NCBI GenBank assembly: GCA_016870515.1
Contig: VGBL01000001.1
Coordinates: forward strand, 124,001 to 188,000
From: Actinomycetota bacterium
GTDB taxonomy: Bacteria > Actinomycetota > Actinomycetes > S36-B12
Reading direction: 5' to 3'
DNA length: 64,000 nt
Shown here one piece after another: positions 1 to 64,000 of the stretch. The position numbers and the translations under genes were made by a program. Position 1 is the stretch's first letter. The number at the start of each line of letters is the position of its first letter. Under the pieces are notes generated by a model, which had not been told where the DNA came from, made no database searches, and saw only the letters and a list, made by a program, of their open reading frames with translations.

Positions 1-243
1 CATCTTCACCTGTCGAGCGGCGATCAGGCCGATCACCGAACCGACGATCACCGCGACGATGATGATGGTCAGGTTGTTGAGCTTTATGCCGCTGAAGAAA
101 AGGACCGCCGTCGCCAGGAGCGCGCCGACCGCACCCGAGAGCGTGCCAAGACGCGCGGTCTTGGGCGACGACAGGCCCTTGAGCGACAGGATGAACAGCA
201 CGGCAGCCACGAGGTAGGCGAGCGGAACCCAGACGGGAGTCAT
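1..243 (-). CDS. pntB: NAD(P) transhydrogenase subunit beta, N-terminal part (cut by window edge)
   Basis: Only the first 81 codons are inside the window. They encode three hydrophobic segments and the sequence LFILSLKGLSSPKTAR, typical of the start of PntB, the integral-membrane and NADP(H)-binding subunit of the proton-pumping transhydrogenase that makes NADPH from NADH at the expense of the proton gradient. The ATG overlaps the TGA of the upstream pntAB (ATGA), so translation is probably coupled. The NADP-binding domain lies outside the window and cannot be checked. Confidence 0.93.
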   Translation of the reverse strand, partial: MTPVWVPLAYLVAAVLFILSLKGLSSPKTARLGTLSGAVGALLATAVLFFSGIKLNNLTIIIVAVIVGSVIGLIAARQVKM

Positions 244-551
244 CACAGCACCTCCTCACCCTTGGCGGTCTTCTTGGACTTGAACATCCCGAGCATGCGG
301 TCGGTTACGACGAAGCCGCCGACCAGGTTGATCGCTCCCAGCAGGATGGCGATCACGCCGATGATCGTCTGCACAAGCGACGTGGAAGCACCCGTCACGG
401 TGATTCCACCGATGAGAACGATGCCGTGGATCGCATTGGCACCCGACATCAGCGGGGTGTGGAGGATGGTCGAGACCTTGGATACGACCTCGAATCCAAC
501 GAAGATACTAAGCACGAAGATCGTGAGGAGCGCTACGCCATCCACGCTCAC
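243..551 (-). CDS. pntAB: NAD(P) transhydrogenase subunit alpha, membrane part (PntAB type)
   Basis: A 102-residue protein of three or four hydrophobic helices, including the stretch HTPLMSGANAIHGIVLIGG, which is characteristic of the short membrane half of the alpha subunit. In organisms with a split alpha subunit this is a separate gene between pntAA and pntB, which is the order seen here. The GTG start overlaps the pntAA stop by four bases (GTGA) and has a GGGAGG-type ribosome site inside the end of pntAA. The subunit helps form the proton channel with PntB. Confidence 0.93.
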   Translation of the reverse strand: MSVDGVALLTIFVLSIFVGFEVVSKVSTILHTPLMSGANAIHGIVLIGGITVTGASTSLVQTIIGVIAILLGAINLVGGFVVTDRMLGMFKSKKTAKGEEVL

Positions 552-1687
552 CCACCTCCCTGCAGGGCGGAGATGGCGGCGTCATTGTGGACGTTGCCGT
601 CCAGCACCACGCAGCAGCCGGCGATGACCTCGTCATCGGGATCCACAACCACCGCACCATCCTCAGAGACGAGAGTGAGCAGGGAGTAGACGTTCATGCC
701 GTAGAGCTGCGAGGCATGGATGGGCATCTCGCTAGGCACGTCGCGCGCCCCCCAGACCACCACTTCGCCAAACATCACTTCCTCGCCCGGCAGCGAGCCC
801 TCGACATTGCCACCGGATTCACTCGCGAGGTCAACCACGACTGACCCGGGGCGCATGCCCTCCACCATCGCGCGCGTCACGAGCAGCGGCGCCTGCCGTC
901 CGGGCACCGCAGCGGTGGTGATCACGGCATCAGACTCGGCAATGTGAGGCGCGAGCAGGTCGCGCTGTCGAGCGGCGCGGTCATCGGACATCTCGCGGGC
1001 GTATCCACCCGATCCCTCGAGGGCATCGAGGTCGAGGCTGATGAACGTCGCGCCCATCGAGCGGACCTCGTCGGCGCTGGCCGCGCGTACGTCGTAGGCG
1101 GAGACCCGCGCGCCGAGCCGCTTGGCCGTAGCGATGGCCTGCAGCCCCGCCACGCCCGCGCCCAGCACCAGCACGCGTGCGGGCTGGATCGTGCCAGCGG
1201 CCGTCATGAAGAGCGGGAAGAACTTCGGGAGGCGGTCGGCAGCCACGAGGGCCGCGCGATATCCGGTGACCAGTGACTGAGACGTCAGCGCATCCATCGA
1301 CTGCGCCCGCGAGATACGTGGCACGAGGTCGAAGGACAGCCCGGTGGCGCCCGCATCATGGAGACCGCGAATCGTGTCGAGGTCAATGGCAGGCGACAGG
1401 AACGACACGGCGACTGCCCTCGGGCGCAGGCGCTTGGCACGCCCGTAGTCGAGGGGGCGAACGCTCGCGACGACATCAGCGGCCGCCAAGGCGTCGTCCA
1501 TGCCCGACGTCGGCACCACCAGCGCTCCAGCAGCCGCGTAGTCGGCGTCGTTGGCGTATGCCAGAACGCCGGCACCGGACTCGATGACGACCTCATAGCC
1601 GAGTTGGCGGAACTTGCCTACGACGGAGGGGAGGACCGCCACGCGTCGCTCGCCCGGACGTGTCTCTCCGGGGACGAGAAGCCTCAT
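548..1687 (-). CDS. pntAA: NAD(P) transhydrogenase subunit alpha, NAD-binding part (PntAA type)
   Basis: A soluble 379-residue protein related to alanine dehydrogenase that binds NAD(H) and passes hydride to the NADP domain of PntB. Visible features are the N-terminal PGETRPGERRVA segment, the family signature SRAQSMDALTSQ near residue 128, and a Rossmann glycine motif, LVLGAGVAGLQA, near residue 172. There is no membrane segment, matching the split three-gene arrangement. The ATG has a good GGAGG ribosome site five bases upstream. It is the first gene of the pntAA-pntAB-pntB operon and is divergent, across 40 bases, from the tocopherol-cyclase-like gene. Confidence 0.94.
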   Translation of the reverse strand: MRLLVPGETRPGERRVAVLPSVVGKFRQLGYEVVIESGAGVLAYANDADYAAAGALVVPTSGMDDALAAADVVASVRPLDYGRAKRLRPRAVAVSFLSPAIDLDTIRGLHDAGATGLSFDLVPRISRAQSMDALTSQSLVTGYRAALVAADRLPKFFPLFMTAAGTIQPARVLVLGAGVAGLQAIATAKRLGARVSAYDVRAASADEVRSMGATFISLDLDALEGSGGYAREMSDDRAARQRDLLAPHIAESDAVITTAAVPGRQAPLLVTRAMVEGMRPGSVVVDLASESGGNVEGSLPGEEVMFGEVVVWGARDVPSEMPIHASQLYGMNVYSLLTLVSEDGAVVVDPDDEVIAGCCVVLDGNVHNDAAISALQGGG

Positions 1688-1715
1688 CTGAACCTCCGGG
1701 GCAGGAGCCTACGGC

Positions 1716-1721
1716 TACCGT
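1716..1721 (+). promoter_or_regulatory. -10 hexamer TACCGT, six bases before GTG at 1728 (leaderless)
   Basis: TACCGT is followed by exactly six bases and then GTG 1728, with no ribosome-binding site between. One member of the recurring TAnnnT-N6-start pattern in this window; it supports the GTG as first codon and transcription start. Confidence 0.6.
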
Positions 1722-1727
1722 GGTGAC

Positions 1728-2729
1728 GTGCGCGGACCCCTCGCCCTGATCCGCGGAATCCGCCATCCCGAGGCCTTTCACGGCACCGGGCTCAACGGTG
1801 GATTCTTCGAGGGGTGGTACGTAAAAGTAGCGGATGCCCATCAGATCGCTCGCTGGGCGTTCATCCCCGGAGTCTTCCGTGGGCACGACGGCACCACCGC
1901 TACCGACGAGGCCTTCCTCCAGGTGCTCGACGGTGCCACCGGCGAGTCGGCCTACTACCGCTACGACGCACAGGACTTCACCGCGGCCACGGATCGCTTC
2001 GACGTCTGGGTGGGCCCGCACCACTTCTCCAGCGATGGACTCAGTGTGCGACTCCCCCATCTTCAAGGAGATATCGAGTTCACGACGCCCATGGATCCCT
2101 GGCCCGTGACGTGGCGTCGTCCGGGCATCATGGGCTGGTACGCGTGGGTGCCCATGATGGAGTGCTACCACGGCGTCGTGTCCTTCGGCCATGATCTGCG
2201 CGGCGTGCTGACGGTCAACGGCCAACGCCAGGACTTCGATGGCGGGCGCGGCTACATCGAGAAGGACTGGGGGCGAGCATTCCCGGCCGGCTACGTCTGG
2301 ATGCATTCACAGCATTTCGTCGGCGAACCCACCGCGTGCCTCGTCGCATCGGTTGCCATCATCCCGTGGCTGCGCTCGTCCTTTCGCGGGTTCATCGTGG
2401 GCCTGCGACTCGGAGCCGACCTCCACACCTGGGCCACCTACAACGGCTCGCGCGAGCGCTGGCTGGAGCTCGACGAAACCCACGTCCGCTGGGCCATCGA
2501 CGGCCCTTCCGGATCGCTCGAACTATCCGCGGAGCGCAAGCGCGGCGGCCTTCTCCGCGCGCCCATCCGCACGCGGATGCACGAACGTGTCGAGGAGACC
2601 CTCGATGCGGTCATCGCCGTGCGGTACGTCGCGCCGGACGGACGCGTCGTCCTCGACACGACGGCGACCACGGCCGGCCTCGAGGTTCATGGTGACCTCG
2701 AAAGGCTGCTGGCCGTGGGCACGCGCTAG
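1728..2729 (+). CDS. tocopherol-cyclase-like / carotenoid-hydratase-like lipocalin-fold protein
   Basis: A 333-residue soluble protein. The N-terminal GGFFEGWYVKVAD motif and the central GYIEKDWGRAFPAGYVWMHS motif are those of the tocopherol cyclase family (distant relatives of CrtC-type hydratases), which handle prenylated or isoprenoid lipids. No signal peptide is seen. Bacterial members of this branch have no established reaction, so the name indicates fold and family only. It is followed 45 bases later on the same strand by an SMP-30-like propeller, possibly a functional pair. The GTG start is supported by a TACCGT hexamer exactly six bases upstream. Confidence 0.75.
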   Translation: MRGPLALIRGIRHPEAFHGTGLNGGFFEGWYVKVADAHQIARWAFIPGVFRGHDGTTATDEAFLQVLDGATGESAYYRYDAQDFTAATDRFDVWVGPHHFSSDGLSVRLPHLQGDIEFTTPMDPWPVTWRRPGIMGWYAWVPMMECYHGVVSFGHDLRGVLTVNGQRQDFDGGRGYIEKDWGRAFPAGYVWMHSQHFVGEPTACLVASVAIIPWLRSSFRGFIVGLRLGADLHTWATYNGSRERWLELDETHVRWAIDGPSGSLELSAERKRGGLLRAPIRTRMHERVEETLDAVIAVRYVAPDGRVVLDTTATTAGLEVHGDLERLLAVGTR

Positions 2730-2774
2730 GCAGGAAGTCCGGCGAGCCCGCTCGCCCCGCGGCAGGATATCCGC

Positions 2775-3779
2775 ATGGCAAAGACACCTCTCAGCCCTCG
2801 ACAGTGGCATCCCCCCAAGGACGTCGGCCTCCGTGGTCCCTTCGCGCCCAACGCCGCGCTGGCGGGCATCGACGTCATCCCCATCCTCGGCACCGGGGCC
2901 GAGGACGTCGCTGTCGACAGCCGGGGGCGCATCTACACCGGCACCCGCGAGGGCTACATCCTGCGTATCTCCGCCGATGGGCGCCCCGTCGAACGCATCG
3001 TGCAGACGGGCGGGCGTCCCCTTGGGATCGAGATCCACCCCGACGGCTACCTCATCGTGTGCGACGCGCATCGCGGTCTTCTTCGCATCCATCCCGACAC
3101 CGCGGAGGTCGAGGTTCTCATCAGCGAGGTCAACGGAGCCCCGCTGCGGATACCCAACAATTGCGCGATCGCATCTGATGGGACCATCTACTTCTCTGAC
3201 TCATCCCAACACTTCGGCCTCGCTGAGTTCAAGGGCGACATCATCGCCCACACGGGCAGCGGCCGACTGCTGCGCAGGCAGCCCGATGGCACGGTCGAGG
3301 TGCTGCTCGACGGCCTCAACTTCGCCAACGGTGTCGCCCTGGCTGACGACGAGTCCTTCGTCCTTGTCGCCGAGACCAGCGGCTACAGCGTGGTGCGTCT
3401 CGACCTGACCGGTCCCTCCGCGGGCCGTCGTTCAGTCATCATCGAGAATCTTCCGGGGCTTCCCGACAACATGTCTACGGGGTCCGATGGCGTCTTCTGG
3501 ATCGCGATGCCATCCGTCCGCAACAAGCTCCTCGACCTACTCCTGCCCAGGCCAGGATTCCTGCGCAAGGCCATCTGGGCGATGCCCGACAGGTTGCAGC
3601 CGGATGCGTCCCGCATCACCTGGGTCATCGGCATCAACGGTGAAGGCACCGTCGTTCGCAACCTGCAAGGACCGGGGACCGCCTATCACTACGTCACCGG
3701 GGTCCGCGAGCACGACGGCAAGCTCTATCTCGGCAGCCTGGTCGAGCCCGGCGTGGCCGTCATCGAGTTGAAGCGCTAG
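2775..3779 (+). CDS. SMP-30/strictosidine-synthase-like six-bladed propeller protein
   Basis: A 334-residue protein with the repeating blade pattern of the SMP-30/gluconolactonase/strictosidine synthase superfamily: EDVAVDSRGRIYTG, PLGIEIHPDGYLIVCDA, NGVALADDESFVLVAETS and SDGVFWIAMPSVRNKLLD. The last two resemble the strictosidine-synthase-like branch, whose bacterial members are probably lactonases or esterases. No signal peptide was seen. Its 3' end overlaps the convergent decarboxylase gene by four bases (3776-3779). Substrate unknown; co-orientation with the tocopherol-cyclase-like gene is the only functional hint. Confidence 0.8.
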   Translation: MAKTPLSPRQWHPPKDVGLRGPFAPNAALAGIDVIPILGTGAEDVAVDSRGRIYTGTREGYILRISADGRPVERIVQTGGRPLGIEIHPDGYLIVCDAHRGLLRIHPDTAEVEVLISEVNGAPLRIPNNCAIASDGTIYFSDSSQHFGLAEFKGDIIAHTGSGRLLRRQPDGTVEVLLDGLNFANGVALADDESFVLVAETSGYSVVRLDLTGPSAGRRSVIIENLPGLPDNMSTGSDGVFWIAMPSVRNKLLDLLLPRPGFLRKAIWAMPDRLQPDASRITWVIGINGEGTVVRNLQGPGTAYHYVTGVREHDGKLYLGSLVEPGVAVIELKR

Positions 3780-5413
3780 ACGCGCTTCTTCAGCGCATCG
3801 GTCAGGCGCGTGAGCGCCGGACTGCGGTCGGCCTTGGGCACCACCGCGCGAATGATGCACAGCGAGTCGGTGGCGAGCGCCTCGGTGAGGGCATCGTCGA
3901 ACTCGTCTTCCGTGGTCGCCAACCACCCCTTGCCAACACCAAACACCTCGGTCAACTTCTCCGAGGAGAGGTGGGGGATTTCGTTGTAGGTGCCATCCAT
4001 CATCGGTCGCTGCGTGCCATAGCCCTCGTTGTCGAGCACGACGATCAGCGGCTTCACGCCGTGGTAGGCAGCGGAGGCCGCCTCGAGGCCGGTCATCGCG
4101 AAGGCCCCATCTCCCACGAGGACCACAGGACGAAGCTTTGGATGCGCAAGTCCGGCACCGAGGGATGCGGGAACGGCGTAGCCCATGGTCGCGTAGTAGG
4201 CACTGGCCAGGCACCAGTTGGGGCTTGTCAGATCGACCGACGCAAAGAGGCACTCACCCGGGTCGACGATCAGGCCGTGACGCTCATCGAGGTGCGCATC
4301 GAGCGCCGTGATGAAGCGTGCCACCGACAGGGGCTCGCCCGGCTTGGCCTCGAAGGGGTGCCGCTCGCGCATCGAACCGTCGGGCATCGGGTTGGGCTTG
4401 AGCCCACCCTTCTGCGCCGCAGCTGCCAGGGCCGGGACAAAGGCCCACAGGGGCACGTCGCGGTAGGTGCGCATGCCGATGGTGACCTCGGCGTCGTGTG
4501 CGTCGATGCGTCGGCTGGGATCCAGGTGCGCGGTAAAGGCACCCATCGTGAGGTCGGTATTGAGCACGCCGACACTGAGGATCATGGCGGCGTTCTCCAC
4601 CTTGTCGACGACCTCTGCGGGGGAGACCGCCCCCATGTAGACACCGAGCGACAGCGGATGCCTCTCAGACAGCACACCGCGGGACAGGGAACTGGTAGCA
4701 ACCGGAGCGTGGGCCCACTTGGCGGCCTCGATCAACTCGTCACCTAGCCCGCGACGCCAGGCCATGACGCCGATGTGCATGATCGTCGAATCGCTGTCGC
4801 GCAGGTGCTCGAGCGCGTCCTCGACCGCGGCCTCGAGGTGGGCCTCGTTGACCGTGGGCAGGTGCTGGCGCAACCTGCCCCGGGGGGGCGCGATCGGCAC
4901 TTCCACCATGTCTCGCGGTATTTCCAGGTAGCCCGGACGCTGCTCGGAAAGGATCTCGGCAATCACTCGGTCGATCTCGTCCGCGGCGATGGCCGGATTC
5001 GACAGGACGGCCTGCGCGACCGTCAGCTCCTCGAAGACAGCCAGTTGGGAATCGAAATTCTTGATCTTGTGGTGGAGCATCACGTCACCGGCTCGCTCAC
5101 TTAGTCCAGGAGCTCCGGAGATGACTAGTAGGGGAACCTGCTCGGCCCACGCGCCCGCCACCGTGTTGGTGATCTTCAGGCCGCCGACGCCATAGGTCAC
5201 CGCCACCACGCCCAGCCCCTTGAGCCGCGCGTAGGCGTCCGCAGCGAAGGCGGCGCCCTGCTCGTCTGCGGTGACCTTGATATGGAATCCGTCCTGCTCG
5301 AGGTCGGTGAACAGCCGGAGCGCATAGTCGCCCACGATGCCGAAGCCGAACTCCACGCCTCTTTCCCTAAGTCGCGCAGCGAGGTGGAGTGGGATCGTGA
5401 GCTCGTCCGACAT
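3776..5413 (-). CDS. thiamine-diphosphate 2-oxoacid decarboxylase (PDC/IPDC-like)
   Basis: A 545-residue three-domain ThDP enzyme. The N-terminal domain keeps the catalytic pattern of pyruvate and indolepyruvate decarboxylases: Asp29 in GIVGDY, the ThDP-activating Glu51 in TADEQGAAFAADAYAR, and the His114-His115 pair. The cofactor/Mg motif is VGDGAFAMTGLEAA followed by VVLDNEGYG. The position usually held by the catalytic C-terminal Glu (Glu473 of Zymomonas PDC, in GYTIEV) appears to be Gln468 here (GYGTQR). The His pair argues against acetolactate synthase. Expected reaction is decarboxylation of a 2-oxoacid to an aldehyde, but the Gln makes this uncertain. The ATG has TAGCCT seven bases upstream. 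Confidence 0.8.
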   Translation of the reverse strand: MSDELTIPLHLAARLRERGVEFGFGIVGDYALRLFTDLEQDGFHIKVTADEQGAAFAADAYARLKGLGVVAVTYGVGGLKITNTVAGAWAEQVPLLVISGAPGLSERAGDVMLHHKIKNFDSQLAVFEELTVAQAVLSNPAIAADEIDRVIAEILSEQRPGYLEIPRDMVEVPIAPPRGRLRQHLPTVNEAHLEAAVEDALEHLRDSDSTIMHIGVMAWRRGLGDELIEAAKWAHAPVATSSLSRGVLSERHPLSLGVYMGAVSPAEVVDKVENAAMILSVGVLNTDLTMGAFTAHLDPSRRIDAHDAEVTIGMRTYRDVPLWAFVPALAAAAQKGGLKPNPMPDGSMRERHPFEAKPGEPLSVARFITALDAHLDERHGLIVDPGECLFASVDLTSPNWCLASAYYATMGYAVPASLGAGLAHPKLRPVVLVGDGAFAMTGLEAASAAYHGVKPLIVVLDNEGYGTQRPMMDGTYNEIPHLSSEKLTEVFGVGKGWLATTEDEFDDALTEALATDSLCIIRAVVPKADRSPALTRLTDALKKRV

Positions 5414-5431
5414 GCGTCGCAGGCTAGCGCC

Positions 5432-6154
5432 TCACGCCTCCAGCTCCGGGTGTAGACCATTGTCGGGCTCCTCCGCGACCGAGCGCGCACCAGCCAGCCA
5501 GCCGACCAACTTCAATCCGTAGCCGACACAGGGCCCGATCAACGCAGCGAAAGCGAGGGTTCCGATGCCCACCGTGCCACCGAGGAGCCAACCCGTGGCG
5601 AGCACGACAACCTCGATGCTCAGCCGGATGGGAGTCACGGCGATGCCTGTGCGCTCGTGAATCCCGGTCATCAGACCATCGCGAGGACCCGGCCCGAGAT
5701 TGGTGGTCAGGTAGAGGCCACTGCCGATTCCGACGAGGAGGATGCCGATCGCCACCTGGATCAGGCGGAAGCCCAGGCCATCGGGTTTAGGCAGCACCCA
5801 CACCATGACCTGGAGGGCCGTGGCGATCACGATCGCATTGGCGATCGTGCCCAGGCCCGGGCGTTCGCGAAGCGGAATCCACAGCAGAAGCACGACCACG
5901 CTGGTCATGAAGGTAGCGACGCCGATCTCCAGGCCCGACCGCACCGAGATGCCCTGGGCTAATACCGTCCAGGGCGCATTTCCGAGCGCAGCATCGACCA
6001 GCATGGCCTCACCGGTGCCAAACATGAAGAGTCCGACGACGAGGACGACGAATGTCGCGGGGCCGCTGCGCCACCGCGAGCCCTCGCTTCGCCAGCGAGT
6101 GATGGGAATCGTGCGCGAAGGAACGATACGACGCCACCAATCGCGCACGGTCAC
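5432..6154 (-). CDS. YczE/YitT-like integral membrane protein
   Basis: A 240-residue protein with about five hydrophobic helices after a short basic N-terminus. The segments GEAMLVDAALGNAPWTVLAQ and YLTTNLGPGPRDGLMTG match the YczE/YyaS/YitT membrane family, whose function is not settled (some members look like transporters). The GTG start has TAGGGT eight bases upstream. It lies between the decarboxylase and the NADH dehydrogenase on the same strand with gaps of 18 bases on each side, so the three could be co-transcribed, though each may also have its own leaderless start. Confidence 0.75.
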   Translation of the reverse strand: MTVRDWWRRIVPSRTIPITRWRSEGSRWRSGPATFVVLVVGLFMFGTGEAMLVDAALGNAPWTVLAQGISVRSGLEIGVATFMTSVVVLLLWIPLRERPGLGTIANAIVIATALQVMVWVLPKPDGLGFRLIQVAIGILLVGIGSGLYLTTNLGPGPRDGLMTGIHERTGIAVTPIRLSIEVVVLATGWLLGGTVGIGTLAFAALIGPCVGYGLKLVGWLAGARSVAEEPDNGLHPELEA

Positions 6155-6172
6155 GAGCGCCGACCCTAGTCG

Positions 6173-7402
6173 CTAGTCGACGATTGCCCGACGCGGGCCG
6201 ATCCCCCAGTGGACGTAGTTCCACGCCCAGTCCGCAAGGACACTCATGCGATTGCGACCACCCGCGAGGTAGACCACGTGCAGGCCCAGCCACGCGAGCC
6301 ACGCCAGGGTGCCGTGCAGGCGCAAGCCCTGCGGGGTCTCCGCCACCGCTCGACGGCGACCGATGGTCGCCATCTGGCCCTTGTCGACGTATCGGAACGG
6401 CTCGATCTCCTTGCCGGCCGTCATGGCCGCGATACTTCGCGCCGCATGCCGGCCCATCTGCATGGCGACGGGAGCCACCATCGGTAGCGGCGCATCGCCC
6501 GGCTCAGAGGTGAAAGCGGCCGTGTCACCGACGACCCAGACATCTGGCACGCCCGGCAGACGAAGGAACTCATCGACGACCAGTCGACGCGAGGGGCCGG
6601 TGGGCGCCAACTGCCCCCACATCTCAGGAGCGGCGACGCCCGCCGCCCACACGACGGTGCCGGCCGGGAGGATCTCACCCGACCTAAGGTGCACATCGTT
6701 GGCATACATCCGATCGACCATCGTGTCGACCTTGACGATGACCCCGAGCTGTTCGAGTTCGGCCTTGGCGTGGGCGCTGGACTTCTCCGTGAAGGACGGG
6801 AGCAGGCGCGGGCCCGCTTCGACGAGTGTGACGCTCGCGCGTGACGCGATATCGGGGTACTCCCTCTTCATGGTCGACTGCAGCTCCGCGACGGCTCCAC
6901 TGACCTCGACACCGGTGGGGCCACCGCCCACGACGACCACCTTGAGCGCGTCTCGCGACAGGCGCCCCTCCTGGACATCCTCGTAGGTCACCAGTAGGCG
7001 CTTCTTGATGGCGCGGGCCTCGACGATCGTCTTCATCTGCAGGGCGTGCTCGTCGACTCCGGGGATGCCGAACGTCGTGCCGACGCTCCCAGTCGCAATG
7101 ATCAACTGGTCGAAGGAGATCTGCGTGCCGTCGTACAGCCGAATGCGGTGACCCTCAGGGTCCACTCGCACCACCTCTCCACGGACGAAGTCCACGCCCG
7201 GGATCGCCGCACGCACGGGATAGGCAATGTCGTCCTCGGGAAGCGCCCCCGTGGCCACCTGATAGAGCAGGGGGCTGAACAACTGGTAGGGATGGCGATC
7301 GACGATGACGACGTCGACATCGGGCGACTTGCGCAGCACCTTGGCCGCATCCAGACCCCCGAAGCCGGCGCCGATGATCACAACCTTGGTTCGGGCGCCC
7401 AT
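6173..7402 (-). CDS. ndh: type II NADH dehydrogenase (NDH-2), FAD-dependent
   Basis: A 409-residue two-dinucleotide-fold flavoprotein. The FAD motif VVIIGAGFGGLDAAKVL is at the extreme N-terminus, followed by the NDH-2 signature HPYQLFSPLLYQVATG. A second, NADH-binding motif VVVVGGGPTGVEVSG is near residue 158, and GTVVWAAGVAAPE and VWVVGDTAAF match the second FAD-contact regions. The C-terminal GTLAWLAWLGLHVVYLAG is the amphipathic membrane-anchoring part. It oxidises NADH and reduces menaquinone without pumping protons. No Shine-Dalgarno sequence is evident at the ATG. Confidence 0.92.
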   Translation of the reverse strand: MGARTKVVIIGAGFGGLDAAKVLRKSPDVDVVIVDRHPYQLFSPLLYQVATGALPEDDIAYPVRAAIPGVDFVRGEVVRVDPEGHRIRLYDGTQISFDQLIIATGSVGTTFGIPGVDEHALQMKTIVEARAIKKRLLVTYEDVQEGRLSRDALKVVVVGGGPTGVEVSGAVAELQSTMKREYPDIASRASVTLVEAGPRLLPSFTEKSSAHAKAELEQLGVIVKVDTMVDRMYANDVHLRSGEILPAGTVVWAAGVAAPEMWGQLAPTGPSRRLVVDEFLRLPGVPDVWVVGDTAAFTSEPGDAPLPMVAPVAMQMGRHAARSIAAMTAGKEIEPFRYVDKGQMATIGRRRAVAETPQGLRLHGTLAWLAWLGLHVVYLAGGRNRMSVLADWAWNYVHWGIGPRRAIVD

Positions 7403-7434
7403 GATGCGATGCTGCCAGTGCCCGGAGGATTGCG

Positions 7435-7881
7435 CTAGGCGAGGCAGATGTCGTCAAGCGGGGGCGCCCCGGACTCCGCACCGACGAGGGTGGCGTAAAG
7501 ACGCGCACAGTCAGCACTCACCTGCTCGCTCTGCTGTGCGACATCCCGGAGGATGACAAGCGCCTCGTCAAGCCCGCCGGCCGACTTCACGGCCTCGAGC
7601 TGGATCCGGACCTGGTCGAAGGGATCCAGGCTCGATCCGGGCACCGGGGGTGCTGAGAGCCGAGCGATGTCGTCCTCGCTGAGCTCGGGAATGCCGATGC
7701 CATGGCGGTGCGCCTCCGCCGCCACGATGTCGGCGACCGTCGGGAGATCATCTACGGCACTGGCGTCGTCGTATTGGACCGCTCCCCACACCAGGAGGCC
7801 GACCAGGCCCAGGCACGCGAGGGCCAGGGAGATGACTCCTGCCCGCACGACAGTGGATGACACGTGTCGATAGTCGCCCAT
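7435..7881 (-). CDS. small single-pass membrane protein of unknown function
   Basis: A protein of about 148 residues if started at the ATG at 7881 (MGDYRHVSS). In-frame ATGs at 7893 and 7908 would lengthen it by four or nine residues. One hydrophobic segment (AGVISLALACLGLVGLLVWG) near residue 12-32 is followed by an acidic extracytoplasmic domain with two cysteines near the C-terminus (SADCARL and DDICLA) that could form a disulfide. No family recognised. It lies 32 bases upstream of the NDH-2 gene on the same strand. Confidence 0.55.
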   Translation of the reverse strand: MGDYRHVSSTVVRAGVISLALACLGLVGLLVWGAVQYDDASAVDDLPTVADIVAAEAHRHGIGIPELSEDDIARLSAPPVPGSSLDPFDQVRIQLEAVKSAGGLDEALVILRDVAQQSEQVSADCARLYATLVGAESGAPPLDDICLA

Positions 7882-7937
7882 GCAAATCCCCATGTCTACG
7901 CCGGGCATACCGACACACCCGACCGGCAGGGGCCATC

Positions 7938-7943
7938 TATGGT
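7938..7943 (+). promoter_or_regulatory. -10 hexamer TATGGT, six bases before GTG at 7950 (leaderless)
   Basis: TATGGT then six bases then GTG; no ribosome site between. Same TAnnnT-N6-start pattern as elsewhere in the window. Confidence 0.55.
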
Positions 7944-7949
7944 TAAAGC

Positions 7950-9461
7950 GTGCCCACTCTCAATCCCCCCGTCACGCGTCCGTGGTGGTCGCTCATCGCC
8001 CTGTGCCTCGTCACGGCCTTGGTGTGGGTGACAGCCAGCGACATCAGCATCGCCCTGCCGACGATCGGTCGCGAACTCGGCGGAAGCATGGACGTCCTGC
8101 AATGGGCCGTCAACGGCTACTTCCTGGCCGGGGCCTTCATCATCGTCGGCGGCCGGATCGGTGATCTTTTCGGTCGGCGCCTGATCTTCGTGTGCGGAAC
8201 GTTGCTCATCCTCGTCGGCTCCATCGTCGCCGGCCTCGCCGTCAACCCGTGGATGCTGATCGTGGGCCGTGTCATCGAGGGCCTCGGAGCGGCAGCGGTT
8301 CTGCCCACGGCCCTCGCCATGATCGCGCTGACATTCTCAGGCAAGCTGCGCAACACCGCGATCGCCGCGTGGATCGCGGTGTGCTGGGGAGCTCAGGCGC
8401 TCGGGCCGCTGGTCGGTGGAGTCATCATCAACGGACTCGGGTGGCGGTGGATCTTCTGGATCAACCTGCCCATCGCGCTCGTGGCAATCGTGCTTCTCCT
8501 GTGGAGCACTGCGGAGAGCAGAGATACCAATGCTGCGAGGTCTATCGACGTGCCGGGAGTCACCACTCTGGTTGGCGGCATCTTCCTGCTGTCTTGCTCA
8601 TTGGTCTTCGCCGATGACATCGGCGTGATCGGCTTCCTGGGCATGCTGGCCGGCGCGGTGATCCTGCTGGTGCTCTTCATATTCGTCGAACGTCGGTCCA
8701 AGAACCCCATCGTGGTCCTGTCGATCTTTCGCAAGCGGCGCTTCGACGGTGCGGTCTCGGCCAACCTCATCGCCAACATGGTCTTCGGGGCCGTCACCTT
8801 CTTCATGGCCCTCTACCTGCAGGTCGTCGAGGGCTACGACCCCCTCACGGCGGGCCTACTACTGCTGCCGGCCACCATCCCGATCCTGCTGGTCAATCCG
8901 CTGGGCAACTGGCTCGGGCAGCGATTCGGTCCCGCCCTGCCCACGGCCGCAGGCATGGTCTTCCTCGCCGTGGCGGCGACCCTGCTGCTGCGACTCAGCG
9001 GCTCCTACACAGACCTGATCGCTCCCTTCGTCCTGATCGGCATCGGCATCGGGTTGCAGATCACCCCGTGCGCGGCGACCGCGGTAGAGGATCCGGGCGA
9101 GGCCGGCGAAGGCGTCGTCTCCGGGGTGTTCAAGGCCGCATCCATGATCGGCGGAACCCTCGGGGTGGCCATCAGCACCGCCGTCTTCCAGGCGACCGCG
9201 CGCAGCCAACTCGAGAGCCTGCTCTCCTCCCCCACGGCCGAAACGCTCACCAAGGTGATGTCTGCCCTCTCGGGGGGTATCAGTGTCAACGACATTGCCC
9301 AGCTCGTGCCCGGAGATGCGCAGCAGTTCATCAGCGATGTATTCGACAACGCCATCGGGCTCGCCATGTGGCCCGCCATCATCGCCTCGCTGATCGGCGT
9401 GGTGGTTGCTATCGTACTCTTGCGTGGCCGCCCTGTCACCGGTGAACCCACCGGTCACTGA
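7950..9461 (+). CDS. MFS transporter, DHA2 (14-helix) drug exporter type
   Basis: A 503-residue polytopic protein with about 14 hydrophobic helices. The first loop carries LQWAVNGYFLAGAFIIVGGRIGDLFGRR arranged as motifs A and D1 of the DHA2 drug:proton antiporters, and motif C-like VISGVFKA/GGTLGVA features occur in the second half. Likely a proton-driven exporter in the cytoplasmic membrane; substrate not predictable. The GTG start fits a leaderless promoter (TATGGT). Transcribed away from the small membrane protein gene at 7435-7881. Confidence 0.88.
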   Translation: MPTLNPPVTRPWWSLIALCLVTALVWVTASDISIALPTIGRELGGSMDVLQWAVNGYFLAGAFIIVGGRIGDLFGRRLIFVCGTLLILVGSIVAGLAVNPWMLIVGRVIEGLGAAAVLPTALAMIALTFSGKLRNTAIAAWIAVCWGAQALGPLVGGVIINGLGWRWIFWINLPIALVAIVLLLWSTAESRDTNAARSIDVPGVTTLVGGIFLLSCSLVFADDIGVIGFLGMLAGAVILLVLFIFVERRSKNPIVVLSIFRKRRFDGAVSANLIANMVFGAVTFFMALYLQVVEGYDPLTAGLLLLPATIPILLVNPLGNWLGQRFGPALPTAAGMVFLAVAATLLLRLSGSYTDLIAPFVLIGIGIGLQITPCAATAVEDPGEAGEGVVSGVFKAASMIGGTLGVAISTAVFQATARSQLESLLSSPTAETLTKVMSALSGGISVNDIAQLVPGDAQQFISDVFDNAIGLAMWPAIIASLIGVVVAIVLLRGRPVTGEPTGH

Positions 9462-9491
9462 CCGCGCTTCACGACAAGACCGAGGAGTTCC

Positions 9492-9980
9492 ATGCCCATC
9501 TCCGTTGGCGATCGGATCCCCGACGCGACCTTGCGTGTCATGAACGACGGCGCGCCCCAACCCGTACCCGCAGCCGAACTCCTCGGCACCGGACACGTAG
9601 TCCTCTTCGCCGTTCCGGGAGCATTCACCCCCACCTGCTCCACGGTCCACCTGCCTTCCTACGTCGACACCGCGACTGACCTCGCCGCCGCCGGCGTCGA
9701 TCGGATCGTGTGCCTGTCTGTGAACGACCCGTTCGTGATGGCTGCCTGGGGCGCATCTTCGGGTGTGGGCGATGACATCGTGCTCGCTTCGGATGGCAAC
9801 GCCGAATTCACCCGCGCTGTGGGCATGGAGGTCGACGCGTCGCAGGGCGGACTCGGCATTCGCTCCAAGCGCTATGCCATGGTCATCAACGAGGGCGTGG
9901 TCACGACCTTCCTCCCCGAAGAGGACGGCTTCTCGGCCCTGGTGAGCACGGGTCAGTGCGTGCTCGACGCGCTGAAATAG
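9492..9980 (+). CDS. peroxiredoxin, Prx5/hybrid redoxin type
   Basis: A 162-residue thioredoxin-fold peroxidase with the peroxidatic signature PGAFTPTCS, Cys49 being the attacking thiol. Other cysteines are in IVCLSVND and near the C-terminus (TGQCVLDALK), so a resolving cysteine is possible. Atypical Prx5-like enzymes reduce hydroperoxides in the cytoplasm using thioredoxin, glutaredoxin or mycothiol-linked partners. The ATG has a GAGGAG site four bases upstream, 30 bases after the exporter gene, so the two are probably co-transcribed. Ends three bases before the convergent helicase gene. Confidence 0.9.
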   Translation: MPISVGDRIPDATLRVMNDGAPQPVPAAELLGTGHVVLFAVPGAFTPTCSTVHLPSYVDTATDLAAAGVDRIVCLSVNDPFVMAAWGASSGVGDDIVLASDGNAEFTRAVGMEVDASQGGLGIRSKRYAMVINEGVVTTFLPEEDGFSALVSTGQCVLDALK

Positions 9981-9983
9981 GGC

Positions 9984-12287
9984 TCACGCCACCGCAGCGG
10001 CGCTTGTCTCCAGCACGCGGGGCAGATCGCCGGTGTAGGCGACGATCAACTCGCGCGTTGCTCGGGTGAGGGCGACATACAGATCACTCCCCGGTCGGGG
10101 TGACTCGAGCTCAATCAACCCCGGCTCGGCGACCACCACGATGTCGAACTCCAATCCCTTGGCCTGCTGCACTGTCAGTACGACCACCGGCGCATCGAGT
10201 CGGGCGTCGCCATCACCGACGAAGCCCGCAGGAAGAACCCCGCGCAGGGCCTCCTCGACACGGCCCACGAGGCTCGGCGCGGTGATCACGCCGAGGCGCC
10301 CGAGATCGGGGTCGACGACGATATCCTTGACGAGCGATGCCACGTCGTCGATGCCCACGAGGCGGGCGAGTACGGGCGGAACCCCGTCGCGGATCGACTC
10401 GACCTGGCTCGGCTCGCGCCCCAGCGCGCGCATGACGTCCTGCGCGAGTTCCATGAAAGGACGCGGCGTCCGGTAGTTGACGGTCAACCGCTCGACCCGC
10501 CAGCGCTGCTCGCCACCGGGTCGCGCCTTCGCAATGTCGCCAAGGGCCTGCGACCAAGTGGCTGGACCGGCCGAGGATGACGACTGATCGAGGTCGCCAA
10601 CGACGGTCATCGACAACGACGGGCAGCGTCGTGCAAGGAGGCGCCAGGCCATCGGCGATAGCTCCTGCGCCTCGTCGACGACGACGTGGCCGTAGACCCA
10701 CTCTCGGTCATCGGCGGCTCGGTCAGCCAAGGAGATGCTCTCGCCCGCGGTCGCGTAGCGATCGATGAGTTGGTCGGCCGAGACTCCTCGAGTGCCGGTC
10801 ATCTCGAGCACCGACTGCGCATAGTCCATCTCGGCTCGGCGGTCAGCGCTGGCATGGGCCTGGGCGAGCCGCTCCGCCTCGTCGTCGACTCCCAGTGCCT
10901 CCGCCGCCTCGTCGAGCAGGGGAACGTCCGCCGGGGTCCACGGGGCTCCTCGGTCGCGCTGGAGCAGTTCGCGCTGATCGGGCCTGAGGTGAGGGGCCGC
11001 CGCGGCCAGCAGGTCGGGGCGCGCCCATAGGTCGGCGATGACCTGTTCCGGTGTCAGCGGCATCCATGCAAGGTTGACCTCACGGCGGACGTCGCGCGAG
11101 TCGCGCAGGTCGGAGATCAGCACATCTCGGTGGTTGTCGAGATCGACGCGCGTCTCGTGGGCCAGGGCCTGGGCCAGCGTCTCAAGCAGGGTGAGGGCAA
11201 ATGTGCGCCTGGCCACGTTGTGGGGGCGCCGTGTCGCGCGTGCACGATCGCGTGCGGCCGCAACCATGTCTGGCGTCATGACGACTCGGGCGCTCCCGAC
11301 GGCTAGGGTTCGCGGGCCATCAGGGGTTCGTTGCCTCATCCGCACTGCCCGAGTGATGACATCAGCCATGCGCGAAGAACCCTTGAGCACGGCGATCTCG
11401 TCAGGCTCCCACGCCCGCGCATCGACACCGGGATACAACTGTCCCGGCGTCGCGAGGACCGCCGATGTCTCGCCCAGTGCGGGCAGCACCTGGCCGATGT
11501 AGTGCAGGAAGATGCGATTGGGTCCGACAATCAGCACGCCGCTGCGTGAGAGCTTCTCCCGGTGCGTGTAGAGAAGGTAGGCGGCCCGATGCAGGGCCAC
11601 CACCGTCTTGCCGCACCCCGGACCCCCCTCCACCACGAGCATTCCGGGCAGCGGGGAGCGCACGATGGCATCCTGCTCAGCCTGCATCGTTGCCACGATG
11701 TCGTGCATGCGACCCGTGCGCCGGGCCGCGAGTGCGGCCATCAGCACTCCGCCGCCCTGCACGTCGTCGGCCCCGATGCCTGCTCCGCCCTCTGCCAGGG
11801 CTTCCAGGTCGAGCACGTCGTCCTCGAGGGCGGAAACTTCGCGGCCCTCCGTCACGATGTGCCGACGTCGAACGACGCCGCGGGGAAGTGCGGATGTCGC
11901 CTGGTAGAACGGCTCGGCAGCAGGTGCCCGCCAGTCGGTGAGCAGTGGCTGCTGGTCGTCGTCGGCCAGCCCCACGCGCCCGATGTATCTGACGGTGCCG
12001 TCATTGAGATCAAGACGGCCGAAGCACAGGCGAGTCTGCGCGGCGGCGAGTGCTTCGAGTCGCTCGGTGTAGAGGCGGACGAACGCCTCCTGCTCGGTCA
12101 CGGCAGCGGGAGTGCCGGCCGTCTGCTCGCGCTGAGTGCGACGAAGATCCTTGCGAGTGCGCTCGAGCAGGTGATCGAGTCGGGCATAGAGGGCGGCGAC
12201 GCGTTCACGCTCGGTCGCGAGTTCGCGCTCGCGCCGCGCGGCCGCAGGAGCGGCTGAGCCGCTGTGCTCGGCAGCGTGGGCCGACAT
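9984..12287 (-). CDS. HelD-like superfamily 1 helicase / RNA polymerase recycling factor
   Basis: A 767-residue SF1 motor if started at the ATG at 12287, which has GGGAGG four bases upstream; longer in-frame starts run into the next gene. Features in order: a long charged coiled-coil (residues 15-60) as in the HelD arm that enters the RNA polymerase channel; the HelD motif YIGRVGL then LTDWRAPAAEPFY near 101-128; Walker A GGPGCGKT near 221; a UvrD-like DEAQELSP box with VVGDLDQSS; and a C-terminal TVQQAKGLEFDIVVV plus YVALTRATRELIV. HelD proteins dissociate stalled RNA polymerase from nucleic acid. Confidence 0.88.
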   Translation of the reverse strand: MSAHAAEHSGSAAPAAARRERELATERERVAALYARLDHLLERTRKDLRRTQREQTAGTPAAVTEQEAFVRLYTERLEALAAAQTRLCFGRLDLNDGTVRYIGRVGLADDDQQPLLTDWRAPAAEPFYQATSALPRGVVRRRHIVTEGREVSALEDDVLDLEALAEGGAGIGADDVQGGGVLMAALAARRTGRMHDIVATMQAEQDAIVRSPLPGMLVVEGGPGCGKTVVALHRAAYLLYTHREKLSRSGVLIVGPNRIFLHYIGQVLPALGETSAVLATPGQLYPGVDARAWEPDEIAVLKGSSRMADVITRAVRMRQRTPDGPRTLAVGSARVVMTPDMVAAARDRARATRRPHNVARRTFALTLLETLAQALAHETRVDLDNHRDVLISDLRDSRDVRREVNLAWMPLTPEQVIADLWARPDLLAAAAPHLRPDQRELLQRDRGAPWTPADVPLLDEAAEALGVDDEAERLAQAHASADRRAEMDYAQSVLEMTGTRGVSADQLIDRYATAGESISLADRAADDREWVYGHVVVDEAQELSPMAWRLLARRCPSLSMTVVGDLDQSSSSAGPATWSQALGDIAKARPGGEQRWRVERLTVNYRTPRPFMELAQDVMRALGREPSQVESIRDGVPPVLARLVGIDDVASLVKDIVVDPDLGRLGVITAPSLVGRVEEALRGVLPAGFVGDGDARLDAPVVVLTVQQAKGLEFDIVVVAEPGLIELESPRPGSDLYVALTRATRELIVAYTGDLPRVLETSAAAVA

Positions 12288-12351
12288 ATCGCCTCCCGGA
12301 TTTGGGGGAGGATCGATCATGCCGCATCCGGCGGCGGGGGGCACGGCGGGG

Positions 12352-13446
12352 TCAGATGTCTGGGGCGTCCAGGGCGTGACTGTTGTCGATCCAGGTGGCC
12401 CAGTCGATGTTCCACATGGCCCCCGGCCCCTCCCACGGATCGATCGGCAGCCCGGTGTCGGTCGTGATGACCGGGTCGCCCTCGAGCGCGCGCTCGAAGA
12501 GCCAAATGCCGTCCTCGTAGGACACGTTGGTGCAGCCGTGCGATGTGGAGTAGAGGCCGAGGTTGTGTTCGTTCCACGGTGCGGCGTGCAGGAATTCACC
12601 GCTAGGAGTAAGACGGAGCGCGTAGGGAACGTCGACGGCGTAAGGCTCGCGGGGCCCGGGGTTGACCATGCGCTTCATGGCGTAGCGCTCCATGATCGCC
12701 TTAATGCCTGAGGTGGTTTCCCATGTGGGCTTGCCAAGCGACACCGGGACCTTGCGAATGGTGAGGCCATCACGCTTGACCTTGCCTATGAGTTTATCGG
12801 CCGAGACCTCGAGCGTCTGCGAGCGTCCAACGAGGAACTTCACGTCAGGATTGAACGTCGCGAAGCCGTGCTTCTTCCAGGAGAAGTCCACCTTCACATC
12901 GGTGTAGGCGGGCCAGAAGGTCTCCGGACGGAAGGCGAGGGTGTTGTCGTCGAACCAGCTCCACGAGGCGTTTTCGAGCGGCTTGCTCGCGATAACCCTG
13001 GCCGAGCGCTCCAGGAGGCCCTTGAGCTCATCGGGCACGGCGTAGGCGAAGTCAATGCGAATGACGATTCCGACGCCGTACACGCCCTTCACCGTGCTGG
13101 GGTAGACCGTCGACACGATGGCGGGGTCTTGGTCCCATTCAAGTTCGGCCACGTCAGCGGTGTAGTCGCGGGTCCCCTCCGCTCCGAGATAGGCGGGGGT
13201 GACCACCGGCGTGGCGGGCACGCTGCCGGCGTCGGGTGCCGGACCCTCGTCGGTGGGCGACGGGGTGACGATCGACGCAACGGCGAGGTCAAGCGCTGGC
13301 GCCCACGGGACGCGAAGTCCCACGGCCAGCCCCCCCGCCACCGCCACGAGGGCAAGGACGAGCGCGCCGACCGCGAGGCCAGCGAAACGTAGGCCCGGCC
13401 GTCGGTGAATATCCGAGGGCCGGGCATGCCGTCCTGCCACGCCCAC
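12352..13446 (-). CDS. L,D-transpeptidase with Ig-like domains (LdtMt type)
   Basis: About 364 residues from the GTG at 13446; a second GTG at 13440 is equally possible, and upstream in-frame codons look non-coding. A single N-terminal membrane anchor (LRFAGLAVGALVLALVAVAG) precedes a Thr/Pro/Ser-rich linker, Ig-like segments (STVKGVYGVGIVIRIDF onward), and a YkuD catalytic domain with HNLGLYSTSHGCTNVS, where the Cys of SHGC is the nucleophile. These enzymes make 3-3 cross-links in actinobacterial peptidoglycan on the outer face of the membrane. Divergent from the Lrp gene, with two palindromes between them. Confidence 0.88.
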   Translation of the reverse strand: MGVAGRHARPSDIHRRPGLRFAGLAVGALVLALVAVAGGLAVGLRVPWAPALDLAVASIVTPSPTDEGPAPDAGSVPATPVVTPAYLGAEGTRDYTADVAELEWDQDPAIVSTVYPSTVKGVYGVGIVIRIDFAYAVPDELKGLLERSARVIASKPLENASWSWFDDNTLAFRPETFWPAYTDVKVDFSWKKHGFATFNPDVKFLVGRSQTLEVSADKLIGKVKRDGLTIRKVPVSLGKPTWETTSGIKAIMERYAMKRMVNPGPREPYAVDVPYALRLTPSGEFLHAAPWNEHNLGLYSTSHGCTNVSYEDGIWLFERALEGDPVITTDTGLPIDPWEGPGAMWNIDWATWIDNSHALDAPDI

Positions 13447-13568
13447 AATGGTGAGACACGCCGGGTCGAATGGGGCGAACGAGGCGCGCGTGGCGCCGTG
13501 GGCGTTATCCTTCCGTGACCTAAGGGGTGGGACTCGCCCCATCCCTCGCTCACCCCTCCCACCGTTTG

Positions 13569-13583
13569 TCCCACGTCGTGGGA
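13569..13583. promoter_or_regulatory. operator-like palindrome 1, TCCCAC-N3-GTGGGA
   Basis: Perfect 6-base inverted repeat with a 3-base spacer, preceded by TTTG. It is the same half-site as palindrome 2, 61 bases centre to centre, between the divergent L,D-transpeptidase and Lrp/AsnC genes. Probably a binding site of the adjacent Lrp-family regulator (inference). Confidence 0.6.
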
Positions 13584-13628
13584 GAGGTGGTCGATATGCG
13601 CCTCCCTGGGGCCCAAAACCGACCATTC

Positions 13629-13645
13629 GTCCCACTTTGTGGGAC
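13629..13645. promoter_or_regulatory. operator-like palindrome 2, GTCCCAC-N3-GTGGGAC
   Basis: Perfect 7-base inverted repeat with a TTT spacer, followed by AAA so that the right flank mirrors the TTTG of palindrome 1. It ends 38 bases before the GTG of the Lrp gene, a position suited to autoregulation. Confidence 0.62.
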
Positions 13646-13683
13646 AAACGCGGTGGGGGCGCGGGGCATGTCAGGCTGCCCCC

Positions 13684-14127
13684 GTGGACGACGAGACCGA
13701 CCGCCTCCTGATCCGCCTCCTGGCGGCCGATGGGCGCATGTCGTTTGCCGACCTGGCCCGCGAGTCGGGCCTGTCGACCTCCGCCGTCCATCAGCGAGTA
13801 CGCCGCCTCGAGCAGCGCGGCGTGATCACCGGCTACGGCGCCCAGTTCGACGACCGACTGATCGGGCTTCCCCTCACCGCTCTCGTCGACCTGACGCCAC
13901 TCGACCCGGCAGCACCCGACGACATCCCCGAGCGCCTCGTCGACATCGCCGAGATCGAGTCATGCTGGTCTGTGGCGGGGTCAGCGTCGTATGTCGTGAA
14001 GGTGCGTGTGGCCGAACCCGTAGACCTTGAGGAGCTCCTTGCCCGGATTCGCGCCACGGCCGGGGTGTCGACGCGCACGACAATCGTGCTGTCCACACCC
14101 TTCGAGGGACGCGCACCCAACGTCTAG
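13684..14127 (+). CDS. Lrp/AsnC family transcriptional regulator
   Basis: A 147-residue protein with an N-terminal winged helix-turn-helix (DRLLIRLLAADGRMSFADLARESGLS, then SAVHQRVRRLEQRGVITGY) and a C-terminal RAM effector-binding domain (LTALVDLTPL, IESCWSVAGSASYVVKVRV, TRTTIVLSTPF). The RAM domain normally binds amino acids and drives oligomerisation. The start is set at GTG 13684 because the hexamer CAGGCT lies exactly six bases upstream and the next in-frame start is inside palindrome 2. Likely targets: itself and the divergent L,D-transpeptidase. Confidence 0.88.
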   Translation: MDDETDRLLIRLLAADGRMSFADLARESGLSTSAVHQRVRRLEQRGVITGYGAQFDDRLIGLPLTALVDLTPLDPAAPDDIPERLVDIAEIESCWSVAGSASYVVKVRVAEPVDLEELLARIRATAGVSTRTTIVLSTPFEGRAPNV

Positions 14128-14133
14128 GCGCAC

Positions 14134-15180
14134 CTACTCCTCGAAAAGCGGAATCACCGAGGTCGCGTCCCAGGCCACTCCCACGTCACTGCCTCGTGAT
14201 GGCAATACGTCGTCACGCACATTGGCGAGAAAGGCCACCTCGTCGACCTTCACGAGCGCAAGGGCGTGATCCCCCTGGAAGTAGACCTCCTGCACCGTCC
14301 CGAGACGCACAGCGGCAGCGTCTTCGGTCGCGGTCAGGCGGACAGCCTCGGGCCTGAGGGCAATGGCTATGGCCCCTGCGCAGTCAGCGCCCACAGCGAT
14401 GGCTCCAACGCCCACGGCCTGCCATGCACCGTCAGCGTATGTGCCCTTGAGGATGGTGCTCGACCCGATGAAGTCGGCCACGAAGATGCTGCGCGGACGA
14501 CGATAGAGGTCGAGGGGTGCATCGAGCTGGCGCACGATCCCCTCGTCCATCACAGCCACCCGGTCGGCCAGGCTCATGGCCTCATCCTGGTCGTGGGTGA
14601 CGACGACAAACGTGATGCCCACTTCATGTTGAAGTCGCTTGAGCTCGACCTGCATCTCGCCACGGATCTTGCGGTCAAGAGCGGAGAGCGGCTCATCGAG
14701 AAGCAGGAGCCGCGGGCGCTTCACGATGGCGCGGGCGAGGGCGACCCGCTGACGCTGCCCACCGCTGAGCTCACGTGGCAGCGATGAACGCTTGTCGGTC
14801 AGACCCACGGTCCGAAGGACCTCGTCGACCCGAACGCGGATCTCATCGCGCGGCAACCTCTCGCAGACGAGGCCGTAGGCGACATTGCGCTCGACGGTCA
14901 TGTGCGGGAAGAGCGCGTAGGACTGGAACATCAGGTTGACGGCCCGCCTCTCGGGAGGAATGGGCAGCAGGTCGACGCCATCGAGCGTGATCATGCCCTC
15001 ATCGGGCTGCTCGAAGCCGGCGATCACCCGCAGCAGCGTCGTCTTGCCACAGCCCGATGGACCGAGCAGCGCGAAGAACTCGTTTTCGTGGATCTCCAAG
15101 CTGACGTCGTCGAGAGCACGTATATCGCCGAACGAGCGGCTGACGCCGTGGATGTTGAGCAGCGGGGTGCCGGCGGTCAC
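14134..15180 (-). CDS. potA: polyamine/opine-type ABC transporter ATP-binding protein (PotA-like)
   Basis: A 348-residue ABC ATPase: Walker A GPSGCGKTT at residues 40-48, Q-loop in VNLMFQSYALFPHMTV, signature LSGGQRQRVALARA, Walker B LLLLDEPLSALD and H-loop VVVTHDQDEAMSLADR. A C-terminal TOBE-like domain (IALRPEAVRLT, VQEVYFQGDHALALVKV) is typical of PotA/FbpC-type importers. The GTG start overlaps the potC stop by four bases (GTGA). It energises the importer formed with the two permeases and the lipoprotein. Last gene of tetR-potDBCA. Confidence 0.9.
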   Translation of the reverse strand: MTAGTPLLNIHGVSRSFGDIRALDDVSLEIHENEFFALLGPSGCGKTTLLRVIAGFEQPDEGMITLDGVDLLPIPPERRAVNLMFQSYALFPHMTVERNVAYGLVCERLPRDEIRVRVDEVLRTVGLTDKRSSLPRELSGGQRQRVALARAIVKRPRLLLLDEPLSALDRKIRGEMQVELKRLQHEVGITFVVVTHDQDEAMSLADRVAVMDEGIVRQLDAPLDLYRRPRSIFVADFIGSSTILKGTYADGAWQAVGVGAIAVGADCAGAIAIALRPEAVRLTATEDAAAVRLGTVQEVYFQGDHALALVKVDEVAFLANVRDDVLPSRGSDVGVAWDATSVIPLFEE

Positions 15181-15965
15181 GGTCGCGCCTCCCTTCGACG
15201 AAGCGAGTCTCCCAAGCGGGACGTTCGCTGGATGAGCAGAACGGCAATGAACGACACGAGCAGCAGAAGGGTGGCCAGGGCATTGACCTGTGGTGTCACG
15301 CCAAAGCGCACGCTGGAGTAGATGACGATGGGCAACGTCGGGTCGGCAGGTGACGCGGTGAAGAACGCGACGGTGAACTCGTCGAGGCTTAGCGTGAAGG
15401 CCAGGAGCGCACCGGCAATGATCGCCGGACGGATGCCCGGAAGCGTGACGCTCCAGAAGGTCTTCAGGCTTGACGCCCCCAGGTCGCGACTGGCTTCCTC
15501 GAGGCTGGAGTCCATGCCTGCGAGGCGCACGCGCACCACGGCGGCGACGAACGCGATCCCGAAGACGGAGTGCGCGAGGATCACGCTGAAGGCCCCGAGG
15601 GTGAAGTTGACCAGCGTGTAGAAGGCGAGCAAGCCGATCGCAAGCATGATGTCGGGCATCACAGCGGGTGCGGCTGCTGCAGCGTCGAGGAACCGAGACG
15701 GGAAGTAGCGCTCGAGGGCCAGGGCGAGAAGAGTGCCGAGAATCACGGAGATCACCGTCGTGCCCGACGCCACGATGAGCGTGGTGCGTAGGCCTCCCAT
15801 GATGTCGGCGTCCTGGAGAAGCGCCGGATACCACTCGAGCGAGAAGCCGCTCCACAGGAACGGATTGTCGGAGGCGTTGAAGCTCATCACGATCACGACG
15901 GCGATGGGCACGTAGAGGAAGACGTAGAGCACCCACAGCGGAGCAACACCCATTGCGCGCCTCAT
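15177..15965 (-). CDS. potC: polyamine-type ABC transporter permease (PotC-like)
   Basis: A 262-residue permease with about six helices and the cytoplasmic EAA loop EEASRDLGASSLKTFWSVTLPGIRPAI, split here as EEASRDLGAS then LPGIRPAI, which contacts the ATPase. The N-terminal VLYVFLYVPIAVVIVMSFN is typical of PotC/YdcV. Its ATG overlaps the potB stop (ATGA); an internal ATG twelve bases later is less likely because of this coupling. Forms a heterodimer with the PotB-like permease in the cytoplasmic membrane. Confidence 0.9.
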   Translation of the reverse strand: MRRAMGVAPLWVLYVFLYVPIAVVIVMSFNASDNPFLWSGFSLEWYPALLQDADIMGGLRTTLIVASGTTVISVILGTLLALALERYFPSRFLDAAAAAPAVMPDIMLAIGLLAFYTLVNFTLGAFSVILAHSVFGIAFVAAVVRVRLAGMDSSLEEASRDLGASSLKTFWSVTLPGIRPAIIAGALLAFTLSLDEFTVAFFTASPADPTLPIVIYSSVRFGVTPQVNALATLLLLVSFIAVLLIQRTSRLGDSLRRREARP

Positions 15966-16843
15966 CAGGCACCCCACTTGCGCGAACGGCGCGCCGCGCT
16001 CGCCTGCAACATGACGATGATGACCAGCAGCGCGAGTACGAGCAAAGACAGGGCAGAACCGAACGGCCAGTCGCGGGACTTCAGGAACTGATCGCGAATC
16101 AGATTCCCGATCATCTGTGAGTTGCCGCCACCGAGGAGCTCGGGGATCACGAAGTTGCCCAGACTCGGGATGAAGACGAAGAGGCAGCCCGTGATGATTC
16201 CCGGCATCGTGAGCGGAAGGAGGATCGTGCGAAATCGACGCCACGGCCCGGCCCCGAGGTTGCAGGCAGCTTCGAGGAGCATTGAATCGAGTCGCTGCAG
16301 GGAGGCGTAGATGGGCAGGACCATCAGCGGGATGTAGGCGTAGGTGAGACCGAGGATCACCGCCTCGCGCGTGTAGAGGACCTCGATGGGCCCGAGACCG
16401 ATGAGCGCCAGTCCATCGCTCAAGATCCCCTCGCGATTGAGAAGCAGGATCCAGGCGTAGGTGCGGATGAGGAAGTTGGTCCAGAAGGGCATGACCACGG
16501 CGATCAGTGCAACGGTCTGCCAGCTCAGCGATAGGCGGGTGATTGCGAGAGCGGCCGGGAAGCCGATGAGGAACGCGATGAATGTCGCGAGCCCGGCATT
16601 GACCACGCTGGACGCCAGCACCTCAAGGTACAGCGGCTGGAAGAGCCGGGTGATGTTGTCAAGAGTCGCCGGGCCCTGCACGCCGCCGAAGCGGCCTGAG
16701 GTCAAGAAGGCGTAGGCGATGACGAGGCCGAGCGGGATGACCATGAGAACGAGCAGGTAGACAAGCGCCGGCACGCTGGAGAGTGCACGCAACAGGGGCC
16801 CGTCGCCGTGGCGACGGACCCCTGCTGACGTGCGTGAGGTCAA
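15965..16843 (-). CDS. potB: polyamine-type ABC transporter permease (PotB-like)
   Basis: About 292 residues with six predicted helices (PALVYLLVLMVIPLGLVIAY at the N-terminus) and the EAA loop EAACNLGAGPWRRFRTILLP. The most likely start is TTG at 16843, because it overlaps the potD TGA as TTGA in the same way that the next two junctions overlap as ATGA and GTGA. Longer in-frame reading would lie wholly inside potD. Works with PotC as the translocation pore. Confidence 0.85.
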   Translation of the reverse strand: MTSRTSAGVRRHGDGPLLRALSSVPALVYLLVLMVIPLGLVIAYAFLTSGRFGGVQGPATLDNITRLFQPLYLEVLASSVVNAGLATFIAFLIGFPAALAITRLSLSWQTVALIAVVMPFWTNFLIRTYAWILLLNREGILSDGLALIGLGPIEVLYTREAVILGLTYAYIPLMVLPIYASLQRLDSMLLEAACNLGAGPWRRFRTILLPLTMPGIITGCLFVFIPSLGNFVIPELLGGGNSQMIGNLIRDQFLKSRDWPFGSALSLLVLALLVIIVMLQASAARRSRKWGA

Positions 16844-17958
16844 CTCGCTTGAACCTCGGTGGCGATCTGCTGGTAGATCTTCGACGCGGCGCCGAGGTCG
16901 ATCAGGCTCTCGCCCTTGGCCAGATCTGCCGGCGTCATGGCGATGTTGGGGAAGTCCGCCCCAAGTTCCGCCGCCGCCTTCTCGGCAATCGTCTTGTTGG
17001 GGCTCTTGTAAAGGATGTTGTTGGTCATCCATGACTGCATCTCATCGCCGATCATGAAGTTGATGTAGGCCATGGCAGCTTCCTTGTTCTTGCTGGACTT
17101 CAGCACCACCATCGTGTCGGCCCACAGGTCGGCACCCTCGGACGGCACCACGAACTTCACGTTGGGATCGCCCGAGTAGTTGCACCAACCATCCCACGCA
17201 ACGGCCATGACGACCTCACCAGCAGCCAGGCGGCTGTAGAAGGTCACGTCATCGAAGCCCAGCAGAGTGGGCTTGGTCTTGAGCAGTTGCTGCTTGATCT
17301 GCTCGAGCTCACCCTCGTCCGTGGTGTTGGCGCTGAAGCCGAGTGCCTTGGCCGCGGGCAGGTTCAGCCACGGCTGGGTCGCCAGCATCAGCGTCTTCTT
17401 CTCGTATTCGGGCGCCGGATTGAGCAAGTCGTTCCACGAGGTGGGCGCGGCGGCCATGAGGTCCTCTCGGTAGCAGATGCCCGTCGTACCCCAGGCGTAG
17501 GGAACGCTGAACGTGCTGCCCGGATCGAACGACAGGTTCTTGCTCTCGGGGTAGAGGTTGGCCATGTTGGGCACGAGACGTGGATCGATCGGCTCGAGCA
17601 GCCCGGCCTCATTGAGCGCCTGGGCATATTGGCCCGACACGAAGGCCACATCGATGCCCGGATCGCCACCCGCGGTCAGTTTGCCGACGATCTCCTCGTT
17701 GGTCGCATGCTTGGCGACCGTGATGTTGGCCTTCGTGGTGTCAGTGAACTTCAAAGCAACGTCCGGATCCATGTAGGCATCCCAATTGCTGACGACGATC
17801 GACTGCTTGCTCAGATCGGCGCTGGGGTCAAGCGACGGAGAGGGACTTGCATCTCCGCCTGAGGATCCGCCACCGCATGCGGCCAGGAGGACGGCACAGA
17901 CCGCTCCCGCGATGCCGAGGACGGAGGCCCGACGGGCCCGTGTCCGCTGTGTTGCCAT
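16840..17958 (-). CDS. potD: polyamine-type ABC transporter substrate-binding lipoprotein (PotD-like)
   Basis: A 372-residue lipoprotein: basic N-terminus, hydrophobic stretch and lipobox LLAACGGG with Cys28, a Ser/Pro/Asp-rich linker, then a type II periplasmic-binding fold of the PotD/PotF class (VVSNWDAYMDPDVALKF, FSVPYAWGTTGICYR, AVAWDGWCNYSGDPNVKFVVPSEGA). It presents the ligand, likely a polyamine or a related cationic amine, to the PotBC pore outside the membrane. The ATG at 17958 has an AGGAGAGAAGGAG ribosome site. It follows tetR by 29 bases, so both are probably in one transcript. The ligand is inferred from family only. Confidence 0.9.
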   Translation of the reverse strand: MATQRTRARRASVLGIAGAVCAVLLAACGGGSSGGDASPSPSLDPSADLSKQSIVVSNWDAYMDPDVALKFTDTTKANITVAKHATNEEIVGKLTAGGDPGIDVAFVSGQYAQALNEAGLLEPIDPRLVPNMANLYPESKNLSFDPGSTFSVPYAWGTTGICYREDLMAAAPTSWNDLLNPAPEYEKKTLMLATQPWLNLPAAKALGFSANTTDEGELEQIKQQLLKTKPTLLGFDDVTFYSRLAAGEVVMAVAWDGWCNYSGDPNVKFVVPSEGADLWADTMVVLKSSKNKEAAMAYINFMIGDEMQSWMTNNILYKSPNKTIAEKAAAELGADFPNIAMTPADLAKGESLIDLGAASKIYQQIATEVQAS

Positions 17959-17987
17959 CTCTTCTCCTTCTCTCCTGTGACGCTGCG

Positions 17988-18668
17988 TCACGAGGACTGC
18001 TCGCGACGACTCAATTGGATTTCGGGGAGGTGCCTGAGATCGACTCCCAGTTGCTCGCACGCAAACGAGCGAATGAGGCCGCGAACCCGCCCAAGAGGGG
18101 TCCACGAGTAGCCGACGACCGTGCGGAAGCACAGGCCATCGACCATGGCGCTGATGCGTTCGGCCACCACCTCTGGCTCTCTCAGGGGGGTGAAGACACC
18201 TGCGCGCGTGCCCTCCTGGACGAGCTTCACGAGTTCGTCGCGGTAGTCAGCGGCGAGCTCCTCGCAAAGTGGCTGCAGCGATGCATCGTGCGTCGCCGCC
18301 GTCCAGAGTTCGAGCCAGAGGACGTACTCGTCGTAGAGCACGCCCGGATGGGGAAGGCTGACCTCGAGGAGCGTGGCCAGCACCGTGAGGTAGTCGCCAT
18401 CGCGACGAAGCGCAGCGAAGCGCTCCGCGGGCCTGCCGATCGCCCAGCGCAGGGCGTCGACGAGCATCTCGTCCTTGCTGCCGAAGTAGTAGTGCACGAT
18501 GCCGGTCGACACCCCGGCCTCGACGGCTACGTCGCGCACGCGCATGCCCGCCGAGCCGTCGCGCACCAGGACCCGCGCTGCTGCGGCCATGAGGTGCTCA
18601 CGACGGTCGAGGGCATCATCCGCCGACAGATTCGGCGGAATGGCCACCGACACATCCATGAGCGCCAT
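17988..18668 (-). CDS. TetR family regulator of the pot operon
   Basis: A 226-residue TetR-type repressor. The N-terminal helix-turn-helix is VRDVAVEAGVSTGIVHYYFG near residues 45-64, followed by SKDEMLVDALR; the C-terminal ligand domain resembles BetI-like regulators (LWLELWTAATHD). The gene heads the potDBCA operon, so ligand-dependent control of the transporter and of itself is likely. The perfect palindrome at 18686-18699 lies just upstream of a TACAGT hexamer eight bases before the ATG, a good position for repression. Confidence 0.88.
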   Translation of the reverse strand: MALMDVSVAIPPNLSADDALDRREHLMAAAARVLVRDGSAGMRVRDVAVEAGVSTGIVHYYFGSKDEMLVDALRWAIGRPAERFAALRRDGDYLTVLATLLEVSLPHPGVLYDEYVLWLELWTAATHDASLQPLCEELAADYRDELVKLVQEGTRAGVFTPLREPEVVAERISAMVDGLCFRTVVGYSWTPLGRVRGLIRSFACEQLGVDLRHLPEIQLSRREQSS

Positions 18669-18685
18669 ACCTTGGGACTGTACTG

Positions 18686-18699
18686 ACTGGACGTCCAGT
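18686..18699. promoter_or_regulatory. 14-bp perfect palindrome ACTGGACGTCCAGT, probable TetR operator
   Basis: It sits in the 59-base gap between the divergent tetR-pot operon and the saccharopine-dehydrogenase-like operon. Sequence and symmetry (GACGTC centre) resemble many TetR-family operators. It is placed to control both directions. Confidence 0.72.
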
Positions 18700-18727
18700 T
18701 GGGACCAGAAACCGGGAAAGGACCCCC

Positions 18728-19897
18728 ATGCGGATCGGTGTCGTCGGCGGCGCGGGGGCCATGGGCTCGGCCACGGTTGCCGACCTAGCGGGCTCCCCCG
18801 GTATCACCGAGGTCGTCATCGTCGATCCCGATATCGAGCGCGCCCGCGCCCTTGCCGAGCGTCTCGACGAACGTGGGGCAGCGCTCGTCGCGCGCGGCAT
18901 CGACGCACCCCTCGCCGTCAGCCTCGCCGACTGCGCTGCCGTGGTAAATGCCTCCGGCCATGCCCACAACATCGCGGTCATGGAGGCCTGTCTCGAAATG
19001 GGAGCGCACTACACCGATCTCGGCGGCTTATTCCACGTCGCTGTGCGTCAATACGACTGGCATCAACGCTTTGTCGATGCTGGGCTGACGGCCACGCTGT
19101 CGATGGGCTCGGCTCCCGGCCTCACCAACCTCATGGCTGCGCGCGGAGTCGAACTCGGGCAACTCGACACCGTCGAGTCCATCGAGATTGCCGATGCCGT
19201 CGTACCCGGCCGGCAGTACCACCCCTCGGAGCCCTACGGCCCGCCGTATGCCGCGCTGACCCTCATCGAGGAATACACCGCTCCCGCGCCGCAATTCGTC
19301 GATGGTGCCATCGGTTTCTTCCCGGCAGGGTCGGGAGCCCGCACCTACGCCTTCCCCGGCGGAGAGGTGGAGTGCGTCTACACGATCCACTCCGAGCCGG
19401 CCACCCTGCCGAGGTCCTACGCCGACCGCGGGATCAAGCGAGTCGAATGGCGACTAGGCCTCGCCCCGGCCGACCACGTGCGACTGCTGTCCTTCGTGGC
19501 CTCGGGGCTGGCCAGTGAGGAGCCGGTGGTCGTCGACGGCGTGAGCGTCCGTCCTGCCGACGTGCTGATCGCTGTGTTGGGCCGCCAGGCACGTGCCGAT
19601 GCCCCAACGCCTGATCCCGATGCGGTGGAGTGGTTCCGGGTCATCACCACAGGCTCGCGCGATGGTGCCCAGGTCACCGTGACATGCGACGTGAAGGTGA
19701 CCGACCCGCCGTCCGGGGAGTTCTCCGGTGGCGCCTGGGTGACCGGCGTACCGCCGTCGATCGCCGCCCAGATCATGGCCTCGGGCCGAGCCCTGCGCAC
19801 CGGCGTCCACGGACCCGAGCTCACCATGCCCCTTGACCTCTTCTTCACCGAACTTGCCGGGCGGGGCATGATCCCGCTAGATCAGATCGACGACTGA
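18728..19897 (+). CDS. saccharopine dehydrogenase-like NAD(P)-dependent oxidoreductase
   Basis: A 389-residue protein with an N-terminal Rossmann motif (MRIGVVGGAGAMGSATVADL) and the family features VVNASGHAHNIAVMEACLEMG split over residues 77-97, then YTDLGGLF and GSAPGLTNLMA. This family forms or splits secondary amines between amino acids and carbonyl compounds (saccharopine, carboxynorspermidine and opine-like products). The ATG has GGAAAGGA five bases upstream. First of four same-strand genes (next: glycosyltransferase, SIS protein, kinase) and divergent from a polyamine-type importer, which suggests a role in amine or opine metabolism (inference). Confidence 0.82.
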   Translation: MRIGVVGGAGAMGSATVADLAGSPGITEVVIVDPDIERARALAERLDERGAALVARGIDAPLAVSLADCAAVVNASGHAHNIAVMEACLEMGAHYTDLGGLFHVAVRQYDWHQRFVDAGLTATLSMGSAPGLTNLMAARGVELGQLDTVESIEIADAVVPGRQYHPSEPYGPPYAALTLIEEYTAPAPQFVDGAIGFFPAGSGARTYAFPGGEVECVYTIHSEPATLPRSYADRGIKRVEWRLGLAPADHVRLLSFVASGLASEEPVVVDGVSVRPADVLIAVLGRQARADAPTPDPDAVEWFRVITTGSRDGAQVTVTCDVKVTDPPSGEFSGGAWVTGVPPSIAAQIMASGRALRTGVHGPELTMPLDLFFTELAGRGMIPLDQIDD

Positions 19898-19910
19898 CCG
19901 CGGAGGCACC

Positions 19911-21203
19911 ATGGCTGATCGACCCCTCACTGTGCTCCTAGCCGCCGAGAGCGCCTACGGCCCCACCAACAACTGCATCGGTATCGGCGCCGAGCTCATC
20001 AAGATGGGGCACCGAGTCGTCTTTGCCGCCGAGGAGTCCTGGGCCGGCAAGATCGAGCCACTCGGCATCGAGGAGCGGCTGGTCTCGATGGCTCCCCCGC
20101 CCGAGGAGGAGGCAGCCGCCGGCCAGTTCTGGATCGATTTCATACGCGATACCTCTCCGGAGTTCCGCAAGAGCACGTTCGACCAGATCACGACGTTCAT
20201 CGAGCCTGTTTGGCGCAGCCTCATGGATGGTGCGAAATACGCAAACCCGCAGTTCGCCGCGATCGTCGATGAGATTGCCCCCGACATCATCGTGCAGGAC
20301 AATGTGTCGGCCTTCCCCGCCCTCATGGCGACCGGCCGGCCTTTCGTGCGGCTCGTGTCATGCCAACCGCTCGAGATGACCGGTCCCAAGCTCCCTCCCG
20401 CGCTGGCCGGACTCCCCGCCGACGACTCAAGCCAATGGCAGGCGTGGCGCGATGAATACGCGCGCATCAATGCTGGCGTGTGGGCCGAATACAACGAGTT
20501 CTCGCAGGACTCAGGTGCCGGGCCTCTGCCCGCGGGCGAGTTCAACTACGTCGGCGATGCCAACGTATACATCTACCCCTCGGTCGTGGATTACGTCGAT
20601 CGGAGACCGCTCGACGCTACCTGGCATCGGGTGCAGTCATCCGTGCGCCGCACCGAGCTGCCGATCGACGTGCCCGCTCACATCCTCGAGGGTGAGGGAT
20701 CCCTGGTCTACCTCTCGCTCGGTTCGCTCGGCGGAGCAGACATCGACCTCATGAAGCGACTCACCGGCTTCCTGGCCGACAGCCCCCACCGCTTCATCGT
20801 CAGCAAGGGCCCGCGTGCCGATGAGTGGGAATTGCCCGACAACATGTGGGGTGCGGGCATGGTGCCGCAGACCACGCTTCTAGACAAGGTCGACCTCGTC
20901 ATCACGCACGGAGGCAACAACACCACGTGCGAGTCCTTTCACTTCGGCAAGCCCATGGTCGTCCTGCCGCTCTTCTGGGACCAATACGACAACGCCCAGC
21001 GCATCGACGAGACCGGCTTCGGAAGGCGACTGGACACCTACCGTGTCGAGAAGGCGGAGCTCAACTCCGCAATCGACACGCTCCTGGCAGACACTGCCCT
21101 TCGCCAACGCATGTCCGAGATCTCTCGTCAAATCCGGGCTGAAGACGGAGTTAAGCGCGAAGCCGAGATCATCGCCGACCTGGGGAAGTCAACGGCACGC
21201 TGA
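19911..21203 (+). CDS. GT1-family glycosyltransferase (UGT/MGT-like)
   Basis: A 430-residue GT-B-fold enzyme. The N-terminal acceptor domain starts LTVLLAAESAYGPTNNC; the C-terminal domain has VYLSLGSLGG near residue 268 and the donor-binding signature THGGNNTTCESFHFGKPM followed by LPLFWDQYDNAQRI. These match UDP-glucuronosyl/macrolide-type transferases that glycosylate small molecules from a nucleotide sugar. The ATG has GGAGG four bases upstream. Only 13 bases after the oxidoreductase and overlapping the SIS gene by one base (TGATG), so one operon. Acceptor unknown. Confidence 0.85.
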   Translation: MADRPLTVLLAAESAYGPTNNCIGIGAELIKMGHRVVFAAEESWAGKIEPLGIEERLVSMAPPPEEEAAAGQFWIDFIRDTSPEFRKSTFDQITTFIEPVWRSLMDGAKYANPQFAAIVDEIAPDIIVQDNVSAFPALMATGRPFVRLVSCQPLEMTGPKLPPALAGLPADDSSQWQAWRDEYARINAGVWAEYNEFSQDSGAGPLPAGEFNYVGDANVYIYPSVVDYVDRRPLDATWHRVQSSVRRTELPIDVPAHILEGEGSLVYLSLGSLGGADIDLMKRLTGFLADSPHRFIVSKGPRADEWELPDNMWGAGMVPQTTLLDKVDLVITHGGNNTTCESFHFGKPMVVLPLFWDQYDNAQRIDETGFGRRLDTYRVEKAELNSAIDTLLADTALRQRMSEISRQIRAEDGVKREAEIIADLGKSTAR

Positions 21204-22150
21204 TGAAGCCTGACCTGTTCGAGCAGGATCTGCTCGACATCCCCGCACGGCTCAACCAGCTGGCGGATCGACTCGATGTCGATGACCCGTGGGCGCCCCT
21301 GGCATCGCACGGCGCACTGCTGACCGGCATGGGGTCATCGCAGTACGCCGCCCGGACGGCTGCCGGCTGGCTTCGGCACCGCGGAGCCTCCGTCACCGAC
21401 GAGATCGCCACAACCGATCCCGGCTGGCCGGGCGGTCCCGGCACGAGCGCGATCCTCATCTCCGCATCCGGCGGATCCGCCGAGACACTCGACCGCGCCA
21501 GCCGTCTTGCCGAGGGCACTCAACGTGTTGCGCTCGTCAACACCATGGATTCGGCCCTAGCCCGCCGGTCGGATGCGCTGATCACGATGCACGCGGGTCC
21601 TGAGCCGGGCGAGGTCGCGTGCCGCACCTACCGCCACACGATCGCCCTGCTGCTCGCCCTGGCTTTCCCCAGATCAGACATCGCCACCGCCTGTCGTGCC
21701 GCTGCGCAGCACACGAGCGCCTTGCTCGCCGACACTTCATGGCTCGATGCAATCGACGAGATCCTCACGCCCACGCAGACGACGTACTGGATCGCACCGG
21801 AGAATCGCATCGGGTCCGCGCTGCAGTCAGCGCTCATGATGCGAGAGGTACCCCGACGCCCGGCGGTCGGATGCGAGACCGGGGACTGGAGCCACGTCGA
21901 CGTCTATCTCACCCTGACCACCGAGTACCGATGCGTTGTCTTCACCGGATCGAGCTGGGACTCACAGGCCGTGGACTGGCTGACGAAGCGCGGCTCGCAT
22001 GTGGTCAGCATCGGCGACGCACTCGGGGTGCCCGGCGAGTTCAACGTGGCCATGCCGGGCAATCCCTTCGCGCGCATGCTTTGCGAGACCCTCATCGCCG
22101 AGCTTCTGGCCCTGCGATGGTGGCGAAGAGACCCCATCGAGGCGGCATGA
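21203..22150 (+). CDS. SIS-domain protein (GlmS/FrlB-like sugar isomerase or deglycase)
   Basis: A 315-residue double-SIS protein. The first SIS half has LLTGMGSSQYAARTAAGWL and ILISASGGSAETLDRA; VALVNTMDSALARRSDALI and HAGPEPGEVACRTYRH follow the pattern of the isomerase half of GlmS, without a glutaminase domain. Such stand-alone proteins act on phosphosugars as aldose-ketose isomerases, deaminases, or deglycases that split fructosamine 6-phosphates. It overlaps both neighbours (TGATG upstream, ATGA downstream), so it is made together with the glycosyltransferase and the kinase. Confidence 0.82.
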   Translation: MKPDLFEQDLLDIPARLNQLADRLDVDDPWAPLASHGALLTGMGSSQYAARTAAGWLRHRGASVTDEIATTDPGWPGGPGTSAILISASGGSAETLDRASRLAEGTQRVALVNTMDSALARRSDALITMHAGPEPGEVACRTYRHTIALLLALAFPRSDIATACRAAAQHTSALLADTSWLDAIDEILTPTQTTYWIAPENRIGSALQSALMMREVPRRPAVGCETGDWSHVDVYLTLTTEYRCVVFTGSSWDSQAVDWLTKRGSHVVSIGDALGVPGEFNVAMPGNPFARMLCETLIAELLALRWWRRDPIEAA

Positions 22151-23379
22151 CCCTCCTGGACGAGATCCGATCCGACCTGGGCCGAGCCTCGACCGATGCC
22201 CTCGTCCCCGTCCTCCGGCATGGCCAGCTTCCGGCGATCGTAGAGATCACCGACGTTTCCGCTTTGGCACCTGGCTTTGCTGTCGCTGCCGTCCGGCTGA
22301 CGGACTCCCGCGAATTCTTCGTGCCGCTCGTGCGCGACCGGCATTGGCGTAGGGCCGAGTCCGGCGACGGCGCTAGCCTGGCCGCCCTCGATGCACCGGC
22401 ACCGATCGTGGTGGAGCGCCTCAATCCGTTGCCCGTCGTCACCACCGGCCGTGAGCGCGCGGTCGACGTCGACATGACCAACGATGTGCGCGTCATCGCC
22501 GACTCGGTCGTCGCCAAGTGGCAGTTCCTGCGCCAATCGGGATCACTCATCGGTCCTCGCGTGGTGTCACATCTGTGGGCCGCTGGTTTCGGCGACCTTC
22601 CGGAGCCATTCGCCACGGTGTGCTGGAACGACGACCTCCTGGTGTCCTTCGCGAGATTCCTCCCGGGAGCCGAGGACGGGTGGGAGTGGATGCTCGACGA
22701 TGTCGGCCGGATGCTTGCCGGGGAGGCACCCGCGCCTTCGTGGCCGGAGGTAGTCGGCCAACTAGCCGCTCGGATGCATGCCGCCGCCGTTCGCCCGACC
22801 CGAGTCATCGATCGCCCGGTCGAGCGCCGCTCGCTGGCCCCCTTCGCTCACCACTACCGGGCGCTTCTTGACTCGACCCTCGACGACGAGTTGCGGGTGG
22901 CGGTCGAGCGCTGGTGTCCGCGATTCATTGATGCGTGCGACACATTGACTGCCGCAGATGACGTCGAAGTCATACCCATTCATGGAGACCTGCATCCCGG
23001 TCAATTCCTCCGATGGCGTGATGGCATTGCCATCTGCGACTTCGACGGCAACCCCACTCTTCCCGCACACCTACGGACCCTTCGAGGACCCACCGCGCAG
23101 GATGTCGCGGGCATCCTGCGAGGGCTCGATCACGTGGCGATCGCGGCCGCCCACCGCACGGGCGAGTCGGCGGCGCTGGGACCAGCCCGTGAGTGGGCCC
23201 GCGATGCGCGAGGCAGGGCTTTATCGGCGTATCGCCGTGAGCCGGGCGTTCCCGCCCTCGACGAGTCGGTGCTAGGCGCCCTCGAGACGTTGTCGCCCCT
23301 GCACGAGGCGGTCTACGCCACGACCTACCTGCCGCGCTGGCGCTACGTCCCCCTGGCGGTGCTTGACGGAGACTGGTAG
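22147..23379 (+). CDS. maltokinase/glucosamine-kinase-like phosphotransferase
   Basis: A 410-residue kinase of the aminoglycoside-phosphotransferase fold. An N-terminal cap domain (residues 1-90, with SREFFVPLVRD) resembles that of actinobacterial maltokinases and glucosamine kinases. Lys124 in VVAKWQ is the likely ATP-contact lysine, DGWEWMLDD at about 178 lies in the sugar-binding region, and the catalytic segment is IHGDLHPGQFL (Asp281) with ICDFDGN (Asp298/300). Likely phosphorylates a sugar or amino sugar that the overlapping SIS protein then converts. Last gene of the operon; ends two bases before the convergent lyase gene. Confidence 0.78.
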   Translation: MTLLDEIRSDLGRASTDALVPVLRHGQLPAIVEITDVSALAPGFAVAAVRLTDSREFFVPLVRDRHWRRAESGDGASLAALDAPAPIVVERLNPLPVVTTGRERAVDVDMTNDVRVIADSVVAKWQFLRQSGSLIGPRVVSHLWAAGFGDLPEPFATVCWNDDLLVSFARFLPGAEDGWEWMLDDVGRMLAGEAPAPSWPEVVGQLAARMHAAAVRPTRVIDRPVERRSLAPFAHHYRALLDSTLDDELRVAVERWCPRFIDACDTLTAADDVEVIPIHGDLHPGQFLRWRDGIAICDFDGNPTLPAHLRTLRGPTAQDVAGILRGLDHVAIAAAHRTGESAALGPAREWARDARGRALSAYRREPGVPALDESVLGALETLSPLHEAVYATTYLPRWRYVPLAVLDGDW

Positions 23380-23380
23380 C

Positions 23381-24418
23381 TCAGGCGCCCATCTCGCGAC
23401 TGATGGCCGCCACGAACCCATCGACGTCTGCGGGCGTCGTATCCCATGAGCACATCCACCGAACTTCACCGGTGCGCTCATCCCACTCGTAGAAGCGATA
23501 GTGCTGCTGCAGCCGGGCCGTGACATCGCGTGGCAGGTAGGCGAAGACGGCATTGGCATCAACTCGTCGAGCGATCGTGATGCCGGGGATCTGCTTCACG
23601 CCTTCAAGGAGCCTCTGTGCCATCGCATTGGCATGCGAAGCGTTGCGGCGCCACAGATCGTCGGTGAGAAGAGCGCACAACTGGGCACTGACGAAGCGCA
23701 TCTTACTGGCCAACTGCATGGACGACTTGCGCAGGAACGGCACCGCATGCGCAAGACCCGGATCGAGCACGACCACGGCCTCGGCTCCCAGCGCACCGTT
23801 CTTCGTGCCTCCCAGCGAAAGGATGTCGATGCCCACGTCGGTCGTGATGGCGCGGAGGTCCACGTCGAGCCCGGCAGCCGCATTTGCCAGGCGTGCCCCG
23901 TCGAGGTGGACCTTCATGCCCAGTCCGTGCACATGATCGGCGAGCCGACCGAGCTGCTCGGGGCAGTAAGCAGTGCCCAACTCCGACGACTGCGTCACCG
24001 TGACTACCGCCTGCTGAGAACGATGGACGTCACCGGATCTCACCGCGTGCACATCGATGGCGTCGGGCGTCAGCAGTCCATCCACTGTCGGTGTCGTCCA
24101 TAGCTTTAGGCCCGCCATCTTCTCGGGCGCCCCGCCTTCGTCGACGTTGATGTGCGCGGTCTCCGCGCAGATGACTGCTTCCCACGGGCGGCAGATGGCC
24201 GACAGGGCAACGACGTTGGCTCCCGTGCCATTGAGGGCCGGGAAGACCTCTGCCTGTGCACCGAAGTGCTCGCGCACGAGGTCGGCAAGGCGCGCGGTCT
24301 CGTCGTCCTCGCCGTAGGCGACAGCGTGCCCGGCGTTGGCCCGCACGATCGCATCGAGGACCTCCGGATGTGCCCCGGCGTAGTTGTCACTGGCGAAGCC
24401 GCGCCAGGAAGTCGACAT
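23381..24418 (-). CDS. threonine-aldolase-like PLP beta-eliminating lyase
   Basis: A 345-residue fold-type I PLP enzyme: NGTGANVVALSA (cofactor phosphate contact), ETAHINVDEGGAPEK (ring-stacking His89 region), VHLDGARLANAAA with Asp173, and SLGGTKNGALGAEAVV where Lys206 would bind PLP. The pattern is that of low-specificity threonine aldolases, which cleave beta-hydroxy amino acids to glycine and an aldehyde. The start at 24418 has GGAGG six bases upstream within the SDR gene, whose stop is one base away. Third gene of an operon with DUF6421 and SDR, so its real substrate may be specialised. Confidence 0.85.
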   Translation of the reverse strand: MSTSWRGFASDNYAGAHPEVLDAIVRANAGHAVAYGEDDETARLADLVREHFGAQAEVFPALNGTGANVVALSAICRPWEAVICAETAHINVDEGGAPEKMAGLKLWTTPTVDGLLTPDAIDVHAVRSGDVHRSQQAVVTVTQSSELGTAYCPEQLGRLADHVHGLGMKVHLDGARLANAAAGLDVDLRAITTDVGIDILSLGGTKNGALGAEAVVVLDPGLAHAVPFLRKSSMQLASKMRFVSAQLCALLTDDLWRRNASHANAMAQRLLEGVKQIPGITIARRVDANAVFAYLPRDVTARLQQHYRFYEWDERTGEVRWMCSWDTTPADVDGFVAAISREMGA

Positions 24419-24419
24419 C

Positions 24420-25094
24420 TCAGGCCTCCGTGAGATCCATACGCGTGCCGTTGGGCACGTCACCGTCGACGATCCCACGGATGGCCGCCGCGAGGTCGGA
24501 GGTATCCGAGTAGCCCTTGAAGGCCTTGTCGGGGTCGCTGGCTCGCATGCTCTCGTCGACCAGCGCCATGACTGCCACGATCGCCGCCCGCGCCTGAGTG
24601 TCCTTGAAGGAGTTGGCGAGCCCGCCCACCCAGGTCTCGGCGGCCGCCTTAGCCGTGGCATAGGCGACATTGCCCGCCGTGGGCTTTGCCGACGACGTGC
24701 TCGAGACCATGACATAGCTACCACCCGACGCAACGAGCGCGTCACGAAAGGTGACGCTCGTCGTGCGGACGGTGCCGAAGACTCCCGGTGCGATCGAATT
24801 CCAGGCTTCGAGCGCGGTCAGGTCAACCGTCTTGGAGCCCTGCCATCCACCCACGAGGTGCACGACGGCATCGACCCGGCCGTGTCGAGCGATCACATCG
24901 TCGCGGAAGCGAATCACTTCATTGACGTCGAGCAGGTCAACGACAACCGCCTCGCCGCCGACAACATCGGCCGCTGCCTGTGCGAGGTCCTCACAACGAT
25001 CGACGACGATCACCAGATGGGTGGCGCCGAGGGCCTTCGCCACGGCGCGACCACCCATTCCCGCGCCCAGCACGACGGCAACGGACCCGTTCAT
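24420..25094 (-). CDS. short-chain dehydrogenase/reductase (SDR)
   Basis: A 224-residue single-domain SDR. The cofactor motif is VVLGAGMGGRAVAKAL, a variant of TGxxxGxG; VVHLVGG replaces the usual NNAG; the active site is Ser131/132, Tyr145 and Lys149 (YATAKAA). Acidic residues after the second strand (VIVVDR) suggest NAD preference. Substrate unknown. It overlaps the upstream DUF6421 gene by four bases (25091-25094) and is followed after one base by the lyase gene, so the three are translated as a unit. Confidence 0.85.
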   Translation of the reverse strand: MNGSVAVVLGAGMGGRAVAKALGATHLVIVVDRCEDLAQAAADVVGGEAVVVDLLDVNEVIRFRDDVIARHGRVDAVVHLVGGWQGSKTVDLTALEAWNSIAPGVFGTVRTTSVTFRDALVASGGSYVMVSSTSSAKPTAGNVAYATAKAAAETWVGGLANSFKDTQARAAIVAVMALVDESMRASDPDKAFKGYSDTSDLAAAIRGIVDGDVPNGTRMDLTEA

Positions 25095-27178
25095 ACGGCC
25101 GCCCCGGTGATGCCCCTGGCCGAGTCGATCGTCGGGGTCAGGGCCTTGCTCAGCGACTCGTAGAAGACATTGAGGGGGAACTCATCGGGCAGGACGGCGT
25201 CCACCGCCTCCTTGAGGTCGCCCGGCAGCGCCTGCGGCCCCTGCGCCCAAGTGGACTGCGGATGAGGGGGCACGAGGGAACTGACGAACTCGTAGGCCGC
25301 GACCCAGTGGCCGAGCCGGGAGCGGTCGATGCCCTCTCGATAGAGGGTGTCGACCTCTATGCACAGGGAGTTGACACTGTCTTGCACGCGACTCCAGTCG
25401 ATGCGCAACGTGTTGTCAGTCCATCGGATCACGTCGTTCTTGTGCAGCCACGCGAAGATGATCTGACCGGCGAGGCCGTCGTAGTTGCGCACTCGCTCGC
25501 CCGTGGTGGGGAAGCGGAAGAGCCGGTCGAAGAGGATGGCGATGCGCACATAGGGCGCGAGCACGACTCCCTGAGATTCCAACTGCTCGGTCTCGCGGAA
25601 GGTCGAGAGGTCGCAGCGCAGCTCCTCGAGGCCATACATCCAGTAGGGCATGCGCTGCTTGATCATGAAGGGGTCGAAGGGCAGATCGCCGTGGCTGTGG
25701 GTGCGATCGTGCACGAGGTCCCACAGCACGAAGGTCTCCTGCGCCAGCGCCTGGTGGTTGAGGAGCATCTCCGCCTCCGGCGGCAGGGCGAGCCGAAGCC
25801 GGTCGGCTGCCGCCCGGGACACCCGACGGAACCTGGCCGCCTCCCGATCGCAGAAGATCCCGCCCCAACTGAAAGGCACCACCTCGCGGGTCGCGACCGT
25901 CTCGGGGAAGAGGACCGCCGAGTGAGTGTCATAGCCGGATGTGAACCCCATGAACTCGATCGGGACGAAGGCGGCATTGTCGTATGACGTTGCCTCGAGC
26001 TCGGCGATCCAGTCGGGCCACACGGTGCGGATGGTGACAGCCTCGACATTGCGATTGGGATTGCCATTTTGCGTGTACATGGGAAACACGACGACATGCT
26101 CAATGCCATCGCGACGCACGGACTCCGGGTGGAAGGTCATCAGCGAGTCGAGGAAGTCAGGCACGCCGAATCCGCCATCGCGCCATGCCCGGAAGTCATT
26201 GGTCACCGCCTCGATGTATTCGGCCTGGTGCAGCACGTGGGGAGCAAGCTCGTGCAGCGCCGCCACGATCTCTTCGACGCGAGCCGATGCGACGTCAGGG
26301 TCGCCGACGATCGAGCCATCCTTGGCCTGCAGGGGGCGCAGAGCTTCGACGGCGGTGGTTAGCCGCTCCCATGCGGGACTGGAGATGACGGCACTGACCG
26401 CGGCGGTCGGCGCGCTCAACCGTGGACCCGCAGCCGCCCAGGTGACCAGCGCTCGCCACAGGGCCCGATTGTCCACGTCGTCGATGGAGTCGTCACCGGC
26501 GAAGTCGGAGTCGGCCGCCACCACGACCCGCCCGGCACCCACTGACACGCCGACCAGCACCGGAGCATTCGCCGGTGACGCGGTGGGTGAGCTGGTCGCG
26601 AAGGCGTAGGCGTCGGATTGGTCAGCCTGAAGCTCTAGGACTCCCGATCGATAGAAGCAGGCTGCCTGGACGTCGGCGAAGACGTTGTAGCCATGCGCAT
26701 CATGCGCCTCCAGCATGATCCATGTGGATACGTCGTTGAATCGAGCAACCGGGTCTTGCGCCGTCGCATTGACAATGCCCACGCCAAAGAGCTTGGCAAT
26801 GGCTCCTAGGTTGTTGCCGTACTTCGCCTGCTCTGTCTCAGCGAGGACCACTAGGCCCCCACCTCGTCGTACGAAACCATCGATGACGGCGATCTCATCA
26901 CCGGTGTAGACGCAAGACCCCACGCCGACCGTCGACTCCCACGCATCATCGGAGCAATGGGGCAGCACCAGCACATCCACATCGGCAAGAATCCCCGCCG
27001 TGAGCGGACCGTCGACATGGACCGCGACGTCGAAGCCAGCCACGACGAGGGTGCGAGCCGCCTCGGCATAGGACGAATCGGCGGGGTTGGCCGGGCTCAT
27101 GCGTGCGGCCACCTCAGGCCGGGTCGACCATGCCTGGCGGTGGCTCTCGTCGACCATGACCTTCTTGAGCGGACGCAA
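25091..27178 (-). CDS. DUF6421 protein with N-terminal amidotransferase-like domain
   Basis: A 695-residue protein of two parts. Residues 1 to about 245 resemble a class I glutamine-amidotransferase-like/flavodoxin-type domain (AARTLVVAGFDVAVHV, DVDVLVLPHCSDD, FVRRGGGLVVLAETEQ). The remaining 450 residues match, from memory, actinobacterial proteins annotated DUF6421, with dense conserved-looking segments such as QETFVLWDLVHDRTHSHGD and PFDPFMIKQRMPYWMYG; the Glu and His residues could bind metal. The start is TTG at 27178, chosen because AGGAGG lies five bases upstream; the next ATG is 21 bases on. No function is established. First gene of a three-gene coupled operon. Confidence 0.72.
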   Translation of the reverse strand: MRPLKKVMVDESHRQAWSTRPEVAARMSPANPADSSYAEAARTLVVAGFDVAVHVDGPLTAGILADVDVLVLPHCSDDAWESTVGVGSCVYTGDEIAVIDGFVRRGGGLVVLAETEQAKYGNNLGAIAKLFGVGIVNATAQDPVARFNDVSTWIMLEAHDAHGYNVFADVQAACFYRSGVLELQADQSDAYAFATSSPTASPANAPVLVGVSVGAGRVVVAADSDFAGDDSIDDVDNRALWRALVTWAAAGPRLSAPTAAVSAVISSPAWERLTTAVEALRPLQAKDGSIVGDPDVASARVEEIVAALHELAPHVLHQAEYIEAVTNDFRAWRDGGFGVPDFLDSLMTFHPESVRRDGIEHVVVFPMYTQNGNPNRNVEAVTIRTVWPDWIAELEATSYDNAAFVPIEFMGFTSGYDTHSAVLFPETVATREVVPFSWGGIFCDREAARFRRVSRAAADRLRLALPPEAEMLLNHQALAQETFVLWDLVHDRTHSHGDLPFDPFMIKQRMPYWMYGLEELRCDLSTFRETEQLESQGVVLAPYVRIAILFDRLFRFPTTGERVRNYDGLAGQIIFAWLHKNDVIRWTDNTLRIDWSRVQDSVNSLCIEVDTLYREGIDRSRLGHWVAAYEFVSSLVPPHPQSTWAQGPQALPGDLKEAVDAVLPDEFPLNVFYESLSKALTPTIDSARGITGAAV

Positions 27179-27293
27179 GGGGGCCTCCTAGAGAAGAACA
27201 AGCATCCTATACTACCGAATGACGACGATTGTCCTGTAGCAGTGTGCATTCGCCGGAAAACCTCCCGTGGCTGCGCCCGAGCCCCACGGTCGC

Positions 27294-27299
27294 TACGGT
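27294..27299 (+). promoter_or_regulatory. -10 hexamer TACGGT, six bases before GTG at 27306 (leaderless)
   Basis: TACGGT, six bases, GTG; no ribosome site. It decides the start of the oxidase gene. Confidence 0.55.
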
Positions 27300-27305
27300 C
27301 GTGGG

Positions 27306-28547
27306 GTGCGCACCAACTGGTCCGGCACGGTCGCCTTCGAGCAGCCACTGGTGCTGCCCACGAGCCTCGATGAGGTCCGGTCGCTGGTCCGCGAGCAGGA
27401 ACGCGTGCTTGCCGTCGGGTCGGCGCACTCATTCAGTCGCGCGGCGGTGTCGAGCGGCCTTCACCTCGGCACCGAAGATCTACCCGCCGACGTCGCCGTG
27501 GCGACTGATCGCTCGACAGTCACCGTTTCGGCCGGCATGCGCTACGCCGAACTCGGCCGTGCACTCCACGTGCACGGCCTTGCCCTCGCCGCCATGGCGT
27601 CCCTTCCGCACATCAGCGTAGGCGGCGCCGTCGCCACGGGCACCCATGGATCCGGAGACGCCATAGGCACGTTGTCGTCCGCAGTGACCGCACTCCAGGT
27701 CGTCACGCCTGACGGTGACGTGCGCGAGGTACGGCGCTCCGATGCGGACTTCGCCGGGTGGGTTGTCGCCCTCGGCGCACTCGGCATCGTCACAAGCGTC
27801 AACCTGGCCGTTGAGCCGACATACGAAGTTGCACAGAGCGTGCTACTCGGCCTCGACCTCGACGAGGTGGAGTCGAATTTCGACGCGGTCTTCGGCGCGG
27901 CCACTTCGGTGAGTGTCTTCACCCGATGGCGCCCCGAGCCCGACGCGCAACTGTGGCTCAAGAGGCGCGTCGACCGGGAGGGCGCGTGGACGGGCGCGCC
28001 AAACTTTGGGGCGCAGGCGAGCGAGCGCAAGATGCACCCGCTGGAAGACCTCGATCCGGTGCACTGCACGGAGCAGTTGGGGCACGCAGGTCCGTGGCAC
28101 GAGCGGCTCCCGCACTTCAAGGCGGAATTCACCCCGAGTTCGGGCGATGAGATCCAGGCCGAATACCTGCTGCCGCGTGTGCGTGCGGTGGAGGGCATCC
28201 GGGCGATGCGCGCCATGGCCGACCGGATCACGCCGCTCCTGCACGTCACCGAGATTCGCACGATGCGAGCAGACGATCTGTGGATGAGCCCGGCATACGG
28301 GCATGACACCGTCGGCATCCACTTCACGTGGCACAAGGACGAGCGCATCTTCGACGTGCTTCCTGCCATCGAAGATGCGCTACTGCCGCTGGGTGCCCGC
28401 CCCCACTGGGGCAAGGTGACGTGCGCCACACCCGCTCAATTGGTGGCCGCGTATCCCCACATTGACGACTTTCGGGGCCTCGTGAATGCCGTGGACCCCC
28501 GGGGGAAGTGCCGAAGCATCGTGATTGAAAGCCTGATGAGCGCCTAG
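27306..28547 (+). CDS. alditol/xylitol-oxidase-like FAD enzyme (AldO type)
   Basis: A 413-residue vanillyl-alcohol-oxidase-fold flavoprotein. The N-terminal AVGSAHSFSRAAVS places His41 where AldO binds FAD covalently; HISVGGAVATGTHGSGD is the second FAD signature, and the C-terminal RPHWGKV is shared with alditol oxidases. These enzymes oxidise a terminal hydroxyl of sugar alcohols with oxygen, giving peroxide. Length matches AldO (about 420). Start GTG 27306 is supported by TACGGT six bases upstream and by family length. No signal peptide, so cytoplasmic. Confidence 0.87.
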   Translation: MRTNWSGTVAFEQPLVLPTSLDEVRSLVREQERVLAVGSAHSFSRAAVSSGLHLGTEDLPADVAVATDRSTVTVSAGMRYAELGRALHVHGLALAAMASLPHISVGGAVATGTHGSGDAIGTLSSAVTALQVVTPDGDVREVRRSDADFAGWVVALGALGIVTSVNLAVEPTYEVAQSVLLGLDLDEVESNFDAVFGAATSVSVFTRWRPEPDAQLWLKRRVDREGAWTGAPNFGAQASERKMHPLEDLDPVHCTEQLGHAGPWHERLPHFKAEFTPSSGDEIQAEYLLPRVRAVEGIRAMRAMADRITPLLHVTEIRTMRADDLWMSPAYGHDTVGIHFTWHKDERIFDVLPAIEDALLPLGARPHWGKVTCATPAQLVAAYPHIDDFRGLVNAVDPRGKCRSIVIESLMSA

Positions 28548-28586
28548 TGCCTGGCGTGTCGTCGGCGCATCCGCTCCTCGGCGACC

Positions 28587-28592
28587 TAGCCT
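28587..28592 (+). promoter_or_regulatory. -10 hexamer TAGCCT, six bases before ATG at 28599 (leaderless)
   Basis: TAGCCT, six bases, ATG. Identical hexamer and spacing occur before the subtilase, serS and GNAT genes. Confidence 0.6.
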
Positions 28593-28598
28593 TGTGGC

Positions 28599-29003
28599 AT
28601 GACTACACGTACCGCGCGCTACGCGCTTGTCGCCACTATCGCTGCCGGCGCCCTCGTGCTCTCAGCATGCGGCGGCTCCTCTTCATCCGATTCGAGTGCA
28701 TCCGAGAGCCCCATCGGAGGCGGCTCGGCGTCCTGCGATCAAGCCACCCTCGAGGGACTCGCACAGCAGGCGACCACCGATTCGGGATCCACCTGGGTCT
28801 CGGGCAAGAGCGTCGAGTGCGTCGACGGCTGGGCACTCGTCTTCGGCATCACCAAGACCGGCGACATCGAGCAGACCAGCGCGTTTGCCTTCGAGGCCGA
28901 GGGCCCCAACTGGGCACTCAAGCAGCAGGACGCCATCTGTGGCGACGGCTCCGACGACGACATCCCCGCGCAACTGAAGGACCAGCTCTGCGCACTGCGC
29001 TAA
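28599..29003 (+). CDS. small secreted lipoprotein of unknown function
   Basis: A 134-residue protein with a lipobox VLSACGGS (Cys24) after a basic/hydrophobic signal, a Ser/Glu/Asp linker, and a compact domain with four cysteines (SCDQAT, VECVDGW, AICGDGS, QLCALR) that may form two disulfides. Expected to be anchored on the outer face of the membrane. No family recognised. A 15-bp hairpin terminator follows 12 bases after the stop, so it is probably transcribed alone from its own leaderless promoter. Confidence 0.8.
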   Translation: MTTRTARYALVATIAAGALVLSACGGSSSSDSSASESPIGGGSASCDQATLEGLAQQATTDSGSTWVSGKSVECVDGWALVFGITKTGDIEQTSAFAFEAEGPNWALKQQDAICGDGSDDDIPAQLKDQLCALR

Positions 29004-29015
29004 TCCAAGGCTGAG

Positions 29016-29051
29016 ATGAGGGCGGGAGAGCGCAATCTCTCCCGCCCTCAT
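29016..29051 (+). terminator. strong 15-bp hairpin terminator after the lipoprotein gene
   Basis: Perfect stem ATGAGGGCGGGAGAG / CTCTCCCGCCCTCAT (29016-29030 and 29037-29051) around a CGCAAT loop. No T-run follows, as is common for actinobacterial terminators. Confidence 0.8.
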
Positions 29052-29074
29052 GCTGTCCGTGCGAGAGTAGCCGC

Positions 29075-29737
29075 GTGAGCAACCCGATCATCACGATGCT
29101 TCCATTCGCCGTCGGCGCGATGATCAGTCCCTTCGTGCTTATCGTGCAAGCGCTGATCCTCGCCAGCGGCATTCAGCCCAAGCTGCGCGGATGGCTCTAC
29201 ACCCTCGGGTGCACGGCATTCACGATCGTGTTCATCGTCGCGGTCTACGCCGGCCTCAGCAGGGTCGCCCCCGGCAACACCGCGCCCAGTCCCGTGCTCA
29301 GGGCTATCGAGATCACCATCGGGATCTTGCTTCTCGTCCTCACCGTGCGCGTGCTCCTGGACAAGCATCGGCCGAGGAACGACCACGAGACCCGCATGCA
29401 GCACATGGTGCAGACCGCCAAGCCCCGGTCGTTCTTCATCGTCGGCCTGGCCGTGATGGCCACCGACCTGTCATCGCTCATCATCCTCGTTCCCGGCGTA
29501 CGAGCCGTGCAGGAGACCCAGGCCGCCTTCGCACTGCAGGCGATCGCCCTGATCATCGCCCTCGTCTTCACGCTGATGCCCGCGCTGCTCCCGGTCGCAC
29601 TAGCGACGCTCTTCGGGCGACGCGCCGACCACTTCCTGAAGGCGCTGAATCACTTCGTGACGAAGAACAGCAGGTTCATCACAGCGGGAATCTGCGTGCT
29701 CCTCGCGGTACTCCTCTTCGTCGGCGCGCTGCGCTAG
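29075..29737 (+). CDS. GAP/Sap family (LysE-superfamily) membrane protein
   Basis: A 220-residue protein of about six helices. The opening MSNPIITMLPFAVGAMISP and VLIVQALILASG, then GWLYTLGCTAF, fit the actinobacterial GAP family (sulfolipid-1-addressing protein relatives in the LysE exporter superfamily). Mycobacterial members take part in export of cell-wall lipids; the cargo here is unknown. The GTG start follows the hairpin terminator by 23 bases. The 3' end overlaps the convergent amidase gene by four bases. Confidence 0.8.
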   Translation: MSNPIITMLPFAVGAMISPFVLIVQALILASGIQPKLRGWLYTLGCTAFTIVFIVAVYAGLSRVAPGNTAPSPVLRAIEITIGILLLVLTVRVLLDKHRPRNDHETRMQHMVQTAKPRSFFIVGLAVMATDLSSLIILVPGVRAVQETQAAFALQAIALIIALVFTLMPALLPVALATLFGRRADHFLKALNHFVTKNSRFITAGICVLLAVLLFVGALR

Positions 29738-31131
29738 GCGGTGGCCGTGCGCGGCCAAGGCATCGCCTCTTCGAGCTCGAGGGCGATCGACAGCAATCGG
29801 CGCTCCTCGCCAACGGGAGCGGCGACCTGCACACCTATGGGCAGCCCCTCCGGGTTGCGTGCAAGGGGCAGTGAGATGGCCGGTGAGCCGCAAACGTTCT
29901 GCAGAGGGGTGAACGACGTGAAGCGGAGCAGCCGCACAAGTTGCTCGCGCACGGGCACGTCGGGACCGAGATAGCCGATGGGTGGAGCCGGGTGGCTCAC
30001 CACCGGGGAGACGACGATGTCGACATCCTGGTAGACAGGCTCTGGCTCGCGAGATGCACGGACGAGGCGACGCATGCTCAGAGGAGTCTTCACAGCTTGC
30101 TGCACGAACATCGCGCTGAGGCCCTTCGTCAATGCCTCGGTCTTGGATCCGTCGAATCCTTCGCCGATGAAGCGACCGCCGGCCCTCTGCAGCATGAAGG
30201 ACAGCAGGGCCCAGTAGCGAAGGAAGTCGCGACCGAACTGCTCGCCGACGTCGAGGGTGACCTCGCTGACCTCGTGGCCGAGATCCGCCAGCGTGCGGCC
30301 AGCGTCGATCACGGCATCGCGCGTGTGCGGATCGAGGGGCGTGCCCGCGAGGCTTTCGGCGAGGAGTCCGACGCGCAGGCGACGGCGCTCCGGTCGCACG
30401 ACCATGCCGATGGGTGGCAGGTCGGGGTTGCGGTAGACGCGCTCAGCCTCCGCGAAGTAGTACGCCGTATCGCGCACGCTGCGCGTGAGCACACCCTGCG
30501 TGACCAGATTGACGGGGAGGCGATCCAACTCGGGCAGGTCGATGAGCCGGCCGCGAGAGGGCTTGAGGCCCACGAGCCCGTTGAGGGCTGCGGGGATGCG
30601 GATGGATCCGCCACCGTCGTTCGCGTGACCGATGGGCACCGCTCCCGACGCGACGAGCGCCGCTGACCCACCGCTCGATCCGCCTGTGGAGTGGCCGGTG
30701 TTCCAGGGATTACGCGTCGCGCCATAGCGCGATGACTCAGTCGTGGCCGTCAGGCCAAACTCCGGCAGCGTGGTCTTAGCCAACGGAGCGAAGCCGAGGC
30801 CGAGATATTGCGCCACCCACGGATTGGAACCGGTGGCGGGCCGGTCCGCCGGTGCCCACGAGCCGTGGAGCGTGGGGTAGCCCTCGAGGTCTTCGTTGTC
30901 CTTCAGCACGGTAGGGATGCCGGCAAAGGGACCCGCCGCATTGCCCTCGACATCGAGCGTCCGGACGACGGCGTTCAGAGATGGGTTGGCAACGTCGATG
31001 CGTGCCTGAGCCGCAGCGCGCAGCTCGGCAGCCGATACCTCGCGCTTGCGCAGCAGGTGAAGCAGGTCCATGACATCGTGCGATCCGAGCGCATCGTCCG
31101 TCGTGACGTCGACCGTCGAGTTGTCAGCCAC
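29734..31131 (-). CDS. amidase-signature family hydrolase
   Basis: A 465-residue amidase. The Ser-cisSer-Lys triad is visible as Lys77 ([12 protein letters not shown]), Ser152 in [12 protein letters not shown] and the nucleophile Ser176 in [12 protein letters not shown], 24 residues further on as in characterised members. [19 protein letters not shown] is another family landmark. The overall pattern resembles the 6-aminohexanoate-cyclic-dimer-hydrolase-like group rather than GatA, and gatB/gatC are absent nearby. Substrate unknown. GTG start with GGAGG six bases upstream. Confidence 0.9.
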
Positions 31132-31205
31132 TGCTTGCCTCCGTCAGGTGACCGTCGTATCCACGGCATTGTCGCCACGCACATGTCCGATATGGCCAGA
31201 TTGGG

Positions 31206-31278
31206 CGCGCCCGAAGGGATTCGAACCCCTAACCTTCTGATCCGTAGTCAGATGCTCTATCCGTTGAGCTACGGGCGC
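31206..31278 (-). tRNA. tRNA-Arg (anticodon ACG)
   Basis: Acceptor stem GCGCCCG/CGGGCGC at 31272-31278 and 31207-31213. The anticodon loop CTACGGA between TCTGA and TCAGA gives ACG, and the T-arm contains GGTTCGAATCC. CCA is not encoded. Confidence 0.95.
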
Positions 31279-31375
31279 CTTGCGGGGCCTGAGTCTAGCC
31301 AGCGCCCAGCGTGTCGACGCCCCCGCCCTGGTCGCTCAGCGAGCGTTCCGAGGTGACTTCCGTCAGACTGCGGCA

Positions 31376-31822
31376 ATGACTTCAGATTCCCCTCGGGCCC
31401 TCACCCGCCGCGACGCGCTTCGCGGTGCCGCGGTGCTCTGCGGCCTCAGCCTGCTGTCGCTGGGCATCTCCGAGGCCCAAGCCGCTGCGCCCGGCAGCAC
31501 CGGGGTGCTCCTGCCCGATGGCCGCGTCAAGATCACACCGAGCAAGATTCCTGCGCTGGCCAAGGTCGGTGGGTTCACCGCCATCCTTCCCGTCAAGGGC
31601 ACTCCTGCTGCCGTACGCCGTACCAGGACCAACACCTACATCGCCGTGTCGCTGGTTTGCCCCCACGCCGGCTCGCTAGCCAAGCCGGAGGCGAGCGGCT
31701 TCACGTGCAGTGCCCACGGCTCGCGCTTCAACACGACGGGCACGCTCATCGACGGACCCGCCACCACCGGGCTCACCCGCCTCAAGGTCGTCCGATCGGG
31801 CAAAGACCTGATCATCGGCTAG
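31376..31822 (+). CDS. small Tat-exported Rieske [2Fe-2S] protein
   Basis: A 148-residue protein with a twin-arginine signal (LTRRDALRGAAVLCGLSLLSLG, here residues 9-30) and a Rieske domain whose ligands are Cys95 and His97 (CPHAG) and Cys111 and His114 (CSAHGS), only 14 residues between the two ligand pairs. It would be folded with its cluster in the cytoplasm, exported by Tat and act as an extracytoplasmic electron carrier. No oxygenase or cytochrome partner is encoded nearby. The ATG has CAGACT six bases upstream. Flanked by two tRNA genes. Confidence 0.88.
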   Translation: MTSDSPRALTRRDALRGAAVLCGLSLLSLGISEAQAAAPGSTGVLLPDGRVKITPSKIPALAKVGGFTAILPVKGTPAAVRRTRTNTYIAVSLVCPHAGSLAKPEASGFTCSAHGSRFNTTGTLIDGPATTGLTRLKVVRSGKDLIIG

Positions 31823-31863
31823 ACGCCGACGGGGCCGCCCGCATGGACGACCCCGTCGAGGCG

Positions 31864-31954
31864 CGGAGGCGGAGGGATTTGAACCCTCGATGGGCATTTA
31901 GGCCCAAACCCGCTTAGCAGGCGGGCGCCATAGACCGGACTAGGCGACGCCTCC
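31864..31954 (-). tRNA. tRNA-Ser (anticodon GCT)
   Basis: Acceptor stem GGAGGCG/CGCCTCC (outer ends 31865-31871 and 31948-31954). The anticodon loop CTGCTAA between CCCGC and GCGGG gives GCT. The long variable arm is typical of tRNA-Ser; T-arm GGTTCAAATCC. Confidence 0.95.
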
Positions 31955-32025
31955 CTGGGGCCTGAGCCCCTTTGTGGTCGGGTCAGGTTACCCGGTGGCT
32001 GATTGACACGGCACACTGATGTCGC

Positions 32026-32796
32026 GTGAGCGCAGATTCACCCGCGACGTCGACCCTCGTCATCGATTGCGGTGGCGGTGGCATCAAGGCGACCGTCATC
32101 GACGAGACCGGCACCATGCGGGCCCAACCCGAGCGCGTGCCGACGCCGTACCCCCTGACGACCAAGCTTTTCGTCAAGACGCTCGTCGACCTCAGCAAGC
32201 GCATGCCGCATGCGACGCATGCGACGGTGGGCCTGCCGGGGATGATCCGCCACGGCGTCGTCGTCGCGACCCCGCACTACATCACCGTGCGTGGGCCCCG
32301 CACTCGGATCGATCCCAACCTCGTCAGGCAGTGGAACGGCTTCGATGCGCGAGAGGTCCTGCGCGAGGCGCTCGGCATCCCCGTGCTCGTGCTCAATGAC
32401 GCCGAGGTGCACGGCGCCGGAGTCGTTGCCGGCAAGGGACTAGAACTCGTCCTCACCCTGGGCACCGGACTCGGCTGCGCCCTCTTCGACGGCGGCCGCC
32501 TCGCTCCCCACCTCGAGCTCTCGCAGGCTCCCGTGCGCTGGGGGTTGTCCTACGACACCTACATCGGCGAGCACGAACGCCGCCGCCTAGGCGACAGCCT
32601 CTGGTCGCGCCGCGTCGTTCGCTGCATCGACGGCCTGCGTCCGATGTTCATGTGGGACCGGCTCTACCTCGGCGGTGGCAACTCGCGCCACATCACGCCC
32701 TCTCAGATCGCCAAACTCGGCGACGACACGGTCATCGTGCCCAACGCGGCCGCCCTCGTGGGTGGCGCGCGTGCCTGGCAGTTGACCGTCGACTAG
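32026..32796 (+). CDS. ppgK: ROK-family polyphosphate glucokinase-like kinase
   Basis: A 256-residue sugar kinase of the ROK/PPGK group. The phosphate-1 motif is VIDCGGGGIKATVID, LNDAEVHGAGVVAGKG carries the catalytic Asp, and LVLTLGTGLGCALFDGG is the phosphate-2 motif. Actinobacterial PPGK phosphorylates glucose using polyphosphate or ATP and has this length. The C-terminal LYLGGGNSRHI region is as expected. The first motif has Cys-Gly-Gly where PPGKs usually have Ile-Gly-Gly, probably harmless. Start GTG at 32026. Overlaps the convergent dimethylargininase gene by four bases. Confidence 0.83.
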   Translation: MSADSPATSTLVIDCGGGGIKATVIDETGTMRAQPERVPTPYPLTTKLFVKTLVDLSKRMPHATHATVGLPGMIRHGVVVATPHYITVRGPRTRIDPNLVRQWNGFDAREVLREALGIPVLVLNDAEVHGAGVVAGKGLELVLTLGTGLGCALFDGGRLAPHLELSQAPVRWGLSYDTYIGEHERRRLGDSLWSRRVVRCIDGLRPMFMWDRLYLGGGNSRHITPSQIAKLGDDTVIVPNAAALVGGARAWQLTVD

Positions 32797-33638
32797 CCCC
32801 GCAGGATCGGGCGGGTCAAGCAGGTAGGCCCGCCCTCGCCCTTGGTGATCTCGCTGGCCGCGTAGACGTGTACGTCGCAGCCCCGCGCAGACAACGCCTC
32901 GGCGGTCGCGTCGTTGCCGGAGGCCAGCACCACGACTCCGGGTGCCACGGCAAGCACGTTGCCGCCGAGCGTCACCCAATCGTCCTCGGGCACGCTCAGC
33001 AACTCCACGCCGCGACGGCGCAATTCCTCCAGCATCGCCACGGGCGCAAGGCGCTCGTATACGACCGCGAGGTCTTCGCGCACCGGTGATACCACCGACA
33101 TCAGATGAAGGCACCACTCCGGACCCTGGTCATGGGGCACGTCGTACACCTCGATATCGATGCCGCGCGGAGTGAGGATCGCGCGCAGTTGGCTCACGGC
33201 CGCCGCGTTGGTGCGATAGCTGCGACCGACCGCAAGTGTCGTGTCATCGAGCCAAAACATGTCTCCGCCATCAGCCGTCGCAGTGCCTTCGAGGCGACCG
33301 GTCACAGACACGCCAAGATCCTCAAGATCCGCACACAGTCGCTCCGGCTCGCCCACACGCACCGGCTTGGCCGCACTCAGCTGGATGACCCCATCGGCCA
33401 CGACGAAGGCAGGGTCGTATACGAAGCACGAGTCGGGCAGCCCTTCGAGCGGCGGCAGCACGGCTACATCGCAGCCGAGGCCCTGGAGGATCGCGACGAA
33501 TTGGGCGTGCTGCTCGAGGAGGACCTTGATGTCGAGGGGCTGCGCCCAATGAGCCCTGGCGAAGTCGGACGCCGGCGCCGGCGGTCGGACAGCCACCCGT
33601 CGCAGCGGTGCCACCATCGACGTGACGCCGTAGTCCAT
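32793..33638 (-). CDS. dimethylarginine dimethylaminohydrolase-like amidinohydrolase
   Basis: A 281-residue protein of the guanidino-modifying (arginine deiminase/DDAH) fold. PDSCFVYDPAFV, GGDMFWLDDTTLAVG and EWCLHLMSVVSP (catalytic His) are present, with the nucleophile Cys273 in TCLTRPI close to the C-terminus. Length and motifs favour dimethylargininase (methylated arginine to citrulline and methylamine) over arginine deiminase (about 400 residues). The ATG at 33638 has a GGGTGAGG ribosome site and lies five bases after the stop of the CrtO-like gene. Confidence 0.82.
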   Translation of the reverse strand: MDYGVTSMVAPLRRVAVRPPAPASDFARAHWAQPLDIKVLLEQHAQFVAILQGLGCDVAVLPPLEGLPDSCFVYDPAFVVADGVIQLSAAKPVRVGEPERLCADLEDLGVSVTGRLEGTATADGGDMFWLDDTTLAVGRSYRTNAAAVSQLRAILTPRGIDIEVYDVPHDQGPEWCLHLMSVVSPVREDLAVVYERLAPVAMLEELRRRGVELLSVPEDDWVTLGGNVLAVAPGVVVLASGNDATAEALSARGCDVHVYAASEITKGEGGPTCLTRPILRG

Positions 33639-33643
33639 GGCCC

Positions 33644-34114
33644 TCACCCTTGCATGCGCCGAAGCAACTGGGTTATCCGCACCTGGTTGTAGCGCAGGAC
33701 GAGGAAGAACACCGTGTTGCCGACGCCCACGATGAGAAACCAGATGAGCATCGTCCACCATGGATTCCACAAAATGAGAGGAATGAACGTGAAGGCTGAT
33801 AGGAAGTGCACCCACTCCCCGCGTCTGACCTCGACGAGATAGGCCTGCAGGCTGGCGGCGTCGATCCCGTAGAGCGAGGACTTGCTCTCCCCACCCATCC
33901 AGGACCCACCCTCGGGAAGCCACTTGGAAAACCAAGAGATTCCGATGCGGCGATACCTGCGTACGGTGTCAAAGCGGGTGAGTCTCAACGGCCCGATATC
34001 GCGGCTGAACCACGAATCAGGGCACCGTGGGGCGAGGAACCCGATCGTGATCGCCATGGCGACAAGCACGAGGAAGTCGACAAGCAGCAGCAGCGCTGCC
34101 GATCCCGCGTCCAT
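33644..34114 (-). CDS. CrtO-like membrane acyltransferase family protein
   Basis: A 156-residue protein with about four hydrophobic segments and a conserved-looking cytoplasmic stretch, ISWFSKWLPEGGSWMGG then YLVEVRRGEWVH and LRYNQVRITQL. This matches, from memory, the glycosyl-4,4'-diaponeurosporenoate acyltransferase (CrtO) family, which acylates a glycosylated carotenoid in staphyloxanthin synthesis. No other carotenoid genes are adjacent, so only the family name is safe. The ATG at 34114 has GGGAG upstream. Directly upstream of, and probably co-transcribed with, the dimethylargininase gene. Confidence 0.65.
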   Translation of the reverse strand: MDAGSAALLLLVDFLVLVAMAITIGFLAPRCPDSWFSRDIGPLRLTRFDTVRRYRRIGISWFSKWLPEGGSWMGGESKSSLYGIDAASLQAYLVEVRRGEWVHFLSAFTFIPLILWNPWWTMLIWFLIVGVGNTVFFLVLRYNQVRITQLLRRMQG

Positions 34115-34140
34115 GTCGCTCTCCCACCCCTCCCGGGGTG

Positions 34141-34248
34141 ATGCTACGGAAGGGGAGAGGGGAGGTCGCGTGCGTGGTGGTCCTGGCCGTGCTTGTCGCC
34201 GCACGTCAGATCTACACGCGTCGTGGCGTCATCGAACGCATCCACTAG
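34141..34248 (+). CDS. possible tiny membrane peptide
   Basis: A 35-codon ORF from ATG 34141 (or 24 codons from GTG 34174, which has GGGGAGG eight bases upstream). It encodes a hydrophobic run VACVVVLAVLVAA followed by a basic tail RQIYTRRGVIERIH, the layout of a small single-pass membrane peptide. It is divergent from the CrtO-like gene and occupies an otherwise empty 160-base gap before tRNA-Ser. No homologue recognised; it may be chance. Confidence 0.28.
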   Translation: MLRKGRGEVACVVVLAVLVAARQIYTRRGVIERIH

Positions 34249-34274
34249 GCAAGCGCGCCAGCAGCCCACTCGGC

Positions 34275-34362
34275 GGAGGGAGTGGGATTTGAACCCACGG
34301 AGACGGGTTACGCCTCAACGGTTTTCAAGACCGTCGCCTTCGGCCGCTCGGCCATCCCTCCT
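34275..34362 (-). tRNA. tRNA-Ser (anticodon TGA)
   Basis: Acceptor stem GGAGGGA/TCCCTCC (34276-34282 and 34356-34362). The anticodon loop CTTGAAA between ACGGT and ACCGT gives TGA. Long variable arm; T-arm GGTTCAAATCC. Confidence 0.95.
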
Positions 34363-34394
34363 TGCTGCCACTTTGCGGTCGCAGCCCCAGCACC

Positions 34395-35828
34395 CTATCC
34401 GGCGTTCGGATTGACCCACTGGACGGCGGACTCGTCGACAGCGATGACCGCCCACGTGCCGCGATCGTCAGCCGTGATCAGTCGATACGCCGGGAGGATC
34501 AGCAGCGTCCCGTCGGACTGCCAATACTGAGCGAGCGTGGGCTCGGCGCCCGTCACCGTGATGGGGTCCCACCACACCTGGACCTTGCCTGGATCGCCAG
34601 CGGGCACACTCGGCGTATCGCTGGTCGATGGCGAGACCACGGTATCGCTCGACACCGCACTGCCCGCCACGGTGCCCCGGGCCTTGGCCATCGGCACGAC
34701 GCCGCCGTAGTCCAGGGGAGTCGGACCGAAGACGGTGAAGCGCGGGTCCTGCGAGCGCAGCACCGCCGTGAAGGCACCAACGATCGGGTAAGCCGGGACC
34801 GGCTCCAGGCCTGCGGCGAACCCGTTGGCCCACAGCACGTCCTTGTGGTCAAAGGTGAAGGACCAACTCAGCTGTGTGCGATTGCCGCCAACTCGCTGCC
34901 AAGCAGTAGCCCACGTCGTGATGCCGTCGGTGCCCGCCTCCCACTCGATGTCGATGCCAGTGGCCGGATCTTCGCTTACGCCGATGGTGGAGAGGATCTT
35001 GCGGGCCGCGCGCACGGCGTCCTGCTCACTCACTGCCTCCTTGGTCGGCTCGCATTCGGCCACCTCGGGAGCGCCGGGGTCAACAGAGCCCGCTGATCCA
35101 CTCGCCTCCGCGGGGGCGGGCTCGGGGAGCGGGGTGACCCCACAGTTCCACGGGTTCTTCGTCGGATCGTAGTAAGACCACGACACCAGCGCGTCATTGG
35201 CCACGTAGATCATCGGTCCGGTGCCATCGCTAGGACCGACGACGATTGAGCCGTTTTCCTCGCGAGGCTCACCCTTGATGCCGAAGGCCTTGGCGAGCTG
35301 CGCGGCAAGGGCGGCGGCGTCGATTCCTTCGGAGGTCAGGCGGTAGCCGGTGGCGGTGCCGGACTCGTTTGGCAGTGACGGGTCGGGCTCGAACGTCGAT
35401 CCCCACCCGGGCCAGATCGCCATCTTGGCATCGGCCGGCTGCGACGACATTGCCTCGGGCGCGCCCATCGGTGCGCCGCCGGCGTTCTGTGCACCCACGG
35501 CGGCCATCTGCGGTGAGTTCGGTGCCGCGCCGATCACAGGGAGCGACTCCTGAGGAGTCGGTACGGCCGCCGTGACAGTGTCAGTCTGCGGCGCAGTCAC
35601 TCGTCCGACAGCGGCGCCCGCCACGGTCGTGCCTGCAAGGAGGCACACTCCGGCGGCGACTGCGCCAATGACGTAGGCGGTGCGCCTGCGTCGTAGCGGA
35701 ACGACATTGGTCGTCGGTGCGGCAAGCACCTTGGCGCGAATCGCGGCAATGTCAGGGTCGGGGGCCGATGCTGCGGGGTCGACAGCGGCGAGCCGCTCCT
35801 GCGGGTCCTGCGGGGTCTGATCGGTCAT
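34395..35828 (-). CDS. membrane-anchored protein downstream of an ECF sigma factor
   Basis: A 477-residue protein: a cytoplasmic N-terminus of about 50 residues, one transmembrane helix (TAYVIGAVAAGVCLLAGTTVAG, residues 50-71), a Pro/Thr/Ala-rich linker, and a large extracytoplasmic domain rich in Trp, Tyr and Asp (AIWPGWGSTFEPDP, ALVSWSYYDPTKNPWNCG). It lies 25 bases after the sigma gene with a GGAGG site, the place of an anti-sigma factor. The cytoplasmic part lacks the HxxxCxxC zinc motif and a clear anti-sigma domain, so the role is inferred from position only. Confidence 0.6.
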   Translation of the reverse strand: MTDQTPQDPQERLAAVDPAASAPDPDIAAIRAKVLAAPTTNVVPLRRRRTAYVIGAVAAGVCLLAGTTVAGAAVGRVTAPQTDTVTAAVPTPQESLPVIGAAPNSPQMAAVGAQNAGGAPMGAPEAMSSQPADAKMAIWPGWGSTFEPDPSLPNESGTATGYRLTSEGIDAAALAAQLAKAFGIKGEPREENGSIVVGPSDGTGPMIYVANDALVSWSYYDPTKNPWNCGVTPLPEPAPAEASGSAGSVDPGAPEVAECEPTKEAVSEQDAVRAARKILSTIGVSEDPATGIDIEWEAGTDGITTWATAWQRVGGNRTQLSWSFTFDHKDVLWANGFAAGLEPVPAYPIVGAFTAVLRSQDPRFTVFGPTPLDYGGVVPMAKARGTVAGSAVSSDTVVSPSTSDTPSVPAGDPGKVQVWWDPITVTGAEPTLAQYWQSDGTLLILPAYRLITADDRGTWAVIAVDESAVQWVNPNAG

Positions 35829-35853
35829 GGTGGACACCTCCACCCTGCCTATG

Positions 35854-36369
35854 TCAGCGAACGGGCGCTTCTTGCACGTCTGCCGCGGAAATCTCCTCCG
35901 CGAGACGGGTCCGGGCGCGCGAGAGCGCGGCCCCCGCTCCGCCCACCCCGATGCCGAGGGCTGTGGCGAGCTCATCGCCCGACAGCCCTTCCCACGCGGC
36001 CAGTCGGAGGACCTCACGATCGCGCGGCGAGAGGCGCTGCCAAGCGCTCACCAGTACGGCGTCGTCACACACGAGGACGGCCGGATCGCCCTCGTCGATC
36101 GCGTCAAGGTCACCGAGATCAGCCACGGGCACTTCGGTGCGGCGCCTGCGGTGATTGGCGAGCACGCGTCGCGCGACGGCGTACAGCCAAGGAAGGGGCT
36201 CGGACGCCGGAATGTCCTGGCGCTTCTCCCAGGCGATGAGGAAGACATCCGCCGTGAGGTCATCGGCAGTGGCCGCCGGATCCGCGGCATTGGTGAGGCG
36301 TCGGTGCAGGTAGCGGCGTACGGGCACGGCGTAGGAGTCGAAGATCGACTCCAGGCTTACCTCCGGCAT
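35854..36369 (-). CDS. ECF-type RNA polymerase sigma factor
   Basis: A 171-residue sigma-70-family protein with region 2 (ADDLTADVFLIAWEKRQD, then PLPWLYAVARRVLANHRRRR) and region 4 (LSPRDREVLRLAAWEGLSGD, then LATALGIGVGGAGAALSRAR), the helix-turn-helix that reads the -35 element. Regions 1 and 3 are absent, as in ECF factors. The ATG has AGGAGG four bases upstream. Translated with the following membrane protein, which may hold it inactive until an outside signal arrives. Confidence 0.9.
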   Translation of the reverse strand: MPEVSLESIFDSYAVPVRRYLHRRLTNAADPAATADDLTADVFLIAWEKRQDIPASEPLPWLYAVARRVLANHRRRRTEVPVADLGDLDAIDEGDPAVLVCDDAVLVSAWQRLSPRDREVLRLAAWEGLSGDELATALGIGVGGAGAALSRARTRLAEEISAADVQEAPVR

Positions 36370-36432
36370 GACGCCTCCTCAGGTCCAGTCTGCCCCTTCT
36401 GACGCGCCACACCCGCGTTCGGATCCCATTCC

Positions 36433-37005
36433 CTAGTCGAATCCCAGGCGCTGGGCGTCCTCGGCGACGTCAATGTCATCGCTTGCCCCCCACGCGTCGA
36501 TGAGGGAGATGACCGTGCGCGGCCGCAGGGCATCCAGCACCACGCGGACCGATTGATTCGCGCCGTCTCCCAAGGGCTTGAGCACCTCGCGCAGGTGGGG
36601 CACGGCATACACGGCCGTCAGTGGCTGCTCCCGCCCGGCGGTATCCAGCACCGTGGCGACCGCGCCATCGTCGATGACCGTCAGGAGGGCCGGCACCGCG
36701 TCGGCACCGCGCGGTGCATCGCCCGCAAGCACGACGACGTGGGTGGCGTCGAGGGGCAGTGCCGCGACACCCGCAATGAGGGCAGCGCACGGGCCGCCGC
36801 CCACGGGCATCTCGCGCACCCAGGTGACGTCGGTCGACAACTCGCGCTGTGGACCGACCACGATGACGGGATCGGCAACGCGGGCCACGCCCTCGACGGT
36901 CACGTAGAGCAAGGTGCGGCCTCTGGCATCGCGCAGGTCAAGCTTGTCGCTGCCGAATCGACGGGACTCACCCCCGGCAATGACAATCGCGGCTACGGAG
37001 CCCAC
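36433..37005 (-). CDS. mobA: MobA-like molybdenum cofactor guanylyltransferase / NTP transferase
   Basis: A 190-residue nucleotidyltransferase with the N-terminal signature AIVIAGGESRRFGSDKL (the GGxSxRxGxDK motif), VIVVGPQRE, and VVLAGDAPRG in place of the usual metal-binding GDxP. It would attach GMP to molybdopterin. GTG start at 37005. It overlaps the end of the enoyl-CoA hydratase gene by 13 bases, so it may be made from the acyl-CoA operon transcript. MoeA and a DUF6457 gene lie 12 kb away. A different NTP-transferase substrate (CofC-like) cannot be excluded. Confidence 0.75.
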   Translation of the reverse strand: MGSVAAIVIAGGESRRFGSDKLDLRDARGRTLLYVTVEGVARVADPVIVVGPQRELSTDVTWVREMPVGGGPCAALIAGVAALPLDATHVVVLAGDAPRGADAVPALLTVIDDGAVATVLDTAGREQPLTAVYAVPHLREVLKPLGDGANQSVRVVLDALRPRTVISLIDAWGASDDIDVAEDAQRLGFD

Positions 37006-37766
37006 TCGGGCTTCCTCTTCTCCAGGAACGCGGACATGCCCTCGCGGGCCTCGGCGGACGTGAAGAGTCCCGCCGACATCTCGCTCGTCCAGGCGAACGC
37101 CTCGGCACGCTCCATGGTCGGCACGCGTCGCAGCAGCGCCTTCGTGTTGCGCAGTGCCTCGGGGCCACCCAGGAGCAGCGCGTCGACGTAACCCTGGACG
37201 GCGGCATCGAGGCCATCCGGCTCGGCTACTGCCGTGACGAGACCGGCCGAGAGCACACGGTCGGCATGGACGCGTTCGCCGGTGAGCAAAAGTTCCTGGG
37301 CATCACGACGATGCATGACCTGCAGGCAGACAACGGAGATGATCGCCGGCGCCACACCCACCCGCACCTCAGAGAACGCGAAGCGCGCATCGGTCGACGC
37401 CACCGCGATATCGCACGCGGCCACAAGACCGTTGCCGCCACCGGCGACGTGCCCCTGCACGCGGGCGATCAGCGGCTTGGGGTGATCGACCATGGCGGTC
37501 AGCAGGTCGGCGAGGGCGCTCGTGCCGCCCTGCGCATACCCACCCTCGGCCACCGCGAAGGCCGCGAGGTCCGCACCCGAGCAGAACGTCGATCCGCTGC
37601 CGGTGATGACGACCACTCGCACGGCATCGTCTTCGGCCGCCGTCCGCAGGTGCTCGACCATGAGTTGCATCGCGGCGATGTCGAGCCGGTTCTTGGCGTC
37701 GGGCTGGTTGAGCGTGATCGTGGCGAGCGGGCCGGCGACGATGTAGGCGACCGCGGTGTCGCTCAC
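36993..37766 (-). CDS. enoyl-CoA hydratase/isomerase family protein
   Basis: A 257-residue crotonase-fold protein: the oxyanion-hole segment FCSGADLAAFA, then QGHVAGGGNGLVAACDIAVAS and FAFSEVRVGVAPAIIS, where the expected catalytic Glu pair is partly visible (SEVRVG). In this operon it may act as hydratase for an unsaturated CoA, for example 3-methylglutaconyl-CoA or isohexenylglutaconyl-CoA. The GTG start overlaps the acyl-CoA dehydrogenase stop by four bases (GTGA). Confidence 0.87.
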   Translation of the reverse strand: MSDTAVAYIVAGPLATITLNQPDAKNRLDIAAMQLMVEHLRTAAEDDAVRVVVITGSGSTFCSGADLAAFAVAEGGYAQGGTSALADLLTAMVDHPKPLIARVQGHVAGGGNGLVAACDIAVASTDARFAFSEVRVGVAPAIISVVCLQVMHRRDAQELLLTGERVHADRVLSAGLVTAVAEPDGLDAAVQGYVDALLLGGPEALRNTKALLRRVPTMERAEAFAWTSEMSAGLFTSAEAREGMSAFLEKRKPEWAP

Positions 37767-38917
37767 TTCTTGCCCATGCCTTCCATCATCGTGATGACAC
37801 GCAGCATGACCTCGTCTGCGCCTCCACCGATGGAGGCGAGTCGGGCGTCGCGGAAGTAGCGCGCCACCCACATCTCCTCGGCGTAGCCCATGCCGCCGTG
37901 GAACTGCACGCACGCGTCGGCCACCTCGCGCGTCAGGCGGCCGGTCTTGAGCTTGGCGACCGTTGCCTCGCGGGTGACGTCGTTGCCAGCCAGGTACTTG
38001 TCGGCGGCGTACTGAAGGAAGCCCTCGACGGTGTCGACGTCGGCGTAGAGCTCGGCCAGCTTGTACTGCAGGTATTGGTTGGCGAGCAGGGGCTTGCCAA
38101 ACGCGATGCGCTGCTGCAGGTAGTCCTTGGTGCGGTCCAGTGCCTTGCGCGCCCCCACCGCCGCGATGTAGGCGCCGACGAGTCGCTCATCTTGGAACTG
38201 CGCCATTTGCTGCTGGAAGCCCCGACCGGCCTCGCCCACCGTGTTGCTGATCGGAACACGCACGTCGTCGAGCACGATCTCGGCGGTGTCGCTGGAGTGA
38301 TTGCCCATCTTCTCGATCTTGCGGCCGACGCTGAAGCCGGGCGTTGTGGTGGGGACGACGATGAGGCTCATGCCGTGGTAGTCGCCGGGCTGCGAGTCAT
38401 CGGTGCGGGCGAGCAGGCACAGCCAGTCGGCCTGAGTGCCATTGGTGATCCACATCTTGCGCCCGTTGATCACCCAGTCATCGCCATCTCGGACCGCTCG
38501 CGTGCGGATCCCGGCCACGTCGGATCCGGCGTCGGGCTCGCTGACCGCGATCGAGCACACCATCTCGCCGCGCAGTGTCGGCTCGAGGTAGGTCTTCTTG
38601 AGCTCATCCGATCCGAAGCGCGCGAGGGCGGGAGTCGCCATCGACGCCTGCACGGCGATGGCCATGGGCACGCCCGCGCACTTGATGCGCCCGAGTTCCT
38701 GGGCCATCACGTAGGTGAAGGAGTGGTCCGCCCCGCCACCCCCGAACTCCGGGTCGTATTCGAGTCCGAAGGCACCGACCTCGCCGAGCTTGGGGAAGAG
38801 CTCATGGGCGGGGAAGATGCCCGCCTCCTCCCATTCGTCGACAAAGGGGTTGATCTCCTCGTCGACCAGCCGCCGCATCGACTCGCGGAAGTGCTCATGC
38901 TCCTCGGTGAACTGCAT
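37763..38917 (-). CDS. acyl-CoA dehydrogenase
   Basis: A 384-residue FAD enzyme with the N-terminal FRESMRRLVDEEINPFVDEW, split as the helical domain; FAD/substrate motifs CSIAVSEPDAGSDVAGI and WITNGTQADWLCLLAR; and the C-terminal QFHGGMGYAEEMWVARYFRD. The position that usually holds the catalytic Glu (YEGT in medium-chain enzymes) reads IGGGADEV, so the base is probably elsewhere, as in isovaleryl- or long-chain-type enzymes. This fits a branched acyl-CoA substrate in the leucine/terpene type of pathway. The ATG follows the TetR stop by one base, with an AAGGGG site. Confidence 0.9.
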   Translation of the reverse strand: MQFTEEHEHFRESMRRLVDEEINPFVDEWEEAGIFPAHELFPKLGEVGAFGLEYDPEFGGGGADHSFTYVMAQELGRIKCAGVPMAIAVQASMATPALARFGSDELKKTYLEPTLRGEMVCSIAVSEPDAGSDVAGIRTRAVRDGDDWVINGRKMWITNGTQADWLCLLARTDDSQPGDYHGMSLIVVPTTTPGFSVGRKIEKMGNHSSDTAEIVLDDVRVPISNTVGEAGRGFQQQMAQFQDERLVGAYIAAVGARKALDRTKDYLQQRIAFGKPLLANQYLQYKLAELYADVDTVEGFLQYAADKYLAGNDVTREATVAKLKTGRLTREVADACVQFHGGMGYAEEMWVARYFRDARLASIGGGADEVMLRVITMMEGMGKK

Positions 38918-38918
38918 C

Positions 38919-39527
38919 TCATCCCCTTCTTACCGGTGTCAGGCCGAGGGAGCCGGCCCACAGTGCTGTGAGTGTCGCGACCGCGATGTCTTCATCGTGG
39001 GTCTCGCCGCGGCCAAACCAGTGACGGGCAAAGCCCTCGACCATCGCGCACAGCGCCGCCGCGGCGGCATGCGCATCGAGATCGGTGCGCGCCATGCCCT
39101 CGTCCTGCAGGTGGCGCAGTGTGGCGGCCACCCGATCGACGTGCGCCTTGCGCAGGCCGGTGAGCACAGAGCGGAAGGACTCATCGGTGGTCGCCGCCTG
39201 CTCCACCACCTCGAGGAGTCGAGCGTTCGCTCGATAGGCGTCGAGGTAGGACCGATTGGCGCGCTCGATGCGTGATACCGGATCGGAATCGTCCGGCGCG
39301 CTGAGCGAGGCATAGAGTTCGCCGACCAAAGACTCGACGACGGCCATGAGCACGGCCTCCTTGGTGGAGAACCAGGTGTAGACGGTGCCGTGGCTGACCC
39401 CGGCCGCTTCTGCAAGGTCGCTCATGCGCGTGCCGTCGTAGCCGCGCTCCTCGAAGACTCCGCGAGCGGATGCGACGAGCGCATCGCGGGTGCGACGACC
39501 GCGGTCGGTGAGCGGGACGGCGCTCAT
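38919..39527 (-). CDS. TetR family regulator of the acyl-CoA operon
   Basis: A 202-residue TetR-type repressor with the helix-turn-helix MSDLAEAAGVSHGTVYTWF near residues 35-53 and STKEAVLMAVVE after it. It is embedded between atuA (four-base ATGA overlap) and the acyl-CoA dehydrogenase gene. Its likely operator is the perfect palindrome at 45023-45042 in front of the first gene of the operon, and the ligand is probably a CoA thioester of the pathway (inference). Confidence 0.88.
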   Translation of the reverse strand: MSAVPLTDRGRRTRDALVASARGVFEERGYDGTRMSDLAEAAGVSHGTVYTWFSTKEAVLMAVVESLVGELYASLSAPDDSDPVSRIERANRSYLDAYRANARLLEVVEQAATTDESFRSVLTGLRKAHVDRVAATLRHLQDEGMARTDLDAHAAAAALCAMVEGFARHWFGRGETHDEDIAVATLTALWAGSLGLTPVRRG

Positions 39528-41377
39528 GCGAGATCAACCTTTGCGTCCGGGAGAAGATGGCGGGGGACAGGAACAATGCGCGATCGCAGGTGCTCTCCGA
39601 GGCCCTTGGCCTGCGGGTCGCTGCGCGCGTTCTCCCCCACGCCGCGGCCGAGCAGTCCGTGGATGACGATATTGACGGCATGCAGGTTGGGCAGGGGGTG
39701 CACGTCGATGGCAAGTAGGGCCGCCTCAGGCAGCAGTTCGCGTACGCGATCGGGCGTCAGGAGCGAGACAAGCCAGGCGTAGACCTCATCGCGAAGTGGC
39801 ATGGCGGCGGGAATCCACGCGCCGATGTTGGCGTCACCGCCCTTGTCGCCACTGCGCGCACCCACGACCACTCCGAGAGGGACGCCGAGCACCGAACTCT
39901 CGCGCACCTCGGGCAGGGCCACGGCTGGCGCGTCGACCAGCACCGACGTCTCGCTGCGCAGGTAGCTCGCGACCGGCACCGCCTGGCCGTCGACGGTTAC
40001 ACTCGCCGGCACTGCCGCACGGTTGACCGTCGTGGGCCAGTAGACGCCGTAGGGGCTGCCCTCGCCGGGCGGCGCCGTCGGGAACATCCCGGGATAGGAG
40101 GCGAGCGTCGCTTCGATCACCGCGGTGGTGAAGGGCTTGGCCACCGCCTTCAGATCGCTGTCGCGCACCGTGATGCGCAGGAAGGACTGCGCCTGGTCGG
40201 CCGTCGCCGGATCGATGTAGGAAGTGGGAGACCAGTCGACATCGAGCTCGCGCACGGACAGCGACGAGCGAGTTGCGCGCGTCGACGCGGAGAGGCCCGG
40301 CTCCAGGGCCTCGGCCAGGGACAGGCCGGTAATGGTGCGCAGTGCCAGGTCGGCCTTGGCGTCGGGATCCAGCCCGGTCATCACCAGCGTCATGGAGTTG
40401 CGGAAGCCACCGAGGTAGTTGGCAGCGACCTTGAGCCGCTCGGGGGCGCTCTCGCCGCGCACACCCCAGATGCGCACCCGATCGTCCCCCTCCTGCGCGA
40501 GTTGGATCGTGTCGAAGCGCGCGGTCGCATCCGGGTTTGCGTAGGCGCGGCTGCCGATCTCGTAGAGCAACTGCGCGGTGACGGTGCCCACGGTCACCAC
40601 GCCGCCGGTGCCCGGATGCTTAGTGATGATGCTCGAGCCGTCGTCGGCGACCTCCGCGATGGGGAAGCCGGGATGGAGCAGGTTCAGGCCCTGGAAGAAG
40701 GAGTAGTTGCCGCCAGTGACCTGTGCGCCGCACTCGATGGCGTGCCCGGCCACGATCGCTCCGGCAAAGCGGTCCAGTGCCGACGGATCTCCGGCCGCGG
40801 CATCGGCGTACGACCAGCCGTGCCACCACGCCGCCGGGCCGACGACGAGAGCGGCATCGGTAACGCGCCCAGTGATGACGACATCGGCACCTGCGGAGAG
40901 CGCCGCCGTGATCGGCTCGCCACCGAGGTAGGCGTTGGCGGTGATGAAGTGCACGCCGTCGGGGAGTTCGCGGGTATCGAGGTTGCGCCACTCCTCGTCG
41001 AGCGCGCCCATGCGGGGCATGAGGTCATCGCCCGTGACGACCGCCACGCTCACCGGGCCGATGCCGAGGCGCGCGATGATCTCCGACAGCGCGTCGGCGC
41101 ACCCCTGGGGATCAAGTCCTCCCGCATTGCTCACGACGCGGATGCCCTTGTCACGACAGGTGCCGAGCACCTGCTCCATCTGCGCCAAGAAGGTGCGTGC
41201 GTATCCGGCACCCGGTCCATGCTTCATGCGCTGCCGAGCGAGGATGAGCATGGTGAGTTCGGCGAGCCAGTCTCCGGTTAGCACATCGATAGGACCGCCA
41301 TCGACCATCTCGCACGCGGCGCTGAGGCGGTCACCGAAGAATCCACTGCCGTTGGCGATGATGATCGGCCGGCTCAT
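39524..41377 (-). CDS. atuA: AtuA-like protein (acyclic terpene utilisation family, DUF1446)
   Basis: A 617-residue protein of the AtuA/DUF1446 family: the N-terminal IIANGSGFFGDRLSAACEMV, GGLDPQGCADALSEI, GADVVITGRVTDAALVVGPA and ECGAQVTGGNYSFF are family landmarks. In Pseudomonas atuA is required for growth on citronellol/geraniol, with an undefined biochemical role; it accompanies the geranyl-CoA carboxylase genes. Homologues also occur beside methylcrotonyl- or propionyl-type carboxylases, so terpene use is only one option. Overlaps the biotin carboxylase gene and the tetR gene by four bases each. Confidence 0.87.
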   Translation of the reverse strand: MSRPIIIANGSGFFGDRLSAACEMVDGGPIDVLTGDWLAELTMLILARQRMKHGPGAGYARTFLAQMEQVLGTCRDKGIRVVSNAGGLDPQGCADALSEIIARLGIGPVSVAVVTGDDLMPRMGALDEEWRNLDTRELPDGVHFITANAYLGGEPITAALSAGADVVITGRVTDAALVVGPAAWWHGWSYADAAAGDPSALDRFAGAIVAGHAIECGAQVTGGNYSFFQGLNLLHPGFPIAEVADDGSSIITKHPGTGGVVTVGTVTAQLLYEIGSRAYANPDATARFDTIQLAQEGDDRVRIWGVRGESAPERLKVAANYLGGFRNSMTLVMTGLDPDAKADLALRTITGLSLAEALEPGLSASTRATRSSLSVRELDVDWSPTSYIDPATADQAQSFLRITVRDSDLKAVAKPFTTAVIEATLASYPGMFPTAPPGEGSPYGVYWPTTVNRAAVPASVTVDGQAVPVASYLRSETSVLVDAPAVALPEVRESSVLGVPLGVVVGARSGDKGGDANIGAWIPAAMPLRDEVYAWLVSLLTPDRVRELLPEAALLAIDVHPLPNLHAVNIVIHGLLGRGVGENARSDPQAKGLGEHLRSRIVPVPRHLLPDAKVDLA

Positions 41378-43374
41378 GTGGGCTCCTGCTTGATGTCGAG
41401 CACGACGACGATCGCGTGGGCATCGACGGCCTGCCCCGGCTCGACGAGCACCTCGATCACCACGCCATCACTGTCAGCGGTGATGCGGTGCTCCATCTTC
41501 ATCGCCTCCAGCACGACGAGGGTTTGCCCGGCGGTAACCCGGTCACCCGCCTTTACGTCGACGACCGTAACCGTGCCGGGGACCGGCGTGGACGGCCCAC
41601 GGGCGCCGGCGTCGGCCTCGCGGTCGGCGAATCTCGGCTGCTCGCGCCACTGCGTGGACCACAGCGGGTCATCGACGCAGATCAGGTCGCCGTAGCGCGT
41701 CACTCGACACCGCGCCTGGATGCCCCCCAGGGTGATGTCGACTGCATCGTCGGCGCCTCGAACGCCCACGTCGCCGAGGTCACGCGGCTCGTCGGCGAAG
41801 GGATCGGCACCGCCGTCGAGTACGCCGGCGGCGAAACCATTGCGCGTGCGCTGGTAGGCCACGATTCGGGAGTCGCCGCCAAGTCGCTGGAGTCCGAGTA
41901 GCTCATGCACCGCCGGCACATTGCGCCAGCCGGCGGCCACGCCGTCAGGAGTCGGCCCGGCGTCGCCCACGACAGCCACGCAGTGACGGTCGAGCACGAT
42001 CCCAGGGACGGCGGCGTCAAGGGTGGTCGGCTCTTCGTCGAGGAACGCCGTCGTCGTATCGCCGATGGCGAAGCGTAGGGACTCGAGGATCGCGACGAGT
42101 GAGTCGCGGTTTGTGATGAGGCCATGGATGGTCGCGCCTCGCAGCGCGAGTGCTAGGGACTGCGCGGCGGTCGTGCGATCGACCGCCTGCACGATGACCT
42201 TCGCCAGCATGGGGTCGTAGTACGCCGACACCTCGCAGCCTGATTCGACGCCGCTGTCGACACGGGCGACCGATGGCACGGTGAAGGCGTGGAGGATTCC
42301 CGTGTTGGGCAGGTAGCCCCGTGCCGGATCCTCGGCATACAGGCGCACCTCGATCGCGTGACCACACGGCACGATCTCCTCCTGGGCGCGCGGGAGCGCC
42401 TCGCCACGTGCCACTCGGATCTGCCACTCCACGAGGTCGAGTCCGGTCACCATCTCGGTGACGGGGTGCTCCACCTGCAGACGGGTGTTCATCTCCAGGA
42501 AGTAGAAATCCTGATCGTCACCCTCGCCGGCCACAATGAACTCGACCGTGCCGGCACCGACGTAGCCGATGCGCTGGGCCAGTGCCACGGCCGCGTCGTA
42601 CATTGGTTGGGCGAGACGCGCGGCCAGCCCTGGCGATGGCGACTCCTCGACGATCTTCTGGTGGCGGCGCTGGATGGAGCACTCACGCTCGCCGAGGTGC
42701 ACGACATGACCGTGCGTGTCGCCGAACACCTGCACCTCGACGTGTCGTGATCGCTTGAGATAGCGCTCGAGGAAAACCGTCGGGTCGCCAAACGACGCCT
42801 GGGCCTCGCGTCGTGCTGACGCCAATGCCTCGGCGAGAACGTCTGCTGACTCGACGATGCGCATACCCTTGCCGCCACCACCCGCACTCGCCTTCACCAT
42901 CAGCGGATAGCCCACGTCGGCGGCAATGCGAGCGACCTCGGCGTCACCGAGGCTGTCGGGGAGCTCCGCACCTGGCACGAGCGGGACGCCTGCCTCGGCC
43001 GCAAGACGCTTAGCCTCCACCTTCAGGGCCATGGCGCGGATCGAGTCGGGCGTCGGACCGATCCACGTGACGCCCGCGGCCGTCACCGCCTCGGCGAAGG
43101 CAGGGTTTTCGGAGAGGAAGCCATAGCCTGGATGCACCGCATCGGCACCGCAGCGGCGTACAGCCTCGAGAATTTGGTCGACGTCGAGGTAGGTCTCGAC
43201 GCTCGTCGACCCGCGCAGCGCCACCGCCATGTCGGCTTCGCGCACGAATGGCGCATCGGCATCGGGCTCGGAGTACACCGCGACGGTTTGGATACCCATG
43301 GCACGCGCGGTGCGAAAGACGCGGCGCGCGATCTCGCCGCGGTTGGCCACCAGGATGCGTCGCATGGCGATCAC
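41374..43374 (-). CDS. acyl-CoA carboxylase, biotin carboxylase + BCCP subunit
   Basis: A 666-residue biotin-dependent carboxylase alpha subunit. The biotin carboxylase domain starts RRILVANRGEIARRVFRTAR, with the ATP-grasp glycine loop ASAGGGGKGMRIVES, RDCSIQRRHQK-type ERECSIQRRHQKIVEE, and FLEMNTRLQVEHPVTE. The C-terminal carrier domain has EAMKMEH, whose second Lys is biotinylated. It carboxylates a CoA thioester with the following beta subunit; substrate may be methylcrotonyl-, geranyl- or propionyl-CoA. The GTG at 43374 overlaps the beta-subunit stop (GTGA); an ATG at 43365 is the alternative start. Confidence 0.92.
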   Translation of the reverse strand: MIAMRRILVANRGEIARRVFRTARAMGIQTVAVYSEPDADAPFVREADMAVALRGSTSVETYLDVDQILEAVRRCGADAVHPGYGFLSENPAFAEAVTAAGVTWIGPTPDSIRAMALKVEAKRLAAEAGVPLVPGAELPDSLGDAEVARIAADVGYPLMVKASAGGGGKGMRIVESADVLAEALASARREAQASFGDPTVFLERYLKRSRHVEVQVFGDTHGHVVHLGERECSIQRRHQKIVEESPSPGLAARLAQPMYDAAVALAQRIGYVGAGTVEFIVAGEGDDQDFYFLEMNTRLQVEHPVTEMVTGLDLVEWQIRVARGEALPRAQEEIVPCGHAIEVRLYAEDPARGYLPNTGILHAFTVPSVARVDSGVESGCEVSAYYDPMLAKVIVQAVDRTTAAQSLALALRGATIHGLITNRDSLVAILESLRFAIGDTTTAFLDEEPTTLDAAVPGIVLDRHCVAVVGDAGPTPDGVAAGWRNVPAVHELLGLQRLGGDSRIVAYQRTRNGFAAGVLDGGADPFADEPRDLGDVGVRGADDAVDITLGGIQARCRVTRYGDLICVDDPLWSTQWREQPRFADREADAGARGPSTPVPGTVTVVDVKAGDRVTAGQTLVVLEAMKMEHRITADSDGVVIEVLVEPGQAVDAHAIVVVLDIKQEPT

Positions 43375-45020
43375 ATCCGGAAGACGCCGTATGACTCGGC
43401 GCCGCAGATCGGGGCCGAGTGCACAGCCGACAGTGACAGGGTCAAGGCGTTGCGGGTGTCGCGCGGATCGATGATGCCGTCATCCCAGAGGCGCCCGGTG
43501 GCGAAGAGTGCCGTCGACTGGCTCTCGACCTGCTGCTCGAAGGCGTCGCGCATGGGCGCGAAGGCGGCATCGTCGAATTCGATGCCCGTGCTCTCGGCCT
43601 TCTGGCGGGCGACGATGGTGAGTACGCCCGCGAGCTGCTTGGGGCCCATGACCGCGATGCGGTGATTGGGCCAGGAGAAGACGAAGCGTGGGTCGTAGGC
43701 GCGGCCCGACATGCCGTAGTTGCCGGCACCGTAGGAGGCGCCCATCATCAGCGTCAGGTGCGGCACCGTGGAATTAGAGACCGCGTTGATGAGTTTGGCG
43801 CCATCCTTGATGATGCCGCCCTGCTCGTAGCGCGTGCCCACCATGAAGCCGGTGATGTTTTGGGCGAAGAGGATCGGCACACCCATGCGATTGCACAGCT
43901 GGATGAACTGCGCGCCCTTTTCGCTCTCCTGGCTGAAGAGGATGCCGTTGTTGGCGAGCACGCCGACCGGATAGCCGCCGATGTGACCCCAGCCGGTGAC
44001 GAGCGTGGAACCGTAGAGCGCCTTGAACTCCTCGAACTCGCTGCCGTCGAGGACGCGCGCGAGCACCTCGCGTGCTTCGAAGGGCGCGCGCACGTCGGCG
44101 CTCGGGATACCGAGCAGCTCCTCGGGGTCGTAGAGGGGCTCGACAGGGGCGCGGTCGGGGCCGGGGCCGGCCTTGCGCCAGCGCAGGTGCTCGACGATCT
44201 GCCGGCCGATGCGCAGCGCATCGAGCTCGTCGAGCGCGAGGTAGTCCGCGAGGCCCGATGTACGCGCGTGCATCTCGGCGCCGCCCAGTTCCTCTTCGTC
44301 GGCGTCCTCGTCTATGGCCATCTTCACCAGGGGCGGCCCGCCGAGGTAGACGCGTGCGGCGTCCTTCTGCAGCACGACGTAATCGCTCATGCCCGGCACG
44401 TAGGCACCGCCCGCGGTGCTGCTGCCGAAGACGAGGGTGACGGTCGGGATGCCGATCGCAGACAGTTGCGTGAGTTTCTTGAAGCTAGCGCCGCCGGGCA
44501 CGAATATCTCGGCCTGCTTGGGCAGGTCGGCGCCACCTGACTCGGTGAGGCTCACGAGCGGAAGGCGATTGAGGCGTGCGATCTCCATCGCGCGTAGGCC
44601 CTTGGCGACCGACGTCGGCCCCTGAGATCCGCCCTTCACGGTGGGGTCGTTGGCCACGATCATGCACTCGGTGCCGTGTACGCGCCCGATGCCGGTGGCG
44701 ACACCGCCGCCCAGTGGATCGTCGGTGCCCCAGCCCGCGAGCGGACTGAGTTCGAGGAACGGCGAGTCGCGATCGAGCAGGAGGTTGATGCGCTCGCGCG
44801 GGAGCAGTTTGCCGCGGCCACGGTGCCGCGCGACGGTCTTGGCGTTCTTCTCTGGATCGCCGCTCCCGCCGCCGGCGATCACCTTGGCTAGCAGGCCGTC
44901 GATCTCGGCGAGGGACTCGAGCATGGCCGCGCGGTTGGACCCAAAGCCCGACAGGGGCGGCTCTGCCGACCCGCCGGGCCGGATGGTTGGGTCAAGGCGG
45001 GAGCGCAGGACGGGCGCCAT
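43371..45020 (-). CDS. acyl-CoA carboxylase, carboxyltransferase (beta) subunit
   Basis: A 549-residue carboxyltransferase: RHRGRGKLLPRERINLLLD, DPTVKGGSQGPTSVAKGLRA, LTESGGADLPKQAEIFV and VFGSSTAGGAYVPGMSDYV, then the CoA-binding half QNITGFMVGTRYEQGGIIKD, MGASYGAGNYGMSGRAYDP and FSWPNHRIAVMGPKQLAGVL. GANYGM-type and the methylated-substrate pattern resemble methylcrotonyl-CoA or geranyl-CoA carboxylase (MccB/AtuC) more than propionyl-CoA carboxylase. First gene of the operon; the ATG is seven bases after a TAATGT hexamer, so the transcript is probably leaderless. Confidence 0.92.
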   Translation of the reverse strand: MAPVLRSRLDPTIRPGGSAEPPLSGFGSNRAAMLESLAEIDGLLAKVIAGGGSGDPEKNAKTVARHRGRGKLLPRERINLLLDRDSPFLELSPLAGWGTDDPLGGGVATGIGRVHGTECMIVANDPTVKGGSQGPTSVAKGLRAMEIARLNRLPLVSLTESGGADLPKQAEIFVPGGASFKKLTQLSAIGIPTVTLVFGSSTAGGAYVPGMSDYVVLQKDAARVYLGGPPLVKMAIDEDADEEELGGAEMHARTSGLADYLALDELDALRIGRQIVEHLRWRKAGPGPDRAPVEPLYDPEELLGIPSADVRAPFEAREVLARVLDGSEFEEFKALYGSTLVTGWGHIGGYPVGVLANNGILFSQESEKGAQFIQLCNRMGVPILFAQNITGFMVGTRYEQGGIIKDGAKLINAVSNSTVPHLTLMMGASYGAGNYGMSGRAYDPRFVFSWPNHRIAVMGPKQLAGVLTIVARQKAESTGIEFDDAAFAPMRDAFEQQVESQSTALFATGRLWDDGIIDPRDTRNALTLSLSAVHSAPICGAESYGVFRM

Positions 45021-45022
45021 GG

Positions 45023-45057
45023 ACTTGACATTAGTGTCAAGTTGATACGTGCGTCAA
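45023..45057 (-). promoter_or_regulatory. leaderless promoter with overlapping palindromic operator for the acyl-CoA operon
   Basis: On the minus strand: TTGACG (45052-45057), an 18-base spacer, TAATGT (45028-45033), seven bases, then the ATG at 45020. A perfect inverted repeat with arms ACTTGACA and TGTCAAGT (45023-45030 and 45035-45042) covers the -10 region. Binding of the operon's TetR here would block polymerase. Confidence 0.7.
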
Positions 45058-45070
45058 GTGTCTCGCGGTG

Positions 45071-45140
45071 TTCTTCGGGAGATCGAGGGCGATTTCCCGC
45101 CTCTTTCCTTCGAAGAATGAGGGCTCAGCCCTCTGAGGGC
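45071..45140 (+). repeat. palindrome-rich element sharing a core with 59120-59146
   Basis: Arms TTCTTCG (45071-45077) and CGAAGAA (45111-45117) enclose TCGAGGGCGATTTCCCGC. Then come overlapping hairpins GAGGGCT-C-AGCCCTC (45119-45133) and GCCCTC-T-GAGGGC (45128-45140). 22 of 27 bases of the core region (45074-45100) match 59120-59146. May also serve as a terminator. Confidence 0.5.
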
Positions 45141-45278
45141 TTCTCCGTGATGCACCCGCGCGCCGACCCCCAGGAGCAGATCACACAACTCTCGGCGCTC
45201 CGCGCGGGCGACATCGAGGGCCTTCATGCGGGGAGCCTCGCCCGGTGCTCAGCCGTCTGAAGGTGCAGCAGGCGGGTC

Positions 45279-45284
45279 TAGCCT
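45279..45284 (+). promoter_or_regulatory. -10 hexamer TAGCCT, six bases before ATG at 45291 (leaderless)
   Basis: TAGCCT, six bases (TCACCC), ATG. No ribosome site between. Confidence 0.6.
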
Positions 45285-45290
45285 TCACCC

Positions 45291-48200
45291 ATGGCAGCGA
45301 TCACGCGACCCACAGCACTTGCATCCATCATCGTCCTCGCCCTCTCGGCACTTGCCGTGCCCGCGGGTGCCCAGGCACCCGAAGGGCCCGCCGTCGCGGA
45401 CCGTGCCCTGCTGCCCGAGCCGGCCACCTCGGTGAGCGTCATGCTCGAGCTCGACGCGACACCAGCCGCGGTGGCATGGGCGCAAGCGCCTACCACGCGA
45501 TCGAAGCGCGCATCGGCACGTGTGGCGATCGCGCGCGTGGAGGCGTTGGCCGCCGGTGTACGCCGAGCCGTAAGGAAGCAGGACGTCCTCTTCGAGGCGA
45601 CGAACGTCTATGCGGGCGTTGCCGTGCGCGCTGACGTCGACGATCTTGATCGCCTAGCGCGCATCCCCGGCGTCAAGGCCGTCCATCTCCTGGTGCCGAA
45701 GGAGCGTGACAACTTCGCGGCCGTGCCGCTCATCTCGGCGCCCGCTGCGTGGACCGGATCCGCGGGCACGGGCAAGGGCGTGACGATCGGCATCATGGAC
45801 ACGGGCATCGACTACACGCACGCGGACTTCGGCGGCCCCGGCACGGCCGCGGCCTTCCAAGCCGCACTCGCCGCCAAGGACGCTGGGCAGTCCCCCGTCT
45901 ATCCCGACGCGGCCAAGGTCGCGGGCGGCATCGACCTCGTCGGCGACGACTATAACGCCGCCGATCCAGCGACCTCCACCCCTCAGCCCGACGACAACCC
46001 CCTCGACTGCGACGGCCACGGCACGCACGTGGCCGGCACCGCGGCGGGCTATGGCGTAGCCGCCGACGGGAGCACCTACGCTGGCCCGTGGGACGCCACC
46101 ACACCCTTCACCACGATGGGCATCGGCCCGGGCGTCGCGCCTGAGTCCACCCTCTACGCGATCAAGGTCTTCGGGTGCGAGGGCTCGACCAACGTCGTGG
46201 TCGAGGGCCTGGACTGGGCGATGGATCCCAATGGCGATGGGGACTTCTCTGACCATCTCGATGTGGTCAACATGTCTCTCGGCGGGGAGTACGGCTCGCC
46301 GCAGGATCCGGACTCGGTCGCGAGCAACAACGCGGTGGAGGCGGGCATCTCGGTGATTGCCTCGGCGGGCAACTCCGGCGACACCTACGAGATCACGGGC
46401 TCGCCGGGCAACGCTGTGAAGGTGCTCTCGGTCGCGGCGAGTGAGGACAACGCTCAGATCACCGACGGCTTCACCGCGTTGATCGCGGGCACGTCCGCGA
46501 CCTACCCCGGAGTGCTTGCCGACGCCAATGACTGGAACAGCCAGTCCGCAAGCGGCACGGTTGTCGAGATCGGGGACTGGTCCGCGCCTCTGGCAGATGG
46601 CAACAACCCCGACGGCTGCGAGGCGCTCAGCGCTACCGATGCTGCAAAGGTCGCCGGACGCATCGTGCTCCTGTGGTGGGACGCCAACGACATCCAGCGT
46701 CGCTGCGGATCTGCCACACGCGTGGGCTACGCCGCCGACGCGGGAGCGATCGGCGCCATCCTCGGCGGCACCGAGAGGCTCTTCACCTCCGCAATCGCAG
46801 GAGACGCGCGCATCCCCTCGCTTCTTACCCTCGGTCCGACGACCGATGCCCTCCACTCGGCACTGCTCGCCGGTCGCTCGGTCACCGCCTCTCTCGACGG
46901 GAACCTGCGCAACAGCGAAAAGGTGATCGTGACGGGGCCGCAGGATCCGACGGACACCGCCATGGACTTCACCTCGCGCGGCAACGCGCTTGTAGGCAAC
47001 GCCAAGCCCGACGTCAGCGCTCCCGGAGGCACGATCTTCAGCGCCTTAGTGGGCACAGGATCGGGCGGTGCCTCCTACAGCGGCACCTCCATGGCTGCTC
47101 CGGCGACCGCCGGGGTCGCTGCGCTCGTGCTTGCGGCGCACCCGACGTGGAACCCTCAGCAGGTCAAGGCGGCCATCATGAACACCGCCGACCATGACCT
47201 CTTCCTGAATTCGGGTCGCACGGGTCCGCTTTACGACAACCTGCGCATGGGCTCAGGGCGGATCGACGCGGAGGCCGCCGTATCCACGGACGCGGTCGCC
47301 TACGTCGTCGACGATCCAGGCGCGGTAAGCGTGTCCTTCGGCGTCATAAACGTCGCGTCCGCGACCTCCACCTCCAAGACGGTGCGCATCAAGGACCTGC
47401 GCACGAGCGGTGGAGCGCGCGCCTACTCCACGAGCCTCGAGGCGATCAACGCCCTCGCGGGGGCGTCGTACGCCGTATCGCCAAGCAGCGTCACCCTCGC
47501 GCCAGGCAAGTCGGCCACCGTGCGCGTGACGTTGACCATGGACCCGAGCAAACTCACCCACAAGGCGGATCCAACGATCTCACTTTATCCGCTGGGTAAC
47601 GGCATCATGCGCGACTTCCTCACCGACATCAGCTCGCATCTGCTGGTGACTCCCGCGGGGAGCGCATCGTCACTGCGCGTGCCGGTCTTCGCGGCACCAC
47701 GTCCGGCCTCGACGCTGACCGCTTCGTCCAGCGTCCGGGTCGGCGGCGCAGGTGACCTCCTCACCGGCTCCCTCACCCTGAGCGGCAACGGCGTCGATGT
47801 GCGCGGGTCGAAAGGCTACGAGCGCGAGCGGTCGCGCATCTCGGCGATGCAGCTCATGGGCGAGAGCCCACGCCTGCCGCAATGCGTGCCAGGAGTGAGC
47901 ACCGGCTGCGTGACCACACCCGATCAAGCATCGGCGGACATGCGCTACGTCGGCTTCACCTCCGACGCCCGCGAGATCGCTGCAGACGGTGGCGATCCGC
48001 TGTCCGCCGAAACCCCAGGCAAGGCGTTCTTCGGCATTGCGAGTTGGCAGCCCTGGCGCAGTGCGGCCAACATCGCCCAATTCGTCGTCTTCCTGGACAC
48101 GGATAACGAAGGCACCGCCGACCTCTTGGTCGCAAACTTCGACCTGGGACAGGATGTCTTCGTCGCGATGGCCATGGGGTTGCGACCAGGCGACGGCATT

Positions 48201-48632
48201 GCATTCCCCTCACAGGAATTGATCAACAACGTCGCGGGTGACAAAGACACAGCCAAGCTCCACGGCAACGTGATGACCCTGCCGGTGAACCTGGCGTCAC
48301 TCGCCAACCCCAGTGACGCGGAAGGCAATCCGATCGCGCCGTACATCACGGCCGAGACATCGACCATCTCCTACTGGATTGCGGCACTCGACAGGGCCGG
48401 AAGCGTCATCGACGCCATCGGCTACCCCACGGTCCCGCTGCGGAGCGACATCCTAGCGCCGGCGTTGACTGCCTTTACGTCAGCGGGGACGATGCCCGCA
48501 TCGTCGGCACGGGGGACGCGACTCACCGTGACAATGGATCCGGCTCGGGTGGGCGACAACCCGCGCCTGCTCCTCTTACATCACCTCAACAGCCTCGCGC
48601 GCAAGGCACAGGTGGTGAGTGTCGTGCGCTAA
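45291..48632 (+). CDS. secreted subtilisin-like serine protease (S8 family) with PA-type insert
   Basis: An 1113-residue exported protease. Signal peptide residues 1-28 (IIVLALSALAVPAGAQA) are followed by an inhibitor-like pro-region (to about 145). The catalytic triad is Asp170 (IMDTGIDYTHADF), His243 (DGHGTHVAGT) and Ser600 (GTSMAAPATAG), with oxyanion Asn361 (SAGNSG). Between His and Ser lies an insert of about 150 residues resembling a protease-associated domain (AAKVAGRIVLLWWDAND). The rest, about 500 residues, looks like fibronectin-III-like beta domains (VTLAPGKSATVRVTLTMDP). No LPXTG or C-terminal anchor is seen, so it should be released outside the cell. Own leaderless promoter. Confidence 0.93.
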   Translation: MAAITRPTALASIIVLALSALAVPAGAQAPEGPAVADRALLPEPATSVSVMLELDATPAAVAWAQAPTTRSKRASARVAIARVEALAAGVRRAVRKQDVLFEATNVYAGVAVRADVDDLDRLARIPGVKAVHLLVPKERDNFAAVPLISAPAAWTGSAGTGKGVTIGIMDTGIDYTHADFGGPGTAAAFQAALAAKDAGQSPVYPDAAKVAGGIDLVGDDYNAADPATSTPQPDDNPLDCDGHGTHVAGTAAGYGVAADGSTYAGPWDATTPFTTMGIGPGVAPESTLYAIKVFGCEGSTNVVVEGLDWAMDPNGDGDFSDHLDVVNMSLGGEYGSPQDPDSVASNNAVEAGISVIASAGNSGDTYEITGSPGNAVKVLSVAASEDNAQITDGFTALIAGTSATYPGVLADANDWNSQSASGTVVEIGDWSAPLADGNNPDGCEALSATDAAKVAGRIVLLWWDANDIQRRCGSATRVGYAADAGAIGAILGGTERLFTSAIAGDARIPSLLTLGPTTDALHSALLAGRSVTASLDGNLRNSEKVIVTGPQDPTDTAMDFTSRGNALVGNAKPDVSAPGGTIFSALVGTGSGGASYSGTSMAAPATAGVAALVLAAHPTWNPQQVKAAIMNTADHDLFLNSGRTGPLYDNLRMGSGRIDAEAAVSTDAVAYVVDDPGAVSVSFGVINVASATSTSKTVRIKDLRTSGGARAYSTSLEAINALAGASYAVSPSSVTLAPGKSATVRVTLTMDPSKLTHKADPTISLYPLGNGIMRDFLTDISSHLLVTPAGSASSLRVPVFAAPRPASTLTASSSVRVGGAGDLLTGSLTLSGNGVDVRGSKGYERERSRISAMQLMGESPRLPQCVPGVSTGCVTTPDQASADMRYVGFTSDAREIAADGGDPLSAETPGKAFFGIASWQPWRSAANIAQFVVFLDTDNEGTADLLVANFDLGQDVFVAMAMGLRPGDGIAFPSQELINNVAGDKDTAKLHGNVMTLPVNLASLANPSDAEGNPIAPYITAETSTISYWIAALDRAGSVIDAIGYPTVPLRSDILAPALTAFTSAGTMPASSARGTRLTVTMDPARVGDNPRLLLLHHLNSLARKAQVVSVVR

Positions 48633-48643
48633 CGCGCGGTCAG

Positions 48644-48672
48644 TGGGTCGCCCGGGATTCGAACCCCGAACC
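48644..48672 (-). pseudogene. tRNA 3'-end fragment (T-arm and acceptor strand)
   Basis: Read on the minus strand it contains GGTTCGGGGTTCGAATCCC followed by GGGCGACCCA, the layout of a T-arm, 3' acceptor strand and discriminator. No matching 5' acceptor strand (GGGTCGC), D-arm or anticodon arm precedes it, and the T-stem has one mismatch. Probably a decayed tRNA or the tRNA-end copy left by an integrated element. Confidence 0.5.
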
Positions 48673-48750
48673 TAGAAGGCCACCGCGGGTTACTACCTGG
48701 CCCACACGCGTGACACGCTGGTACGCCTCGTGCGCCACCCAGGAGGCGCC

Positions 48751-48894
48751 GTGCATTCTTTTTCTGCCCTCACCCTGGGGCTGGTCACCGCAGTGGCCGT
48801 CCTAGTGAGCAATCCCGTGGCGAGCGCGCGGACGGTGCGGAGGCCGGCCACCGTGCAGTGCCGCGTGCGCGCCCCTCGATCGCACCCTGAATGA
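48751..48894 (+). CDS. candidate small secreted peptide (47 residues)
   Basis: The GTG start is preceded at four bases by AGGAGG, one of the best ribosome sites in the window. The product opens with an uncharged hydrophobic run (HSFSALTLGLVTAVAVLVSN) ending PVASA, a good signal-peptidase I site after about residue 26, and leaves a basic mature peptide of about 21 residues with one Cys (TVRRPATVQCRVRAPRSHPE). No family recognised. A frame shift near the end would open a longer Cys-rich frame (CTHSCASTLSWC), so it could be the front of a broken gene. Confidence 0.42.
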   Translation: MHSFSALTLGLVTAVAVLVSNPVASARTVRRPATVQCRVRAPRSHPE

Positions 48895-49066
48895 GCAGCA
48901 GGGCCGAGCCTGCACCCACTCATGCGCTTCGACATTGTCATGGTGCCTATCGGGATATGACCACGTGCCGGGCCGCTTTTAGCGGTACGCGGAGCGGGTC
49001 GTTGATCCCCGGTCAATGAGGAGCCTGCCATCAGGCTGGGCAGCGGACGAGAGGGTCTTTGCCGCC

Positions 49067-49345
49067 TCAGGACTGGTGCAGCCCCAGATCCCACTCGGCG
49101 GCGAGGCGGTTGAGCGTGTGGGCGCCCTGGCCGACTGCGTCGGCGCCAGCGAGGGCCGCGGCGTACCCCAGAAGGAACGTGGTGATCGGGGCTGCGGGGC
49201 GGTCGACGGCGTGGGCGGCGTCGCGGGCGACGTCGAGGAGGAGATGGACATCGACCTCGGGGATGGTGATGTCGAACTCGGTCTGCAGGGCGTGGGTGGC
49301 TGCGGCCGTCCACTGGGTCAGGGAATCTCGGCTCATGGGGCTCAT
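49067..49345 (-). CDS. DUF6457 family protein
   Basis: A 92-residue acidic helical protein (start ATG 49345, alternative 49336). The pattern VDVHLLLDVARDAAHAVDRP then AAPITTFLLGYAAALAG matches, from memory, a small actinobacterial family annotated DUF6457, often found beside or fused to molybdenum-cofactor genes. Here it is divergent from moeA by 131 bases, which supports that association. No catalytic residues stand out; possibly a chaperone-like or regulatory subunit. Confidence 0.65.
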   Translation of the reverse strand: MSPMSRDSLTQWTAAATHALQTEFDITIPEVDVHLLLDVARDAAHAVDRPAAPITTFLLGYAAALAGADAVGQGAHTLNRLAAEWDLGLHQS

Positions 49346-49476
49346 CCTGCCCCGTCGTCGTGTCCCGCGGGGCCGACCTCCCGCGTTGAGTGGCGGCTGA
49401 GGCGGCGCGACACGCCGGACGCACACCGCACAACCCGCCACTGACCGGGGAGGGCGGGCGGTGGCACCCTGTTGAC

Positions 49477-50715
49477 ATGTACCGGCCGGCGCTGCCGTGG
49501 GACCAGGCCCGCCGTGTCGCATCGGCCGCCGCATCACCGCTGCCTGCGCGCACGGCGCGTCTCGATGAGGCTCTCGGTGCCGTGCTCGCCGAGCCGATCG
49601 TCGCGCTGAGCGACCTGCCGCCCTTCGCATCCGCCGCCATGGACGGCTACGCCGTATCCGGACCGAGCCCATGGCTGCTCGACACCGACGACACGCGCCT
49701 TGCTGGCGCAGCCAATGACGCTCCTATCCGCGCAGGCACCGCCGTGCCGATCGCCACCGGCGGACCGCTCCCTCCCGGCGCCGACGCCGTGCTGCGCCAC
49801 GAGGATGCGTACGTCGAGACCGCCCTGCACGGCGGTCGGCTCTATCAGCGCGATCCGCTGACGGGCATCCCGGACGACACGGGAGCGGCGGTGCCGCAGG
49901 GGACCGATGTGCGGCCGCAGGGCGAGGAATGCTGCGTGGGCGAGCCTCTCATCGACGCGGGCACCATCGTAGGACCCGCGGCCGTGGGTCTTGCCGCCGC
50001 CGCGGGCTACGACGACCTCGATGTCATCCCGCCACCCAACGTCGCGGTCCTGGTGGTCGGCGACGAGCTGCTCGACCGCGGGCTCCCCCGCCCCGGTCGC
50101 GTGCGCGACGCACTCGGACCGCTCGTGCCGCCGTGGCTCGCCTCGCTCGGTGCGCGTGCCAATCCGCCCATCCGCGTGCCCGACTCCCGTCAAGCGCTCC
50201 TCGATGAGATCGACGACTCGACAGCCGACGTCATTGTCACGACCGGATCGACGGCGAGCGGACCCGTCGACCACCTGCACGACGTACTCGATCACCTGGG
50301 CGCACGGTGGATCGTCGACGGCGTGCAGGTGCGCCCCGGGCATCCCATGCTCCTCGCCGCTCTGCCCGACGGCCGCCACGTGGTGGGCTTGCCCGGCAAC
50401 CCACTCGCCGCCGTCTCCGGCCTGCTCACCCTGGCCGCCCCGTTGATTGCCTCACTGTGCGGGCAGCCCGCGCGCGGCCTCGCCACCACCGAGGCGCTCC
50501 TGCTCGATGGTGCGACACCCCACCCCGAGGACACCCGGCTCGTGCCGGTGCGACTGGAGTACGGCGACACCGATGTCGTCGCCCGACGCCTCCGTTTCGG
50601 CGGCCCCGCCATGCTGCGCGGGCTCGCCCTCGCCGACGGCATGGCGGTGATCCCCCCGGGTGGTGGCGAGCGCGGCACGCGCGTCCAGGTACTCCCGCTC
50701 CCTGCGATCCCCTGA
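49477..50715 (+). CDS. moeA: molybdopterin molybdotransferase MoeA
   Basis: A 412-residue MoeA-type enzyme that inserts molybdate into adenylylated molybdopterin. Landmarks in order: PPFASAAMDGYAV, GTAVPIATGGPLPPGADAVLR, VAVLVVGDELLD, the MoCF-type TTGSTASGPVDHLHD, and the late signature HVVGLPGNPLAAVSG. The start is placed at ATG 49477, where CACCCT sits six bases upstream; the longer in-frame stretch upstream is not conserved-looking. Works with MobA (36433-37005) in cofactor assembly; no molybdoenzyme is encoded in the window. Confidence 0.87.
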   Translation: MYRPALPWDQARRVASAAASPLPARTARLDEALGAVLAEPIVALSDLPPFASAAMDGYAVSGPSPWLLDTDDTRLAGAANDAPIRAGTAVPIATGGPLPPGADAVLRHEDAYVETALHGGRLYQRDPLTGIPDDTGAAVPQGTDVRPQGEECCVGEPLIDAGTIVGPAAVGLAAAAGYDDLDVIPPPNVAVLVVGDELLDRGLPRPGRVRDALGPLVPPWLASLGARANPPIRVPDSRQALLDEIDDSTADVIVTTGSTASGPVDHLHDVLDHLGARWIVDGVQVRPGHPMLLAALPDGRHVVGLPGNPLAAVSGLLTLAAPLIASLCGQPARGLATTEALLLDGATPHPEDTRLVPVRLEYGDTDVVARRLRFGGPAMLRGLALADGMAVIPPGGGERGTRVQVLPLPAIP

Positions 50716-50738
50716 TCCGGGCGATACCGTCTCTAGAC

Positions 50739-51848
50739 GTGGCCCCCAAGCGGCAGCGCACAACCCCCCTCGACCTGCCCAGTGGCCCCGAGGCTGAGGC
50801 GCTCGTTGCCCGGATCAAACTCCCGTCCAAGTCGTGGGGACCCGTCCGCAACATCCTCGTCCGCATCAGTCTGGCTGTGGGCGCTCTTCTTGTCGCCGCC
50901 AGTATCGTCTACGCCGAGGGTGACTGCTACGCCGACAACGGCGGCATCGGCGGCATCACGTGGGTTGACGCGCTCTACTATGCCACGGTCAGCCTCTCCA
51001 CCACCGGCTACGGCGACATCACCCCGGTCTGTGAATCCGCGCGCCTGGTGAATATCTTCGTCATCACTCCGCTGCGCTTCCTCTTCCTCATCGTTCTCGT
51101 CGGCACCACCATCGAGGTACTCACGCGCAGGACGCGCGAGGAACTCCGCACAACCCGCTGGAGGCAGCACGTGCAAGATCACACCGTCATCATCGGCTTC
51201 GGCGTCAAGGGCCGCTCTGCGGCTCGCATGCTCCTCGACAGCGGAGTGCCGCCACTGTCCATCGTCGTCGTCGCTCGCGAACGCTCGGAGATCGAGGAGG
51301 CGAACCGCATGGGCCTCGCCGGCGTGACCGGCGACGCGCGGCGCGAAGACGTCCTGCGTGACGCGGCCACCGAGCGCGCCGCCAAGGTCATCGTCGCCAC
51401 TGACGAAGACGACACCTCTGTGCTCGTCACGCTCACCGCACGGCGCCTGGCCCCCAAGGCGGAGATCGTCGCCGCCGTGCGCGAGGCAGCCAACGCGCAG
51501 ATCCTGCGGCAGTCCGGTGCCACCAGCGTGATCCCCAGCGCCGAGTCAGTCGGCCATCTCATGGCGCTCTCACTGATCTCCCCCGTGGCCGGCACGCTGA
51601 TGGAAGACCTGCTCGACTCAGGACGCGGGCTCGAGGTCATCCAGCGGGAGATCACGAAGGAGGAGCTCGGCATCTCACCCGCCGAGATCGACTCGCGCGG
51701 CGAGATCGTGCTCGCCGTTATCCGCGGCGGCGTCGTCCACCGCTTCGACACCTCCGACATCCGAATCCTGCAGAAGGGCGACGAGCTCGTCGTCATCCGG
51801 CACACCGAGGGCAACGGCTACTCCGCCCCCGAGCGACCCGACCCCTGA
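50739..51848 (+). CDS. two-helix potassium channel with RCK/TrkA-N domains
   Basis: A 369-residue channel. A hydrophobic helix (ILVRISLAVGALLVAASIVY) is followed by a pore loop with selectivity filter TTGYGD (residues 88-93), a second helix (VFVITPLRFLFLIVLVGTTI region), then a cytoplasmic RCK domain with a Rossmann motif HTVIIGFGVKGRSAARML and a TrkA-C-like end. Such proteins are ligand-gated K+ channels like MthK or TrkA-linked ones. Start GTG 50739; TACCGT lies eight bases upstream. Followed after one base by the quinone oxidoreductase gene. Confidence 0.9.
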   Translation: MAPKRQRTTPLDLPSGPEAEALVARIKLPSKSWGPVRNILVRISLAVGALLVAASIVYAEGDCYADNGGIGGITWVDALYYATVSLSTTGYGDITPVCESARLVNIFVITPLRFLFLIVLVGTTIEVLTRRTREELRTTRWRQHVQDHTVIIGFGVKGRSAARMLLDSGVPPLSIVVVARERSEIEEANRMGLAGVTGDARREDVLRDAATERAAKVIVATDEDDTSVLVTLTARRLAPKAEIVAAVREAANAQILRQSGATSVIPSAESVGHLMALSLISPVAGTLMEDLLDSGRGLEVIQREITKEELGISPAEIDSRGEIVLAVIRGGVVHRFDTSDIRILQKGDELVVIRHTEGNGYSAPERPDP

Positions 51849-51849
51849 C

Positions 51850-52839
51850 ATGCGCGCGATCGTCATCACCGAGCCCGGCGGCCCGGATGTGCTGTCGTGG
51901 CAAGAGGTCGCCGAGCCCGCGCTCGGCCCCGGCGAGGTGCTGGTCGACGTCGTCGCCACAGCGGTGAACCGCGCCGATCTCCTCCAGCGCCAGGGCTTCT
52001 ACCCCCCTCCACCGGGCGCACCCGACTGGCCCGGCCTGGAGTGCTCAGGTGTCATCGCCCAACTCGGCGACGGAGTCACGTCGCGCTCCGTCGGCGATGA
52101 GGTGTGCTGCCTCCTCTCGGGCGGTGGGTACGCCGAACGGGTCGTCGTCCCCGCCGGGCAGGCCATGGCACTGCCGCCCAGCATCGGCGTGGTGGAAGCC
52201 GCGGGGCTTCCCGAGGTCGCCTGCACGGTGTGGTCAAACCTCGTCATGGTTGCCAACCTCCAGCGCGGGGACTGGCTGCTGGTGCACGGGGGTGGCAGCG
52301 GAATCGGCACGATGGCGATCCAGATCGCGCGCGCACTCGGCGCCCGTGTCGCCGTGACCGCCGGATCGCAGATTAAGCTCGACGCGTGCGCGGCACTGGG
52401 TGCCGAGGTGCTCATCAACTATCGCGAGCAGGACTTCGTCGAGGCCATCTGCGTCGAGACCGGCGGCCGCGGAGTCGACGTCATCCTCGACAACATGGGG
52501 GCTGCCTACCTCGAGCGCAATATCGAGGCCCTCGCCCGCAACGGCCGCATCGTCATCATCGGCATGCAGGGTGGAACCCGATCCGAGGTCGACATCACGG
52601 CGCTGCTCCGTCGCAATGCCGCCGTCCATGCCACCACCCTGCGCGGCCGGCCGACCTCCGAGAAGGTCGAGATCTGCCAGGAGGTCGAGCGCCACGTGTG
52701 GCCGTGGATCGGCGCGGGAATCGTCAAGCCCGTCATAGACCGCGTGATGCCGATCACCGACGCAGCGAGCGCTCACCATGCTCTCGAGGCAGGCCAGGTC
52801 ACCGGCAAGATTGTGCTTAGGGTCACGCCCGGGATCTGA
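51850..52839 (+). CDS. NAD(P)H quinone oxidoreductase, PIG3-like MDR family
   Basis: A 329-residue medium-chain dehydrogenase/reductase without structural zinc ligands: PGEVLVDVVATAVNRADLLQ, the PIG3-type QGFYPPPPGAPDWPGLE, LVHGGGSGIGTMAIQ for NADPH binding, and IIGMQGGTRSEVDI. Members reduce quinones by one electron, protecting against redox cycling. It starts one base after the channel stop, so both are likely on one transcript. It overlaps the convergent HAD gene by 17 bases. Confidence 0.9.
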   Translation: MRAIVITEPGGPDVLSWQEVAEPALGPGEVLVDVVATAVNRADLLQRQGFYPPPPGAPDWPGLECSGVIAQLGDGVTSRSVGDEVCCLLSGGGYAERVVVPAGQAMALPPSIGVVEAAGLPEVACTVWSNLVMVANLQRGDWLLVHGGGSGIGTMAIQIARALGARVAVTAGSQIKLDACAALGAEVLINYREQDFVEAICVETGGRGVDVILDNMGAAYLERNIEALARNGRIVIIGMQGGTRSEVDITALLRRNAAVHATTLRGRPTSEKVEICQEVERHVWPWIGAGIVKPVIDRVMPITDAASAHHALEAGQVTGKIVLRVTPGI

Positions 52840-53776
52840 AAGGATCCCTACTCTCCTCGACGAGCAGCGCGTCGATGAGTTGAGCCACGCCCTCCTCGCT
52901 GTTGGGCGGGAGCACGTGAGTGGCGATTTCGATTACCTCGGGATGCGCATTGGCCATCGCATACGACGTACCGGCCCAGGCCAGCATCGGCAGATCGTTA
53001 GGGCCATCACCCGCAGCCACCACGTGCAGTGGACCGTGGCCCTCGGCGGCCGCCACTCTCGCAAGGGTCGTCGCCTTGCTCACCCCCGGAGCGCTGATCT
53101 CAAGCAACGAGTCATCGAACCCCGCGTGCGTGACCTCCACCAATCCGTCGAGTATGTCGTGACCGCCGAGGATGAATCGCTTCGGATCGATCGCGAACCC
53201 ATCACCGGGTCGCGCCAGAATCTTGACGACGTCGTCGTAGCGAATGAGCTCCTCGATGGGGGCGACGTGGGTCTCGCGCGGCACCGGCCAGCGAGGCGTG
53301 TAGCCATCGGCGAGGGCGAACTCCGTGGCATCGGCCAGCGTGGCATCGAGATCGTCGTACGACGATCCGCCCGTCGGAGCGAGCCTGCCTCCCGGCCGAG
53401 CGCGCTCCACGGCGAAGGCAACCCCGGGCATCGCAGCGCGCAGGCGATCGACCGTCTCCAGGGCCTGATCGTGCGAGAGCGGAAACACCTCGGTTACATG
53501 CCCGTCGGCAAGGTCGAGCACGACGGCCCCATTGGCAGCGATGCCCACCCCCCGGTGGCCGGTCATCTCAACGACGGGGGAGATCCACCGCGGCGGGCGA
53601 CCGGTCACGATCACCAGGTCGAGGTCGCTGTCGCGAAGCGCATCGAGGGCGTCGCAGGTGCGTCGGCCGACCGAGCCGTCGGGGAGCAGGAGGGTTCCGT
53701 CGAGATCGGAGGCGACGAGTCGGACTCCTGAGGGGACCGGGATCGCTGACGAAGCCTCCGATTCCACGAACCCCAT
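52823..53776 (-). CDS. HAD-superfamily (Cof-type) phosphatase
   Basis: About 317 residues from ATG 53776 (an earlier in-frame start at 53833 is possible). Motif I is VASDLDGTLL, motif II VIVTGRPPR, a type IIB cap domain follows, then Lys in PGVSKATTLARV and motif IV VAAGDGPNDLPML. Cof-type members dephosphorylate sugar phosphates or flavin/nucleotide intermediates in the cytoplasm; substrate unknown. Divergent from trpB2. Confidence 0.87.
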   Translation of the reverse strand: MGFVESEASSAIPVPSGVRLVASDLDGTLLLPDGSVGRRTCDALDALRDSDLDLVIVTGRPPRWISPVVEMTGHRGVGIAANGAVVLDLADGHVTEVFPLSHDQALETVDRLRAAMPGVAFAVERARPGGRLAPTGGSSYDDLDATLADATEFALADGYTPRWPVPRETHVAPIEELIRYDDVVKILARPGDGFAIDPKRFILGGHDILDGLVEVTHAGFDDSLLEISAPGVSKATTLARVAAAEGHGPLHVVAAGDGPNDLPMLAWAGTSYAMANAHPEVIEIATHVLPPNSEEGVAQLIDALLVEESRDPFRSRA

Positions 53777-53847
53777 GCTGTCAGGTCGGGTATCGTCGCA
53801 AGCACCCGGTGCTTCCCCCGGGCAGCCTGACACCGAAAGGCAGGTCC

Positions 53848-55215
53848 ATGGACGACACCGTGCAGCAGCACAAATACGTGCTCAGCGAAGACCAGATGCC
53901 CACTACCTGGTACAACCTCATCGCCGACCTACCGGCGCCGCCCCCGCCGCCGCTGCATCCTGGCCGCATGGATCCGGTCGGCCCTGACGATCTGGCGCCG
54001 CTCTTCCCGATGGACCTCATCATGCAGGAGGTCACCGGCGAGCGTTACGTTGAGATTCCTGGCGGTGTTCTCGACGTCTACCGCCAGTGGCGTCCGTCGC
54101 CGCTCTTTCGTGCACATCGCCTCGAGAAGTTGCTCGGCACCCCCGCTCGCATGTACTACAAGTACGAGGGTGTCTCGCCCGCCGGCTCGCACAAGCCCAA
54201 CACATCGGTGCCGCAGGCCTACTACAACAAGAAGGAAGGCACCAAGAAGCTCACCACCGAGACCGGTGCCGGACAGTGGGGCACGGCACTCGCCTTCGCG
54301 TGCGCTCTCTTCGGCCTCGAGTGCGAGGTGTGGCAGGTCGGCGCGTCGTACGACGCCAAGCCCTACCGCCGCCTCATGATCGAGACTTTCGGGGCCGAGG
54401 TGCATCGTTCGCCCTCCGACGTGACGGCGATCGGCCGCGAGTTGGCGAAGGACCCCAACAACTGGTCCGGGTCGCTCGGCATCGCGATCTCTGAGGCCGT
54501 CGAGGTGGCCGCCACCAACGACGACACCCGCTACGCGCTGGGCTCGGTGCTCAACCACGTCCTGCTGCACCAGACGATCATCGGCGAGGAGGCCCTGCTG
54601 CAGCTGCAGATGGCCGGCGATACGCCAACCCACATCGTCGGGTGCACGGGTGGCGGATCCAACTTTGCGGGCCTGTCGTTCCCGTTCCTGCGCGAGAAGC
54701 TGGCCGGCAAGATCAACCCGCAGATTACCGCGGTCGAGCCTGCCTCATGCCCATCGCTCACGCGCGGTGTCTATGCCTACGACTTCGGCGACACCGCGGG
54801 CATGACACCGCTCATGAAGATGCACACGCTGGGGCATCAGTTCATCCCCGACCCCATTCACGCCGGTGGCCTGCGCTACCACGGCATGGCGCCGCTCATC
54901 TCGCACGTCTACGAACTCGGCCTGATGGACGCCGTTGCCATCTCGCAGACGGAGTGCTTCGCCGGTGCGGTCAAGTTCGCTCGCAGCGAGGGCATCGTGC
55001 CCGCGCCCGAGCCCACGCACGCCATCGCCCAAGCGATCCGCTTGGCCGAGCAGGCCAAGCAGACGGGCGAGGAGACGGTGATCCTCACCGCGCTCTGCGG
55101 CCACGGCCACTTTGACCTCGCGGCCTACGAGAACTTCCTCGCCGGCACGATGGTCGACGAGGCACTCTCCGACGAGCGCTTCGCCCCGGCACTGGCCAAC
55201 CTGCCGCAGGTTTAA
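53848..55215 (+). CDS. trpB2: tryptophan synthase beta-like PLP enzyme (TrpB2 type)
   Basis: A 455-residue PLP enzyme. Lys116 in PAGSHKPNTSVPQA binds the cofactor, TETGAGQWGTALAFA and GCTGGGSNFAGL are the expected glycine loops, and the extra N-terminal block with RPSPLFRAHRLEKLLG and an insertion around residues 10-70 is typical of TrpB2 rather than TrpB1. TrpB2 proteins make tryptophan from serine and indole, often without a TrpA partner; none is adjacent. The ATG has GAAAGGCAGG seven bases upstream. Followed by a strong hairpin. Confidence 0.9.
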   Translation: MDDTVQQHKYVLSEDQMPTTWYNLIADLPAPPPPPLHPGRMDPVGPDDLAPLFPMDLIMQEVTGERYVEIPGGVLDVYRQWRPSPLFRAHRLEKLLGTPARMYYKYEGVSPAGSHKPNTSVPQAYYNKKEGTKKLTTETGAGQWGTALAFACALFGLECEVWQVGASYDAKPYRRLMIETFGAEVHRSPSDVTAIGRELAKDPNNWSGSLGIAISEAVEVAATNDDTRYALGSVLNHVLLHQTIIGEEALLQLQMAGDTPTHIVGCTGGGSNFAGLSFPFLREKLAGKINPQITAVEPASCPSLTRGVYAYDFGDTAGMTPLMKMHTLGHQFIPDPIHAGGLRYHGMAPLISHVYELGLMDAVAISQTECFAGAVKFARSEGIVPAPEPTHAIAQAIRLAEQAKQTGEETVILTALCGHGHFDLAAYENFLAGTMVDEALSDERFAPALANLPQV

Positions 55216-55226
55216 AGCCGATCCGA

Positions 55227-55266
55227 GGCTGAGGGGCGTTCCGCACGAGCGGGGCGCCCCTCAGCC
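55227..55266. terminator. bidirectional 12-bp hairpin terminator after trpB2
   Basis: Perfect stem GGCTGAGGGGCG (55227-55238) / CGCCCCTCAGCC (55255-55266) with a 16-base loop. It overlaps the last codons of the convergent lipoprotein gene and can serve both. Confidence 0.75.
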
Positions 55267-56136
55267 GTTGACCGGCAGGCTCCACCGGGCAACCACCTGG
55301 GTCACCGTCACCTCAGCGTCACCCGTCACCAGCTTGCCCGTCAGGGTCACGGTGCCCAGCCGCTCCTCGCGCGGAGGAAACAGCGTGACGACCACATCGC
55401 TGAGCTCATTGCCGGTGCCCGTCACTGATCCGATGATTCCGGTGCTCGGACGATCGATCGCGACGAACGTCGACTCCTGCACGAGGCCGTCGGCGCCGAC
55501 CAACTGCACGACCGCCTGCTGATTGCGACGTCCCGTGACGATGACCCTCGACGAGATGCCGGGCGCGACATCGCGGATAACCTCGACGGCGCCCGCAACC
55601 CCATCGAGGGTGAGCGCAACTGCGCCCAGCGACGAATTGGTCGCTGGTTCAGGGCCCAGGGGGCGGATATCGAGCGCCAGCGTGCCGTCGGGGCGCACGT
55701 TGACTCTGAGCACGCCGAAGGCGATGTCGCCGGTCGGCGTAGCCAGCAAGCCGTTGGGGCCCGGCTGGGGCATTTCGGCCGTCGTGCCGTCCTCGGCCGG
55801 GCGCCAGCCCAGGCTCAGCAGCGCCTGCTCGGTCGTCATCGTTCCCGCGAGGCGCTGTGGCGCGCCGGTAAACCACGAGATCTCGTTTTGCGTGCGGGCA
55901 AGCGTCAGTCGAATGGGGTCACCGCCCGACACCAGCGACGCATCCTCCGCGCGCTGCACGAATATCACCTGACTGCCGGCAGATCCGGGGCGTACGGGTG
56001 CGGGCATGGCAGTGCCCGTCGGTGAGGGCGACGGACCTGCACTGGACGACGCGGAGCTCGGCGTGGGATCAGCGCTGCCAGCGGGCGAGCATGCCGCGAG
56101 GAAGACGATGCTCATCGCGGCGACCAGCCGCCGCAT
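55261..56136 (-). CDS. secreted lipoprotein with GerMN/Gmad-like beta domains
   Basis: A 291-residue lipoprotein: signal with lipobox VFLAACSPAG (Cys16), a long Ser/Pro/Thr linker, then a region (VIFVQRAEDASLVSGGDPIR, split; TTEQALLSLGWRPAEDG; VRPDGTLALDIRPLG) reminiscent of GerM-type domains found in actinobacterial lipoproteins. The domain call is tentative. The ATG overlaps the serS stop (ATGA), so it is co-translated with seryl-tRNA synthetase, an unusual pairing that probably reflects only operon position. Confidence 0.68.
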   Translation of the reverse strand: MRRLVAAMSIVFLAACSPAGSADPTPSSASSSAGPSPSPTGTAMPAPVRPGSAGSQVIFVQRAEDASLVSGGDPIRLTLARTQNEISWFTGAPQRLAGTMTTEQALLSLGWRPAEDGTTAEMPQPGPNGLLATPTGDIAFGVLRVNVRPDGTLALDIRPLGPEPATNSSLGAVALTLDGVAGAVEVIRDVAPGISSRVIVTGRRNQQAVVQLVGADGLVQESTFVAIDRPSTGIIGSVTGTGNELSDVVVTLFPPREERLGTVTLTGKLVTGDAEVTVTQVVARWSLPVNG

Positions 56137-57440
56137 CAGGATGGCTCGAGGACGTCGGTGCCGAGGAGGGGCCGCAGGGCTGCGGGCACGGTGACCGATC
56201 CGTCGGCCTGCTGGTGGTTTTCGAGCAGCGCCACGATGATGCGGGGCATCGCGCACAGGGTGCCGTTGAGCGTCGCTAGCGCGCGGGTGTCATCGCCGTC
56301 ACGCATGCGGATGCCGAGGCGGCGAGCCTGAAACTCCGTGGTGTTGGAGGTCGACGTCACCTCGCGATAGGTGCCCTGCGTGGGAATCCACGCCTCGATG
56401 TCGAACTTGCGCGCCGCGCTCGAGCCCAGGTCGCCGGTGGCGACGTCGATGACGCGGTAGGGAATCTCGAGCTTGTCCATGAACTCGCGCTCCCAGCCGA
56501 GGATGCGCTCGTGCTCGGCCTCGGCGGCCTCCGGGCGACAGAAGACAAACATCTCGACCTTGTCGAACTGGTGAACACGGATGATGCCGTGGGTGTCCTT
56601 GCCGTAGGACCCGGCCTCGCGGCGGAAGCACGACGACCAGCCGACGTAGCGCAGCGGCAGCGCATCACCCGGAAGGATCTCGTCAGAATGCAGCCCGGCG
56701 AGTGGCACCTCGGCCGTGCCGACGAGATACATGTCGTCGGACTCGATGCGGTAGACGTTCTCCGCCGCCTGGCCGAGGAATCCGGTGCCCTCCATAGCGC
56801 GCGGAGCAACGAGCACCGGAGGGATGACGGGGATGAAGCCATTTGACGTCGCCTGCGCGACCGCAAGGTTGAGAAGTGCGAGTTCGAGCATCGCGCCCGG
56901 ACCGGTGAGGAAGTAGAAGCGGGACCCCGACACCTTGGCGCCGCGCTCGACGTCGATCGCACCGAGCATCTCGCCGAGTTCGAGGTGGTCACGTGGCGCG
57001 AAGCCCTCGGTGCCGAAGTCACGCGGGGTCCCCACCACCTCGAGTACGGCGAAGTCCTCCTCGCCGCCTACGGGCGACCGCATGTCTACGACATTGGAGA
57101 CCAGCAGCCAGGCTTCGTCGGTCTCCTGGGTGGCGCGCGCAGCATCGGCATCAGCCTGCTTCACGCGCTCGGCCAGCCCGCCCGCCGTCGCCATCAGCGC
57201 ATCCAGCTCCGCGCGCACTTGCGCATCGTCGGGGTTCTTCTTGGCCGCACCCTGCAGGGGCCCGATCTGCTTGGAGAGCTGCTTCTGCTCCGCCCGGAGC
57301 TGGTCGTAAGTGTGCTGGGCCTGGCGGCGCTGCTGATCGAGGGCTACCAGCCGATCGACCAGGGCGACGTCCTCTCCCCGGCGACGCTGCGACTCCCGCA
57401 GGACATCGGGCGTCTCGCGCAGCACTCTGGGGTCGATCAC
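56136..57440 (-). CDS. serS: seryl-tRNA synthetase
   Basis: A 434-residue class II synthetase: N-terminal tRNA-binding coiled coil (residues 25-105, rich in Arg/Gln/Glu), motif 1 region around [28 protein letters not shown], motif 2 [20 protein letters not shown] with QFDKVEMF, and motif 3 in [20 protein letters not shown]. It charges tRNA-Ser; two such tRNAs are in this window. The GTG start is six bases after TAGCCT, so the mRNA is likely leaderless. Confidence 0.96.
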
Positions 57441-57446
57441 GCGTCA

Positions 57447-57452
57447 AGGCTA
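57447..57452 (-). promoter_or_regulatory. -10 hexamer TAGCCT, six bases before GTG at 57440 (leaderless, serS)
   Basis: On the minus strand TAGCCT, TGACGC, GTG. Same hexamer and spacing as three other genes here. Confidence 0.6.
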
Positions 57453-57632
57453 GGGGTAGTGGCCGTTCCCACCCTGATCGGTACCGGGGCGCCTGCCTGG
57501 ATCGCGGCGGCGACGTCGCGTCGCAGTATCCGAGCTGGACAATCAGACAGGACCAACAAGTCTGCGCTGCACTTCGGTCATGGCACCCTCGCCCCTTTGT
57601 GCCCGATCCCCGCGGGCACCGAGGAGCTTCCG

Positions 57633-58229
57633 TTGGACTATTGCTGGCTGACTGAGAAGGCGCAGGCTCGACCTGCGGGCGACAAGTCCTGGGGCGCTTT
57701 CGCCACTGAGTCCATCTCCAAGGGCGAGACCGTCGCCGCGTTCGGCGGCTGGGTCGTCACCCTGGCCCAGCTCGAGCAGATGACGCTCGACCTCCAGCAC
57801 CGGTCCATCCAGATCAATGCCGACCTCTGCCTCGTCTCCGACGAGATGCCGGAGCCCGGCGACATGTTCAACTACTCCTGCGAGTCCAATTGCGGCCGCG
57901 CCGGAACCCAGCCCCTGGTCGCGATGCGCGATATCGCGCCTGGCGGGGAGATCAACTTCGACTACGCCCTCGGCGATCTCAGCTACTGCCACGAGTTCCG
58001 CTGCCTGTGCGGCGTGGGCACGTGCCGCGGCGTGGTGACCGGCTCAAACGGGCGCAACCAGGAGCTCCAGGCGAAGTACGACAGGTGGATCTCGCCCTAC
58101 CTCGTCAGCCGTATCGCCGCCCTACTCCAGAGGCAGCCCGTAGCCTGGGAGCGTGCTCCCCGACGGCTACACCGCGCGTCCCCTCGACTTCGTCGAGGTC
58201 GACGGTCTCCTAGATGGCTCCGACGTTGA
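57633..58229 (+). CDS. SET-domain protein methyltransferase
   Basis: A 198-residue protein if started at TTG 57633, which has GAGGAG about six bases upstream; a GTG at 57459 in the same frame would add 58 residues without clear homology. The SET core is visible: SWGAFATESISKGETVAAFG, MFNYSCESNCGR (the NHSC-type pseudoknot motif with Tyr for His) and GGEINFDYAL, followed by a post-SET zinc motif FRCLCGVGTCRG (CxCx4C). It should methylate a protein lysine using S-adenosylmethionine. The last 77 bases overlap the next gene and encode an Arg-rich tail. Confidence 0.8.
   Translation: MDYCWLTEKAQARPAGDKSWGAFATESISKGETVAAFGGWVVTLAQLEQMTLDLQHRSIQINADLCLVSDEMPEPGDMFNYSCESNCGRAGTQPLVAMRDIAPGGEINFDYALGDLSYCHEFRCLCGVGTCRGVVTGSNGRNQELQAKYDRWISPYLVSRIAALLQRQPVAWERAPRRLHRASPRLRRGRRSPRWLRR
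58141..58146 (+). promoter_or_regulatory. -10 hexamer TAGCCT, six bases before GTG at 58153 (leaderless)
   Basis: TAGCCT, GGGAGC, GTG. It lies inside the SET gene, giving the GNAT gene its own promoter. Confidence 0.55.
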
Positions 58230-59112
58230 CCTTGCCCACTCCGTCGTCCAGGCGGCCGACATCGGTGTTCTGGCGATCGCGGAGGCGAGCCGCGAATCCA
58301 CCCGCGCCAACCTCGCCAACCCCGATGCCCTCGTCGCCGAGCACCGACTGGTCTTCTCCCCCGATGACGCTCCCGTCGGGCTCCTGATGATGGAGAAGGA
58401 CCCCGCCGCCAAGACGTTCTACATCGATTCGTACGCCGCTCCCCGGTACGGCCGCGCTCTCCTGGCACCGCTGCTCGACATGGGCATCGAGGTCGCGGGC
58501 CGTCTGCGGGAGTCAGACGACTGGAAGATCGAGGCCGGGGCCTTCGAGCAGGATGAGGTCTACGTCGACACCCTGGAGGCGGCGGGCTTCCACGAGATCC
58601 GTCGCTTCTGGCACATGCACATCGAGCTCGGGCCCGACCACCTGGCCGATCCCGAGCCACCCGACGGGGTGACGATGACGGTGGTCGAGTCCGATGCGGA
58701 TCGACGCATGCTCCATCAGATCGACGAGATGTCCTTCGCCGCGCACTTCGGCTTCGTGCCGCATCCCTACGAGGATTGGATCAGTTGGTTCCGCGACCGT
58801 CGCGACACTCGCCCCGATCTGTGGTGGCTAGCGTGGTACGACGGTGAACCCGTAGGCCTGTGCATGCAGGACGACTCACGCACCGAACGCAATGCGGGGC
58901 ATGTGCGCGTGCTCGGGGTGGTGCCGACGGCTCGCGGCCGGGGCATCGCGCGTTGGCTGCTCCAGCGGTCCTTCGCCCAGGCCGCGGTCGAGGGGCGGAC
59001 GGCGATGACGCTCACGGTGGACAGCGACAACACCACCGGGGCGACCGCCCTCTACGACGGGGTCGGCATGCGCCCCGAGCGAATGGTCGTCCTCTTCCGG
59101 CGCCCCGCCTGA
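58153..59112 (+). CDS. GNAT-family N-acetyltransferase, tandem-domain
   Basis: A 319-residue protein with two GNAT-like halves. The C-terminal half has the acetyl-CoA signature VVPTARGRGIARWLLQRSF and TLTVDSDNTTGATALYDGVG with the usual GMRPERMVVLF ending; the N-terminal half is degenerate. Overall layout resembles actinobacterial two-domain acetyltransferases such as the mycothiol-synthase-like group, but the acceptor cannot be told. GTG start six bases after TAGCCT. It begins inside the SET gene (77-base overlap). Confidence 0.85.
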   Translation: MLPDGYTARPLDFVEVDGLLDGSDVDLAHSVVQAADIGVLAIAEASRESTRANLANPDALVAEHRLVFSPDDAPVGLLMMEKDPAAKTFYIDSYAAPRYGRALLAPLLDMGIEVAGRLRESDDWKIEAGAFEQDEVYVDTLEAAGFHEIRRFWHMHIELGPDHLADPEPPDGVTMTVVESDADRRMLHQIDEMSFAAHFGFVPHPYEDWISWFRDRRDTRPDLWWLAWYDGEPVGLCMQDDSRTERNAGHVRVLGVVPTARGRGIARWLLQRSFAQAAVEGRTAMTLTVDSDNTTGATALYDGVGMRPERMVVLFRRPA

Positions 59113-59260
59113 CTTGCCCTTCGGCAAGTCGAGGGCGAATCCCCGCTACCCCCGCCGAATCGGCGGTGTCACGGCCTGGCCAGCACCACCACGACCAGGA
59201 GGACCGCGGCCCCGCGGTCCGGCCCTCATCGGGCAGTTCAGCCGCCCGAAACGGGCGGCT
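59112..59260 (+). repeat. array of four perfect short palindromes in an intergenic spacer
   Basis: ACTTGCC/GGCAAGT (59112-59118, 59123-59129), CCGCCGA/TCGGCGG (59152-59158, 59160-59166), GGACCGCGG/CCGCGGTCC (59201-59209, 59212-59220) and AGCCGCCCG/CGGGCGGCT (59240-59248, 59252-59260). The first part (59120-59146) matches 22 of 27 bases of 45074-45100, and an alternative arm pair TTCGGC/GCCGAA (59120-59125, 59154-59159) encloses that core. Candidate dispersed palindromic repeat. Confidence 0.55.
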
Positions 59261-59327
59261 CTGCCGCCCAGCCGGCCACCGAGGTCGTCTACGCCTGGCG
59301 CTCCGTCGGCGTGGACCTGACACGCGC

Positions 59328-59356
59328 GAGGGGGTTGCTCATCGAGCGACCCCCTC
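59328..59356. terminator. bidirectional hairpin terminator
   Basis: Stem GAGGGGGTTGCTC / GAGCGACCCCCTC with an ATC loop; 13 pairs including one G-U. It lies between the convergent GNAT and DUF4446 genes, ending seven bases before the latter's stop. Confidence 0.75.
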
Positions 59357-59362
59357 GTCGCA

Positions 59363-59857
59363 TTAGGAGCGACTGCCGGGCGTCTGACAGATGGCGTCCT
59401 CGAGAGCCTGGGACTCCTCGGGAGACAGCGTCACCTCAGCCATGCCGCCGCGGATCTCCTTGATGTAGGTGCGGGACTCACTGCGCGCATGCACGGTCGT
59501 GAGAATGAATCCGTTGCCGCAGTCATCGACCAAGGCAACGCTGAAGGACATACGACCGCCCATGTCGCCGAAGGCGTCGTAGCGGATGAGGCCCATATGG
59601 CGGATTGCCCGATTGAGCTCCGACTGCGTTGCTCGTATCGAGGCTGCCAAGGCGGCAACATCGTCGCGCAGCGCCTCCACCTCCTCGGACTTGCGTGCGA
59701 CCACCTCGACGAAAGACTCGCGCCCGTCTGCCGCATCGAGGACTCGGTATTGCTGACGCATGCGACGCGTGCGCGTGAGCAGGAAAACTCCTAGGAGGAG
59801 GGACAACACCGCGACAGCGGCAATGGCGATCACGCTCGTCTGCGTGTCCCAGGTCAT
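59363..59857 (-). CDS. DUF4446 family membrane protein
   Basis: A 164-residue protein with an N-terminal membrane helix (SVIAIAAVAVLSLLLGVFLL), a charged coiled-coil (residues 50-85) and the conserved block IRHMGLIRYDAFGDMGGRMS, then FSVALVDDCGNGFILTTVHA and YIKEIRGG, diagnostic of DUF4446. Function unknown. The ATG is six bases after TAGGCT on the minus strand (leaderless). Confidence 0.87.
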   Translation of the reverse strand: MTWDTQTSVIAIAAVAVLSLLLGVFLLTRTRRMRQQYRVLDAADGRESFVEVVARKSEEVEALRDDVAALAASIRATQSELNRAIRHMGLIRYDAFGDMGGRMSFSVALVDDCGNGFILTTVHARSESRTYIKEIRGGMAEVTLSPEESQALEDAICQTPGSRS

Positions 59858-59863
59858 CCCGGC

Positions 59864-59869
59864 AGCCTA
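59864..59869 (-). promoter_or_regulatory. -10 hexamer TAGGCT, six bases before ATG at 59857 (leaderless)
   Basis: Minus strand: TAGGCT, GCCGGG, ATG. A second TAGGCT on the plus strand at 59885-59890 faces the opposite way. Confidence 0.58.
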
Positions 59870-59901
59870 GTGGGAATCGATGGCTAGGCTTCCTGCGTGG
59901 G

Positions 59902-60111
59902 GTGGCTCGATCTGGGTGTTGTTGGCTGACGTTCATCCTCATGCCGGTCTTCATCGGAGCGTGGGTGGCGCTCATCGTGATCGCCGGAATCGCCGTGCTG
60001 GTCGGCGGTTAACTCCAGCAACGCGTCGCCCTGCGGCGCATACGCTTCTTCTCCAACGCAATCCTCGCGGCACTGGCCACTGGGACGCTAGTGGAGTCCA
60101 TGCGCGGCTAG
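59902..60111 (+). pseudogene. small membrane-protein ORF interrupted by an in-frame TAA
   Basis: From GTG 59902 the frame gives 36 residues with a strong hydrophobic segment (FIGAWVALIVIAGIAVLVGG) and stops at TAA 60010-60012. The same frame then stays open for 32 more codons (QRVALRRIRFFSNAILAALA, then TGTLVESMRG) to TAG at 60109, giving a basic stretch and a second weak hydrophobic segment. It reads like one small two-helix protein broken by a nonsense codon, or a genuine 36-residue peptide. A TAGGCT hexamer lies upstream at 59885-59890. No homologue recognised. Confidence 0.33.
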
Positions 60112-61022
60112 CGCAGTGTGATCTGACGATTTTGCAGACCGGCTCGAGCCCGACGCTCCCCGGAGGTGAGCGGTGCCGTGTCGGCCAAGGCGGCGTCCAG
60201 CGTCACGGCATACGCGGCAATGGCCTCCTCGCAGCCTGCAGCGCCCACGCGATCGGTGAGCTCCCATACGGGCACCAGCAAGCCATCAGCGCGGAAGGAC
60301 CCGACGAATCGCGATGGAGTGCCAGGCAGCGTGTCGCGATCGGCAGCATGCAGGCGCGCAAAGGCATTGAGGAGCTTCTCCTCGTCGAAGGGGAGTACCC
60401 AGCGAAGGAAGACTTTGTCGCCCATATCGACCCAGTAGGCCGATTCGACCGACGAGAGGCGGACGGTAGGCATGACCTTGCTATTCGCCCGCTCGAGGGA
60501 CTCGCGCACGTCGGCCTCGCCAGCGCTCGCGTCATCGGCCATCCAGTAGTCGAAGAACTCATGGACGGTGACCTCGAGGGGTACGTCGGCGATGAGGTCT
60601 TGCAGCCGCGGCCCAGGACCGGGTAAGCCGGCCGGCGGGATCGGCGTGCCGGGATCAGCCTTGAGTGCACGCAGCAGCGCATCAGCCGCGTCGCGGCTGG
60701 GGTCGCCGGAGCCGGTGGTCACCTGCAGCGCGAGATAGACATCGCCTGAGTCGCGCACGAGTGCCGGCCATGCGAGCGGTAGCACCGTGGTGAGGATGAC
60801 CTTGTGGTCGACGGGATCCTTCAGCGTGAGGGGAGCGGTGGCTGCCGGGACGATCTCGCGGAAGGCCACCCAGTCGCACTCCGAGGCCAATCCCTCAAAT
60901 GGTCGGCCGACCCGGGCCATCGACTCGCGTGCGCGCGCCTTGCCATGGCAGGCCTTATAGCGACGGCCGGATCCACAGGGGCACGGCTCGCGCAATCCAA
61001 CGACAGTGATGTCTTCAGCCAC
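60108..61022 (-). CDS. DUF5926 family protein with SEC-C metal-binding motif
   Basis: A 304-residue protein starting with a SEC-C-type zinc motif, CPCGSGRRYKACHG (Cys14, Cys16, Cys25, His26), like that at the SecA C-terminus. The rest (VALTL-type alpha/beta region with VDHKVILTTVLPLAWPAL, EVTVHEFFDYWM, WVDMGDKVFLRWVLPFDEEK) matches actinobacterial proteins annotated DUF5926. Cytoplasmic; role unknown. GTG start six bases after TAGGGT. It overlaps the downstream acyltransferase stop region: the two genes share eight bases. Confidence 0.8.
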   Translation of the reverse strand: MAEDITVVGLREPCPCGSGRRYKACHGKARARESMARVGRPFEGLASECDWVAFREIVPAATAPLTLKDPVDHKVILTTVLPLAWPALVRDSGDVYLALQVTTGSGDPSRDAADALLRALKADPGTPIPPAGLPGPGPRLQDLIADVPLEVTVHEFFDYWMADDASAGEADVRESLERANSKVMPTVRLSSVESAYWVDMGDKVFLRWVLPFDEEKLLNAFARLHAADRDTLPGTPSRFVGSFRADGLLVPVWELTDRVGAAGCEEAIAAYAVTLDAALADTAPLTSGERRARAGLQNRQITLR

Positions 61023-62988
61023 CCGATGACCCTACTGGTGCCAGACCCGACCGATCGAAGAGCAGGGGCACAAACCAGGCCGCACCCGGCTCTGAGAAAT
61101 GGATGCCATCCGGTCGCACTGGTTCGCCATCGCGTTCCAGAAGCGGACAGTCGCGACCGCCGGGGCACAGCAGGTCGTCGATGCGTACGAGCGTCACGCG
61201 ACCAGGGTGCGCGGCCGCCAGTCGTTCGAACGCTGCCGTGAGATCGGCGAAGCTCGCGTAATACGCCTCATCGAGCGCGCAATCGGGCGATGCATCAGGT
61301 CCAGCCGCGCAGGTGCCCCTCACCGGGGGAGCCTTGGGCACGGGGAGCACGATCGCGATCGAGGCACCACCGCGGGTGAAGCGCTCATATGCCTCGTCGA
61401 GAGCGGCATCCAACCGGGCCGTGTGCTCCGGCGTACCCGGCATGAGCACCTGCTCGCCGATCTTGACCGGGAACCGCTCGCGGTTGGAGTACCAGACGAC
61501 GACATCGGGGTCGAAATCGCTGACTGCTTTCGACTGCAGGTCGGCAAAGCCCTCCGAGCAGCGTTTCGACCAGGTGAATCGGTCGCCGACGAGATCAACC
61601 TGGTAGTCCCCCGTGATGCTGCAGCCGCCGAAGGACAGGGGAACGACGCCCCAGCCACGGTCCGCGGCCTCCGTCTCGAGCGCGGGCATGAGCTCCTTGG
61701 GGATCGAGTCGCCGGCGAAGGCCACCACGGGTGCATCCGCCGACGTTGCGCCCATGACCTGCGTGGGAGCGACGGTCTCGTCAGGTTCCACGGAGGGCGC
61801 CGTGGCCCGTGCCGTCGACCCGACGATGAGCAGCGCCATGACGGCCATGGCCGCCGGCACGATGACGGCGAGCCGCTTCGGGGTCAGGGCGAATCCGCCG
61901 ATGCTCCCCCGGCGAATGGGCCTTTCGATCACGTAGTACGACGCCGCCGCGACGATGACCGTGAGGCCAATGCGCAGTGCGGCGAGCGCGAGGTCATCGA
62001 GACCGGTGCGCACGGGGGTCAGCCACAGGATGAGCGGCCAGTGCCACAGGTAGATGCCGTAGGAGATGAGACCGATCCACACGAGCGGCCGCAGCGCGAA
62101 GAGCCGTGCTGGACCATTCGCGGACGATGGCGAGCCCAGCGACAGCAGGAGCCAGGCGACGAGCGCGCTGAAGATGAGTGACCCGCCGCGGTAGTAGAAC
62201 GACGACATGTCCGAGACGGTCGCCATCATCGCCAGCACGCCGACAAGGGCAACCCAGCCCGTCCGCCGCATGTGTGCGGGCAGGGATAGTCCTCGGTGCA
62301 CCAACCACGCGAGCAGGGCGCCGACGAGGAGCTCATGGATGCGGGTGAACGTGCCGAAGTAGGCCACCGAGGGATCGCCGGCGTCATACGTCCAGGCCAT
62401 GAGGGCGACGGAGACCACGATCAGGACGGCGATGACCACGGCGATCACGCGCGGGCTGGCTTTGCGGATGAGCAGGAGCAGCAGAAGCGGCCAGACGAGG
62501 TAGAACTGCTCCTCGATGGAGAGCGACCACGTGTGCTCGACGGGCGAGGGCCCTTGCATGTCGGCGAAGTAGGACTGGCCCGTGAGGATGAAGAACCAGT
62601 TGGCCACGTAGAAGAGCGCTGCCAGGGCCGCGCCGCGCAGATCGCCGATCTCCTCCGGTGCCGCAACGAAGAATGCCCAACCGCATACGGCGATCAGCAT
62701 TAGGTAGAGCGCTGGCAGCAGTCGCCGGGCGCGCCGCGTGAAGAACTGGGCGAAGGCAATGCCACCCGAACGATCCACCTGGCCGAGCAGGATCCCCGTG
62801 ATGAGGAAGCCGGAAAGCACGAAGAAGAGGTCCACACCGAGGAAGCCACCGGGGAGCCAATCGGCACCCACGTGATAGGTGACGACACCGGCAACGGCGA
62901 GCGCGCGCACGCCGTCGAGTGCCGGCACATGCTGCCCGCGCTCCACTGCGGCCGAGCCTGACAGTGGCGGCACACCCGTCGTCGTCAC
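61015..62988 (-). CDS. OafA/YrhL-type membrane acyltransferase with SGNH domain
   Basis: A 657-residue two-part protein. Residues 20-390 form about ten helices of the acyltransferase-3 fold: VPALDGVRALAVAGVVTYH, FLGVDLFFVLSGFLITGIL (conserved Asp/Arg), FTRRARRLLPALY and EEQFYLVWP. The C-terminal extracytoplasmic SGNH-hydrolase-like domain has VVAFAGDSIPKELMPAL (block I Ser) and PDGIHFSEPGAAWFV (Asp-His pair). Such enzymes O-acetylate cell-surface polysaccharides or peptidoglycan. GTG start six bases after TACCCT. Substrate not predictable. Confidence 0.93.
   Translation of the reverse strand: MTTTGVPPLSGSAAVERGQHVPALDGVRALAVAGVVTYHVGADWLPGGFLGVDLFFVLSGFLITGILLGQVDRSGGIAFAQFFTRRARRLLPALYLMLIAVCGWAFFVAAPEEIGDLRGAALAALFYVANWFFILTGQSYFADMQGPSPVEHTWSLSIEEQFYLVWPLLLLLLIRKASPRVIAVVIAVLIVVSVALMAWTYDAGDPSVAYFGTFTRIHELLVGALLAWLVHRGLSLPAHMRRTGWVALVGVLAMMATVSDMSSFYYRGGSLIFSALVAWLLLSLGSPSSANGPARLFALRPLVWIGLISYGIYLWHWPLILWLTPVRTGLDDLALAALRIGLTVIVAAASYYVIERPIRRGSIGGFALTPKRLAVIVPAAMAVMALLIVGSTARATAPSVEPDETVAPTQVMGATSADAPVVAFAGDSIPKELMPALETEAADRGWGVVPLSFGGCSITGDYQVDLVGDRFTWSKRCSEGFADLQSKAVSDFDPDVVVWYSNRERFPVKIGEQVLMPGTPEHTARLDAALDEAYERFTRGGASIAIVLPVPKAPPVRGTCAAGPDASPDCALDEAYYASFADLTAAFERLAAAHPGRVTLVRIDDLLCPGGRDCPLLERDGEPVRPDGIHFSEPGAAWFVPLLFDRSGLAPVGSSGG
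61029..61034 (-). promoter_or_regulatory. -10 hexamer TAGGGT, six bases before GTG at 61022 (leaderless)
   Basis: Minus strand: TAGGGT, CATCGG, GTG. It lies within the end of the acyltransferase gene. Confidence 0.5.
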
Positions 62989-62994
62989 GTCGTC

Positions 62995-63000
62995 AGGGTA
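62995..63000 (-). promoter_or_regulatory. -10 hexamer TACCCT, six bases before GTG at 62988 (leaderless)
   Basis: Minus strand: TACCCT, GACGAC, GTG. Same pattern. Confidence 0.55.
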
Positions 63001-63031
63001 GGTGACTTGCGACGGCGATGCCTGCGCCGTC

Positions 63032-64000
63032 TCAGCCCGCGGCGGAGTCGATGAAGAGCACGCCCGGGCTCATGAGGCCCTGCGGGTCGAGCGCATCCTT
63101 GATAGCTCGCATCGCGGCGATCTCGGCCGGGCTACGCGAGAGGGATAGGTAGGCGGCCTTTGCGCGGCCGATTCCGTGCTCCGCCGAAACGCTGCCGCCG
63201 TAGTCGCCGATGGCGGTGAGCACCAGGAGGTCAACGCCTTCATCGTCGGCCGGCGGGCCGACGATCTCCACGTGGATATTGCCGTCGCCAAGGTGGCCGA
63301 AGACACCGAAAGCCACGATCCCCGGGTAGCCATCGAGTCGGCGGCGGATCTCATCGGAGCAAGCAGCCAGGTGGGTGAGCGGCACCGAAACATCGAGCTT
63401 GTGCGCGGCACCGCCGGCGTGATCGGTGGCATACGAGGAAAACGCCTCCGACTGGAGCTCGCGATACGACCACAGGCGCGCTTGGTCGGTGGCATCGAGA
63501 CCTAGCACGACGTCCCGCTCCCCCAGCACGTTGGGATCGAAGCCGTCGCCCGCGCCGCCGTCGGGAACCTCCAGCAGGAGCACCAGGGGATGCCTCTGCG
63601 CCAGCGGCCACGGCAGCCCCGACACCCGCATCGCGAGGTCCATACCCGTCTCGTCGATGATCTCGGCCGCAAGGAGCGGCATGCCGCTCACGGCGGCGGT
63701 GTGGAGCAGGTCCAACCCCTCGTCGTACGTCGCGACACCGATGATGGCGACGCTCGACGGAGCGTGGGGCCGGTGCAGCCGCAGGCGCGCCGCCGTGATG
63801 ATGCCGAGCGTGCCCTCACTGCCGGTGAAGAGGCCGGCGAGGTCGTATCCGGTGTTGTCCTTGGCCAGGCCCGCGAGGTGAGAGGCAACGCTCCCGTCCG
63901 GCAGCACGACCTCGATGCCCGACACCTGAGCGCGCGTCATGCCGTGTGCGATCACTCGGATGCCTCCGGCGTTGGTGGCGATGGTGCCACCGATCGTGGC
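63032..64000 (-). CDS. FAD-linked oxidase, GlcD/D-lactate dehydrogenase type, C-terminal part (cut by window edge)
   Basis: The frame is open to the right edge, so the 5' end is missing; 322 codons are visible. They begin inside the FAD-binding domain (TIGGTIATNAGGIRV), continue with LFTGSEGTLGIITAARLRLH, and then the FAD-oxidase C-terminal domain with GVFGHLGDGNIHVEI and SAEHGIGRAKAAYL, whose HGIG and GDGN motifs are typical of GlcD/Dld enzymes that oxidise 2-hydroxy acids such as D-lactate or glycolate. The product is expected to be cytoplasmic and flavin-dependent. No 4Fe-4S partner is visible in the window. Confidence 0.92.
   Translation of the reverse strand, partial: ATIGGTIATNAGGIRVIAHGMTRAQVSGIEVVLPDGSVASHLAGLAKDNTGYDLAGLFTGSEGTLGIITAARLRLHRPHAPSSVAIIGVATYDEGLDLLHTAAVSGMPLLAAEIIDETGMDLAMRVSGLPWPLAQRHPLVLLLEVPDGGAGDGFDPNVLGERDVVLGLDATDQARLWSYRELQSEAFSSYATDHAGGAAHKLDVSVPLTHLAACSDEIRRRLDGYPGIVAFGVFGHLGDGNIHVEIVGPPADDEGVDLLVLTAIGDYGGSVSAEHGIGRAKAAYLSLSRSPAEIAAMRAIKDALDPQGLMSPGVLFIDSAAG

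Follow-up and report, generated by a model that had tools for sequence, protein, structure and literature searches.

Adjacent genes for a GT1 glycosyltransferase (GT), a SIS protein and a glucosamine kinase have previously been described as a triad in actinobacteria, set in secondary-metabolite clusters (Manso et al. 2019, PMC6520443). The characterised kinases of this group phosphorylate free glucosamine, with a measured Km of 8 mM, and the Q residue in the signature of the glucosamine kinase (GlcNK) confers glucosamine specificity (PMC6520443). The words "spermidine" and "saccharopine" are absent from the main text of that study. Among amine importers, the closest described system is the four-subunit PotABCD importer of spermidine/putrescine. 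In E. coli PotD, the amines of spermidine are held by the acidic residues E36, E171 and D257 (PMC4096761).

We have analysed a 64-kb stretch of an actinobacterial genome (the window), in which tetR-potDBCA and sdh-GT1-SIS-kinase form divergent units flanking a perfect 14-bp palindrome (Table 1). An earlier sequence-only reading had described these units as lying back to back around the palindrome, and both its gene order and its gene ends were confirmed by coordinates and family matches. The kinase is unlikely to start at 21619, as its longest open reading frame does; an ATG with a 4-bp overlap of the SIS stop codon is its probable start.

Table 1. Features of the divergent locus (positions within the window)
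Feature	Position	Strand	Basis
potA: ABC ATPase with TOBE_2 domain	14134-15180	minus	ABC_tran and TOBE_2; potA-type, under equivalog cut-offs
potC: ABC permease	15177-15965	minus	BPD_transp_1
potB: ABC permease	15965-16843	minus	BPD_transp_1
potD: substrate-binding lipoprotein, altered pocket	16840-17958	minus	SBP_bac_8
tetR: regulator of TetR/BetI type, heads the importer operon	17988-18668	minus	family match
Likely operator: 25-bp block GTACTGACTGGACGTCCAGTTGGGA (ends approximate), contains palindrome 18686-18699	18678-18702	none	conservation
sdh: NAD(P)-dependent amine dehydrogenase, saccharopine/carboxyspermidine/lysine dehydrogenase fold (predicted)	18728-19897	plus	Sacchrp_dh_NADP and C-terminal domain
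GT1 glycosyltransferase; ESAYGPTNNC replaces the usual GH motif	19911-21203	plus	EryCIII/UDPGT
SIS protein: GlmS-isomerase/glucosamine-6-phosphate deaminase fold	21203-22150	plus	SIS domain
Aminosugar kinase (predicted), relative of actinobacterial glucosamine kinase	22147-23379	plus	6hwj match

The potDBCA genes encode a substrate-binding protein, two permeases and a TOBE-type ATPase in a single operon, which is the PotABCD architecture. The window PotD also retains D257 along with most of the aromatic box; it differs from the E. coli protein in having E36, D168 and E171 replaced by A, T and W, respectively. These changes are shared by the PotDs linked to the GT in two phyla: all 21 carry Trp at Glu171 and Thr at Asp168 (E. 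coli numbering), and none keeps Glu36 (A, G or L in 20, D in one). The sequence-only reading had called the importer polyamine-type, a ligand assignment that loses its support because two of the three spermidine-holding acids of E. coli PotD (PMC4096761) are not kept. The altered PotDs may nevertheless bind a polyamine in another manner, because they carry other acids close to the site, such as D35 in the window protein, and D211. In our main reading, the importer would take up a specific small cationic amine, a free polyamine being improbable. A PotD clade commonly annotated as spermidine/putrescine-binding probably binds something else.

The same reading had named the absence of both operons together in other genomes as a result that would speak against it, and we have found them together far beyond the window genome. 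The GT-kinase-SIS set adjoins potDBCA in nine of ten sister-genus loci, most of which have an FAD amine oxidase and/or an aminobutyraldehyde dehydrogenase nearby. The oxidase lies 48-127 bp from the GT in five loci; in six loci, the distance between the GT and the aldehyde dehydrogenase is 48-287 bp. Every genome other than the window's that carries a triad-type kinase also carries the GT (11/11), while the GT is present in 40 of 396 genomes, so that co-occurrence of kinase and GT has a p of ~3e-12 when phylogeny is ignored. Within this sample, five other genomes encode an altered-pocket PotD, located at most 4 kb from the GT in four of them. One PotD of the altered-pocket clade is on a 9.4-kb contig that carries no GT. 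Importer and GT are again found together, with an aldehyde dehydrogenase, in Rhizobiaceae and Ruegeria. These alphaproteobacterial clusters comprise GntR, potDBCA, two GTs, two cupins and an aldehyde dehydrogenase, with a saccharopine dehydrogenase in most of the Rhizobiaceae records and no recognised kinase or SIS gene. The gene team thus spans actinobacteria and another bacterial phylum. The GT is not restricted to the importer setting, because many of its homologues are solitary or accompanied by kinase and SIS only.

The two units are likely to share an operator. The palindrome, ACTGGACGTCCAGT at 18686-18699, is by itself not rare, because perfect 14-bp palindromes occur 11 times within the 64 kb; its significance comes from the surrounding 25 bp, which do not differ among the six genus members that can be read at that position. 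A genome search allowing up to three mismatches returned this single site and no second copy. A chance adjacency of two operons would agree with the long-stemmed GT and the sdh of the window genus, which were not found in sister-genus loci and because of which the operon may be partly acquired. However, the recurrent linkage in two phyla already contradicts this explanation, and together with the conserved shared operator and the co-occurrence of kinase and GT it renders chance hardly credible. On these genomic grounds, it is well supported that the importer and triad halves belong together and share a function.

The sdh product (SDH) shares its fold with enzymes by which amine C-N bonds are oxidised or formed, with 4ina, 8h4z, 8deb and 3abi as fold relatives (~18-20% identity). 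It thus has the fold of the carboxyspermidine, lysine and saccharopine dehydrogenases, yet is distant from them in sequence: with the carboxynorspermidine synthase family (NCBIfam NF043000) it reached 32 of 800 bits. A TIGR01047 search of the genome for the partner decarboxylase nspC gave no match. Because of the weak family score and the absence of nspC, carboxyspermidine biosynthesis was ruled out as the primary role of SDH. The FAD oxidase of the sister genera had no PDB relative in phmmer at 1e-10, and its profile matches were limited to glycine oxidases and L-amino acid deaminases. The window locus contains neither this oxidase nor the aldehyde dehydrogenase; homologues of both (50% identity each) are found in a second amine cluster of the genome, on contig C3.

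The kinase, SIS and GT1 genes are adjacent in the window and overlap, as expected for the described triad, and the kinase is homologous to SjGlcNK. It matched glucosamine kinase 6hwj over residues 29-403 (E 4e-42) and has the D-x-H of the catalytic loop (HGDLHPGQ). Pfam gave no match for the kinase, and NCBIfam NF041273 scored it at 194 bits, below the curated cut-off of 550. The published signature, Q-x2-RE-x2-YA-x3-LP-x-W, is not kept in the window and three further genus members, which read SPLHEAVYA..YLPRW; in the window kinase, Q has become S and R has become H. Sister-genus kinases fit the signature or nearly so (S for A in some, T for P in one). Scanning genome_contigs with the kinase revealed two close relatives only. 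The SIS protein carries the conserved motif ETGDW[SN]H[VI]DVYLT.

Such genes could also serve aminosugar salvage, the role put forward for the described triad. The importer would then take up glucosamine, free or as part of a compound, the kinase would yield glucosamine-6-phosphate, the SIS protein would deaminate or isomerise it, and the GT would use the sugar for a secondary product. The kinase homology, the SIS fold and the glucosamine kinase activity reported for the triad (PMC6520443) are compatible with this, and glucosamine, a cation, could suit a pocket with a single retained acid. Salvage is nevertheless unlikely: the Q for glucosamine specificity is gone from the window kinase, the measured Km is 8 mM (PMC6520443), and no NDP-sugar synthesis genes were seen in the locus. 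It would also leave unexplained why the FAD oxidase, the aminobutyraldehyde dehydrogenase and SDH recur, and it does not fit the alphaproteobacterial clusters, where importer and GT occur with no recognised kinase or SIS.

The closest solved relatives of the GT are the spider-mite enzymes UGT203A2 (E 5e-70) and UGT202A2 (E 5e-58). These keep the histidine of the GH motif, as does YjiC, whereas the bacterial family lacks it: the window GT has GP near its N-terminus, and P or A replaces the histidine in all 59 readable family members. From general GT1 chemistry and partly from mutants of plant N-/O-glucosyltransferases, a missing histidine can be read as N-transfer, and Pro or Ala at this position is what an amine acceptor would lead one to expect. 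It could also mean an alternative base or a non-catalytic protein. This family without the usual base would fit amine acceptors and offers a test case. Together, the shared altered pocket and the missing histidine suggest a single, specific ligand and chemistry.

The GT could instead mask a toxic amine or aldehyde arising from ordinary polyamine breakdown, with kinase and SIS recycling the sugar. Small-molecule inactivation is frequent among GT1/MGT-type enzymes, judging by family names, and the GT is solitary in many genomes. Such detoxification appears very unlikely, since the changed pocket of the GT-linked PotD clade speaks for a particular ligand and not for common polyamines, and the GT family throughout lacks the histidine that related O-transferases carry in the GH motif. 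As to a defence role for the GT or the kinase, a PADLOC search gave no match.

For Amadori compounds, a kinase and a SIS-domain deglycase are an established pairing, as in the Frl and Fra systems. By analogy with FrlD/FrlB or FraD/FraB, a ready-made glycated amine, Amadori compound or opine might be imported, phosphorylated and cleaved by the SIS protein, SDH then oxidising the freed amine. The likeness lies in the succession of a kinase and a SIS-fold phosphosugar enzyme, and the altered pocket suits a non-polyamine; a distant PotD relative, MotA (5l9g), is an opine-binding protein. However, the locus kinase differs in type from FrlD and comes from an unrelated family, and the GT, absent from those systems, would be left with no role despite being the most constant partner, even where kinase and SIS are missing. 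We consider this catabolism of a conjugate quite unlikely.

Our main reading, to which we assign a probability of roughly 0.4, is that the genes of the locus work as one system, by which a specific small cationic amine is taken up and catabolised under one TetR-type regulator. Taken separately, the notion of one shared amine-catabolic system seems rather likely, and the exact chemistry below doubtful. The linkage, co-occurrence, common altered pocket, missing histidine and fold families come from comparison; from them we infer the substrate, the direction, the order of steps and each reaction. The family evidence is consistent with import and oxidation of an amine, with sugar transfer, and with phosphorylation and deamination of an aminosugar, and the pattern suggests amine breakdown via a sugar-bound intermediate. 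The amine would enter via the PotABCD-type importer with its non-standard pocket, and the GT1 would move a sugar from a UDP-sugar to the amine nitrogen. SDH, or in most relatives an FAD amine oxidase and an aminoaldehyde dehydrogenase, would oxidise the C-N bond on the side of the carbon skeleton, so that the skeleton would leave as an aldehyde and the nitrogen would remain on the sugar. The kinase would phosphorylate the resulting aminosugar and the SIS protein deaminate it, giving hexose phosphate and ammonia. Against this route, the GT1 product would be a 1-amino and not a 2-amino sugar, whereas the kinase relatives use free glucosamine.

We tentatively propose that bacteria of two phyla share an undescribed form of amine catabolism: a small amine, brought in by a specialised importer, would be degraded through an N-glycosyl intermediate by a GT without the usual histidine and an amine oxidase or dehydrogenase, the sugar being a recyclable nitrogen carrier cleared by kinase and SIS. 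The sequence-only reading knew no described pathway with this gene set; this holds for the whole, since searches of the open-access literature on the full set and on N-glycosylation of polyamines gave no relevant paper. It does not hold for the GT1-SIS-kinase part, a known triad whose kinase is characterised in relatives (PMC6520443); what is new is its link to an importer and to amine oxidation. Amine uptake and oxidation hence provide an orphan triad with a metabolic setting besides antibiotic clusters. No gamma-glutamyl-polyamine ligase or hydrolase was recognised, by homology and reading, in the window locus or the sister loci, and the sugar would be the counterpart of the gamma-glutamyl group in the Puu pathway. 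Like that pathway and S. coelicolor SCO5666-5671 (PMC5403932), the sister genera combine an importer, an FAD amine oxidoreductase and an aminoaldehyde dehydrogenase, homologues of the two enzymes lying outside the locus in the window genome; the locus differs in its altered PotD pocket and in having a GT with kinase and SIS in place of the gamma-glutamyl ligase and hydrolase.

The nine genes were found at the positions assigned by the sequence-only reading, as two tightly packed units that diverge from each other with a perfect 14-bp palindrome between them. Neighbouring genes overlap at the GT/SIS, SIS/kinase, potA/C, potC/B and potB/D junctions. The GC-rich 64-kb window holds 11 perfect 14-bp palindromes, hence the length alone is not rare. 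All six genus members that can be read at that spot share the block GTACTGACTGGACGTCCAGTTGGGA around the palindrome without a change, and it occurs once in the genome, as expected for a putative dedicated operator. The Lrp/AsnC regulator and the PLP aldolase flanking the locus in genus members may be part of it.

Coordinates of the features discussed
Feature	Location	Strand	Coordinates
Lrp/AsnC regulator, adjoins potA	window		13639-14127
tetR-potDBCA	window	minus	14134-18668
sdh-GT1-SIS-kinase	window	plus	18728-23379
GT	window	plus	19911-21203
Kinase	window	plus	22147-23379
PLP aldolase, convergent with kinase	window		23381-24421
AtuA-domain protein (acyclic terpene utilisation family)	window		39524-41377
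PLP aminotransferase, carboxynorspermidine-synthase-like SDH, FAD oxidase, potCBAD, aminobutyraldehyde dehydrogenase (L142)	same genome, contig C3		5494-15985
Altered-pocket PotD and permeases, carbamate-kinase-like ORF close by, no GT nearby (L176)	compared genome G186, contig C209		774-3629

GT1, SIS and kinase, three of the four genes of the second operon, are a known triad, since Manso et al. 2019 described the tight association of the Streptacidiphilus jiangxiensis glucosamine kinase (SjGlcNK) gene with SIS and GT1 genes (PMC6520443). The sequence-only reading knew of no described pathway with this gene set. The triad itself is described; what appears new, within the literature searched, is that in two phyla it is linked to amine oxidation and to a modified PotD importer. 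The window kinase had no Pfam match, and its best solved relative was SjGlcNK (4e-42). The published signature, Q-x2-RE-x2-YA-x3-LP-x-W (PMC6520443), reads SPLHEAVYA..YLPRW in the window kinase and three genus members; sister-genus kinases retain its Q and RE. The missing residue corresponds to Q405 of SjGlcNK, reported to confer glucosamine specificity (PMC6520443). By its sequence, the window kinase is a variant of the triad kinase with a changed signature. It evolves much faster than its neighbours (57-65% identity within the genus vs 82-95% for SDH, GT and PotD), and its catalytic loop is HRDLH or RRDLH in some genus members. The studied kinases act on 2-amino-2-deoxyglucose with a Km of 8 mM (PMC6520443), which leaves room for a different natural substrate. 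The SIS model (pLDDT 91) shares its fold with the GlmS isomerase domain and with a glucosamine-6-phosphate deaminase, and the motif ETGDW[SN]H[VI]DVYLT is conserved (17 homologues).

The two operons also co-occur elsewhere, as the sequence-only reading implied. Among the other genomes of the window genus, three hold the complete block in one piece, a further three have it in part or distributed across contigs, and four lack the kinase. In sister genera, TetR-GT-kinase-SIS lies beside potDBCA in 9 of 10 loci (potD 51-60% identical to that of the window), most with an FAD-dependent oxidoreductase and/or aminobutyraldehyde dehydrogenase close by and none with sdh. In a 397-genome phylum sample, the GT was detected at 1e-60 in 40 genomes besides the window's. 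Triad-type kinases were defined by at least 197 bits with profile A1, the next group scoring lower and appearing to include maltokinases; all 11 other genomes with such a kinase were also GT carriers (p ~3e-12, phylogeny ignored). In several separate lineages the GT has a close neighbour, either an FAD oxidase (48-127 bp away) or an aldehyde dehydrogenase (48-287 bp away), and Nonomuraea unites SIS-kinase, potDBCA, TetR, GT and aldehyde dehydrogenase. On Rhizobiaceae and Ruegeria plasmids, the importer is accompanied by a pair of GT paralogues, two EutQ-like cupins and an aldehyde dehydrogenase, to which most Rhizobiaceae records add a saccharopine dehydrogenase that shares 31-33% identity with the window SDH; no kinase or SIS was recognised in the alphaproteobacterial clusters. 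In two 6-Mb same-class genomes, the triad adjoins phosphotriesterase-like and acyl-CoA-ligase-like genes, without an importer.

The importer genes are of PotABCD type, as had been proposed; free spermidine or putrescine as ligand fits less well. E. coli PotD contacts the three nitrogens of spermidine through Glu36, Glu171 and Asp257 (PMC4096761). In GT-linked PotDs from two phyla, Glu171 is replaced by Trp and Asp168 by Thr (21 of 21), and Glu36 by Ala, Gly or Leu (20 of 21) or Asp (one). Asp257, Trp34, Tyr37, Trp229 and Tyr293 are kept in all 21 and Trp255 in 20. Since new acids arise nearby (Asp at 35 in many, at 211 in all), this is remodelling more than simple loss. The importer's ligand is probably something other than free spermidine or putrescine. 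An acid at 171 is kept in three importers without GT but with the same enzyme types alongside (L142, whose pocket is acidic, L148 and L150), and at L110, where a GT is close by but the PotD is of another kind. All altered PotDs group in a single clade (support 100/99), which takes in one further member, L176, without GT on its short contig. The surroundings of L176 may be useful for identifying the ligand. As the 21 PotDs were picked for GT linkage, a search of the phylum that used the window PotD as query, unselected for linkage, is the fairer measure: it returned five other genomes at 1e-55, four with a GT within 4 kb.

The closest solved relatives of the GT were spider-mite UGT203A2 and UGT202A2, with YjiC and macrolide transferases more distant. 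All these retain GH in an N-terminal motif (AFGHVN, GPGHLN, AYGHVN). In its place, all 59 readable sequences of the bacterial family show GP or GA, with a conserved Glu ahead of it. In GT1 chemistry this histidine is the base activating hydroxyl acceptors. Its family-wide loss, which appears new within the literature searched, would fit an acceptor needing no base, such as an amine; it could also reflect a different base, or a binding role.

The SDH model (pLDDT 89) is folded like carboxyspermidine, lysine and saccharopine dehydrogenases, and its score was far under the level of the carboxynorspermidine synthase family; no nspC decarboxylase was found in the genome. Relatives elsewhere in the phylum adjoin other PotABCD importers, aldehyde dehydrogenases and aminotransferases, so this SDH type repeatedly accompanies amine import. 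The second amine cluster of the same genome, L142, encodes an SDH paralogue and an FAD oxidase (50% identity).

Since the window GT lies on a long stem (0.85) outside the GT clade of its own family, the kinase signature is changed and sdh occupies the place of the FAD oxidase module of sister genera, the window genus version is, at the sequence level, divergent and was possibly acquired.

Overall, the amine/sugar conjugate pathway proposed earlier is partly supported, with a strong comparative case. We infer all its reactions, as the simplest scheme in which each part has a role. A cationic amine would be imported, then N-glycosylated and oxidatively cleaved by SDH, or by FAD oxidase and aldehyde dehydrogenase, with the nitrogen staying on the sugar; the kinase would phosphorylate, and SIS deaminate, the resulting aminosugar. 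One weakness of the scheme is that a GT1 enzyme would put the nitrogen at C1, whereas the 2-amino sugar is the substrate of the studied kinases. The alphaproteobacterial clusters must clear the sugar by other means. The proposed scheme would share the logic of the Puu pathway, a sugar taking the role of gamma-glutamate.
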